This document shows positions 1 through 37,815 of a stretch of DNA of 37,815 nt, piece by piece. Both the position numbers and the translations under genes were made by a program. Numbering within the stretch: the stretch's first letter is position 1; every line of letters starts with the position of its first letter. The stretch is from Lactobacillaceae bacterium (GTDB lineage Bacteria > Bacillota > Bacilli > Lactobacillales > Lactobacillaceae). Under the pieces are notes generated by a model that was given only the letters and a program-made list of their open reading frames with translations, had not been told where the DNA came from and did no database searches. The stretch spans positions 1 to 37,815 of the forward strand of contig JAITPD010000027.1 in assembly GCA_031289615.1 (NCBI GenBank), given 5' to 3'.

Positions 1-19
1 CCATTCGAACCACCTCCGT

Positions 20-105
20 TACTAAGTCGCCCAGCTGTATGACACAGCTGCCCAACTAAGTACTGCGGATCGTGTTTTGGTAAGCGATAAATCGCTAACA
101 AAACG
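20..105. repeat. Two adjacent imperfect hairpins beside repeat copy 1
   Basis: Positions 20-66 form an imperfect palindrome centred on two CAGCTG hexamers (about 15 of 20 arm positions match). Positions 73-105 form a second one with arms around AGCGAT/ATCGCT and outer GTTTTG/CAAAAC. They lie just downstream of the permease operon (which reads leftwards) and directly beside the dispersed repeat at 111-187, so they may be the variable inner part of that element or a transcription end for the operon. Neither arm is followed by a clear U-tract on the minus strand. Confidence 0.5.
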
Positions 106-110
106 CATAA

Positions 111-187
111 TGAATCGTGCAGGGCCATCCGGACGTAAAGAATCTTTAGCGAAGCTGATCAGGCAAAGAACAATATTTCATAACTAG
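111..187 (-). repeat. Dispersed repeat, copy 1 (partial)
   Basis: The segment matches copies at 4868-5063 and 16077-16237. The common core reads ATCGTGCAGGGCCATCCG, then GACGTAAAGAATCTTTAGCG and AGCTGATCA. Copies 1 and 2 also share a further ~24 bp ending in TTTCATAACTAGC, which in copy 1 runs into the TAG stop codon of the permease gene. The opposite end of the element, seen in copies 2 and 3, is not found here; it is either outside the window or lost. No ORF is present. Strand is arbitrary. Confidence 0.75.
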
Positions 188-1005
188 CCTTTTAATCCGT
201 TATTGCTAATCCCAGCGATTACGTATTTATTCAAAACTAGATACAGCAACACCATGGGCAAGATTACAAATGTTGATGCAGCCATTAATTCTGGATAATT
301 AATACCTGAATCTGAAGAGAAAGCCTGCATTCCGACTGGCAATGTTCGCATTTTTTCAGAATTGGTAACAATCAATGGCCACATAAATGAATTCCAAGAG
401 CCAATGATTTGCAACAACCCGATTGCCGTAATTGATGATTTTGCATTTGGAACCAGGATCTGCCACAAGAATCGCCAGTCTGAAGCGCCATCAAGCTTAG
501 CGGCATAATAAAGTTGATCTGGAATGCTGTTAAAGCTTTGTCGAAGTGTAAAGACTGCAAAGAAGCTTGCCAGCCAAGGAACAATCAACGCACCATACGT
601 GTTAATCAAATGAAGTTGTGAAAGCGTTACAAAATTTGGAATAATCAACATTTCGCCAGGCACCATCATCGTCATCAACAAAATTGAGAACATGATCTTT
701 TTACCACGAAACGCCATTTTTGAAAAAGCAAACGCCGCCATAATTGCCGTAATGATTTGTCCCAAGGTTGTGGCAAATGACACAATCACTGAATTAATGA
801 GGTATTGCAAAAACGGTGCGGCATTCCAAGCGTTGAGCCAATTACTCCAAAGCATTTTCTTTGGAAACCACGTGACTGGTGTTTGAAGCGACTCAAAGCC
901 GGTTTTAAAAGACGTTGAAATCATCCAAAAGAAAGGTAAGAGCATTGTCAGCGCGCCTAAAGTCAGAAGCACATAGACGAATGTTTTTGTGAATATTTTT
1001 CTCAT
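184..1005 (-). CDS. Carbohydrate/glycerol-phosphate-type ABC transporter permease (UgpE/MalG-like)
   Basis: Inner permease subunit of a CUT1 ABC importer, a polytopic membrane protein. The 273-aa length is normal for UgpE/MalG. About six hydrophobic segments are visible, the first at residues 11-31. The EAA-type loop that docks on the ATPase lies at about residues 166-187 and contains AAKLDGAS. The ATG has a strong AAAGGAG 8 bases upstream. It is the last gene in view of a minus-strand operon (nucleotidase, ATPase, permease, permease), 14 bases after the preceding permease. The substrate cannot be read from the permease; the whole set resembles glycerol-3-phosphate/glycerophosphodiester (Ugp) or oligosaccharide (Msm) importers. 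Its stop codon lies inside a dispersed repeat. Confidence 0.9.
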   Translation of the reverse strand: MRKIFTKTFVYVLLTLGALTMLLPFFWMISTSFKTGFESLQTPVTWFPKKMLWSNWLNAWNAAPFLQYLINSVIVSFATTLGQIITAIMAAFAFSKMAFRGKKIMFSILLMTMMVPGEMLIIPNFVTLSQLHLINTYGALIVPWLASFFAVFTLRQSFNSIPDQLYYAAKLDGASDWRFLWQILVPNAKSSITAIGLLQIIGSWNSFMWPLIVTNSEKMRTLPVGMQAFSSDSGINYPELMAASTFVILPMVLLYLVLNKYVIAGISNNGLKG

Positions 1006-1019
1006 CAGCGAGCTCCTTT

Positions 1020-1916
1020 CTAGTAGTGCACGTGCTTTTTGCTAAACCACATTTGAATCAGCGTCACAATCAGAATCATCAAGAACAAGACAACTCCAGC
1101 AGCCGCAGCGACTCCGTATTTATTTTGTTCGTAAAACGCGCGATAAAGATAAAATACTACTGTCATCGCTGAATTTCCTGGACCTGGTTGGCCACCAAAT
1201 AGTGCAAAAATTTCATCAAAGACTTTAAATGAACCAATCACGGCGTTCACAGTTACCAAAAATGTCATAGGAGAAATCATCGGAACAGTCACATGCCACC
1301 ATTGTTGAAGCGGTTGAGCCCCATCTAGCCGAGCAGCATCGTATAATCGTCGATCAACATTGTTCAAAGCCACCAAAAACAACATGATGTTAAACCCGAG
1401 ACTCTTCCAAATTGCCAAGATAATCAGCGCAGGCATCGCATAATGCGGGTCATTGAGCCAATCAATCGGATGAACACCCACAAAGCCTAGTAAATGGTTT
1501 AGCAAACCTGCATCTTTGTTATAAATCCAGCGCCACACCATCGAAATTGCAACAACAGAAGTCACAAAAGGTAAAAAGTAAACTGTCCGAAAAAGTCCTG
1601 ACAAAAATTTAATTTGATTTAGTAATGTGGCAATTATTAACGATAAAACAATTTCAATTGGCACTACTCCAACAACGAAGATCAGAGTGTTTTGAATTGC
1701 TGAAATAAAAGTCGGATCAGTGAAGATCGTTGTGAAATTGTCGATTCCTAATGCTTGAACTTGATTCGTGAAAAAATTGTATTGCGTATAAAAACTCATT
1801 GCCAAACTAGAAATAATTGGATACAAGCTAAACGTCCCAATCACTAAGAGCATTGGCAACACATAGAGCCAGCCCTTAAAGGTTTGTCGCCAACTTGGCT
1901 TTCCACCAATCATCAT
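1020..1916 (-). CDS. Carbohydrate/glycerol-phosphate-type ABC transporter permease (UgpA/MalF-like)
   Basis: Second permease of the CUT1 importer. The 298-aa length and six hydrophobic segments (first at about residues 16-37) match UgpA/MsmF-type proteins without the extra N-terminal region of enterobacterial MalF. The EAA loop is at about residues 191-213 with DAARLDGAQP. Its ATG overlaps the stop of the ATPase gene by four bases (ATGA), implying translational coupling. It should pair with the UgpE-like permease downstream to form the membrane channel. Substrate specificity is not readable from the sequence. Confidence 0.92.
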   Translation of the reverse strand: MMIGGKPSWRQTFKGWLYVLPMLLVIGTFSLYPIISSLAMSFYTQYNFFTNQVQALGIDNFTTIFTDPTFISAIQNTLIFVVGVVPIEIVLSLIIATLLNQIKFLSGLFRTVYFLPFVTSVVAISMVWRWIYNKDAGLLNHLLGFVGVHPIDWLNDPHYAMPALIILAIWKSLGFNIMLFLVALNNVDRRLYDAARLDGAQPLQQWWHVTVPMISPMTFLVTVNAVIGSFKVFDEIFALFGGQPGPGNSAMTVVFYLYRAFYEQNKYGVAAAAGVVLFLMILIVTLIQMWFSKKHVHY

Positions 1917-2968
1917 TGCTGGTCACCGCCTTCAGGTTCGACGCGATTCCCGTTGGCATCAAAGGCATGAACTCCACTCAACTGAATGTACGCTGGAATT
2001 GTTTGATTTAACACAACATCTCGTTCAATCCCCGTTGCAACCAATTTATGGTTAGCCAAAAGCACATCTGAATTTCGTTCGCGACCAAAAGCCAATGTCC
2101 GCTGAACTTCAATTGGTAATTCCAGGTGTTCTGCTACGACTGGATTAGTCGTGATTGCTTCAGCCCGAATTCCAACTGATTCAATCAACTGCGCTTGCTT
2201 CCCGAATACTGGTACCAATGCAGCACGAATATCACGCGCTGGAATCACATTTAACGCTGGATCACCAATAAATGAGGCTACGAATTGATTAACCGGATGA
2301 TCATACAACTCTTGCGCATCAGCATACTGTTGCAAGATTCCATCATCAAGCACCATGATTTGATCCGCAATGTGTAGAGCTTCACTTTGATCATGGGTCA
2401 CAAAAATCGTTGTCACGCCAGTTGCTTTTTGAATCCGGCGAATTTCTTCACGCATTTCAACTCTTAAACGAGCATCTAAATTTGATAATGGTTCGTCAAG
2501 TAGTAGAATGCTAGGCTCTTTCGCTAAAGCCCGCGCAATTGCCACTCGCTGTTGTTGACCACCAGAAAGAGCACCTGGTTTTTTATCAATTTGATCATCA
2601 ACACGCACCAATTTAGCTAACTCAAGCGCCTTTTTGCGTCGAGTATCCTTGTCAACTTTGGCCATCTTCATTGGAAAAATAATGTTGTCCAAAACCGTCA
2701 TATGTGGATAAAGTGCGTAATTTTGAAAGACCATCCCAACGCCTCGTTGCAAGGCATCCAGCTTTGTGACATTTTTATCACCAAAAAAGATTTCACCAGT
2801 CGTTGCTGCTAATAATCCTGAAATTAAATTCAAAGTGGTTGATTTTCCGCCACCAGATGGGCCCAACAAAGCAATCAACTTACCGTCTGGGATTACAAAA
2901 TCCATGTCATGCAAAACTTCGACCCCATTAGGATAAGTCAAAGTAACGTGCTTAAAAGTAACTTCCAC
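1913..2968 (-). CDS. ABC transporter ATP-binding protein, UgpC/MsmK/MalK family
   Basis: Cytosolic ATPase that powers the two adjacent CUT1 permeases. Walker A GPSGGGKST is at residues 36-44, the Q-loop at Q82, signature LSGGQQQ at 134-140, Walker B ILLLDEP at 154-160 and the switch histidine H192 in VTHDQ. The ~120-residue C-terminal region after residue 235 corresponds to the OB-fold/TOBE regulatory domain of MalK/UgpC, giving the usual ~350 aa. The start is a GTG with AGGAG eight bases upstream; an ATG eight bases earlier is out of frame. The gene follows the nucleotidase after ~39 bases and overlaps the next permease by 4 bases. Confidence 0.93.
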   Translation of the reverse strand: MEVTFKHVTLTYPNGVEVLHDMDFVIPDGKLIALLGPSGGGKSTTLNLISGLLAATTGEIFFGDKNVTKLDALQRGVGMVFQNYALYPHMTVLDNIIFPMKMAKVDKDTRRKKALELAKLVRVDDQIDKKPGALSGGQQQRVAIARALAKEPSILLLDEPLSNLDARLRVEMREEIRRIQKATGVTTIFVTHDQSEALHIADQIMVLDDGILQQYADAQELYDHPVNQFVASFIGDPALNVIPARDIRAALVPVFGKQAQLIESVGIRAEAITTNPVVAEHLELPIEVQRTLAFGRERNSDVLLANHKLVATGIERDVVLNQTIPAYIQLSGVHAFDANGNRVEPEGGDQQ

Positions 2969-3007
2969 GATCCATACTCCTGCTTCTTAAAATATGTGTT
3001 ATTGCAA

Positions 3008-4582
3008 CTAATCTAACTCTTCTGTGACACTGTTATAGCCAACTGAAGTAATATTAGTTGGCTGTGCAATGCTAATGTGGGGATGCTCCAAAATATAATC
3101 ACCAATTAATTCTGAAGTTTCTAGTTGCACTTCACGCACAATTTTTCCCGCTGAAAACATTGGAAAATTACCGGCACCACCAGCTCGATAATTGTTCATG
3201 GTCACTTCGTATTCGCCAGTCAGATCCAATGGTACACCTTGCACCGTCACTGCGGTAACCCTGTGATTCATTGGCAAACTAAAGTCAAAGGTGTACTCGA
3301 TTCCACTCCAAATGTCATAGTTATAATGTTGCGTTTTAGGATAGATAAACAACGGGTTAACGATCAATGCACCGTTTGCATCAAGCTGGAAATAACGGGC
3401 ATTCACCTCTAAGGCATCCTTAATATCTTGCCCGGTCAATTTTTCAACCGCGATTGTATTAGGATAAATGTAATTCGTCATAATGTCGCGCAGAGTCACT
3501 TCATTCTTCAAGCCACGCACTTCATTGTTAAAAAGTGCAGTATTGGCAATCTTGGTTCCCGTTGCAGCCATTTGAACCTGATTCACTAATTCGATGAAGG
3601 GATGATTATGAAGGCGGGCCAACTTATGATTGGTAATTTCTAAATTGTCGCCAACCGTTCCAACTTCACGATCAAGCCACAGATCAAGAGGTTTTTGAAC
3701 TGGCTCAATTAATTTCACAATGTCTGCCCGCTCTGGATAATCTGCTGTTGAAATCAGTTCAGCCATCGCAGCTGTAACACTTCGATCTGCATCTAATTCC
3801 AACGAAATCATTCCTACTTCATCACCACGATAACCTGGCTGAGTCGTTGGAATGCCATTCACAACTTCAGCAATTTTGCGGTGCTGATGTCCCGTCACAA
3901 CTGCATCAACTCCAGGTAACTGAAGAAGTTGATAGCCTTGATTTTCTCCGGTCACCCGTTCAAGCGCTTCACCCGTTTTTAAATCTTCTGCAAAACCACC
4001 ATGATAAGCTAGAACCAAAACATCAACTTGTGGGCGCAGAATCGCGATATACTGTTTTGCCACATCAACAGGATCCATAAAGATCAGCCCTTTGATATGA
4101 TCTGGCTGTTCCCACTTTGGCACAAACTTAGTCGTCAAACCAATGACACCGATTTTGACACCTTTTTGATGAAAAATATCATACGGCTTACCAATAAAAG
4201 GCTTCAATGTTTCAGCATCTAAAATATTCGCATTCAACAATTTAGCAGACGGAACTGCCCGCTCTAAGTATTCTCGACCATAGTTAAATTCGTGATTACC
4301 TAAAATCCGAACATCATAGTCCACTGCAGAAGCTAAATCTTCGTACAAATGGAGTTGATCCTGCGCAGTTTTTTCAATGTAATTTGTCAATGGCGAGCCT
4401 TGAATAAAATCACCATTTTCAATTTTTAGTACAACTTCATCGTCGGCGGAATTTTTTTGAACATCTTCAATCACCGTCGCAACCCGTGAAAGGCCTAATC
4501 CATCATTTAAAAGCGGACGCCTAAAATCATCTGCTCGAATGTACCCGTGAATATCTGATGTTGATAAAATTGTGACTCGCAT
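3008..4582 (-). CDS. 5'-nucleotidase / 2',3'-cyclic phosphodiesterase-type metallophosphatase (cytosolic, YunD-like)
   Basis: Two-metal calcineurin-like phosphatase followed by a 5'-nucleotidase C-terminal substrate domain, 524 aa. Metal-site motifs are STSDIHG (7-13), NGD (56-58), GNHEF (95-99), YHGG (193-196) and GHQH (231-234). The C-terminal domain spans about residues 330-510 and includes NNYRAGGAGNFP. The longer reading frame could begin at 4651, but the ATG at 4582 has GGAGG 6 bases upstream and starts exactly at the family's MRVTILSTSD. No signal peptide is seen, so it should act in the cytosol, unlike secreted UshA. It heads the ABC importer operon, suggesting that the imported compound is a phosphate ester or nucleotide-like molecule; this is inference. 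Confidence 0.88.
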   Translation of the reverse strand: MRVTILSTSDIHGYIRADDFRRPLLNDGLGLSRVATVIEDVQKNSADDEVVLKIENGDFIQGSPLTNYIEKTAQDQLHLYEDLASAVDYDVRILGNHEFNYGREYLERAVPSAKLLNANILDAETLKPFIGKPYDIFHQKGVKIGVIGLTTKFVPKWEQPDHIKGLIFMDPVDVAKQYIAILRPQVDVLVLAYHGGFAEDLKTGEALERVTGENQGYQLLQLPGVDAVVTGHQHRKIAEVVNGIPTTQPGYRGDEVGMISLELDADRSVTAAMAELISTADYPERADIVKLIEPVQKPLDLWLDREVGTVGDNLEITNHKLARLHNHPFIELVNQVQMAATGTKIANTALFNNEVRGLKNEVTLRDIMTNYIYPNTIAVEKLTGQDIKDALEVNARYFQLDANGALIVNPLFIYPKTQHYNYDIWSGIEYTFDFSLPMNHRVTAVTVQGVPLDLTGEYEVTMNNYRAGGAGNFPMFSAGKIVREVQLETSELIGDYILEHPHISIAQPTNITSVGYNSVTEELD

Positions 4583-4760
4583 TTGTTCCTCCACCGAACT
4601 AATTTTAATGATAACAATTGTTTCCGGTAACAATAGCAAGCCAAACACCACTATTCTCCATCAACTTTATGTACCAGTAACATAACGCTCTGTTACTTTA
4701 TTAGTTATTAGCTTACTCTCGATAAGTGAACTTTTCAAGGGTTTAGTTAACCAGTTTTTT
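4583..4760 (-). promoter_or_regulatory. Upstream region of the importer operon with inverted repeat
   Basis: An exact 7-bp inverted repeat AGTAACA-8-TGTTACT lies at 4676-4697, about 95 bp upstream of the nucleotidase ATG. A further GGTAACA occurs at 4626-4632 within TTGTTACCGGAAACAA (minus strand). The repeated GTAACA/TGTTAC motif suggests an operator for a local or phosphate/carbon regulator. I could not choose a convincing -35/-10 pair. Confidence 0.4.
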
Positions 4761-4867
4761 CACATAGAAATCTATGCTAAATATTAGTGTTATCAAACAT
4801 GCTTTGCGTCAACATTTATACTAATCAGTCAACATGTTATGTTAGTTGTGTAGCATTGGATTTTGCT

Positions 4868-5063
4868 TGATCAGCGAAGCGATTCTGTCGTCGGATGATA
4901 GTGCCTGCCGAATCTGGATGAACCATAACACTAAAACCAGGGCCCGACAGTTAGTGGAATTGGCGAATTATTTCGCCTTTCATTCAGATTCGTGTAGGAC
5001 AATCCGAACGTAAAGAATCTTTAGCGGAGCTGATCAACTAAGAACAATGTTTCATAACTAGCA
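4868..5063 (+). repeat. Dispersed repeat, copy 2 (full)
   Basis: Starts TGATCAGCGAAGCGATTCTG at 4869 and ends with TAAAGAATCTTTAGCGGAGC plus TGATCA near 5034, so the two ends form an imperfect terminal inverted repeat (TGATCAGC...CGATTCT against AGAATC...GCTGATCA). The middle holds a small hairpin GGCGAATTATTTCGCC (4962-4977). A ~24-bp tail (5040-5063) is shared with copy 1. The repeat fills most of the gap between two minus-strand genes and has no coding potential. Confidence 0.8.
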
Positions 5064-5081
5064 CTACGCGATAAACTGACA

Positions 5082-5116
5082 ATAAAAAAGACCAATTTTC
5101 GATTTGAAAACAGGCC
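5082..5116 (-). terminator. Rho-independent terminator after the DHA2 exporter
   Basis: On the minus strand AGGCCTGTTTTC, a short loop, then GAAAATTGGTCT followed by TTTTTATTG. Arms pair at 10 of 12 positions. It begins 8 bases after the stop codon of the exporter gene. Confidence 0.75.
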
Positions 5117-5123
5117 TATTATC

Positions 5124-6524
5124 TTAAACGTCTAACTTTTTTTCATTTTTCAAAAACAATGCAAACCACAAATAATTGATCAATCCGACGCCTACTAAGA
5201 ACAAGAAGACATGCTGAGCGCCCGTTGCTGTTTGGCGAGCAACTGAAACTGAACTGTGCCCATCAATATGCATGAATAATGCTGCAACAGTTGTTCCGAC
5301 AGCTCCAGTAAATTGCTGAGATGTGTTAAAAATCGCGTTTCCATCACCGCGTTCTTTTTGTGATAATTGTGCCAGTCCTGCTGTCATCGACGTTCCAAAG
5401 GCGAGATTCCGGCCCAAAGTCAACAGAGCATAGAAAAATGTCATTAAGAACACCGTTAAATTTTGAGCAAACATTGCATATAAAACCATGACAATGACAA
5501 ATGCAGTATTTCCTATCAACAAAGGCTTACGGGCCCCGATTCGATCAAACATTCGGCCATAATAAGGGTTTAGCAATGCTCCCAACAGCGATCCTGGCAT
5601 TAGAGCAAATCCGGCTGCTAGCGTGGTCGCTCCCAAAACCAATTGAATATAAGTTGGGATTGTGAAATTAACTGCCAAGTTTGTCATCTGAAATAATGCG
5701 TACCCTAAAAGCGCAAATAACGTGGCTCGATTCCGCAATATGCTAATATTTAAAAACTGTTTCGTTGTATGGCCCGAACGATAGACAAAAGCACCAAAAG
5801 CGACCACCGCAAGCGCAGACAAACCAAGTAATAACGGGCTAAATGTTCCGTGTTCTAGCACACTTAGCGCCGAGATAATGGCAATCATTGCTGTCGAAAA
5901 TAATCCAAAGGCCAAAAAGTCAAAGACATATTCTCGATCCACTGTATGCTGATTTGGAATATTTTTATATGCAATCACCAATGAGATCAGCAAGATTGGT
6001 AAGATGAACCAGAAAATTTCGCGCCAACCAAAGAAATACGCGACCACCCCACCAAAAATTGGACCAAATGCCGGCGCCAAAGACAAAATCATCACACCAA
6101 TGCCCATGTAGCGCCCGATTTGGCTTAACGGAACATTCTCTAAAATGATATTAAAGATCAGCGTCGTAATGACACCCGTTCCAACACCCTGAATGATGCG
6201 CCCAACTAACAACACTTGAAAATTCGGCGATAAAATTGCTATCACGTTACCAATCAAAAAGCTAATCAACGCAATCATATAGATGGTTCGTGGCGGAAAT
6301 TTTGCTTTCAAAACAGCCGAGATTGTCATGACCAACGAAACTGTCAATAAATAACCAGTCGTCAGCCATTGAACCACCCCGATTGGTAAACCGAATTGCT
6401 GCATTAAATCCGGAAAAGTCACATTCATCGAGGTTTCAGTTAAAATTCCTGTGAATGCGAGCAATCCTGTCCCTATAATCGCCAGTACTACTTTACGCGA
6501 AACCGGCCGTTTCTTCTCTATCAT
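5124..6524 (-). CDS. MFS multidrug exporter, DHA2 (EmrB/QacA) family
   Basis: Proton-coupled drug exporter of the cytoplasmic membrane, 466 aa with about 13-14 hydrophobic segments. The MFS family motif is visible in GRIIQGVGTGVITT and the family region around MQQFGLPIGVVQWLTTGYLL. The reading frame extends to a GTG at 6539, but the ATG at 6524 has GAGGAAG seven bases upstream and is preferred. It is monocistronic, with its own terminator downstream and gpmA behind another terminator. An inverted repeat lies between its probable -10 and the RBS, which would suit repression by a TetR-like regulator, but no regulator gene is adjacent. Substrate unknown. Confidence 0.88.
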   Translation of the reverse strand: MIEKKRPVSRKVVLAIIGTGLLAFTGILTETSMNVTFPDLMQQFGLPIGVVQWLTTGYLLTVSLVMTISAVLKAKFPPRTIYMIALISFLIGNVIAILSPNFQVLLVGRIIQGVGTGVITTLIFNIILENVPLSQIGRYMGIGVMILSLAPAFGPIFGGVVAYFFGWREIFWFILPILLISLVIAYKNIPNQHTVDREYVFDFLAFGLFSTAMIAIISALSVLEHGTFSPLLLGLSALAVVAFGAFVYRSGHTTKQFLNISILRNRATLFALLGYALFQMTNLAVNFTIPTYIQLVLGATTLAAGFALMPGSLLGALLNPYYGRMFDRIGARKPLLIGNTAFVIVMVLYAMFAQNLTVFLMTFFYALLTLGRNLAFGTSMTAGLAQLSQKERGDGNAIFNTSQQFTGAVGTTVAALFMHIDGHSSVSVARQTATGAQHVFLFLVGVGLINYLWFALFLKNEKKLDV

Positions 6525-6546
6525 GCTTATCTTCCTCACTCATGCT

Positions 6547-6587
6547 AGTAAATACTTACTTTACCGCTTATTAGATTCATTTTAGCA
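6547..6587 (-). promoter_or_regulatory. Exporter promoter (-10) and possible operator
   Basis: The minus strand carries an extended -10 TGCTAAAAT at 6579-6587. Downstream, at 6547-6560, AGTAA-ATAC-TTACT forms an exact 5-bp inverted repeat between promoter and RBS, a position suited to a repressor site. No clear -35 was found. Confidence 0.4.
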
Positions 6588-6628
6588 TAATCAGCCCTAA
6601 TAAATTTGCTTTCATCAAAAAATTCCGA

Positions 6629-6662
6629 CAAAAAAACCGAAAGCCTCATCAGCCTTCAGTTT
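6629..6662 (-). terminator. Terminator after gpmA
   Basis: Minus strand AACTGAAGGCT, loop GATG, AGGCTTTCGGTT, then TTTTTGT. It begins 13 bases after the gpmA stop codon. Confidence 0.85.
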
Positions 6663-6674
6663 CAAATATTATTA

Positions 6675-7394
6675 TTAAGCTTCTGTGCTCAAAGTTTCCT
6701 TTGAAAGAACCTTTAAATCAGCATCGAAGTCATAAATCAATGGTTGTCCGTTAGCAATTTCAACACCCAAAATATCATCATCTGAGATATTTTCGATGTG
6801 CTTAACCAAGGCGCGCAATGAGTTACCGTGCGCTGCGATCACAACATTCTTACCAGCCTTCAAGTCCTTTGAAATGTTTGACTCCCAGAATGGCAATACA
6901 CGTTCCAAAGTTACCTTCAAGTTTTCACCAAATGGCAATTGACCTTCAGGAACATCAGCGTACCGACGGTCAAAGGCAGGATAAGTCTTTCCTAAAACGT
7001 CAACAGTTGCTGCTTGCTCTTCCAAAAGTGGAGGCAAAACGTCATATGAACGACGCCATTGGTGCACTTGTTCGTCACCGTACTTTGCAGCTGCATCAGC
7101 TTTGTTCAAGCCTTGCAATGCTCCGTAATGACGTTCGTTTAAGCGCCATGACTTAGTTTCAGGAATAAATAATTGTCCAGCTTCGTCCAAAACAAGGTGC
7201 AAAGTTGTGATCGCACGTGTCAAAACTGACGTGTACGCTTGGTCAAATTGAATTCCTTCATTGGCCAACAATGCTCCAGCTTCCTTTGCTTGAGCAACTC
7301 CCTTGTCAGACAACTTCGTATCAACCCAACCGTTGAATAAGTTCAAAGCGTTCCATTCTGATTGACCGTGACGGATCAAAACTAACTTAGCCAT
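6675..7394 (-). CDS. gpmA: 2,3-bisphosphoglycerate-dependent phosphoglycerate mutase
   Basis: Glycolytic enzyme that interconverts 3- and 2-phosphoglycerate through a phosphohistidine. RHGQSEWN places the catalytic histidine at H9; [12 protein letters not shown] (84-95) carries the acid/base glutamate E87; the second active-site histidine is H189 in [13 protein letters not shown]. The 239-aa length is normal for the dPGM family. RBS AAGAGG lies 9 bases before the ATG. It is a single-gene unit with an extended -10 promoter and its own terminator. Codon choice looks highly optimised (AAC, GTT, CGT), as expected for an abundant glycolytic enzyme. Confidence 0.97.
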
Positions 7395-7431
7395 TGATAA
7401 ATACCTCTTTTATAAATTATGTTATGTGACT

Positions 7432-7440
7432 ATTATAACA
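7432..7440 (-). promoter_or_regulatory. Extended -10 promoter of gpmA
   Basis: Minus-strand TGTTATAAT (TGN plus a perfect TATAAT) about 40 bases upstream of the gpmA start. A weak -35 may be TTGCGC or TTACTT; an extended -10 needs little help. Confidence 0.6.
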
Positions 7441-7535
7441 AATTTCCAGGAAAACAGCGCAAGTAAAATTCCTAAATCTCTTTAACTCAATCTTGTCATT
7501 TATCTTTTCTAAATTCAGAGCGCTTTCTATTCAAT

Positions 7536-8426
7536 TTACTCTTCAATTTCCAAATTAATTTGCCGTGGTCCAATTTGATGTTCTAAAACCTTCTCGATAA
7601 ATATTTCAGACTTCAGTCCATTAGCAGTCAATCTTTGCATCAACCTCAAACGAACTTTCAAAGTGTCCGTTGAACCAAACTGGCATTCATTTTTTTCAAC
7701 TTGCGCCTTAAACTCTTCATCCTCGATCGTCGCAAAAAATTGATTAATTCCATCAGAAAACTTCCATTTACCATGTTCAAATGCGACATTGATAATTTTC
7801 AAATATGCTTCACTAATTTCCGTTTTAAGCTCTTGTTCTGGAACCTCTGGCACGTAAAATGCTGCATAGTCTTCTCTTTTAATATCAATTTTTTCAGTCT
7901 TAACAGAACTAAATTCAATCCCAGCCATACCATCGAGATTATTTGGTCGCATCACCTCATGCACTGACTTTCTAAACTCAATGCTCCGATATGCTTCTAG
8001 TGACGAATGTGGGATTTCAATGGTCGTCTCATCCGTAAAGGTAACTTTGAGCTGATCGTTTGCAAGTTTTTCTTGCCTTCGAATCTTTTTATTACACGCC
8101 ATTTGAGTAAACTTGACTGCGCCAATAAAAACGCTCGCGTAGCCCACCAAATTCAACATCGCTTCACTATCACGGTGCGTTAATAAATCGACCGCCTTCT
8201 CCAACAAATCCGGTCCATTCGCTAACATTAAATCTGCCACAAATGAACCACGCGACGTTGCCTTAATATCCAATGACAGCGTTGGTTCTGCCGGATTTAC
8301 AATTCTTTGAACTTCTTGAAATGCATCTGATAACGCAATTAACGAAGACGCCAGCTCCCGAACTGGCATTCTTCCCGTGTCAACCGCATCCCCATAATAA
8401 CGTACTGAAAAATCATATGTTGCCAT
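7536..8426 (-). CDS. Conserved protein of unknown function (296 aa)
   Basis: I do not recognise a named domain. The N-terminus reads FSVRYYGDAVDTGRMPVREL followed by a helical ASSLIALSDAFQEVQ stretch and SRGSFVADLML; the C-terminus has FFATIEDEEFKAQV, a DTLKVRLRLMQ strand and VLEHQ. This layout resembles a widely scattered family of uncharacterised proteins, often alone or in accessory loci. One hydrophobic segment, about residues 89-105 (MLNLVGYASVFIGAVKF), could be a membrane anchor or buried helix. RBS AGGGGGAAAAGAG precedes the ATG. It stands alone between gpmA and the DUF3021 gene. No catalytic motif is visible. Confidence 0.75.
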   Translation of the reverse strand: MATYDFSVRYYGDAVDTGRMPVRELASSLIALSDAFQEVQRIVNPAEPTLSLDIKATSRGSFVADLMLANGPDLLEKAVDLLTHRDSEAMLNLVGYASVFIGAVKFTQMACNKKIRRQEKLANDQLKVTFTDETTIEIPHSSLEAYRSIEFRKSVHEVMRPNNLDGMAGIEFSSVKTEKIDIKREDYAAFYVPEVPEQELKTEISEAYLKIINVAFEHGKWKFSDGINQFFATIEDEEFKAQVEKNECQFGSTDTLKVRLRLMQRLTANGLKSEIFIEKVLEHQIGPRQINLEIEE

Positions 8427-8492
8427 CTCTTTTCCCCCTGTAAAGAGATTATCCCATATTAGTCATGTACATACAACCGTTGAAAAATAGAA

Positions 8493-8891
8493 TTATTTTG
8501 CTTGACTTTTCTTAAATTCACGATTCATTGTCCGAATCTGTTTTAACATATGTCGATGATGAATCGCCCAAGAAATTGGATAAATAATTGTGACGAAAAC
8601 AACAGTCGTCATGATGCCTTCGAAATTGGTTTTAACAAAATAATTAAAGCCGATAATGGCCATCAAAGTCACGACGTACGCAATGATTCCGATATTAAAA
8701 ATACTCATTTCTGTGTAGTGATACAACAAATTAACGCTGACGATTACCAACATCATGATGTAAGCTGCCACAAGAATATTGAACGGAATTAATTTATTCG
8801 TAATGACAACGACCAATGTGAAAATACCGGTCGCTTCTAACGCCCGTCGCAGAGCCAAAATAACTGCTTTGATAATTTCTTTATTCTCCAT
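8493..8891 (-). CDS. DUF3021 family membrane protein
   Basis: Small integral membrane protein of 132 aa with four hydrophobic segments (about residues 18-34, 37-56, 64-84, 93-109) and a basic C-terminal tail. In Firmicutes this family is typically paired with a LytTR-domain DNA-binding protein, and here the start overlaps the end of such a gene by 11 bases. The membrane partner is thought to restrain or sense for the regulator; that is inference from genome pairing, as no biochemical role is established. RBS GGGTGATGG precedes the ATG. Confidence 0.75.
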   Translation of the reverse strand: MENKEIIKAVILALRRALEATGIFTLVVVITNKLIPFNILVAAYIMMLVIVSVNLLYHYTEMSIFNIGIIAYVVTLMAIIGFNYFVKTNFEGIMTTVVFVTIIYPISWAIHHRHMLKQIRTMNREFKKSQAK

Positions 8892-9339
8892 CAGCCATCA
8901 CCCTCCGTAACTCTTTCATATAAGTCCGCGTAACCTGAAACGTCTCGCCTGTTTTTAACTGAGCCATCACTGTGCCCGTAAAACTCAAATCCAAATGGTC
9001 CAGATAATTCAAATTAATAATGACTGGTTTTGAAATCTGTACAAAGTCAGCCGACAATTGTTCCTTGAGCTTGTACAGCCGTTCACGTTCTTGATAATTC
9101 TTTTGTGGCGTATAAATCTGCAAAAAATCGCCCATGACTTCAACGGCCCGAATTTCCTGCTCATTCACTCTCACCAAAACCTGCTTTTGATGATCCTTAA
9201 TTAATAATGTTTGTGCACCATCTTCTGGAAATTTCTCGAGATAGTTTAATAAACGGTCAACTTTAGCATCTTTTTCTGGCGCAGCAACCGTCACGTTTAA
9301 TTCCGTTAAATTTAATTTTTGCAAGAATTCAATTTTCAT
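8881..9339 (-). CDS. LytTR-domain transcriptional regulator
   Basis: DNA-binding protein of 152 aa with a LytTR domain over about residues 50-148: LLIKDHQKQVLVRVNEQEIRA, then MGDFLQIYTPQK, LKEQLSADFVQISKPVIINL and a LRRVMADGE end. There is no receiver domain, so it is a stand-alone LytTR regulator like those paired with DUF3021 membrane proteins. The gene begins 4 bases after the preceding membrane protein gene and overlaps the DUF3021 gene, so the three are co-transcribed. Its RBS is weak (AAAGTGAT), suggesting translational coupling. Likely targets are its own promoter and unknown envelope genes. Confidence 0.85.
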   Translation of the reverse strand: MKIEFLQKLNLTELNVTVAAPEKDAKVDRLLNYLEKFPEDGAQTLLIKDHQKQVLVRVNEQEIRAVEVMGDFLQIYTPQKNYQERERLYKLKEQLSADFVQISKPVIINLNYLDHLDLSFTGTVMAQLKTGETFQVTRTYMKELRRVMADGE

Positions 9340-9343
9340 ATTA

Positions 9344-9796
9344 TCACTTTAACATATTCACCCGCCGGAGCAAAAAGAAACGCTGAACACCTAATGAAAC
9401 TGCAATATAAAGCACGATTGACGTTCCGCTGAGTTTTTCCATCCCAGGAATTTGCAGGCCCGTTACAACTTGATCATAAATAATGTGCAGGCCAATTGCG
9501 ACGATCCACAAAATAACCGACATTGCGTGTCCTTGTCGATACCAGATTCCATTTTCTTGAAAGACTTGATAACTTTGCGCCCGAATTAGAGCCATCACTG
9601 CTGCTAAGACAACCATGCCCACGATGAACAAAATACCATTCACATTTTGAATCCCCGGAATAATTTCAACCAGTCCAATCACTCCGATAATCAGCATGCT
9701 TTTCATCTTGTCTTGCACTTCAGACTTACGAATTTGCCGATATAGTACAAAAGCAATCACAGCCACCGCAACTACTAAATTTTGCAAACTAGTCAT
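9344..9796 (-). CDS. Membrane protein, possibly CcdC-like (DUF1453)
   Basis: 150-aa integral membrane protein with about four hydrophobic segments, starting SLQNLVVAVAVIAFVLYRQI and containing a charged VQDKMKS turn followed by MLIIGVIGLVEIIPGI. The layout (N-terminal helix, YRQ, then paired helices) recalls CcdC-type proteins, but that match is by eye only. It heads the LytTR/DUF3021 operon (RBS GAGGTAA) and is probably co-regulated. It may be a third part of the same sensing unit rather than a cytochrome-related protein; no haem or thiol motif is seen. Confidence 0.55.
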   Translation of the reverse strand: MTSLQNLVVAVAVIAFVLYRQIRKSEVQDKMKSMLIIGVIGLVEIIPGIQNVNGILFIVGMVVLAAVMALIRAQSYQVFQENGIWYRQGHAMSVILWIVAIGLHIIYDQVVTGLQIPGMEKLSGTSIVLYIAVSLGVQRFFLLRRVNMLK

Positions 9797-9835
9797 TTGA
9801 CTTACCTCACTTAATTGGTAGGATCAATATAAATC

Positions 9836-9881
9836 AAAAACATGCTACCAACCAGCATTTTTCGGTAAGTTGCATGTTTTT
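9836..9881. terminator. Bidirectional hairpin terminator
   Basis: Arms AAAAACATGC and GCATGTTTTT, extended inward by ACTTACC pairing with GGTTGGT. U-tracts flank both sides, but on the minus strand it sits 17 bases after the fnr stop, so fnr is the main user. Confidence 0.8.
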
Positions 9882-9898
9882 GAGGGTAAGTGACTTTA

Positions 9899-10912
9899 TC
9901 ACCCGATTTTGCCATCCTTAATTGTCAAACCAGATGAATGCACCACCCCTTGATGATCAGGAAAATACTTAGCAATAATCGCATTCACTGCCGTTGGAAC
10001 TTCTCCAAATCCTGTCGCAATCAGTTCAGCCTTATTTTCATAACCAGCCACATCTCCGACAGCAAACACACCCGGTATCGTAGTCTCCATTGTCTGCTTC
10101 ACGGTGAACTTCTGGCGCTCAACGACCGGCTGAATCGACCAGCCAGCGACAATCTTGTTTTCAGAAAGGAAGCCATAATTTACCATCATCGAATCAACAT
10201 TCAACAATTTTTGCTCATCACCTCGCGCCATCGTAAGCTCAACATCAAGCGAACCATCTGCATTTTTAGTGATTTTATCAATATTATATGGCGTTTGCTT
10301 GATCACTGATGACTGCTCTAAAGCCGTCACCGCATGTTCCATTGCCCGGAAATTATCACGACGATGCGTCAAATGAACTTCTTTGGCCACATCCGTTAAC
10401 AGAGTTGCCATATCCACAGCTGAATCGCCACCACCAGCAACCAAGACACGTTGATCGCGGAAATCTTCGAGATCATTTAAAAAATAATGAACCCCCTCTT
10501 CTTCTAGGCCGTCCCAAACTTCGAGCGGTAACTTGCGTGGATTGAAAGCTCCTTTTCCAGTGGCAACAATCACAGCCTTAGCCAGCAAATGTTCGTCTTG
10601 GCTTGTGATAATCTCAAATCCATCAGCCGTTTGACGCACATCAGTCACAGTCGTATCCAAGCGCAAATCATGATTAAACTGCTCCATCTGGGCTTTCAGT
10701 TGTTCAATCAGTTCACTTCCCGTAGTTTTTACGAATCCAGGAATATCCAAAATTTGCTTCTGCGGATATAAATTAGAAGTCTGCCCTCCCACAGTTTTCA
10801 AGCTTTCAATGATCGTCACGTTTAGTTCGCGCAATCCGGAATAAAACGCAGCGAACATTCCAACCGGTCCAGCCCCAATAATTACCACATCTGTCTGTTT
10901 CATCTCAGTCAT
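9899..10912 (-). CDS. Ferredoxin/flavodoxin-NADP+ reductase type 2 (YumC-like)
   Basis: FAD- and NADPH-binding cytosolic flavoenzyme that passes electrons between NADPH and ferredoxin or flavodoxin. The FAD dinucleotide motif GAGPVG is at residues 13-18, then AAFYSGLRELNVTIIES and GGQTSNLYP typical of YumC. The NADPH motif GGGDSAVD starts at about residue 160, and GVFAVGDVAGY is the second FAD contact near the C-terminus. There is no CxxC pair, so it is not thioredoxin reductase. Length 337 aa matches the family. RBS GAGGAC lies 8 bases before the ATG; a -10 TATAAT occurs at 10945-10950. Transcribed alone. Confidence 0.9.
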   Translation of the reverse strand: MTEMKQTDVVIIGAGPVGMFAAFYSGLRELNVTIIESLKTVGGQTSNLYPQKQILDIPGFVKTTGSELIEQLKAQMEQFNHDLRLDTTVTDVRQTADGFEIITSQDEHLLAKAVIVATGKGAFNPRKLPLEVWDGLEEEGVHYFLNDLEDFRDQRVLVAGGGDSAVDMATLLTDVAKEVHLTHRRDNFRAMEHAVTALEQSSVIKQTPYNIDKITKNADGSLDVELTMARGDEQKLLNVDSMMVNYGFLSENKIVAGWSIQPVVERQKFTVKQTMETTIPGVFAVGDVAGYENKAELIATGFGEVPTAVNAIIAKYFPDHQGVVHSSGLTIKDGKIG

Positions 10913-11016
10913 TTTTTTGTCCTCATCTGAATGATTATGATTTAATTATAAGCGAAATATGAATCAGTGCGTTAAAAATGGGCAAATTTCAATAATAATT
11001 TGGAATTGATGGTTTC

Positions 11017-11048
11017 AAAAAACGACCCCTCCTTTCAGAAGAATCGCT
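11017..11048 (-). terminator. Terminator after the first BspA-like gene
   Basis: Minus-strand GCGATTCTTCT, loop GAA, AGGAGGGGTCGT, then TTTTTTG. Pairing uses several G-U pairs and one bulge. It lies 13 bases past the stop codon. Confidence 0.65.
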
Positions 11049-11060
11049 TTGCATAAATTT

Positions 11061-12362
11061 TTAACGTGCATCTGGATCCGAAGTTTCAATCGTGTAGTTC
11101 ACCGTATCCGTATAGGTTCCCGCATACTTGAATTGCGAACCAACTGGCAAAGTTGCATAAACTATTTGAACTGTGTCTGTAGTCGCCGTTCCATCCACCG
11201 TGAATGTCAGCCATCCGCCACTACTCAACTGACTACGATTCGCTTCTGTCCCAAAGTTATAGGCCACACCCGTCGAATCCCCTTCTGTTTTCAGATGCCA
11301 ATTAGTTAAAGGTGAAGTCGCACTTATTTTGATGAGACTTTCCTCGTATGGCAACTTTGGATAAGCCTTTAACACGACATTTCCAGTCCCATATTTGTCT
11401 GATGGTGAAATTGTGATTGTCGCTGGAATTGTGATGGTGTAGCTCGGATCAACTGTATAGTCTACAAGCGTTTTCCCGATTGCACCTTGCCAGACATACG
11501 TGTCAATTTTGCCACTATTATTATGATCTGCCGCCATTGCAGTTGAACTTACTATATTCCCGTTAGGTTCATGCTCTTTACCAGTTCCAACTTCACGCCA
11601 ATCTTCTGAAAAAACAGTATATCCACCAAATTGAGTATCAATAACTGGATTAGGGAGTGCATAGTCAGTGTCGGGAGTCAGATAAAAATCTGGACCCAAT
11701 GTTAATTTCCAAAGCTTAGGTGTGTCCTTAAACATCCAATTTTCACTTCGAATATCTGGGTTTTTCCACGTTGACAAATCTAGCTCTTGCAGTTCATAAC
11801 AATAAGCAAACATAACATTACAAGTTTGTACAGTCTGTAAATTCCACCCCGTTACATTAATCTTATTTAAATTTGAACAATAAGCGAACATGAATTCACA
11901 AGCACTCACTTTTGAGACATCCCATGATGAAAGATCCAGCTCACGCACTGATTCACAATCATAAAATGCTCGAACCAATTTTGTTGATTTGGACACATTT
12001 AAATTTTCTAAGCCAACAAATTCAGTACATTTCCACATATAAGCAAATAAATTATATGCATTCGTATTTGTATACACTAATCCTTCGATTTTAATTTTAT
12101 AAATATAATCCACATACTTATCCCAAGGGTAGTATGTGGATTGACTATTATTATTGGCTAATGTACCACCTTCCGAGCTTAACGTTAAAACACCGTCATT
12201 ATCCAGGTTCCAATCAACATCACCAGATTTTCCGCTAGCAGTCGCTGCATGCGCTACTGAGCCAATACCAGGAATCATCACGCCTGCAATCGGTGCAACT
12301 GCGCCACCAACTACGATTGCTAATAGCGCCAAAGTTTGTGCTAATTTCTTATGCCATTTCAT
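11061..12362 (-). CDS. Secreted BspA-like leucine-rich repeat (DUF285) surface protein, copy A
   Basis: Exported protein of 433 aa. The signal peptide covers residues 1-39 (MKWHKK, hydrophobic core, AHA). Residues ~105-225 hold DUF285 repeats, each built like LRELDLSSWDVSKV...FMFAYC, as in BspA adhesins. A C-terminal beta-rich domain (~305-430) contains YTITIPATITI and AGTYTDTVNYTIE. No LPXTG, WxL, LysM or GW motif is seen, so the mode of wall attachment is open; the C-terminal domain may serve. RBS AAGGAG is 6 bases before the ATG. A perfect cre operator sits just upstream. Tandem paralogue of the next gene. Probable adhesin; host or matrix target unknown. Confidence 0.85.
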   Translation of the reverse strand: MKWHKKLAQTLALLAIVVGGAVAPIAGVMIPGIGSVAHAATASGKSGDVDWNLDNDGVLTLSSEGGTLANNNSQSTYYPWDKYVDYIYKIKIEGLVYTNTNAYNLFAYMWKCTEFVGLENLNVSKSTKLVRAFYDCESVRELDLSSWDVSKVSACEFMFAYCSNLNKINVTGWNLQTVQTCNVMFAYCYELQELDLSTWKNPDIRSENWMFKDTPKLWKLTLGPDFYLTPDTDYALPNPVIDTQFGGYTVFSEDWREVGTGKEHEPNGNIVSSTAMAADHNNSGKIDTYVWQGAIGKTLVDYTVDPSYTITIPATITISPSDKYGTGNVVLKAYPKLPYEESLIKISATSPLTNWHLKTEGDSTGVAYNFGTEANRSQLSSGGWLTFTVDGTATTDTVQIVYATLPVGSQFKYAGTYTDTVNYTIETSDPDAR

Positions 12363-12376
12363 AGTCTGCTCCTTTT

Positions 12377-12390
12377 TGAAAACGTTTTCA
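12377..12390 (-). promoter_or_regulatory. cre operator (CcpA) upstream of BspA-like copy A
   Basis: TGAAAACGTTTTCA is a perfect palindrome matching the cre consensus TGWNANCGNTNWCA at every fixed position. It lies between a probable promoter (-35 TTAGAA, 16 bp, -10 TATATG on the minus strand) and the RBS, so CcpA binding should block transcription on preferred sugars. Confidence 0.8.
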
Positions 12391-12399
12391 TATATAAGG

Positions 12400-12512
12400 T
12401 CAGCATACGCTTCTAATAGGGTTAAACTAGGGGCTATTCTGTATCCCCCCCCGAATTTTTTGTGATTTTTACATGACTATTGAAAAACGTTGAGCTGGTT
12501 GGCTCAACGCTT
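12400..12512 (-). repeat. Duplicated promoter/terminator block, copy A, with C8/G8 tract
   Basis: About 113 bp nearly identical to 13969-14080. In minus-strand order it holds the terminator of the upstream paralogue, a homopolymer of 8 G (12445-12452) and the region leading to the promoter and cre site of copy A. The homopolymer differs in length from the other block (9 G). Confidence 0.85.
12483..12509 (-). terminator. Terminator after BspA-like copy B
   Basis: Minus-strand CGTTGAGC, loop CAACCA, GCTCAACG, then TTTTTCAAT. Perfect 8-bp stem. It ends the upstream paralogue and lies inside the duplicated block. Confidence 0.85.
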
Positions 12513-12546
12513 TAGAAATTTTCTTGTTGTTAAAATTTCACGTATT

Positions 12547-13926
12547 CTACTTCGGTTCCGGATGTAAAGTTTCAATCGTGTAGTTCACTGTATCAGTGTA
12601 AGTTCCAGCATACTTAAACTGCGAACCAGCCAGAACTGAGGCATAAACAGTCCGGCTCTCTGTTAACGGATTAGTTCCATCTGCATTAAACGTTAATTTA
12701 CCACCATTTTTCAAATCATCGCCAGTTGAGCTTGTCCCAAATTTATAAGCAACGCCAGTATCGTCATGCTCTTTTGTCAGCTTCCATGCTGATGAAGTCA
12801 CACCGATTGTAATAAGGCTCTCTTCATATGGCAACTTTGGATTTGCGCCCAACACAACGGCACCTGACCCATATTTATTAGTCGAATCAATCGTAATCCC
12901 AGTTGGAATCGTGATTGTGTAACTCGGTTCAACGGTGTAGTCGACAGTTGTGTCGCCCAGCGTGCCTTGCCAGACATAGGTTTCAGTTTTGTTTGATGCT
13001 GCATGATGCGCCAAAACATTTATGGCGGATACTTCATCACCTAATGGATTGATTGCTGAGCCGCCACTAACACTATCAATTTCACGCCAAAGAGCTGACT
13101 TAACGGTGAAATTCATATTAAATTCTGTCCCTGGAATAGGTGCAACTAATTCCCCCTCTTGTCCAACATTTGTTACTTTAAAATTAGCACCCAACGTCAG
13201 TTTCCATAGATTGTCACATTGATAAAACATGTATGGAACTTGAAGTGATGTTGACCATGTCGACAAATCAAGAGTCGTTAATGCTCTACATCCTCCAAAA
13301 AATGCACTCATATTTTTTGCTTGTGCCACTGTCCAACCAGTCACATTTATTTTCTTTAAAGCATAACAGTTATTAAATACAGAAACCATTTGTTCTACGT
13401 TTGCTGTATTCCAATGTGACACATCTAATGCCGTTACCGCCCAGCAACCCTGGAATATATAATCCATATCTTGAACACTAGCAACATTCCAGTTTGACAC
13501 ATTAATTGAGATTAACTTATTACAATTTCCAAACATCGATCTCATATTTGTTACATGAGAAACATCCAGGTTTTGACCACCTTCAAAAATTGTTAAATTA
13601 GTTAAATTGTAAAATGCTTCCTGGGAGTCCTCATTTGCAATTACCCCTGGTTCAATTATAATTTTTGTGATGTCAGTACGATATTCTGTCCAATCTCCTT
13701 GTAATTGATTGGTAACCCCCAGTGTTCCTTTTTCAACCGTTAACACACCATCTTCAAGGACCCAATGACATGTTCCAAAGGTGTTTTCTGCGGTAACTGC
13801 TGCATGCACAACCGATTCTATTCCAGGAATAACGATGCTTGCAGCAGGCGTAATAGCGCCACCAGCTACCACTGCCACTAATGCCAATGTCTGTGCAAAT
13901 TTTTTTATCAATTTAGTTCTCTTCAT
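12547..13926 (-). CDS. Secreted BspA-like leucine-rich repeat (DUF285) surface protein, copy B
   Basis: 459-aa paralogue of the downstream gene. The signal peptide is residues 1-43, ending VVHA, with the same AQTLAL core. DUF285 repeats at ~115-255 include LDVSHVTNMRSMFGNC and LDVSHWNTANVEQMVSVF. The C-terminal domain (~320-455) mirrors copy A, including VDYTVEPSYTITIP, PKLPYEES and AGTYTDTVNYTIE. The domain ends are much better conserved between the two copies than the repeats, suggesting diversification of the binding face. No wall-sorting motif. RBS GGAG and an ATG fit. It has its own terminator, so the two genes are separate units under matched promoters. Confidence 0.85.
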   Translation of the reverse strand: MKRTKLIKKFAQTLALVAVVAGGAITPAASIVIPGIESVVHAAVTAENTFGTCHWVLEDGVLTVEKGTLGVTNQLQGDWTEYRTDITKIIIEPGVIANEDSQEAFYNLTNLTIFEGGQNLDVSHVTNMRSMFGNCNKLISINVSNWNVASVQDMDYIFQGCWAVTALDVSHWNTANVEQMVSVFNNCYALKKINVTGWTVAQAKNMSAFFGGCRALTTLDLSTWSTSLQVPYMFYQCDNLWKLTLGANFKVTNVGQEGELVAPIPGTEFNMNFTVKSALWREIDSVSGGSAINPLGDEVSAINVLAHHAASNKTETYVWQGTLGDTTVDYTVEPSYTITIPTGITIDSTNKYGSGAVVLGANPKLPYEESLITIGVTSSAWKLTKEHDDTGVAYKFGTSSTGDDLKNGGKLTFNADGTNPLTESRTVYASVLAGSQFKYAGTYTDTVNYTIETLHPEPK

Positions 13927-13945
13927 TTTCTGCTCCTTTTTCTTT

Positions 13946-13959
13946 TGAAAGCGCTTTTA
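13946..13959 (-). promoter_or_regulatory. cre-like operator upstream of BspA-like copy B
   Basis: TGAAAGCGCTTTTA matches the cre consensus except for the penultimate base. It occupies the same place as the perfect cre of copy A, just after a probable -10 TACATA (with -35 TTGAAA 16 bp upstream). Confidence 0.65.
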
Positions 13960-13968
13960 TGTACAAGC

Positions 13969-14080
13969 TCAGCATACGCTTTCAATAGGCTTAAACTGGG
14001 TGTTATTCTGTACCCCCCCCCGAATTTTTTGTGATTTTTACATGACTATTGAAAAACGTTGAGCTGGTTGGGCTCACGCT
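13969..14080 (-). repeat. Duplicated promoter/terminator block, copy B, with C9/G9 tract
   Basis: Near-identical to 12400-12512. The G tract is 9 long (14013-14021). The hairpin arms here, 14057-14064 and 14072-14079, carry a mismatch, and no gene ends directly before them, so it is a relic of the duplication. Together with 14081-14234 this fills the 308-bp gap between the surface-protein and SseB genes. Confidence 0.8.
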
Positions 14081-14138
14081 TGATTAGATCTTTTGATTAT
14101 AAACGCCTTACGCACTTTTGAATCTTACGACTCTAAGC

Positions 14139-14178
14139 AAAAAAATATTCGTCGCGCCTTGCGTAACGAATATTTTTT
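14139..14178. terminator. Bidirectional terminator between SseB and BspA-like genes
   Basis: Arms AAAAAATATTCGT and ACGAATATTTTTT around a 12-base loop, an almost perfect stem flanked by A/T tracts on both sides. It terminates the SseB-like gene on the minus strand. Confidence 0.85.
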
Positions 14179-14234
14179 ACTTAGCTCGTTTATTCAATTT
14201 TTCACTGCGTTCAAAACCAGCGCTTCATGCTTTC

Positions 14235-15056
14235 TTATAAATTGCGCTCATAGAACGTCTTGAATTCTGATAGGTCAATTCCTTCCAAGCGGTTAATTGG
14301 TGCAACTTCACCCAATGCATCTTCGCCAAGCACAGTCTTGAAGCCAGTTTGGAACTTTTCAACCATCTCATTTAGTTGCTCAACATCTGGACCATCAATC
14401 ACCAAGAAATAACGACCTTCATTAGTTGCCTTATTTTCAAGCCACAACAGGTACATCTTAGTAACCGTACCCATTGCATCGTCAGCAACCCCAATCAATT
14501 CGTATTGCAAAGGAGTTGGTACATCAGCTGGAATCGAGATTTCCATTTCCATGTTTTCAGGTTCTTCCGTCGCAGATTCAGCATTAACCTGCGCCTCATT
14601 TTGTTCAACCTTAGTATAATTTTGCGCCAAATAAGCCATGTTTTGGCGACTAATTGGCATCCCGTCATCTTCAATAAATGGGTTCAACGCCAACGCACCA
14701 AGGCTGTCATCTTTGTCAAACATCTCCATGAAATCGACAAATGGCATCGTCAAAACTTTAACATCTGCAGGCCAACCTTCAGGATTAGCATTGAAATTCT
14801 TCTCATCCGTGAACACAGGGAATACACGCTTACCTTCTTCATCCACGAATGTCATCAGGCGAATTTCTTCACCCGATTCAACCGTAACTCCGCCGTTTTC
14901 ATCAATTAATGACTCGTCTGGAATTTGAACTGGCACCAAAAATGATGCATTTAATAAGTTAATCTCAAACGTCTGTTGCTTTTCAGGTGCTTGGTCCGCC
15001 TTAAATGCAGCCAAAGCCTCAAGTAAACCATCATTGTTAAATTGTTGTTCTGCCAT
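14235..15056 (-). CDS. SseB-family protein, copy 1
   Basis: Probably cytosolic 273-aa protein with an SseB N-terminal domain (about residues 6-150: a helical start, then ASFLVPVQI, GEEIRLMTFVDEEGKRVFPVFTDE, LTMPFVDFMEM and LALNPF) and a C-terminal SseB-like domain from about 175. SseB was named from enhanced serine sensitivity in E. coli; its biochemical role is not known, and similar domains occur in type VII-related or stress contexts. The reading frame runs up to 15146, but the ATG at 15056 has GAGG six bases upstream and the family start. Strongly acidic middle (EEPENMEMEI). Followed by a paralogue upstream with its own terminator. Confidence 0.7.
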   Translation of the reverse strand: MAEQQFNNDGLLEALAAFKADQAPEKQQTFEINLLNASFLVPVQIPDESLIDENGGVTVESGEEIRLMTFVDEEGKRVFPVFTDEKNFNANPEGWPADVKVLTMPFVDFMEMFDKDDSLGALALNPFIEDDGMPISRQNMAYLAQNYTKVEQNEAQVNAESATEEPENMEMEISIPADVPTPLQYELIGVADDAMGTVTKMYLLWLENKATNEGRYFLVIDGPDVEQLNEMVEKFQTGFKTVLGEDALGEVAPINRLEGIDLSEFKTFYERNL

Positions 15057-15145
15057 TAGTGGCCTCATTTCTTCGTTAAATTGACTTTTTTGTCTATCTT
15101 TTATTTTAACATGAAACAGCTCGTTAAATGTGTAACTCACCCTCA

Positions 15146-15178
15146 AAATAAAAAATCCTTAGCACCTAAACTAAGGAC
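15146..15178 (-). terminator. Terminator after SseB-family copy 2
   Basis: Minus-strand GTCCTTAG, loop, CTAAGGAT, then TTTTTATTTT. It starts 8 bases after the stop codon. Confidence 0.85.
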
Positions 15179-15185
15179 CTTTCGA

Positions 15186-15977
15186 TTACAAATCGTTCTT
15201 GTTGTAAATTGGCTTGTGTTCAGCAATATTTGCATAGCCAAGTTGTGCGACTCCAAGGATTGTCCCAAACTCTGGCGCCTTCTCTGACACCTTAGCAAAT
15301 GCGAACAAACGGGCAATTGCTTCTTCGATATCTGCTTCTGCGTCTGTTGCCACAACGTAAACTGATTGAGTTTGTTCACCCTGCAAGTCCAGTGCCCAAA
15401 CCGTTTCAATTGATGGAACCTGCTCAGGTAACTCTTTAGCCAACAATTCCGCAAATTCTGTCTGATCTTTAGAACTTTGCACGATTTCGACTTCAGGACG
15501 CGAACGAATTAATTTAACTTGTTCAGCTAGATAGCCCAAGTTTGCGCGGTCCAAGACAATGTTTGCGCCAAACGGATCGATGACCAACCCAGCAGCCGGC
15601 TTGTAACCACCAACGATTGCCATGAACTGGTCAATGCTCAACAACGCACTCACTAATAATTCAGAATGCTTTGAAGTCGCCATCCACTTTTCATACTCTG
15701 CTTGCGTTGAAAAAACCGGAAACAGCTCGTCGCCTTCGTTATTTGAAACCAGTTGATAGTTAACTTGAACATCGCCGTTATAGTCAACTTCGATCGCGCC
15801 GTTGACTTCCTTTAGCTCAGCGTTGTTAACCTGCACAGGCGTGTACAAACGTGAATTCGCAATCTGGGCAATAAAGTTGCTTTCAGTTTCTGGAATTGGT
15901 TCTGAAACGTACTCCTCAATTGCTTTTGCTAGTCGTGAATTATCAATTGCTTCGTTAAAATAAATTTTTTGACCCAT
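15186..15977 (-). CDS. SseB-family protein, copy 2
   Basis: 263-aa paralogue of the downstream gene with the same two-domain plan: N-terminal SseB domain (SRLYTPVQV, YQLVSNNEGDELFPVFST, LVSALLSIDQFMAIV, AGLVIDPFGANIVLDRANL) and a C-terminal domain from about residue 170. Overall identity with copy 1 is modest, so the duplication is old. No signal peptide or membrane segment. RBS AAGGGG lies 7 bases before the ATG. The terminator between the two genes implies separate expression, although read-through is possible. Function not assigned beyond the family. Confidence 0.7.
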   Translation of the reverse strand: MGQKIYFNEAIDNSRLAKAIEEYVSEPIPETESNFIAQIANSRLYTPVQVNNAELKEVNGAIEVDYNGDVQVNYQLVSNNEGDELFPVFSTQAEYEKWMATSKHSELLVSALLSIDQFMAIVGGYKPAAGLVIDPFGANIVLDRANLGYLAEQVKLIRSRPEVEIVQSSKDQTEFAELLAKELPEQVPSIETVWALDLQGEQTQSVYVVATDAEADIEEAIARLFAFAKVSEKAPEFGTILGVAQLGYANIAEHKPIYNKNDL

Positions 15978-16076
15978 GCCTTCGCCCCTTAATGTTTTCT
16001 TCAGTATAGCAAATTTATTGACAAGCTCTTAAAAAAAGGGAATAAGATTGATCAGTGTTATTTGTAATTGAATAAA

Positions 16077-16237
16077 TCAGCTTCGCTAAAGATTCTTTAC
16101 GTTCGGATGGCCCTGCACGATTCATGCCGAATGGCGAAATAATTCGCCAATTTCATGGCGCTAAAGCACGCGTGAAAAGGTTCGGCTAGATTCGGCAAGG
16201 GCTGGTCATCCGACGACAGAATCGCTTCGCTGATCAG
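16077..16237 (-). repeat. Dispersed repeat, copy 3 (full, inverted relative to copy 2)
   Basis: Begins TCAGCTTCGCTAAAGATTC and ends GAATCGCTTCGCTGATCAGC, the same two ends as copy 2 in opposite orientation. The middle holds the hairpin GGCGAAATAATTCGCC (16133-16148). The inner sequence diverges from copy 2 more than the ends do, as expected for a structured or mobile non-coding element. It is directly followed by a long palindrome (16239-16424). Confidence 0.8.
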
Positions 16238-16238
16238 C

Positions 16239-16424
16239 AAACACCTTGGTCATTTTATTAAAGCGTGGTGGTTTGAAATGATGATAGTAGGTGGTCAAGC
16301 GAGGTAGCGGCACCAATTCGACTAAATTTCGGTTTGCCGAAATTAAAAGTCGAATGGGACCGTGTCGCCACTTACTATCTTCATTGAAAAGCCACCACGC
16401 AAGTGAAAAAAGACGAAGGTGTTT
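16239..16424. repeat. ~186-bp imperfect palindrome
   Basis: Two ~90-base arms fold back on each other around TTTG. Matching blocks, left against right reverse complement, include AAACACCTT, GCGTGGTGG, GATAGTA, GTGG, ATTCGACT and AATTTCGG. The overall match is high but with scattered changes and small indels. No ORF of substance and no U-tract. It abuts repeat copy 3 and fills the rest of the 470-bp gap before the MFS gene. Could be a MITE-like element or encode a long hairpin RNA. Confidence 0.8.
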
Positions 16425-16447
16425 CACTATCTATTAGTATATCCTAT

Positions 16448-17635
16448 TTAAAATTGCTCAGTTTTTCGATAACCAAGCGCCACGCTAATCGCCACGCCAA
16501 CCAGCGCTAACACGACGATTCCCGCTGCACCATAAAACATCTCATGATACCCTGCGTTCTCAATCACCATTCCACCTAACAATGGGCCAACCGCACGACC
16601 GGCTGATGGTGACGCTGCTGCCAATCCTTGAAACCGTCCCTTTAATCCATCGGGAGTCAATTCGTTGATCAATGCCGGAATCATTGGAAAAGCGGTTGCC
16701 TCGCCAAATGTTGTGATAACCATCGCAATTGCAAAACCAGTGAAATTTTTAGCAAACGGCAGAATAAAAAATGCCAGTCCAAAGAAAGCAATTCCGCCAA
16801 AAATTTGCAGCCACATTGCCTTGCGACTGTTTGATAAATTAATTGCATTCATTGACAGCTGAATTACCGCAATCAATAGGCCATTAATCGTCCACAACAT
16901 CGAATACTGCCACAATGGAAGTTTCAAAACATCAGACATGTACACTGACAGGTTTCCCAGCCACTGTGAATACGAAATCCATAAGACTCCCAGCCCAATA
17001 ATGACGGCCCAAATTAAACGAATATTCCACTTGGGCATCTTTTGACCTTGCCTGTCTTCAGATGCAATCGTCTCGCGTTTTACTTCAAAATTAAAATGCC
17101 GGCGCACTATCGCGAACAAAACGAGGTACATCACCAACGAAATCCAAAAAAGCCAAACAATTCCAAACGTGTAAATCGTTCCAACCATCGCCGTCGCAAA
17201 AACCATTCCGAAGTTAGCAATGAAATAAAGCATATTAAATACGAACCGACCGTCGCGACTCTTCACCTGCGTTCCATACGAATTGATTGCTGCAGTATTC
17301 CATCCGCTAAACAAACCAGTAATTGTTAAAATAATCGGATACGCAGGCCAACCATGCCAAAGAAGAAAGGCGATTTGTGAGAGAATCATCACGCCGACGC
17401 CAATTTGAATTAATTTAAAAGGTTGGAGTTTGTCAAATAAACGTCCTGCAACAATGCTTCCCAAAACTTGCCCGGTTGCATTCGCCAACATTACCCACCC
17501 AATCACAACCAGCGTTTGCATTAACTTGTCGTGCAAATAAATTGAAGTTAGCGGCCAAATAAATCCCAGCGCAAAGCTATTGATAAAACTAGCCGTTAAG
17601 AGCCACTTCAAGGCGATTTCATTTTTTGATTGCAT
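16448..17635 (-). CDS. MFS transporter (drug/sugar efflux type)
   Basis: 395-aa integral membrane transporter with about 12 hydrophobic segments in two halves; the MFS loop motif is GSIVAGRLFDKLQP near residue 60 and its repeat counterpart is LTPDGLKGRFQGLAAASPSAGRAVGP near residue 340. It resembles DHA1-type exporters such as YttB/MdtG-like proteins, but the substrate cannot be read. The frame extends to 17692; the ATG at 17635 with AAAGGAG nine bases upstream is preferred. It follows a terminator and ends near the palindrome. Single-gene unit. Confidence 0.85.
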   Translation of the reverse strand: MQSKNEIALKWLLTASFINSFALGFIWPLTSIYLHDKLMQTLVVIGWVMLANATGQVLGSIVAGRLFDKLQPFKLIQIGVGVMILSQIAFLLWHGWPAYPIILTITGLFSGWNTAAINSYGTQVKSRDGRFVFNMLYFIANFGMVFATAMVGTIYTFGIVWLFWISLVMYLVLFAIVRRHFNFEVKRETIASEDRQGQKMPKWNIRLIWAVIIGLGVLWISYSQWLGNLSVYMSDVLKLPLWQYSMLWTINGLLIAVIQLSMNAINLSNSRKAMWLQIFGGIAFFGLAFFILPFAKNFTGFAIAMVITTFGEATAFPMIPALINELTPDGLKGRFQGLAAASPSAGRAVGPLLGGMVIENAGYHEMFYGAAGIVVLALVGVAISVALGYRKTEQF

Positions 17636-17651
17636 TTTACTGGCTCCTTTC

Positions 17652-17685
17652 CAAAAAAAATAAGGCGAATGAACCTCATTTTTTA
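17652..17685 (-). terminator. Terminator after the DUF3990/DUF3791 module
   Basis: Minus-strand AAAAAATGAGG, loop, CCTTATTTTTTTT. It follows the last gene of the module by about 20 bases and is just upstream of the MFS RBS. Confidence 0.75.
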
Positions 17686-17705
17686 TCATCAATTAAAATA
17701 TAATA

Positions 17706-17912
17706 CTATTTATCTAGATCTTCATTAATTAGCTTATCAATATCTTCGTAGGCATTTTCAAGTCGCTCAATATGATAAAGGTCATACATATCGTAAATTT
17801 TATCGATTAAATCCCTTTTTTGCCATTCATTGAGGACATCTCGGGAAGATTCACCTTTACTTTCAGCATATCCTTCTAACAAATAAATAAAAAAATCAGT
17901 TTCCTTTGACAT
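17706..17912 (-). CDS. DUF3791-like small protein
   Basis: 68-aa soluble protein: SKETDFFIYLLEGYAESKG, RDVLNEWQKRDLIDKIYDMYD, LYHIERLENAYEDIDKLI. This all-helical layout fits DUF3791, which commonly lies beside DUF3990 genes. The start at 17912 has GAGGAAA eight bases upstream and begins one base after the preceding stop; a longer start at 17951 has no RBS. Third gene of the module and a candidate antitoxin component. The role is inferred from neighbourhood only. Confidence 0.7.
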   Translation of the reverse strand: MSKETDFFIYLLEGYAESKGESSRDVLNEWQKRDLIDKIYDMYDLYHIERLENAYEDIDKLINEDLDK

Positions 17913-17913
17913 A

Positions 17914-18159
17914 TTAATTTCCTCGGATATAAATTGAATTTCTAGGATCACCTGAAATCATTTCGGCTTCCCACATATCAAAAATAAAATAAGGACTAAC
18001 ACCATACAAATCTAATTCAGGGCTTCTCAACATTGTATACGTCTCAGAATTAATAAATTTTTGTAACGCATCTAGTTCGGCTAGATTATATTTTTCAACA
18101 ATTAATGTAACGACGTGCCGATCGTAAAAATCTAAAGTTCTTGCTGGAACATTAGTCAT
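17914..18159 (-). CDS. Small partner protein of the DUF3990 module
   Basis: 81-aa soluble protein: YNLAELDALQKFINSETYTM, then DLYGVSPYFIFDMWEAEMIS and GDPRNSIYIRG. The ending (FDMWE...GDPRNS.YIRG) is one I associate with short proteins in DUF3990/DUF3791 loci, but I know of no assigned function. Its ATG overlaps the stop of the DUF3990 gene by four bases and RBS GGGAG is present, so expression is coupled. Candidate immunity/antitoxin or DNA-binding partner; unproven. Confidence 0.7.
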   Translation of the reverse strand: MTNVPARTLDFYDRHVVTLIVEKYNLAELDALQKFINSETYTMLRSPELDLYGVSPYFIFDMWEAEMISGDPRNSIYIRGN

Positions 18160-18635
18160 AACTTACTCCCTTCGACAAAGGTTAAATATTGCAAACTTTT
18201 ATCGGTTAAAAACGCATATTGATCAGTTAAATTCTGTGGTAACAACCGGTGCACCGCTTCATCTTTTGAATAGACGCCATCCATATAATCATTAATTACT
18301 CTTAATGTTGAATCATCTGCAACGGGACCCACAATCAAGTCGTACTCCTGTGCCATCAGCTTTCCCTGTCGATTAGAAACCACAAAATCCAGCCATTCTC
18401 CATTTGCAATCGGAAAATCTAAGACCTTTAAATTCTCGAAGTTTTTTTCTGCAAAAGAATACTTATTTACCATTGCTAATTCAATTTTACGTCTACGTGA
18501 GACACTTTTAGCCCAACGTATTGCTTGATTCACATTCGAAGTTAAATAAAATCCAGCTCCAAAGTCTAGCGTTCTCTGGTTTGATAAAATTTTAGGTTCG
18601 CTTACCTCGGTGTAGCTACCGTGAAATAATTCCAT
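18156..18635 (-). CDS. DUF3990 protein, putative ADP-ribosyltransferase-fold toxin
   Basis: 159-aa soluble protein with an ADP-ribosyltransferase-like start: LFHGSY (H5), then TLDFGAGFYLTSN (23-34) and a following helix with AIRWAKS, and later EYDLIVGPVADDSTL. The H...FYLT pattern is that of ART-fold enzymes that use NAD+; the catalytic glutamate cannot be fixed by eye. GGAGG eight bases before the ATG and a promoter (18661-18688) support expression as the first gene of a tightly coupled three-gene set. Proposed role: toxin of a toxin-antitoxin or phage-defence module; inference from family and layout. Confidence 0.72.
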   Translation of the reverse strand: MELFHGSYTEVSEPKILSNQRTLDFGAGFYLTSNVNQAIRWAKSVSRRRKIELAMVNKYSFAEKNFENLKVLDFPIANGEWLDFVVSNRQGKLMAQEYDLIVGPVADDSTLRVINDYMDGVYSKDEAVHRLLPQNLTDQYAFLTDKSLQYLTFVEGSKL

Positions 18636-18660
18636 ATTCGTTGCACCTCCATCTAGGATT

Positions 18661-18688
18661 AGTATACAACAATTCTATCCATTACTAA
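18661..18688 (-). promoter_or_regulatory. Promoter of the DUF3990 module
   Basis: Minus-strand -35 TTAGTA, 16-bp spacer and -10 TATACT, about 26 bases before the ATG of the DUF3990 gene. Confidence 0.6.
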
Positions 18689-18699
18689 AAGATTCCTAA

Positions 18700-18741
18700 A
18701 TATAAAAATTCCGATTAGCATTTAACCAAACCGAAATTTTT
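18700..18741 (-). terminator. Terminator after the amino-acid importer operon
   Basis: Minus-strand AAAAATTTCGGTT, a ~12-base loop, AATCGGAATTTTTATA. It lies 10 bases after the binding-protein stop codon. Confidence 0.7.
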
Positions 18742-18750
18742 TATAATTAT

Positions 18751-19566
18751 TTATTTTTCATTTGGTGTTCCAAAATACTTTTCCGAAATCTTGTTAATCG
18801 TTCCATTAGCTTGTAGCTTTGCCAACTCTGCATTAACCTTTGTTCGAAGTGTCACATCACCCTTACGGAATCCCACAGCGAACTCTTCTGGCTGATAACC
18901 AAGCTTCACAATCTTATAAGCTTCGGGATCTTTTTCGTGCGCCACATAATAACGCGCAAAGTCACTGTCAATCAAAACGCCTTGCACCCGACCAACTTGC
19001 AAATCATTCAGCGCCTTATCAAACGTGTCATACTGCACAGAACTCTTCACATATTGCTTCAAAACTTTGCGGTCATCATTATAAGCACTCATTCCAGACG
19101 AACCAGTTTGCAGCCCCACGATTTGCCCCTTCATCGCTTCAGCTGAATCAATGTGTGAACTCGCCATCGTAATCAAGACTTGCGAATCAGAGTGATAAGG
19201 ATTTGAGAATGCCACCTTTTTCGCCCGATCTGGTGTAATCGTATAACCGTTCCAAATCATATCAATGTGCCCGGTCTTCAATTCCGTTTCCTTCATCGAC
19301 CAATCAATTGGCTGGAACTTCACTTTCAGCCCCAGCGCCTTAAACGTATCGCGCGCCAAGTCAACGTCAAATCCCACCAGCTTGCCATCTTTATCGCGGA
19401 ACCCCATTGGAACAAATGTATCATCGAGCCCAACCACGACCGTCTTATCGGCTACCGTTTTAGACCACGTGTCCGTCTTCATCTGAGTCTTAAACCAGAT
19501 TCCACCAACAACTAGCAGCAAAACTGCCAGAACAATTAAATTACCAATCACTTTTTTCTTTGTCAT
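18751..19566 (-). CDS. Amino-acid ABC transporter substrate-binding protein (family 3; likely histidine)
   Basis: 271-aa extracytoplasmic solute-binding protein. After a hydrophobic segment (residues 6-25) the family-3 fold begins: VVGLDDTFVPMGFRDKDGKLVGFDVDLAR (around 44-72), then KTGHIDMIWNGYTITPDRAKKVAFSNPY and GLQTGSSGMSAY. There is no lipobox cysteine, so it is probably held by an uncleaved N-terminal helix, unlike the usual lipoprotein. Its ATG overlaps the ATPase stop by four bases. The operon lies behind a T-box whose codon reads best as CAC, so histidine is the proposed substrate; glutamine- or arginine-type specificity cannot be excluded. Confidence 0.88.
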   Translation of the reverse strand: MTKKKVIGNLIVLAVLLLVVGGIWFKTQMKTDTWSKTVADKTVVVGLDDTFVPMGFRDKDGKLVGFDVDLARDTFKALGLKVKFQPIDWSMKETELKTGHIDMIWNGYTITPDRAKKVAFSNPYHSDSQVLITMASSHIDSAEAMKGQIVGLQTGSSGMSAYNDDRKVLKQYVKSSVQYDTFDKALNDLQVGRVQGVLIDSDFARYYVAHEKDPEAYKIVKLGYQPEEFAVGFRKGDVTLRTKVNAELAKLQANGTINKISEKYFGTPNEK

Positions 19567-20204
19567 CCCAAATCAACCTCTTTTCCAAAGTCCAACGTTT
19601 CATCCGCTACTTGTTGCGCAAATGGCAAATCGTGCGTCACAACCAGTTGTGTCACGCCTTGCGACTTTAATTGTGCAATGATGCTGATCACACGTTCTGT
19701 GGATTCTGCATCCAAGCCAGACGTCGGCTCATCATACGCCAAGATTCCCGGCTTCATTGCCAAAGCCCGCGCAATGGCCACCCGTTGCTTTTGTCCACCC
19801 GATAATTGAAATGGATATTGATCAGCTTGTTCTGTTAACCCTAATTCTGCCAACAATTCATCAGCCTCTTGACTCGCCACATCCTTGGCCGTTTTACCAA
19901 CCATCTTTGGCGCCAACATCACGTTTTCCTTCACCGTAAAGTTTGGAAAGAGATTAAAATCTTGAAAAATAACTCCCACCTTAGATCCCGAACGATTGCC
20001 ACTAATGTCTAGCTCTTCATCATTTAACTTTAATGTGCCAGAATCAGCCGGCAAAAGTCCTGCAATAATCCGCAAGAATGTGGTCTTCCCAATTCCAGAA
20101 GGCCCTACAATCGTTAACACTTCACCGGATTCAATCTTTATATCAAGGTTTTTAAAAATCGTGCGATCTCCATAAGCCTTACTTAAATTTTTAACTTCGA
20201 GCAT
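19563..20204 (-). CDS. Amino-acid ABC transporter ATP-binding protein
   Basis: 213-aa ATPase of a polar amino-acid importer. Walker A GPSGIGKTT at 34-42, Q-loop Q81, signature LSGGQKQ at 134-140, Walker B ILAYDEP at 154-160 and switch H191. It is about 25-30 residues shorter than typical GlnQ/HisP (~240 aa), lacking most of the region after the H-loop, but all nucleotide-binding motifs are present. Glycine-isoleucine replaces the usual CG/SG in Walker A, which is tolerated. RBS GGAGG. Second gene of a permease-ATPase-binding protein operon. Confidence 0.92.
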   Translation of the reverse strand: MLEVKNLSKAYGDRTIFKNLDIKIESGEVLTIVGPSGIGKTTFLRIIAGLLPADSGTLKLNDEELDISGNRSGSKVGVIFQDFNLFPNFTVKENVMLAPKMVGKTAKDVASQEADELLAELGLTEQADQYPFQLSGGQKQRVAIARALAMKPGILAYDEPTSGLDAESTERVISIIAQLKSQGVTQLVVTHDLPFAQQVADETLDFGKEVDLG

Positions 20205-20222
20205 ATTTATCTCCTCCGATTC

Positions 20223-20867
20223 TTAACGGTAATAGTTCATGTTGTTTTCGATTTTGCGCATGACCAACGTTGAAGCAACGGTCAAAACCAAGTAAAGCAA
20301 CCCGACCAACAAATATGGTACAAGCGTCACGTCACGCGCGGCTGCAATATTTCCAGCGCGCATCAGATCGCCCAGCCCAATCACATAAACCAATGAAGAA
20401 TCCTTCACCAAGTTCACGACTTCATTCCCAACAGATGGCATCACAATCTTAGTCACTTGTGGCAAGATGATTTTTCTCATCGTTTGCCATGGACTAAAGC
20501 CTAGCACTTTAGCCCCATCATACTGTCCGTTTGGAATACTTTGCAATCCACCCCGGAAAATTTCAGCGAAGTAAGCGGCATAATTCAAGATAAATGTGAA
20601 CACAGCTGCTTCAAACCGTGGGAAGGTCGCAATATGGGCGAGACTCAATCCGTAATAGACAAAGACTATTTGGAGCAACAATGGCGTTCCCCGCATAACC
20701 CAGATGTACCCGTTCATCACCCAGCGCAACAAGAAAAGATCTGAACGCAACGCCATTGAAACGATGATTCCCAAAGGTATTGACCCGATAATTGTCAGGA
20801 TAAAGACCCCAAACGTCATTTTTAATCCGGCTAATAAGCTCGGCATGATTGACCATACATAATTCAT
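20223..20867 (-). CDS. Amino-acid ABC transporter permease (HisM/GlnP family)
   Basis: 214-aa membrane permease with about five hydrophobic segments. WVMRGTPLLLQIVFVYYGL is the hallmark of polar amino-acid permeases, and the EAA loop is NGQYDGAKVLGFSPWQTMRK (about 120-140). RBS GAGGAG seven bases before the ATG. First gene of the operon, directly after the T-box leader. It likely forms a homodimer, because only one permease gene is present. Confidence 0.92.
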   Translation of the reverse strand: MNYVWSIMPSLLAGLKMTFGVFILTIIGSIPLGIIVSMALRSDLFLLRWVMNGYIWVMRGTPLLLQIVFVYYGLSLAHIATFPRFEAAVFTFILNYAAYFAEIFRGGLQSIPNGQYDGAKVLGFSPWQTMRKIILPQVTKIVMPSVGNEVVNLVKDSSLVYVIGLGDLMRAGNIAAARDVTLVPYLLVGLLYLVLTVASTLVMRKIENNMNYYR

Positions 20868-20920
20868 GTGATTACTCCTCTAATTTACTTTAATTAATTT
20901 GCTTGCTTTTATTTTGAGAC

Positions 20921-21190
20921 AAAAAAATCCTCAAGCCACCTAAATAATAGATGCCTTGAGGACGAATTAATCGCGGTTCCACCTCAATTTTGTTGCCCAT
21001 TACTGTGACAACACTCACACTCCGGCATGACTGCTGGAGTCCACTGCTAACGGAGCGGGCCCGAAGATCATTACAATCTCAATTAATCGTAGGTGTGGTT
21101 CGTATAACTATCCTGATTGCTTCACAACTTCAACGCAACTCTCTTGGCAGGAAAAATTATCTACTCTTCTACTCAAAATTAATTTATGTT
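20921..21190 (-). promoter_or_regulatory. T-box leader of the amino-acid importer (candidate His specifier)
   Basis: Minus-strand leader between promoter and permease gene. The T-box itself is GGTGGAACCGCG at 20972-20983. The terminator has arms TCCTCAAG (20928-20935 complement) and CTTGAGGA (20955-20962) followed by TTTTTTT. Upstream, GAAC-CAC-ACC places a candidate specifier CAC (His) at 21095-21097. T-box leaders sense uncharged tRNA and allow read-through when the amino acid is scarce. Histidine T-boxes on HisXYZ-type importers are known in Firmicutes; the specifier assignment is by eye. This leader explains the 449-bp gap. Confidence 0.85.
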
Positions 21191-21194
21191 GATA

Positions 21195-21224
21195 AGAATA
21201 AGCGTAATTCTAATAAATGTCAAG
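21195..21224 (-). promoter_or_regulatory. Promoter of the T-box/importer operon
   Basis: Minus-strand -35 TTGACA, 17-bp spacer, -10 TATTCT. A textbook sigma-A promoter just upstream of the T-box leader. Confidence 0.85.
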
Positions 21225-21316
21225 GGATTGGTTTTTAGTAAGTGTCGTAATATTATTTGAAATCGAAATAGCGCATTAGACTTGGAAAATGAGTTAAATT
21301 TTTCAATGACGTATCA

Positions 21317-21931
21317 TTAACGCGACGAACGCCGACGCAATGGCATACGATCATTAATTTGGCGGTCATCCACATTGTAACTATTCAAATCTGGTTCGCG
21401 AGATCCTTGATAAAGCCAGTTCAAAAATGAGAAGCTGATGATGAAAATAATCATGTTAATCAAGAGTGACGGGAACATGTGAAAGATCACAAAATTTTGC
21501 GGATTCATATTGGCCACATTGATCACACCAAACGCGAGATAATCATAAACCAGGTAGGTACTTAAGACCATGAAGAAAATCGCCATTTCCCACATAAATG
21601 AATGCTCAAAATATTTTTGAATCCACTGTGCTAACCACACCATGAGCGGAAAGCCAATCATTGATACTCCAACATATCCGGTGTAATACAAATCGTAAAT
21701 CAAGCCCATTACAAAGGCAGTGGCAAATAAGTTAAAGCTCCCCTTCATGTTACTTTCTGCACCTGAGAGAATTGGCATCAACAAAACCAGCAAAACCAGA
21801 TAAGGACTTGCTGACATTGGCAATTTAAATAACACCTGAGCTCCATGCAACGCAATTGCGCCATCCAGCAACAGAGCTAAAAACACTAAAATCGGGTGCA
21901 TCCATGAGATACGAAGATACTTGAAGTACAT
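21317..21931 (-). CDS. mreD: Rod shape-determining protein MreD
   Basis: 204-aa membrane protein with about six hydrophobic segments. The central TAFVMGLIYDLYYTGYVGVSM followed by PLMVW is characteristic of MreD, which helps hold the elongasome (MreBCD, RodA, PBP2) in the cytoplasmic membrane. A basic, soluble tail (MPLRRRSSR) follows the last helix. RBS GAGGA. Usually mreD follows mreB-mreC; here it stands alone, with a small membrane gene upstream behind a terminator, so either the locus is split or this is a stand-alone copy. Confidence 0.75.
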   Translation of the reverse strand: MYFKYLRISWMHPILVFLALLLDGAIALHGAQVLFKLPMSASPYLVLLVLLMPILSGAESNMKGSFNLFATAFVMGLIYDLYYTGYVGVSMIGFPLMVWLAQWIQKYFEHSFMWEMAIFFMVLSTYLVYDYLAFGVINVANMNPQNFVIFHMFPSLLINMIIFIISFSFLNWLYQGSREPDLNSYNVDDRQINDRMPLRRRSSR

Positions 21932-22002
21932 GCTTTTTCCTCACATTTGATAATACTTCTAGTTTATCACGACTGGCTCTATCTAGACAGGTTTTAAAAT
22001 TC

Positions 22003-22041
22003 AAAAAGAGACATCTCAGTTTTTTCATCCAAGACACCTCT
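22003..22041 (-). terminator. Terminator after the 60-aa membrane protein gene
   Basis: Minus-strand GAGGTGTCT, 16-base loop, AGATGTCTC (three G-U pairs) then TTTTTGAATTTT. It is 20 bases after the stop codon. Confidence 0.7.
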
Positions 22042-22061
22042 ATATTTGAGAAAATAATTAT

Positions 22062-22244
22062 TTAATTGGAAATCCCTTGAATCACACCGACTATAATTGG
22101 AACTACACTACCTATCGTGATTACAACTAAACTTACTTTTTGCATGACTTTTAACTTGTTGAACTCTTTGTGAAAACTAATCCAAGCGATGATTGTTCCA
22201 AAAAAAGTTGCATAACTACAAATTATATACAGTGTTTCGTACAT
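22062..22244 (-). CDS. Small membrane protein (60 aa), unknown
   Basis: Two hydrophobic helices (residues 4-21 and 37-57) separated by a short basic stretch (HKEFNKLKVMQK). The strong GGAGGAAG eight bases before the ATG and the terminator directly downstream make it a real gene. Not recognised. The two-helix hairpin shape fits several classes of small envelope proteins; bacteriocin immunity is one possibility but nothing nearby supports it. Confidence 0.65.
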   Translation of the reverse strand: MYETLYIICSYATFFGTIIAWISFHKEFNKLKVMQKVSLVVITIGSVVPIIVGVIQGISN

Positions 22245-22343
22245 ATCAATCTTCCTCCAGATTGTTTCAATTTTAACCCATTATAATTTTAGCATACAAC
22301 TGAAAAGACGAAGTGACACAGGCAGAAAAATACGCATCCATCT

Positions 22344-22937
22344 TTAAGCCTCATCCTTCACATATTCTCTAGTTTTATTCAATAATTCTGGCAAATAAAG
22401 CGCCAGACTTCCCAAAATGTACAGCCATTGACCAATAAACTGCCAGAAGAAGACAACTTTGTCATTATTACCTGGCACCACCATTTCTACTACGAAATTA
22501 AATAAAAATGTAAAACTAGCATAGCCAATAATCCACAAACTAAATTTCAAATACAATTTCATATTCATCTGATCAATTAACACAACAATCAACTTGAGAA
22601 TTAAATTAATTGTCACAAACAGCCACTGCAAGCCATATGCAACAAAAATGTCAATAAAGATTTGATCCGGTATGAATATCCACATAATTACAAATGGTAT
22701 TAGTAATGTCAATATGTATTCCAAAACCCAATTTTTGAACTGCCTATATTTGATAATGTTGAATTTTTTCATCTTAACCCAAATTAAACTAGCTAAAACA
22801 TAAATATTTTGGACAATCATCAAAAGAAAAATTGATAACAAACTCACATTAAACGAATAGATCACCGTAGTCATCAGGCAAAACAAAAATAAGAATATTC
22901 CGACGTAAGCTATCAACCAGTTAAACATTTTATTCAT
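22344..22937 (-). CDS. Polytopic membrane protein, unknown
   Basis: 197 aa with about five to six hydrophobic segments and short basic loops. It is very rich in F, I, L and W, and AT-rich compared with its neighbours, suggesting different origin or weak constraint. The frame extends to a TTG at 22961; the ATG at 22937 with a weak upstream AGG is taken. No family motif recognised. It stands between a terminated small-protein gene and the anchored hydrolase operon. Confidence 0.6.
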   Translation of the reverse strand: MNKMFNWLIAYVGIFLFLFCLMTTVIYSFNVSLLSIFLLMIVQNIYVLASLIWVKMKKFNIIKYRQFKNWVLEYILTLLIPFVIMWIFIPDQIFIDIFVAYGLQWLFVTINLILKLIVVLIDQMNMKLYLKFSLWIIGYASFTFLFNFVVEMVVPGNNDKVVFFWQFIGQWLYILGSLALYLPELLNKTREYVKDEA

Positions 22938-23033
22938 AATTTTAATTACCTGCCATCTCAATTAATTGCATCAATCTCTCATCATTATACTATCCAATTA
23001 AATTACTGTCTTTTCAAAACTAACTAGCTGGCA

Positions 23034-23066
23034 AAATAAAAACGCCATAAACTCAATTATGACGTA
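23034..23066 (-). terminator. Terminator after the anchored hydrolase operon
   Basis: Minus-strand ACGTCATAA, loop TTGAG, TTTATGGCGT, then TTTTATTTT. Confidence 0.75.
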
Positions 23067-23071
23067 CAATT

Positions 23072-24094
23072 CTAATTTGCTTTACTCTGATTAAACAACC
23101 AATCGCGCACAGCAGGCACGGTATATCCATAATCAAATGACTCATTATGTGAAAGATTTCCTGACCATTGGACAAAATTTTGATTTGTATTTTTATTAAT
23201 CATCTCATTTGCCACGGTATTTTTCGTTGCAGCATCTGCCGTCGGATCCCATTGTGCAGTACTATACGTAATTCCATCAGTGTTGAATAAATTCATCAAA
23301 TCCGTTTGTCCACCAGAGGCCGTTTTATCAGCACCAGAAACAATATAGAAGAACTTTTGATTTTCAAGAGGCTTCAATTGGTTCACATCCCATTGCGAAG
23401 AAACGTACAATGTGGCTGCAAACAAATCTGGATACTTAGAATTCAAGTAAAATGCTGTCATTCCACCCATCGATTGACCAGTTTGATACAAACGATCCGC
23501 ATCAATTGAGTACTCTTTTTGCAACTTTTGCAGCAAATCATAATAAGTTTGCACTTGCGCCTCAACTACTTCCGAACCACTTTGTCCAGCTCCCCCAGCA
23601 ATTGTTGATGTTTCAAAATATGGAACGAGCACAAAACTTGCATGCTTTTTTTGCTCAGCCTCAGTAGCCCAAATCACACCGCCATATCCTTGCGTTAACG
23701 CATTTTCCATTCCCTTACCAGTGACAGAATCATCATGGATAAATGAAATCAGCGGATATTTGGTATTTTTATCATAATTTTCTGGTACATAAAGATAATA
23801 GTTTAAAGTTACACCAGTTGCATCATCTGTATAAGACAATTTTTGATACTTGCTTTGTACTTCACTTAACACAGTCGCAAGAGCCGGATCTTCAGTAGGA
23901 TCATCAGTGTTGGTCTTAGTAAACGAACTCGAAGTCGCAGCGGATGAAGAAGCAGCCGTTGACGAAGTGCTCGCCTTTTTAGATGACGAGCTACTGATAT
24001 TTGGCGTTGGTTTCATTGTGATAAAAGCAGTTAGGATTAACGCAAGGACCAAAACTCCTGCCAAGATGCTGATTAAAATCGTTTTCTTTTTCAT
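23072..24094 (-). CDS. Membrane-anchored extracellular alpha/beta hydrolase (esterase)
   Basis: 340 aa. A basic start and one hydrophobic helix (5-27) are followed by a Ser/Thr/Ala linker (~33-60) that would span the wall, then a catalytic domain. The nucleophile elbow is GQSMGG (206-211, S208); LNYYLYVPENYDKNTKYPLI and SFIHDDS form the start of the fold, and H in LSHNESFDYGY near residue 317 is the likely catalytic histidine. This resembles predicted peptidase/PHB-depolymerase-like esterases. No sorting signal; anchoring is by the N-terminal helix. RBS GGAG seven bases before the ATG. Second gene of an operon, 24 bases after a beta-lactamase-fold protein. Confidence 0.85.
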   Translation of the reverse strand: MKKKTILISILAGVLVLALILTAFITMKPTPNISSSSSKKASTSSTAASSSAATSSSFTKTNTDDPTEDPALATVLSEVQSKYQKLSYTDDATGVTLNYYLYVPENYDKNTKYPLISFIHDDSVTGKGMENALTQGYGGVIWATEAEQKKHASFVLVPYFETSTIAGGAGQSGSEVVEAQVQTYYDLLQKLQKEYSIDADRLYQTGQSMGGMTAFYLNSKYPDLFAATLYVSSQWDVNQLKPLENQKFFYIVSGADKTASGGQTDLMNLFNTDGITYSTAQWDPTADAATKNTVANEMINKNTNQNFVQWSGNLSHNESFDYGYTVPAVRDWLFNQSKAN

Positions 24095-24118
24095 ATAAAT
24101 CTCCAGTTTCGTATAGTT

Positions 24119-25024
24119 CTAGTTCGTTGACATGTAATCAATCGTCGCCTTTGCCAGCTTTTCAACATTTTCAATACCGCTATCTTCTGATTCATTTTTA
24201 TCAGTATAAATCGCAATAGTATAGTCGACCTGCTCATTTTGCACATGCCCGATCGAATTAACAATCCAGCCATCTTCATTTTCGAGCCAGCCGTTTTTCA
24301 GCTGAACGTTCGTTGTATCACTTGTTCCAGCCGTAATGCCCCACGCTTGTGAAGAATCGACCTGATCCATCAGACCACTAATATAACTACGGCTCGCGCT
24401 TGGTAAAAAGTCACCGTCGTAAAATATTTCATTTAACAACTTCAACTGATCAGCCGCTATCGTCTTGGTGTAGCCCCATGTTACAGCTGGCATGCTGGTT
24501 TGGTCCATCCCCAACGAACTGTATAGGTTGGTTTGTTCGTCAACTCCGCCAGCCAAGTCTAGCAAACTAGTGGCAGCATCATTGTCGCTATCCTCAATCA
24601 TCAACGTGGCCAGCTCATCTTCATTATCGCTCAGGTTTTCACCAGTTTTGTGCTTTTCATCCAACAATCCCGCTAAGATTGAAACTTTCACCGTGCTCGC
24701 CATATAATAATTATTATTTTCATCATTTGTATAGGTAGTCGTAATACCAGTTTTATTATCATAAACTGCTATCGAGACTGGCGTTGTTTGATCACCGAGC
24801 GCTTCTTGCCAAGCTTTTTTTAAATCCGGTTCCTCCTCTAAAACTGCTTTTGGATGCTGAATTTCTTTAGTAAGATTTGTCACAAAATTGGTCACATCTT
24901 GCATTCGAAAATTAGATTTAGTTGTACCATAAAAACCAAGCCCAATCGTGGCAATCAAAATCAGCACGAGCAAACCATACCTTTTAGTTTTTGAGGTCAA
25001 ATTTTTATCGGTTCTACTCCGCAC
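24119..25024 (-). CDS. Membrane-anchored class A beta-lactamase-fold serine hydrolase
   Basis: About 301 aa with a single N-terminal hydrophobic helix (~16-33) and an extracellular penicillin-binding fold. Family motifs: STVK (110-113, nucleophile serine), SDN (146-148) and KNG (243-245) in place of KTG. It is related to Lactobacillales beta-lactamase-like D-ala-D-ala-type proteins of unclear substrate; true beta-lactamase activity is doubtful because no Ω-loop ExxxN motif is clear. The start is a GTG: the one at 25024 has AGGTGA five bases upstream, while the GTG at 25033 has only a weak site. Co-transcribed with the esterase downstream. Confidence 0.82.
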   Translation of the reverse strand: MRSRTDKNLTSKTKRYGLLVLILIATIGLGFYGTTKSNFRMQDVTNFVTNLTKEIQHPKAVLEEEPDLKKAWQEALGDQTTPVSIAVYDNKTGITTTYTNDENNNYYMASTVKVSILAGLLDEKHKTGENLSDNEDELATLMIEDSDNDAATSLLDLAGGVDEQTNLYSSLGMDQTSMPAVTWGYTKTIAADQLKLLNEIFYDGDFLPSASRSYISGLMDQVDSSQAWGITAGTSDTTNVQLKNGWLENEDGWIVNSIGHVQNEQVDYTIAIYTDKNESEDSGIENVEKLAKATIDYMSTN

Positions 25025-25140
25025 GCCCGTCACCTAATTCTTCTTTATGTTTTTAATTTTATAGAGAGAACCTTAATTTTAACTTACATCCAACGATTTA
25101 GATGAAATTAGTTTGTTTTTCCACGTGTGGTCCATCACAA

Positions 25141-26337
25141 CTACGCTCGATATTGCCGGTGAATGCGTTCTTCTGGGTTAACCGTGCACAGATACAACGT
25201 AATTAAAAAGACCCATTCCAGTGGCTTCATGATGAGATAAATAATGTCCGCGACAAACTTACTCTTGATCACCCTTGATATCGGAAAGCCATAAGTGTCA
25301 TAGAATTTTCTGATCGCCCGATGCATTCTCGGTGTACGTTCTTCAATGATTTGCTCAAATGCGTTTGCTACACAAAGCTGCCGATTAACGATTGTTTGTC
25401 TCCCATGACGAACACCTATGCGCTGCGGCTTCACAAGCTTTGCATGACCTTGGGCCGCGACAGTGCAAAGATAGTGATCATCGTAACCTGGTGGCGCAAT
25501 TTTTTGAGAAAATACCCAATCAGCTGTCTCCGTATAACCCTTAATGATGTAGTCCGGGCGCTGACCAAACAATGTTAGATACGCGATTGCCAAACCTAAC
25601 AGTGGAAATGCCAATACTAGCGCCCAAAACGGAAAACGATTACTGCTTAGTTCATGATTAATCCATGCAATAAAGTTACCTTTTTGCTGTGATTCCATAG
25701 CTCTACTAGTCTTTAACTCCAGCGCTTTTTCGCGAATTAAACGTGCTGCGATGATGACACAATTAACCGGGAAAATAATTAATAAAATCATATCTTGATA
25801 AACTTGAATACTATTAATCACGCATTCGAAAACACCAATATACAGTGCTGCGATTGCTAAAACAGTCACAAACGGTGGCGTTATCTTCGCATCTGTGAAC
25901 GCTAAAATTAAGTACCCTGCTAAGCCAATCAAACACAAAATCACAAAGGTCGGAATTGCTTGAGTCCAAATTATCGAATGCCTGGCACCCATTGCAAGCT
26001 GGACATTCCAATCAGCAAAACTTGACCACGCTGTGACGACGATTCCGGTCAAAACGAAGCCAATGAGCATTGATATAATTTCAAATAGCCTGACTTTGAT
26101 TTTCCATGCACGATCGTCAATTGGCCTCACAAATATCAGAGCCACATTGATAAATGACAAGATAAATGGAACGAGCAGGAACTGTAATGCCAAGAAGGCT
26201 AAGGATGGATCAGCACCTACAAAGGCACTGGCAATACTGATCAGGAGTGCAATTATTTCAAACGTCATGCATGCCCAAAAAATAAATGGATGCCGTTGAC
26301 GAATGCTCGTTTTGGGATTGATGCCAGATGTTTTCAA
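25141..26337 (-). CDS. DUF6688-like membrane protein
   Basis: 398 aa with about seven to eight hydrophobic segments in the first 260 residues, followed by a soluble part with DDHYLCTVAAQGHAKLVKPQR, GVRHGRQTIVNRQLCVANAFE and FYDTYGFPISR, and a final helix near the C-terminus. I associate this soluble motif block with DUF6688; function is unknown. The start codon is TTG with AGGAG nine bases upstream. It stands alone between the hydrolase operon and a small membrane gene. The conserved Cys-His-rich loop (YLCTVAAQGH) could bind a metal or carry out catalysis, but this is a guess. Confidence 0.7.
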   Translation of the reverse strand: MKTSGINPKTSIRQRHPFIFWACMTFEIIALLISIASAFVGADPSLAFLALQFLLVPFILSFINVALIFVRPIDDRAWKIKVRLFEIISMLIGFVLTGIVVTAWSSFADWNVQLAMGARHSIIWTQAIPTFVILCLIGLAGYLILAFTDAKITPPFVTVLAIAALYIGVFECVINSIQVYQDMILLIIFPVNCVIIAARLIREKALELKTSRAMESQQKGNFIAWINHELSSNRFPFWALVLAFPLLGLAIAYLTLFGQRPDYIIKGYTETADWVFSQKIAPPGYDDHYLCTVAAQGHAKLVKPQRIGVRHGRQTIVNRQLCVANAFEQIIEERTPRMHRAIRKFYDTYGFPISRVIKSKFVADIIYLIMKPLEWVFLITLYLCTVNPEERIHRQYRA

Positions 26338-26409
26338 TTTTTTTGGCTCCTGATTCTGAAATAATTTGAAAATTGTTGCACTATGTACCCGTCACAAGGA
26401 CGGTAGGGT

Positions 26410-26664
26410 TTAGTTAGCTAATTTAGCGATGACTTCATTTCGTGTATTAACAATATTTTGCAAGTTTACAAAACCAAGAATCCATCCTACAAACGGAATT
26501 CCTGTTAAGATTGACCACCCTAATGAGCGCCAAAAGTATCGCCCACCTGTTATTGCTTCACCAGCCAACGTATAGGTATTGAGCTTGTATGCAAAGAATA
26601 CCAAACTCGGAAAGAAAATAATGCCCCAAATTGTTGCTGTCTTACTATCACTTTGAGTCTTCAT
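26410..26664 (-). CDS. Small membrane protein (84 aa), unknown
   Basis: Two hydrophobic segments (about residues 11-27 and 49-65) with GRYFWRSLGW between them and LQNIVNTRNEVIAKLAN at the end. AGGAG nine bases before the ATG supports the call. Resembles generic small TM2-like proteins but no family is claimed. The 562 bases upstream hold the brnQ T-box leader, on the other strand. Confidence 0.6.
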   Translation of the reverse strand: MKTQSDSKTATIWGIIFFPSLVFFAYKLNTYTLAGEAITGGRYFWRSLGWSILTGIPFVGWILGFVNLQNIVNTRNEVIAKLAN

Positions 26665-26864
26665 AAATCCACACTCCTATATTCCATCTTTTAGCGTCAA
26701 TACGGTCTGGACGTTGAGTGAAATTAGCTTACTTTGGAATTAATTTATATAAAATTGATTCTAACATTTGTTTATGAATATTATTTGTGCTCGCCTAAAA
26801 AAGCCTTACATCAAGCATTTGCACCCTTATTATGAAAATTAAAAAAGAAAAATGAACAAAAGTG

Positions 26865-26893
26865 TTGACTTCCTTACTTTTATTCAGTATGAT
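26865..26893 (+). promoter_or_regulatory. Promoter of the brnQ T-box unit
   Basis: -35 TTGACT, 17-bp spacer, -10 TATGAT. It directly precedes the T-box leader. Confidence 0.85.
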
Positions 26894-26899
26894 AAGCCA

Positions 26900-27182
26900 C
26901 ATAGTAAATTTTATAAATTCAATGAAGAACAAAAGTAACCAGATATACAATTTTTAGCGAGCTAATGGTCGGTGTAAATTAGCAGTTGTCGCTGGTGAAA
27001 GTAAATTCCGAGAAGTTATCGCGATGTGCATACAAAGTGGTAGCCGGTCGATGTCGTTACTCATCCGTTCAAGGTTGTTAGACTGCGAACTTGAGATTGT
27101 CAGTTGTGCACGACTGACGAATAACGGTGGTACCGCGATAAAACGCCCGTTAAGATGTTAAGACATTTTAACGGGTATTTTT
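26900..27182 (+). promoter_or_regulatory. T-box leader of brnQ (candidate Val specifier)
   Basis: The T-box GGTGGTACCGCG lies at 27126-27137. The terminator has arms CCCGTTAAGATGT (27146-27158) and ACATTTTAACGGG (27163-27175) with TATTTTT. The apical part of stem I is GCTAAT...GGTG...ATTAGC (26961-26982). In the lower stem, AGTA on the 5' side and GAAAGTAA on the 3' side mark the specifier loop; reading GAAA-GTA-A gives valine at 27001-27003, which suits a branched-chain carrier. The frame of the codon is by eye. Confidence 0.88.
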
Positions 27183-27226
27183 GTGTTCATTTGAATTATT
27201 CATTGGAAAACTTAAGGAGAAATTTT

Positions 27227-28585
27227 ATGACAGAACCTAAATTAGATTTTAAGAAAATTATTTTATTGGCATCATTGATCTTTGGAATGTTCTTTGGCGC
27301 TGGGAACCTGATCTTCCCGGCCCATTTAGGACAGTTAGCCGGCCACAACTGGCTCAGCGCTGGAACCGGTTTCTTGCTTTCAGCGACATTATTACCACTA
27401 TTAGCCTTGTTAGCGCTAGGAATCACCCGCAGCACTGGCATCTATGACTTAGCGAAACCTGTCGCTCCTTGGTACGGAATGTTGTTCTTAATCTTTGCGC
27501 ATTTCTCACTTGGACCAGCCTTTGTTACGCCACGAGTTGCCGCCACTGCATATCAATTTACGTTGGCGCCATGGATTCCAGCCCACTATTCAACCATCGC
27601 AATTATTTTATTCTCAGCTGCATTCTTTGCCCTCACGTATATTTTCTCAGTTAAAGAAATTGGGCTCACGAAGTACATTGGGAAAATTATGAACCCGATC
27701 TTCTTAGGTTTGCTAGCGATTGTTATCTTTATCGCAATCTTGCATCCATTTGGCGGACTAAGCGCTCTACCTGCTGATCCGACTCACTATGCCAAGTCTG
27801 GCCAATCAATCGCCTCAGCCTTTATTGAAGGGTATAACACAATGGACGCGTTGGCTGCATTGGCTTTTGGAATCACAATTGTGCGTGCAATCCAAGCAAT
27901 GGGCTTCAAGCAACCTAAAAACATCGCTCGGGCAACTGCAACTTCAGGCGCATTGGCAATTATTGGAATGGGAATTATCTATCTCTTCTTGATCGCCTTG
28001 GGAACAATGTCACTTACCAAGTTTCCCTTAGCAGCCAACGGTGGAATCACTCTGCAACAAATTATTCAATACTACTTTGGCTCATTTGGGTTGATCCTGT
28101 TTGCTGTGATCGCAATCTTGGCAATGTTAACCACTGCAATGGGACTCGTGGCCGCCTTTGCTCAGGACTTCCACCGCTTATTCCCCGTATTAAGCTATAA
28201 GCAATGGCTGTTGTTCACAATCGGCCTATCATTCATCACGACAAATTTCGGCCTAGATACAATCATCAAATTCTCATTGCCACTTTTGATGCTGCTGTAT
28301 CCTTTGGCCATGGCATTGATTATTCCAGCCGTACTCTCACCCTTGTTTGGCAACCAATCAATTGTTTACAAAATCACAACGGCCTTCACTGCAATTCCAG
28401 CAATCTTGGATGCATTGGCAAATTCAGGTTTGGCAACAACAACTTGGGCAACGCAAATCATCAACTTATATCACAATAGTTTGCCGTTCGCCGCAATTGG
28501 TTTGGGATGGACACTGCCAATTTTGTTTGGCTTAATTATTGGAATCATAATCGCGCGGATCAAAATCAACCGAGCTACTATCTAA
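27227..28585 (+). CDS. brnQ: Branched-chain amino-acid carrier BrnQ
   Basis: Cation-coupled importer of Leu/Ile/Val, 452 aa with about 12 membrane segments. Family motifs include GMFFGAGNLIFPAHLGQLAG near the N-terminus (about 19-38), a SLGPAFVTPRVAATAYQ segment (~88-104) and GYNTMDALAALAFG (~200-213). The frame opens at 27155 but this is inside the T-box terminator; the ATG at 27227 has AAGGAG eight bases upstream and the family start. Single gene behind a T-box, so it is switched on when the matching tRNA is uncharged. A terminator follows. Confidence 0.95.
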   Translation: MTEPKLDFKKIILLASLIFGMFFGAGNLIFPAHLGQLAGHNWLSAGTGFLLSATLLPLLALLALGITRSTGIYDLAKPVAPWYGMLFLIFAHFSLGPAFVTPRVAATAYQFTLAPWIPAHYSTIAIILFSAAFFALTYIFSVKEIGLTKYIGKIMNPIFLGLLAIVIFIAILHPFGGLSALPADPTHYAKSGQSIASAFIEGYNTMDALAALAFGITIVRAIQAMGFKQPKNIARATATSGALAIIGMGIIYLFLIALGTMSLTKFPLAANGGITLQQIIQYYFGSFGLILFAVIAILAMLTTAMGLVAAFAQDFHRLFPVLSYKQWLLFTIGLSFITTNFGLDTIIKFSLPLLMLLYPLAMALIIPAVLSPLFGNQSIVYKITTAFTAIPAILDALANSGLATTTWATQIINLYHNSLPFAAIGLGWTLPILFGLIIGIIIARIKINRATI

Positions 28586-28592
28586 CTAAAAG

Positions 28593-28645
28593 AAAATCGC
28601 AAAGCAACGGCACGTTTAAATGCTGTTGTTCTGCGATTTTTTTAG
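28593..28645 (+). terminator. Terminator after brnQ
   Basis: AAAATCGCAAAGCAACGGCA, loop, TGCTGTTGTTCTGCGATTTT and a T-run. Long stem with one internal mismatch pair. Confidence 0.85.
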
Positions 28646-28680
28646 CTATTATAATTGCAAATAATTATCTTTGAATTCAA

Positions 28681-28750
28681 TCTAAGTTCTAAATTCTAAA
28701 TCCTAAGTTCTAAATTCTAAATCCTAAATCCTAAATCCTAAATCCTAAAT
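28681..28750. repeat. Heptamer tandem array, 10 units of (T/C)CTAA(A/G)T
   Basis: Ten contiguous 7-base units: mixed TCTAAGT/TCTAAAT/CCTAAGT at the left, then four identical CCTAAAT at the right. It lies between the brnQ terminator and the stop codon of a convergent small gene. The graded purity suggests growth by slippage at the right end. No palindrome or spacer structure. Confidence 0.85.
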
Positions 28751-28757
28751 CCTTAAA

Positions 28758-28943
28758 TTATAAATCTAGATCCATGAACTCTAAAGACTCATTTAGTTTT
28801 AGTTTCATCCGACAAAATGCCTCGATTTTTTGAATCAGTTTTTCTTCTTCTTTAAAAATCATAGCGGTCGAATATGAAAACGGCCATCCTTTTTCAATAT
28901 GATCGGCATGTTGTTGCTTCAACTCATTTAGTTCTTTGTTCAT
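28758..28943 (-). CDS. Small soluble helical protein (61 aa), unknown
   Basis: Highly charged helical protein: NKELNELKQQHADHIEKG, then a short WPFSYSTAMIFKEEEKLIQK stretch and FCRMKLKLNESLEFMDLDL. GAGGAG nine bases before the ATG supports expression. It is the last gene of the secreted-paralogue cluster by position, and the 74 bases upstream contain a relic of that cluster's leader (GTCGTAAAACGG at about 29001-29013). Not recognised; no signal peptide. Confidence 0.6.
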   Translation of the reverse strand: MNKELNELKQQHADHIEKGWPFSYSTAMIFKEEEKLIQKIEAFCRMKLKLNESLEFMDLDL

Positions 28944-28979
28944 CGCTGGAACTCCTCGCTTTATTCAAAACACGCTTGA

Positions 28980-29020
28980 TAATATGTCAAAAATAGACAC
29001 ATCCGTTTTACGACATATTA
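28980..29020 (-). repeat. Inverted repeat overlapping the stop of the last secreted paralogue
   Basis: TAATATGTC (28980-28988) and GACATATTA (29012-29020) are exact inverted copies, the second covering the stop codon. No U-tract after the stem, so it is not a standard terminator. The inner part matches the hairpin-leader region found upstream of the cluster genes. Confidence 0.6.
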
Positions 29021-29761
29021 ATCACCATTGTATGCTTGGTGATATGTCCAAGATTCAACATATACGCCATTACCTGTTGCATATACACCGCTAACAGCAT
29101 GTGACCTAATTTCTTTAGGTACGGCAATTTTAAATGTGTATGATAGGTGAGCAGAAGTATCTTCTACCCCTACGTGATCAAAAATGTCTGCTGATTGACC
29201 ATGTCCACAGATTAGATTTTTGTCGTACTTTACCATACGCTCTTCAGCACTTGCCATTCCGATAATACTCGTAGCTTTCCCTGCCCCGATAACTACGTCA
29301 GGAGAGACGTCGCTCGGATTTTTAGCTCCTTGGGCAGTTGTCAATACGACATCCCACTCAGCGTACTCTGGCACTGTTATCTTTAGCTTACAATGGAAGT
29401 CATCTGCAATTGGCGTGATTCGATAATACACATATTCACCAGCATGATTATAATTATAAAAGTCTTCATATTCAGCACCAACGTTACTAGCATTGCTTTG
29501 AGAAGCATAATCGACATCTGTAGGACTATACGGTGCATCCCATCCTTGGTATACACCGAGCCCATATTCTTCAGAATTGTCAAATGCTTGTACTGTTCCG
29601 GTTTGGACATGATCTTGGCGCAATTGAATTGGTAATATTGCTGCATGTGCTGGAGTTGGCACCCCTACTAAACTGGCAGATGTAATCAAACCAGTTAAAC
29701 TAGATGAGGCAATCAACGCAACAGCAATTGCACTTGTTAAAATACGTGTTACTTTATTCAT
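29018..29761 (-). CDS. Secreted cluster protein 6: signal peptide plus C-terminal domain, no repeat
   Basis: 247 aa. Signal peptide 1-40 (MNKVTR, hydrophobic core, PAHA). A short linker (~41-95, with SPTDVDY) leads straight to the shared C-terminal domain: YNHAGEYVYYRITPIADDF (~103-121), EWDVVL, SYTFKIAVP and GVYATGNGVYVESWTYHQAYNGD. It lacks the ~100-aa repeat domain of the larger paralogues. No wall-anchor motif. The ATG follows the RBS-hairpin leader at 29767-29782. Function unknown; the family is not one I recognise. Confidence 0.8.
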   Translation of the reverse strand: MNKVTRILTSAIAVALIASSSLTGLITSASLVGVPTPAHAAILPIQLRQDHVQTGTVQAFDNSEEYGLGVYQGWDAPYSPTDVDYASQSNASNVGAEYEDFYNYNHAGEYVYYRITPIADDFHCKLKITVPEYAEWDVVLTTAQGAKNPSDVSPDVVIGAGKATSIIGMASAEERMVKYDKNLICGHGQSADIFDHVGVEDTSAHLSYTFKIAVPKEIRSHAVSGVYATGNGVYVESWTYHQAYNGD

Positions 29762-29766
29762 TACTT

Positions 29767-29813
29767 GTTTCTCCTTAGAAACTTAAATAGTTTTACGACA
29801 AGCTAATCAGCTT
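29767..29813 (-). promoter_or_regulatory. Cluster leader, gene 6: RBS hairpin and upstream hairpin
   Basis: Minus-strand GTTTCTAAGGAGAAAC (29767-29782) is an inverted repeat with AAGGAG at its centre, five bases before ATG. Upstream AAGCTGATTAGCTT (29800-29813) is a second hairpin, followed by GTCGTAAAACTATTTAA. Confidence 0.65.
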
Positions 29814-29814
29814 A

Positions 29815-31272
29815 CTAGCCGTTATATGCTTGGTGATAAGTGAACCACTCAACCTTAACACCATAACCCTTTGCGTATATACCGCTAACAGTTTGTTTCA
29901 ATTCCTTTGTGGGCACAGCAATTTTAAATGTGTATGATGGGTGTCCCGAAGTATCAATTATAAAGTTTTCACCAATAAGATTTGTACTGTATTCTAACCG
30001 ATGTTCAAACCCACCTTCGTAGTTTCCACTAATGTCATTAGTGTCCTTGGCTCCCACAACTAGGCTACTATTATCCACTATATTCCACATATCTGCCTGA
30101 GTCTGAACATAGCCACCAGTATATGGGCAATCAAAAACGACATCCCAATCAGCATAATTCTTAACATCTAGTGTTAAATGAACATTAAACTTATCAGCAA
30201 TCGGCGTAATCCGACAATACACATATTCACCTGAGTGATTATAATTAGCTGCTCGAACTGATTTCGGTTGCGTTAGATTTTGCGTAAATGAATCAACCTC
30301 TGCAGCACTATAATCACCTGTCCACGGATTTGAATTTAGGTCCCTTACAGCTTCGGTTTGAACGTATTTTTCAATTGGTCCATCATCTTCATCGGTATAA
30401 TTTGCGACAACAGATGCATTACGTCCTGTCACTGTAATATTATTTAGTTGTTTAGTTTGGATATTAAATGTATAGTTCTTACCTGAATCAACGTGGACTA
30501 AACTACCATCACTCATTGAAACTGCATTGGCTAATAACAAAAATTGAACCTGACCAGCTCTTGCCGGTTTAACATTGAATGTTTTAGTTTCTTCATCATA
30601 ACTTGTGGCAGTAAGCCTAGTTGGGGTTGTAGGGCTATAAGCACCTGTTACATAGAACTCATGATCTTCTCCATTAACTTCTACATCGAATTGCATTCGT
30701 TTACTATCAACCTTGACTTCATCTTGTTCAGTTGTTTCAGAATATTCCTTTTTAAACAATTGATTATCAAAAGATGCGGTAATATCAACATTTGAAGCCA
30801 ACAACTTTAGATTCTTAAACTGCTTTGTTTGAATTTTGAATGTATATTTTTCGCCTTCTTCTATTTGAACTGAACTATGGTCACCCATCAAAACTTTATC
30901 TCGCTGTAAGCTAAATTGCGTTTGACCAGGCCTAGCTACACTAACAGTAAAAGTTTTTGTTGCTGCATCGTAATCAGTGGCTGCAAGAAGGTCATCGCCT
31001 GTTGAATCAGCACCCATAAGTTGAAATTGAGGGTCATTTCCATGCGGGACGACAGTAAACTTTGTTCTCTGATTATCAACATTTAACACGGATTCTTCAG
31101 TGTTTGAGCCGATTTCATTTGAATAGAACTGCAAGCCTGTATCTTCGTTCACTGAAGTGGTTGCCACTGTATCTTGTGCATACATAAATGGCGTGGTTAA
31201 GCCCACTACACCTGTTCCTGCAATCACTCCAACGGCAATTGCACTTGTTAAAACACGTGTTACTTTATTCAT
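29815..31272 (-). CDS. Secreted cluster protein 5: two repeat domains plus C-terminal domain
   Basis: 485 aa. Signal peptide 1-31 (MNKVTRVLTS, core, MYA). Two ~110-aa repeats, about 55-165 and 170-285, share TKFTVVP/MQFDVEV starts, YDAATKTFTV/YDEETKTFNV, KVLMGDHS/AVSMSDGS and a YTFKIQTKQF/YTFNIQTKQL end. Then a linker (PIEKYVQTEAVRDLNSNPW) and the C-terminal domain from ~345: YNHSGEYVYCRITPIADKF, DWDVVF, SYTFKIAVP, WFTYHQAYNG. The frame opens one GTG codon earlier; the ATG at 31272 is taken. No LPXTG or WxL. Predicted beta-rich extracellular protein of unknown role. Confidence 0.82.
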   Translation of the reverse strand: MNKVTRVLTSAIAVGVIAGTGVVGLTTPFMYAQDTVATTSVNEDTGLQFYSNEIGSNTEESVLNVDNQRTKFTVVPHGNDPQFQLMGADSTGDDLLAATDYDAATKTFTVSVARPGQTQFSLQRDKVLMGDHSSVQIEEGEKYTFKIQTKQFKNLKLLASNVDITASFDNQLFKKEYSETTEQDEVKVDSKRMQFDVEVNGEDHEFYVTGAYSPTTPTRLTATSYDEETKTFNVKPARAGQVQFLLLANAVSMSDGSLVHVDSGKNYTFNIQTKQLNNITVTGRNASVVANYTDEDDGPIEKYVQTEAVRDLNSNPWTGDYSAAEVDSFTQNLTQPKSVRAANYNHSGEYVYCRITPIADKFNVHLTLDVKNYADWDVVFDCPYTGGYVQTQADMWNIVDNSSLVVGAKDTNDISGNYEGGFEHRLEYSTNLIGENFIIDTSGHPSYTFKIAVPTKELKQTVSGIYAKGYGVKVEWFTYHQAYNG

Positions 31273-31277
31273 CACTT

Positions 31278-31321
31278 GTTTCTCCTTAGAAACTTAAATA
31301 GTTTTAAGCCATATATTAGCT
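31278..31321 (-). promoter_or_regulatory. Cluster leader, gene 5
   Basis: GTTTCTAAGGAGAAAC (31278-31293) as in gene 6, preceded by AAAACTATTTAA and a weaker upstream stem AGC/GCT around AATATAT. Confidence 0.55.
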
Positions 31322-31342
31322 GTTTAGATAAATTGGTTTTTA

Positions 31343-31939
31343 TCACAAAATATCAAGGTCACTACCTTGGCTTGCGACATACTTTGATACTGTAAAGTCA
31401 ATGTTTGATCCAGAAATTTCCAAATTATCAACAGAACCGTTGAAAAAAGAGCTATCGTGTACGTAAATTGAATATTCTTTTCCTGGTTTCAAATCTTTTA
31501 CACTGCCATCATCAAGCTTAACTGAATTATTTTTAACTTCAAATTCTGTAGTGTCCTTATCAACCGGATAGGCATCGATAATACCAAAGCTTAATTCGTC
31601 GTCGGTTGCATTAAGAGCATAATTAATCACTTGATCACCATTCTTACCGACAACTTTTAGATTAAAATAGCCTTGTGTATCAGTAACCTTAATCTTAATA
31701 CGAGCGCCATTACTTCCAAGAGGTGCTATGATTGGGTCATTAACATTTAGTACAGTCAGACAATCGCTCGCCGTTTCCACAAATGTAGCCCCATTAGGAT
31801 AAGGATTGGGCGATTGCTTTGCCGTCACAGGTGGTACGGTTGCTGCGTTAGCAAATGGAGCTGTTAACCCAACGAGAGCAGTTGCTGAGAACAATCCCAC
31901 AGCAACGGAGCTGATTAAAACACGTGTTACCTTATTCAT
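31343..31939 (-). CDS. Secreted cluster protein 4: one repeat domain, no C-terminal domain
   Basis: 198 aa. Signal peptide 1-32 (core and ANA). The rest is a single repeat-type domain with DPIIAPLGS, KIKVTDTQGYFNLKVVG, NSVKLDDGSVKDLKPGKEYSIYV and DNLEISGSNIDFTVSKYV. These line up with the MSDGS...YTFNIQT...DV motifs of the two-repeat paralogues. It ends without the YNHSGEYVY domain. About 70% identical by eye to cluster protein 3. ATG behind the RBS-hairpin leader. Confidence 0.8.
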   Translation of the reverse strand: MNKVTRVLISSVAVGLFSATALVGLTAPFANAATVPPVTAKQSPNPYPNGATFVETASDCLTVLNVNDPIIAPLGSNGARIKIKVTDTQGYFNLKVVGKNGDQVINYALNATDDELSFGIIDAYPVDKDTTEFEVKNNSVKLDDGSVKDLKPGKEYSIYVHDSSFFNGSVDNLEISGSNIDFTVSKYVASQGSDLDIL

Positions 31940-31944
31940 TACTT

Positions 31945-31998
31945 GTTTCTCCTTAGAAACTAAAATTATTTAAACGGTTTTACGACATGTTCAGGTCG
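31945..31998 (-). promoter_or_regulatory. Cluster leader, gene 4
   Basis: GTTTCTAAGGAGAAAC (31945-31960) and, upstream, CGAC-8-GTCG (31983-31998) followed by TAAAACCGTTTAAATAA. Confidence 0.65.
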
Positions 31999-32027
31999 AG
32001 TATTGTCAATAACTAACTTATTTTTTA

Positions 32028-32624
32028 TCAAAAAATATCAACGTAACTAGCTTGGCTTGCTACATACTTTGATACTGTAAAGTCAATGTTTGATCCATAA
32101 ATTTCCAAATTATCTACAGATTCGTCGAAAAAAGAGCTACCGTAAATATAAATTGAATATTCTTTTTCTGGCTTCAAGTTTTTTACACTGCCATCATCAA
32201 AGTTAACCGAATTATTATTAATTTCACATCCTGGTGTGTCTTCATCGACCGGATAGGCATAAAGAACATCCCACCCAAAGACTAGATCATTTGCACTAAA
32301 AACATAATTGAGCACTTGATCGCCACTTTTTCCGACAATTTTAAAATTAAAATCAGCTGATGCATCCGTAACCTTAATTTTAATAAGTCCTCCGATACTA
32401 TTAAGAGGAGCAATGATTGGGTCATTAACGTTTAATGCCGTCAGACCATCGCTAGCCGTTTCCGCAAATGTACCATCAGCAGGCAAATGAGTAACTGTAT
32501 ACTTAACTGTTTCAGTAGGCACATCTGCCGCTTGGACAAAAGGCGTTGCTACGCTGATTAAACTTGATCCCGCAATTACACCTACTGCTAGGGCACTTAC
32601 TAAAATACGTGTTACTTTATTCAT
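32028..32624 (-). CDS. Secreted cluster protein 3: one repeat domain, no C-terminal domain
   Basis: 198 aa, close paralogue of cluster protein 4 with identical length. Signal peptide 1-32 (MNKVTRILVS, core, VQAA). Shared body: DGLTALNVNDPIIAPL, KIKVTDASADFNFKIVG, NNSVNFDDGSVKNLKPEKEY and IDFTVSKYVASQ. Differences cluster around the middle (WDVLYAYPVDEDTPGCEIN), which includes a cysteine. A recent tandem duplication gave genes 3 and 4. The leader differs from the others but keeps an RBS flanked by an inverted repeat. Confidence 0.8.
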   Translation of the reverse strand: MNKVTRILVSALAVGVIAGSSLISVATPFVQAADVPTETVKYTVTHLPADGTFAETASDGLTALNVNDPIIAPLNSIGGLIKIKVTDASADFNFKIVGKSGDQVLNYVFSANDLVFGWDVLYAYPVDEDTPGCEINNNSVNFDDGSVKNLKPEKEYSIYIYGSSFFDESVDNLEIYGSNIDFTVSKYVASQASYVDIF

Positions 32625-32628
32625 TATC

Positions 32629-32644
32629 TATTTCTCCTTAAATA
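32629..32644 (-). promoter_or_regulatory. Cluster leader, gene 3 (variant RBS hairpin)
   Basis: TATTTAAGGAGAAATA keeps AAGGAG in a loop between TATTT and AAATA, where the other leaders have GTTT and AAAC. The change on both sides preserves pairing. Confidence 0.5.
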
Positions 32645-32689
32645 CTCTGAAATTAACCAGATTATGACTTTGCATCCGTTTGCTTGACA

Positions 32690-32905
32690 TTAATACGTGT
32701 AATACACGCTGTCCACGTCATCCCATGATGCCTTAGCGTTGTTAACTTGCTCACCAACTATTCCATGGTCCTGAATTGATTCGTCTTGAAGTTGAAAGGG
32801 AACCTTGGCTGTATGCAGAAATGGTGCTGTAAGTCCAATTACAATTGAGATCACGATGATACATGCTGTTATGACACTTGCTAAAATCCGAGCTGTCTTT
32901 TTCAT
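32690..32905 (-). CDS. Secreted cluster protein 2: short, apparently truncated paralogue
   Basis: 71 aa: signal-peptide-like start (MKKTARILASVITACIIV, core, LHTA) followed by a linker VPFQLQDESIQDHG and a WDDVDSVYYTY end. The linker matches the stretch that precedes the C-terminal domain in protein 6 (YSPTDVDY) and 5 (YSAAEVDS), and the ORF stops where that domain should begin. The ATG at 32905 has AAGGATGGAAGAA upstream; an ATG at 32923 lacks an RBS. It starts 20 bases after the stop of gene 1. Probably a truncated gene, though a short secreted peptide cannot be excluded. Confidence 0.55.
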   Translation of the reverse strand: MKKTARILASVITACIIVISIVIGLTAPFLHTAKVPFQLQDESIQDHGIVGEQVNNAKASWDDVDSVYYTY

Positions 32906-32924
32906 TTCTTCCATCCTTTTCATT

Positions 32925-34454
32925 TTACAAATGCGCTTTGTAACCAGTCGTTTGGTGATAAGTGAACCATTCTAACTTAACTCCATGCGCATAAGCACCA
33001 TAGATTCCACGAACTGCTGATTCTAGTGGACCAGTCAACCCTGCCCGACTAGCCACCTCAAACTTCAAAGTATATGATTTAGGCGTCGGAACAGTTGTCC
33101 CACAAATCACTGCTTCACCAGCATGCCCCTGTTCATAAGAAGTTGCATAATTTGCCAATACGGTCCCTGCAGCCAATGTGCTGTAATATTGTTTAGCTCT
33201 AATAATGTGTGATGCGTCTCCATCAGGGTTACCGCCTGGTAGTGCAAAATTATTATCCAGTTGCCTTTTTACATCAGCTTCAAAGTCCACTGAATAGTCA
33301 TTAGCAATCGGTGTCACACGGCAATAAACAATTTCACCTGAATGATTGTAGTGTACTGAATCACGATTGTGTCCGCGATCTCCATAAATTTCTTCAACTT
33401 GATAATCGACTTGTGCACTCGAGTAACCATTCCCCCAAGGCACTTCGTCTGGATCGGTCACTGCTGACAATTGAGTGTAGTTTTCAATTGGCCCAGTATA
33501 ATCATTTCCGACCTGCGATGGAAAAGCACTAACGTCGACATTCATCCCAGCAATTAAAACATCTACTAATCGCGTCGTTTGAATGTTAAATGTGTATTTG
33601 GTTCCCACGTCAAGATGCTGTTGTGTTCCATCAGCCATAAAGACCGTCTTGTTTTCAACGTTTAACTTCTGATTCATTTCACTTTTTGGCTTAAGAGTAA
33701 AAGTATTCGTTTCTGGATCAAAGTCAGTTGCAGCTAGTGTTAGCTCAACATCGTTATATGCATGACCGACAAACGATAGCCCGGTGTCACCACGAGATGG
33801 AATAAACATCTCAACTGATGTCATTTGATTATTGACTTGGTATTTAGTTTCTTCAGCATAGAAGTCACTTAGATGTGCAGAATATGATTTATTAAAGTTT
33901 CCCGCGCTCACTGTTGGAATATATTTTGTTTGGCTTGCTTCAATATCGATTCCTAGCCCGTGAATTCTAATGTCGTCTGCTTCATTTGTTTGAACGTCAA
34001 ATGAATACGTTTGACCTTTTTCAATGGTGACAATATACCCATCACTCAATGTCACTTTGTCATCAATTAAGATTCCTTCTTGCTGACCATCTTTTATTGA
34101 TCGCATCGTGAAAGTACGGGTGTCTGCGTCGTAATTTGCCGCAGTATAACTGTGTGGAAATTCTTTTCCAACCTTGCCATCAATTACAAACGTACAGTGT
34201 CCCTCAAGCTTTGTAGTAACGTTAATCACTGCAGAAGAACCATAGGCAATATGATAATCCACTAAATCAGCGTGATCTGACGGAAATGAGTACTTAATTG
34301 TTGAATCATCATCCTCATCCTCTGCTAAAGACTTAACTTTCGCAGACGGAATAACTGTTGCGTGGATAAACGGGGTTACCATCCCCACAATCCCTGTTGC
34401 TGTGAACAATCCAACCGCAACAACAGCAGCTAAAATACGTGTCACCTTATTCAT
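32925..34454 (-). CDS. Secreted cluster protein 1: two repeat domains plus C-terminal domain
   Basis: 509 aa, the first gene of the cluster. Signal peptide ~1-30 (MNKVTRILAA, core, IHA). Two repeat domains, about 60-180 and 195-310, with TAANYDADTRTFTM/AATDFDPETNTFTL, TLSDGYIVTIEKGQTYSFDVQT and FMADGTQQHLDVGTKYTFNI. The linker PIENYTQLSAVTDPDEVPWG leads to the C-terminal domain: YNHSGEIVYCRVTPIANDYS, a longer insert (~415-450), SYTLKFEVA and GVKLEWFTYHQ. The longer frame start at 34478 overlaps the RBS; ATG 34454 is taken. Same plan as cluster protein 5 but strongly diverged. No anchor motif, function unknown. Confidence 0.82.
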   Translation of the reverse strand: MNKVTRILAAVVAVGLFTATGIVGMVTPFIHATVIPSAKVKSLAEDEDDDSTIKYSFPSDHADLVDYHIAYGSSAVINVTTKLEGHCTFVIDGKVGKEFPHSYTAANYDADTRTFTMRSIKDGQQEGILIDDKVTLSDGYIVTIEKGQTYSFDVQTNEADDIRIHGLGIDIEASQTKYIPTVSAGNFNKSYSAHLSDFYAEETKYQVNNQMTSVEMFIPSRGDTGLSFVGHAYNDVELTLAATDFDPETNTFTLKPKSEMNQKLNVENKTVFMADGTQQHLDVGTKYTFNIQTTRLVDVLIAGMNVDVSAFPSQVGNDYTGPIENYTQLSAVTDPDEVPWGNGYSSAQVDYQVEEIYGDRGHNRDSVHYNHSGEIVYCRVTPIANDYSVDFEADVKRQLDNNFALPGGNPDGDASHIIRAKQYYSTLAAGTVLANYATSYEQGHAGEAVICGTTVPTPKSYTLKFEVASRAGLTGPLESAVRGIYGAYAHGVKLEWFTYHQTTGYKAHL

Positions 34455-35138
34455 ACCTTGTTTCTCCTTAGAAACCAAAAATAGTAAAACAGTTTCACGA
34501 CATATTTAGGTCGATCGTCTGGGATAGTCTGCAAGTGAATTTTTTATTTTTTGAAAATTAAGCTATATTGCTAATTGTCTTTTTAATATTTATACAATAT
34601 AAGTGGTATATTAATCGCTATTTATATGGTTTGTGAATTAAATAGCTACTAATAGAAACGCTTTCGTTCTATTTTCATCTAAAAAAATTAAATAATTCCA
34701 ACAAATATTTTCTCGCTCAATGTTCACAAAACGTCCTAAACACGCTTTATTAATCTTCCTTTTTATCGGACACCGTGAATTATGGACCCTATGTTAGAAT
34801 TTTAAAAACCTTTAATGTGAAAAAAATAAGATTTTAACGTGCATTATTTCACAATTTATTTATATTCATTACAGTAACTTCATTTTTTGTCTCATAACAG
34901 AAAATATATTGTTACAAATTAAAAAAATCACAATATACATCAAAAATTCCACTACTCTGTATTTTGTTCAAATGAGTGGGTTTCTTCTACATAGTGTGTA
35001 TTATTTTTTCGTTATTTTTAATAGGTTTGGGCACGAAAATCACATATTAAATGTTACAAATGGATGCTACACTGGAAATATAAATGAAATATTACTTTTA
35101 ACTTGTCACACCTCTACTTATGAAAGCAGGAGACGATT
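34455..35138. promoter_or_regulatory. AT-rich divergent region between cluster and DUF3089 gene
   Basis: 684 bp with no credible gene. At the left, the cluster leader has GTTTCTAAGGAGAAAC (34460-34475) and CGAC-8-GTCG (34498-34513). At 34651-34673, AATAGAA-9-TTCTATT is an exact 7-bp inverted repeat enclosing AGAAACGCTTTCGT, a degenerate cre-like core. The stretch 34540-34930 is strongly AT-rich with several homopolymer runs; promoters for both directions must lie here but cannot be fixed with confidence. Confidence 0.6.
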
Positions 35139-36176
35139 ATGAAAGAAGTTAATTTTACAGGCGCTAAAAAAATATTGTTAGGCTTTGGTTTAGCATTTGG
35201 AATCGTTGCACTGATGGGTTCCGTTCCAGTCACGCACGCCTCCACCACTGCTAACACGACCCCGACCAACTATGCGACTGCTAGCAACTGGGTCGCACGT
35301 CCAACTAGCACGCCCAAGGACGTCGATGTATTTTATCTGTACCCCACAGCCTTTGTTGGCAATAAAACAACCAACTATATTGGTGATGTCAGCACTACTA
35401 AGACTAGTGGCGCAAGTTATGTAACTAAGCATGGGGATGTCTTTAAGGAGACGGCCAACATCTACGCCCCTGCTTATCGGCAATACGATTGTTTCTACCT
35501 AATGGACTTTACGATTGAGGAGCAGCTTGAGAAATTTTATTCAGAACCACTGCAAGATGCCACGGCAGCCTTTGAGTATTATCTTGAGCATTACAACAAC
35601 GGACGTCCATTTATCTTAGCTGGGCATTCGCAAGGTTCGCTCGTGATGAAAGGCCTTTTGCAAAATTACTTTACGCAACACCCTGAACTGTTTGATCAAA
35701 TGGTTGCTGCCTATATGATTGGTGGTGCGATTACCCAAGACGAACTTGACGCAAACCCGCTCTTGAAGTTTGCTACTGGTGCCAATGATGCAGGTGTGAT
35801 TATTTCGTATAATACTGAAGCACCAGGCTTGAATGTCCGTAATCCGGTTGTTGTGCCAGGCGCAGTGGCAATTAATCCAATTAGCTGGTCACGTGGCGAA
35901 GAAGTTGCGACGGCCTCATCAAGTTTAGGCTCACGAATCAACAATGTTCAACGACTGAATTTTGCAGATGCGAAACTTAATCTGGCACGCGGTGTAGTCG
36001 AATGTTCGACAGTCAGCCCAAGCACGTACAGCTACACCGGCACATTTGCCACTATCTTCCCACAAGGCATCTATCACAACTATGACTATGATTTTTATCA
36101 TTATAATTTGATTGAAAATGTGGCTGCCAGAACCCAAACATACTTTAACAACTTAGCATCTCATCCTGCTGAATAG
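35139..36176 (+). CDS. Exported DUF3089 alpha/beta hydrolase
   Basis: 345 aa. Signal peptide 1-34 (FTGAKK, core, THA). The mature part matches DUF3089: VDVFYLYPTAFVGN (62-75), ANIYAPAYRQ (106-115), then the lipase-like nucleophile elbow GHSQG (162-166, S164), and H in GIYHNYDYDFYHYN near residue 320 as probable catalytic histidine. DUF3089 proteins are predicted serine hydrolases of unknown substrate. RBS AGGAG nine bases before the ATG. Transcribed divergently from the secreted cluster and ended by a terminator. The organism clearly invests in extracellular hydrolases and beta-rich proteins in this region. Confidence 0.85.
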   Translation: MKEVNFTGAKKILLGFGLAFGIVALMGSVPVTHASTTANTTPTNYATASNWVARPTSTPKDVDVFYLYPTAFVGNKTTNYIGDVSTTKTSGASYVTKHGDVFKETANIYAPAYRQYDCFYLMDFTIEEQLEKFYSEPLQDATAAFEYYLEHYNNGRPFILAGHSQGSLVMKGLLQNYFTQHPELFDQMVAAYMIGGAITQDELDANPLLKFATGANDAGVIISYNTEAPGLNVRNPVVVPGAVAINPISWSRGEEVATASSSLGSRINNVQRLNFADAKLNLARGVVECSTVSPSTYSYTGTFATIFPQGIYHNYDYDFYHYNLIENVAARTQTYFNNLASHPAE

Positions 36177-36182
36177 CCAATT

Positions 36183-36218
36183 AAAAATGCGAACAATTAT
36201 TCGTCCGCATTTTTTTTA
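36183..36218. terminator. Bidirectional terminator, DUF3089 and DUF454 genes
   Basis: AAAAATGCGAAC and GTCCGCATTTTTTT arms. Convergent genes share it; the DUF454 stop codon lies in the loop. Confidence 0.8.
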
Positions 36219-36604
36219 TTTTTAGAGAATGGAATTCCGTCAGCCCACAAATGTCCGCGATAATAACTTTCCATCGAAACAATTTGTGCCAATGAGACAA
36301 GTGGCAACACAAACTTGAGCCACAAAAGATCACTTTTGAAAAATGGAATGGCCATCATTGCGGCGGTAAATAAGTAAATCCCGATTCGTGCGCGCAAAGG
36401 CAGTTTCCGTTCGAAGACAACTTCATCGACATATTTAATATAGTATTTATTGTTGCTCAGCCATGTATCGAGTCGCTTGGAAGATTTGCTCCACAAAATA
36501 GCGGTCATAACGTAGAAGACCGTTGTTGGAAGCCCGGGAAGCCAAATACCAATGGTCCCGATGGCAAACGTGATTGAGCCAAGTATGATAAAGATAATTT
36601 TCAT
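36197..36604 (-). CDS. DUF454 (YbaN-like) inner membrane protein
   Basis: 135 aa with three to four hydrophobic segments. IFIILGSITFAIGTIGIWLP, then GLPTTVFYVMTAILWSKSS and a helix-loop with WLSNNKYYIKYVDE are typical of DUF454/YbaN. Role unknown. No clear RBS beyond AAATTATC and the start is the first ATG; the frame has no better alternative. Convergent with the DUF3089 gene, divergent from budC. Confidence 0.85.
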   Translation of the reverse strand: MKIIFIILGSITFAIGTIGIWLPGLPTTVFYVMTAILWSKSSKRLDTWLSNNKYYIKYVDEVVFERKLPLRARIGIYLFTAAMMAIPFFKSDLLWLKFVLPLVSLAQIVSMESYYRGHLWADGIPFSKNKKNADE

Positions 36605-36704
36605 AATAAGCTTAGTTTAGCATAGATTGCGTTTTGGCGGACTGATTGGCTGAAAAGTTTCAATTCTGTTAAATATATCGCATGAATTCATTGGCAAAAA
36701 GTTG

Positions 36705-36710
36705 TATAAT
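36705..36710 (+). promoter_or_regulatory. -10 box of budC
   Basis: Perfect TATAAT about 49 bases upstream of the ATG; the -35 is weak (TGAATT at 17 bp spacing). Confidence 0.45.
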
Positions 36711-36758
36711 AAGACTTGTGAAAATATATACAAAACATTAATTTATCGGAGGATTATC

Positions 36759-37535
36759 ATGACAAAAGTTGCTTTAGTTACAGGTGCTGGTCAAGGAATT
36801 GGTAAGGCAATTGCTGAACGTTTGGCCAAAGACGGATTTAAGGTTGGACTAGTAGGCCGTCACGTTGAAAAGGTTCAAGATGTCGCTAATGAATTGAATG
36901 CCCAATATGGTGCAGATACAGCAATTGGTTTGAAGGCAGATGTTGCCAAGCGTGATGAAGTGTTTGCTGCTGTTAAAGAGACCAATGAACATTTTGGCGG
37001 CTTTGACGTGATTGTTAATAATGCCGGGGTTGCTCCAACTACCCCAATCCTGGAAGTAACCGAAGAAGATATGAACTGGACTTGGCAAATTAACGTCAAT
37101 GGTGTTGTTTGGGGAACTCAGGCAGCGACTGAAGCATTTAAAGCGCTTGGGCATAGTGGTAAAATCATTAACGCAACTTCACAAGCTGGAGTGACCGGAA
37201 ATGCTAATTTGACAGCGTATGGTTCAACCAAGTTTGCCATTCGTGGAATTACGCAAACAACGGCGAAGGAATTGGCAGCATTCGGTATTACCGTAAATGC
37301 CTTTGCACCAGGAATTGTTAAGACGCCAATGATGTGGGACATTGCCCATGAAGTTGGACAAAATGCTGGAAAAGATGATGAATGGGGAATGAATACGTTT
37401 GCCAAGGACATCACTTTAAAGCGTTTGTCAGAGCCAGAGGATGTTGCCAACGCGGTCGCATTCCTTGCTGGATCAGACTCAAACTACATCACTGGACAAA
37501 CGATCGTGGTTGACGGCGGAATGGTTTTCCACTAA
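36759..37535 (+). CDS. budC: Acetoin/diacetyl reductase, (S)-specific butanediol dehydrogenase (SDR family)
   Basis: Cytosolic NAD(H)-dependent short-chain dehydrogenase, 258 aa. TGAGQGIG cofactor motif at 8-15, NNAG at 87-90, catalytic S141, Y154 and K158 (YGSTK). The ending SEPEDVANAVAFLAGSDSNYITGQ and DGGMVF is that of BudC/ButA, which reduce diacetyl to acetoin and acetoin to 2,3-butanediol, a lactic-acid-bacterium redox outlet. The frame opens at 36702 but the ATG at 36759 has GGAGG six bases upstream. Single gene with a terminator. Confidence 0.92.
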   Translation: MTKVALVTGAGQGIGKAIAERLAKDGFKVGLVGRHVEKVQDVANELNAQYGADTAIGLKADVAKRDEVFAAVKETNEHFGGFDVIVNNAGVAPTTPILEVTEEDMNWTWQINVNGVVWGTQAATEAFKALGHSGKIINATSQAGVTGNANLTAYGSTKFAIRGITQTTAKELAAFGITVNAFAPGIVKTPMMWDIAHEVGQNAGKDDEWGMNTFAKDITLKRLSEPEDVANAVAFLAGSDSNYITGQTIVVDGGMVFH

Positions 37536-37554
37536 TCTTTTAAGAATATTATTT

Positions 37555-37597
37555 AGCGTGATGAACTTGTCTTGGGACGGGATTCATTGCGCTTTTT
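37555..37597 (+). terminator. Terminator after budC
   Basis: AGCGTGATGAA, ~20-base loop, TTCATTGCGCT, then TTTTTGTTTT. Confidence 0.75.
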
Positions 37598-37706
37598 TGT
37601 TTTGGCGAGTGCTACAGAACTTGCAGGTGCTCGTCACTCTGTTATTACCCAATTTAGTCACAATAACATTACAATAATTAACGTTTGATGACGCCGAGGG
37701 TTATTA

Positions 37707-37815
37707 TTGGCATGTTGGCATGTTGGCATGTTGGCATGTTGGCATGTTGGCATGTTGGCATGTTGGCATGTTGGCATGTTGGCATGTTGGCATGTTGGCA
37801 TGTTGGCATGTTGGC
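37707..37815. repeat. 8-bp tandem repeat TTGGCATG, 13.6 perfect units to the window edge
   Basis: Thirteen exact copies of TTGGCATG plus TTGGC, with no base change in 109 bp, cut by the window end. The unit is not a multiple of three. The lack of any variant points to recent slippage expansion. It lies downstream of budC with no ORF across it; what stands on its far side is not visible. Confidence 0.95.

Follow-up and report, generated by a model that had tools for sequence, protein, structure and literature searches.

What might be the role of six tandem genes of a Lactobacillaceae bacterium that are assembled from a few recurring parts, and how did they come to lie where they do? All six lie on the minus strand of the window, that is, the whole stretch of 37,815 nucleotides that was analysed, and their frames are intact, with one terminal stop each. 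Gene 1 (32925..34454, 509 aa) encodes a signal peptide, two repeats, and a C-terminal domain (C-domain), with the repeats at 33909..34325 (residues 44-182) and 33489..33908 (residues 183-322) and the C-domain at 32928..33497. The same architecture is found in gene 5 (29815..31272, 485 aa), in which the second repeat, the domain modelled on its own, lies at 30370..30777 and the C-domain at 29818..30384. Genes 3 (32028..32624) and 4 (31343..31939), both of 198 aa and 60.6 percent identical, encode a signal peptide and a single divergent repeat; gene 6 (29018..29761, 247 aa) encodes a signal peptide and the C-domain only; and gene 2 (32690..32923, 77 aa) encodes a divergent signal peptide and a short tail, with neither repeat nor C-domain. 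A first-pass annotation of this DNA had given the coordinates, strands, and architectures of these genes correctly.

The gaps from each stop to the next start, calculated from the coordinates, are 1, 65, 88, 70, and 53 bp. Because terminator-like sites in the region occur at chance level (5 found vs. 4.3 expected), the layout of the transcript is read from these gaps only. The next gene downstream of gene 6 on the same strand is a cytosolic-type ORF of 61 aa (28758..28943), whose membership in the cluster is uncertain. It has one relative elsewhere in its own genome (L069, 1501-1623; 73 percent over 42 aa), beside which no cluster-like genes were found, and none at E 0.001 in 300 other genomes of the family. 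Near this edge of the cluster, between the brnQ gene and the 61-aa ORF, a tandem array of 11 copies of the 7-bp unit CTAAATC occupies 28689-28766. The gap after gene 6 (28944-29017) holds a short stretch resembling the leader and start of the family, perhaps a trace of a further, lost member.

Shared descent within each of the two domain families is supported by comparison with shuffled sequences. All six pairings among the repeats of genes 1 and 5 outscore every one of 500 shuffles (z 14.1 to 35.5), and when these four repeats are combined into a profile, it picks up gene 4 (E 1e-7) and gene 3 (E 0.0025), both ahead of the best-scoring of 1000 shuffles (E 0.3). In pairwise comparison, at most 1 of 500 shuffles attains the score of the gene 4 repeat, but 1, 9, 6, and 36 of 500 attain that of the gene 3 repeat, which is weak; the repeat in both genes is divergent, and the kinship of that in gene 3 is the weakest. 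The C-domains of genes 1, 5, and 6 likewise beat all of 500 shuffles in each of their three pairs (z 17.0 to 45.8). The tandem growth and modular build that the first-pass annotation had proposed, with one repeat family and one C-domain family, are supported. The idea that repeat and C-domain are copies of one ancestral domain, raised by a by-eye likeness (YTF.I ... V.G), is not supported: none of 18 pairings beats all shuffles (the best being reached by 10 of 500) and hhalign gives a probability of 0.2 percent. Gene 2 as a decayed C-domain gene was also set aside, as the scores of its part beyond the signal peptide against the three C-domains are reached by 101, 159, and 211 of 500 shuffles; gene 2 is possibly a remnant.

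The cluster proteins are likely to be exported, as had been proposed earlier. Five genes share the start MNKVTR(I/V)L, and gene 2 has the divergent form MKKTARIL after a 6-aa extension; a basic start, a hydrophobic core, and a nearby A-X-A-like site can be recognised by eye in these five and, in diverged form, in gene 2 as well. Signal cuts were placed by hand (in genes 2 and 5 they miss the alanine by one residue), and the mature products of the five genes with a domain then have acidic pI values of 4.05 to 4.76. No wall-anchoring family (LPXTG, LysM, SLAP, WxL, or GW) reaches its cut-off in Pfam or NCBIfam (the first-pass annotation had seen no LPXTG, WxL, LysM, or GW motif), and the sole anchoring family at a Pfam E of up to 1 is PSA_CBD in gene 4 (E 0.053; 13.9 bits vs. 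a cut-off of 27).

None of the six proteins is matched by a Pfam or NCBIfam model at its cut-off; for gene 5, the strongest Pfam match below the cut-off covers 12 residues of IgG_binding_B (E 0.033). PADLOC gave no match at E up to 0.1, and the best PHROGs match (E 0.00041) covers 40 residues of gene 1 and belongs to a family of unknown function, the others being at 0.062 or more. The first-pass annotation had likewise recognised none of the domains, and no strong match to a characterised adhesin or WxL family, the refuting outcome set beforehand, was obtained. Among PDB chains, the C-domain profile has no match and the repeat profile two weak ones at E 1 in a search up to E 10, neither of them XepA or YomS. 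Among the papers listed in searches that used no species name, no description of these proteins was found, and no paper carries a 7-residue peptide of the C-domain. The second repeat of gene 5, modelled alone, is confidently predicted to fold as a jelly-roll beta-sandwich (11 strands, pLDDT 86.1, pTM 0.81). The model is closest in shape to the C-domain of XepA and to YomS, with which the matches within 1 Z, GH32 C-domains and a galectin among them, are tied; none of these predicted likenesses is decisive.

The first-pass annotation had also called the set rapidly evolving, which, if taken to mean diversifying selection, is not upheld. NG86 dN/dS for genes 3 and 4 is 0.37 over the whole genes and 0.42 over the mature parts (bootstrap 0.28 to 0.64), and it is 0.42 for the C-domains of genes 5 and 6. 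For genes 1 and 5, their C-domains, and the two repeats of gene 5, values of 0.29, 0.26, and 0.28 were obtained with synonymous sites near saturation (dS 1.8 to 2.6). These whole-gene, mature-part, and domain comparisons, in which gene 2 was left out, range from 0.26 to 0.42 and therefore point to purifying selection on the cluster, despite one 33-codon window of genes 3 and 4 at 0.77. Divergence between genes 3 and 4 drops towards the 3' end, from a dS of 1.6 in codons 1-33 to 0.13 in codons 166-198, and in permutations over codons 31-198 such a pattern arose in 0 of 5000 for nucleotide differences and 4 of 5000 for third positions; this fall suggests partial gene conversion between the two genes. 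Codon usage and G+C of the cluster are host-like. In codon adaptation, genes 1 and 3 to 6 rank between the 59th and 74th percentiles and gene 2 ranks at the 50th within a background of 287 ORFs of at least 80 aa (315 kb of the own genome plus the window, cluster included), some of which are spurious because they were called mechanically; the reference set was self-selected and comprises eight genes, with DnaK-, HPr-, and S1-like genes among them by eye.

No convincing relative of the cluster emerged outside its own genome in the sets searched. The whole-genome sets overlap and were drawn from larger groups, except for the 28-genome genus set, which was taken whole, and the own genome is counted in each n. 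Only that genome was found with gene 5 (1/60) and gene 6 (1/301), and each profile search added a single further genome: the repeat profile in the genus (2/28; G018, E 0.17) and the order (2/395; G050, E 0.008), and the C-domain profile in the order (2/395; G560, E 0.0039) and the phylum (2/398; G960, E 0.006). The G050 match is to a 2042-aa frame with 20 Big_6 stretches, that in G560 to Ig-like or MG2-like repeated segments, and that in G960 to a repeat frame that looks helical by eye; all three are probably chance matches between beta-rich or repetitive proteins. Pattern scans, which rely on short conserved peptides that distant relatives would escape, gave 21 matches in genome contigs with gene 5, 36 in genome contigs with the C-domain alignment, and 9 in viral contigs with the C-domain alignment, none of them confirmed; tblastn of plasmids and phages, with gene 5 only, gave none. 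These contig, plasmid, and phage collections may omit records of the own or very near genomes.

A comparison of the locus across relatives, as had been asked for earlier, was possible through the neighbouring DUF3089 gene (35139-36176), which itself has a signal-peptide-like start. At E 1e-20 or better this neighbour occurs in two of the 28 genus genomes, the own and a sister genome, G007 (76 percent), which is listed as 99 percent complete. In the sister genome the orthologues of brnQ and DUF3089 are neighbours on a single strand with 116 bp between them, and neither gene 5, gene 6, nor the repeat profile has a match there; in the window the two genes are separated by 6,553 bp, which hold the cluster on the other strand, and DNA similarity between the two genomes spans both sides of the gap. 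Because the flanking genes are adjacent in the sister, the 6.5-kb stretch was gained here or lost there; a single sister genome fits either, but the lack of relatives elsewhere favours gain. The scanned flanking genes contain no integrase or transposase domain. Directly before brnQ, which encodes an amino-acid transporter, lies a T-box leader (RF00230, 26913-27153; 112.5 bits vs. a gathering cut-off of 93). A 16S search of the genome gave no match, and positions 1-24000 of the window have no DNA match in plasmids; among plasmid-collection proteins, the best-listed matches to BrnQ (49 percent or less) and to the acetoin reductase (71.5 percent) come mostly from lactic acid bacteria, which points to a host in the Lactobacillales.

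Genes 1, 4, 5, and 6 have in common an upstream leader, which closes with a self-complementary stretch of 16 nt that contains the ribosome-binding site and is located on the minus strand at 34460..34475, 31945..31960, 31278..31293, and 29767..29782, respectively. With two mismatches allowed, the own whole genome contains four copies, all exact and all in the cluster, compared with three matches for a reversed control pattern. In four of six folded leaders, those of the genes just named, the site forms a hairpin with a stem of 6 bp and a loop of 4 nt; the altered copy before gene 3 does not form this hairpin. A regulatory role of the hairpin is not shown, as total fold energies of the four leaders are ordinary relative to shuffles (z -1.24 to -0.11) and covariation has no purchase on copies that are identical.

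Elsewhere in the window, a different element of 32 bp, marked by 8 or 9 consecutive G (12436-12467 and 14005-14036, minus strand), precedes two secreted BspA-like (DUF285) genes by about 75 bp. Its core, with one mismatch allowed, occurs six times in the own genome, seven times in the sister, and in none of the 26 other genus genomes, with no match to a reversed control in the first two. Across the 13 copies the run is 7 to 12 G long, and all copies but one begin 52 to 107 bp ahead of an ORF whose start looks, by eye, to be of the secreted type. Because the run sits at a possible promoter spacer, the surface leucine-rich-repeat proteins may plausibly undergo slipped-strand phase variation; a literature search on this gave no paper.

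Likely secretion, shared descent, and maintenance by selection, all read from the sequence, together with the predicted fold of the repeat, lead us to propose, tentatively, that the cluster is an operon, restricted to its lineage, for modular beta-sandwich binding proteins exported through the Sec pathway. As no described family was matched and the genes are absent at the same spot in the nearest relative, this would be a species-specific secreted binding set. With gaps of 1 to 88 bp, the cluster would make one transcript, and each protein would be exported and cut near its A-X-A-like site. Ligand, localisation, and assembly we infer as follows: the jelly-roll repeats may attach to a ligand outside the cell, a glycan or surface polymer being the likeliest, with repeat number setting the valency of binding; the separately inherited C-domain may add a second binding or assembly function; and the products may be soluble or loosely held adhesion or matrix proteins that are not covalently anchored.

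We favour this role in adhesion or in a matrix over that of a coat, an antagonist, or an enzyme. Co-oriented tandem genes with graded repeat numbers might suggest a self-assembling extracellular coat or fibre, S-layer-like or a matrix polymer, whose modules differ in repeat number, and XepA and YomS, the top shape matches of the repeat, assemble as pentamers according to one report (PMC6834076). However, codon adaptation between the 50th and 74th percentile is ordinary, unlike that of a bulk coat, so that S-layer-like abundance is unsupported, and the SLAP domain is absent (Pfam). Lactobacillar S-layer proteins are, moreover, basic, whereas the mature products of the five domain-bearing genes have a pI of 4.05 to 4.76, and we regard a coat as unlikely. 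Somewhat less likely still is a set of secreted antagonists of other bacteria, bacteriocin-like or membrane-active, for which the small cytosolic-type ORF downstream would be the candidate immunity protein. Lineage restriction and paralogy suit conflict genes, and in the same report XepA is cytotoxic in plaque assays, but the single repeat is closest to the XepA C-domain and to YomS, and YomS alone is described there as without effect (PMC6834076). In addition, the relative of the 61-aa ORF does not lie beside such a cluster, and no bacteriocin or toxin family was matched in Pfam, NCBIfam, PHROGs, or PADLOC.

To a secreted enzyme, with the C-domain catalytic and the repeats as its targeting modules, we assign the same low standing as to the antagonists. 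In multidomain enzymes, a catalytic domain is often joined to beta-sandwich modules, gene 6 has the C-domain alone, and 43 columns are invariant in all three C-domains, many of them polar or aromatic (N, H, E, R, W, and Q among them). Nevertheless, three sequences do not suffice for calling a catalytic set, no more than 39 percent is shared between the C-domains of genes 1 and 5, and neither Pfam or NCBIfam at cut-off nor a profile search of the PDB gave an enzyme family. A neutral expansion of genes that encode signal peptides but have little function, kept by duplication and gene conversion, would account for the remnant-like gene 2 and for a sister genome without the cluster; intact frames throughout and dN/dS of 0.26 to 0.42 (for the mature parts of genes 3 and 4, the upper bootstrap bound is 0.64) make it the least probable of these alternatives. 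Only slightly above it, and improbable, we place an extended version of the proposal, a species-level extracellular assembly in which paralogues with zero, one, or two jelly-rolls and an unrelated C-module, made from one transcript with a dedicated ribosome-binding hairpin, would co-assemble into rings or fibres whose composition shifts by domain gain, loss, and gene conversion.

If the proteins are indeed secreted binding modules, the locus would offer a compact natural series (zero, one, or two repeats, with or without the C-domain) for separating valency from domain function genetically, and the first example for two domains without a family entry in the searched libraries. It also shows a species-specific secreted gene set sited between genes that are adjacent in the nearest relative.

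Finally, several known systems bear comparison with this cluster. XepA and YomS of Bacillus subtilis prophages (PDB 6i56 and 6i5o) have a 4+4 antiparallel jelly-roll of about 110 aa and show no sequence match to the repeat profile at E up to 10; the cluster proteins differ further in their Sec-type signals and separate C-domain, and no phage relative was found. The C-terminal beta-sandwich of GH32 enzymes and galectin-type lectin domains show 4 to 20 percent identity to the repeat in structural alignments. GH32 enzymes differ in that no catalytic domain was found in the cluster proteins, and the likeness to galectins is one of predicted fold only, their sugar-binding motif not being seen by eye in the repeat. 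An S8 protease of the own genome has a C-terminal stretch that resembles a 51-column segment of the repeat (profile E 0.0038; hhalign E 0.00056, probability 30 percent), a likeness below any firm threshold that spans under half of a repeat and falls outside the Pfam Fn3-like domain of the protease, in a part where Pfam has no match. Compared with lactobacillar cell-envelope S8 proteases and Ig-like adhesins, the cluster holds no protease. The extracellular-protein gene clusters of lactic acid bacteria such as Lactobacillus kunkeei reportedly also consist of neighbouring genes for secreted proteins within one species group, the genes there being very large.
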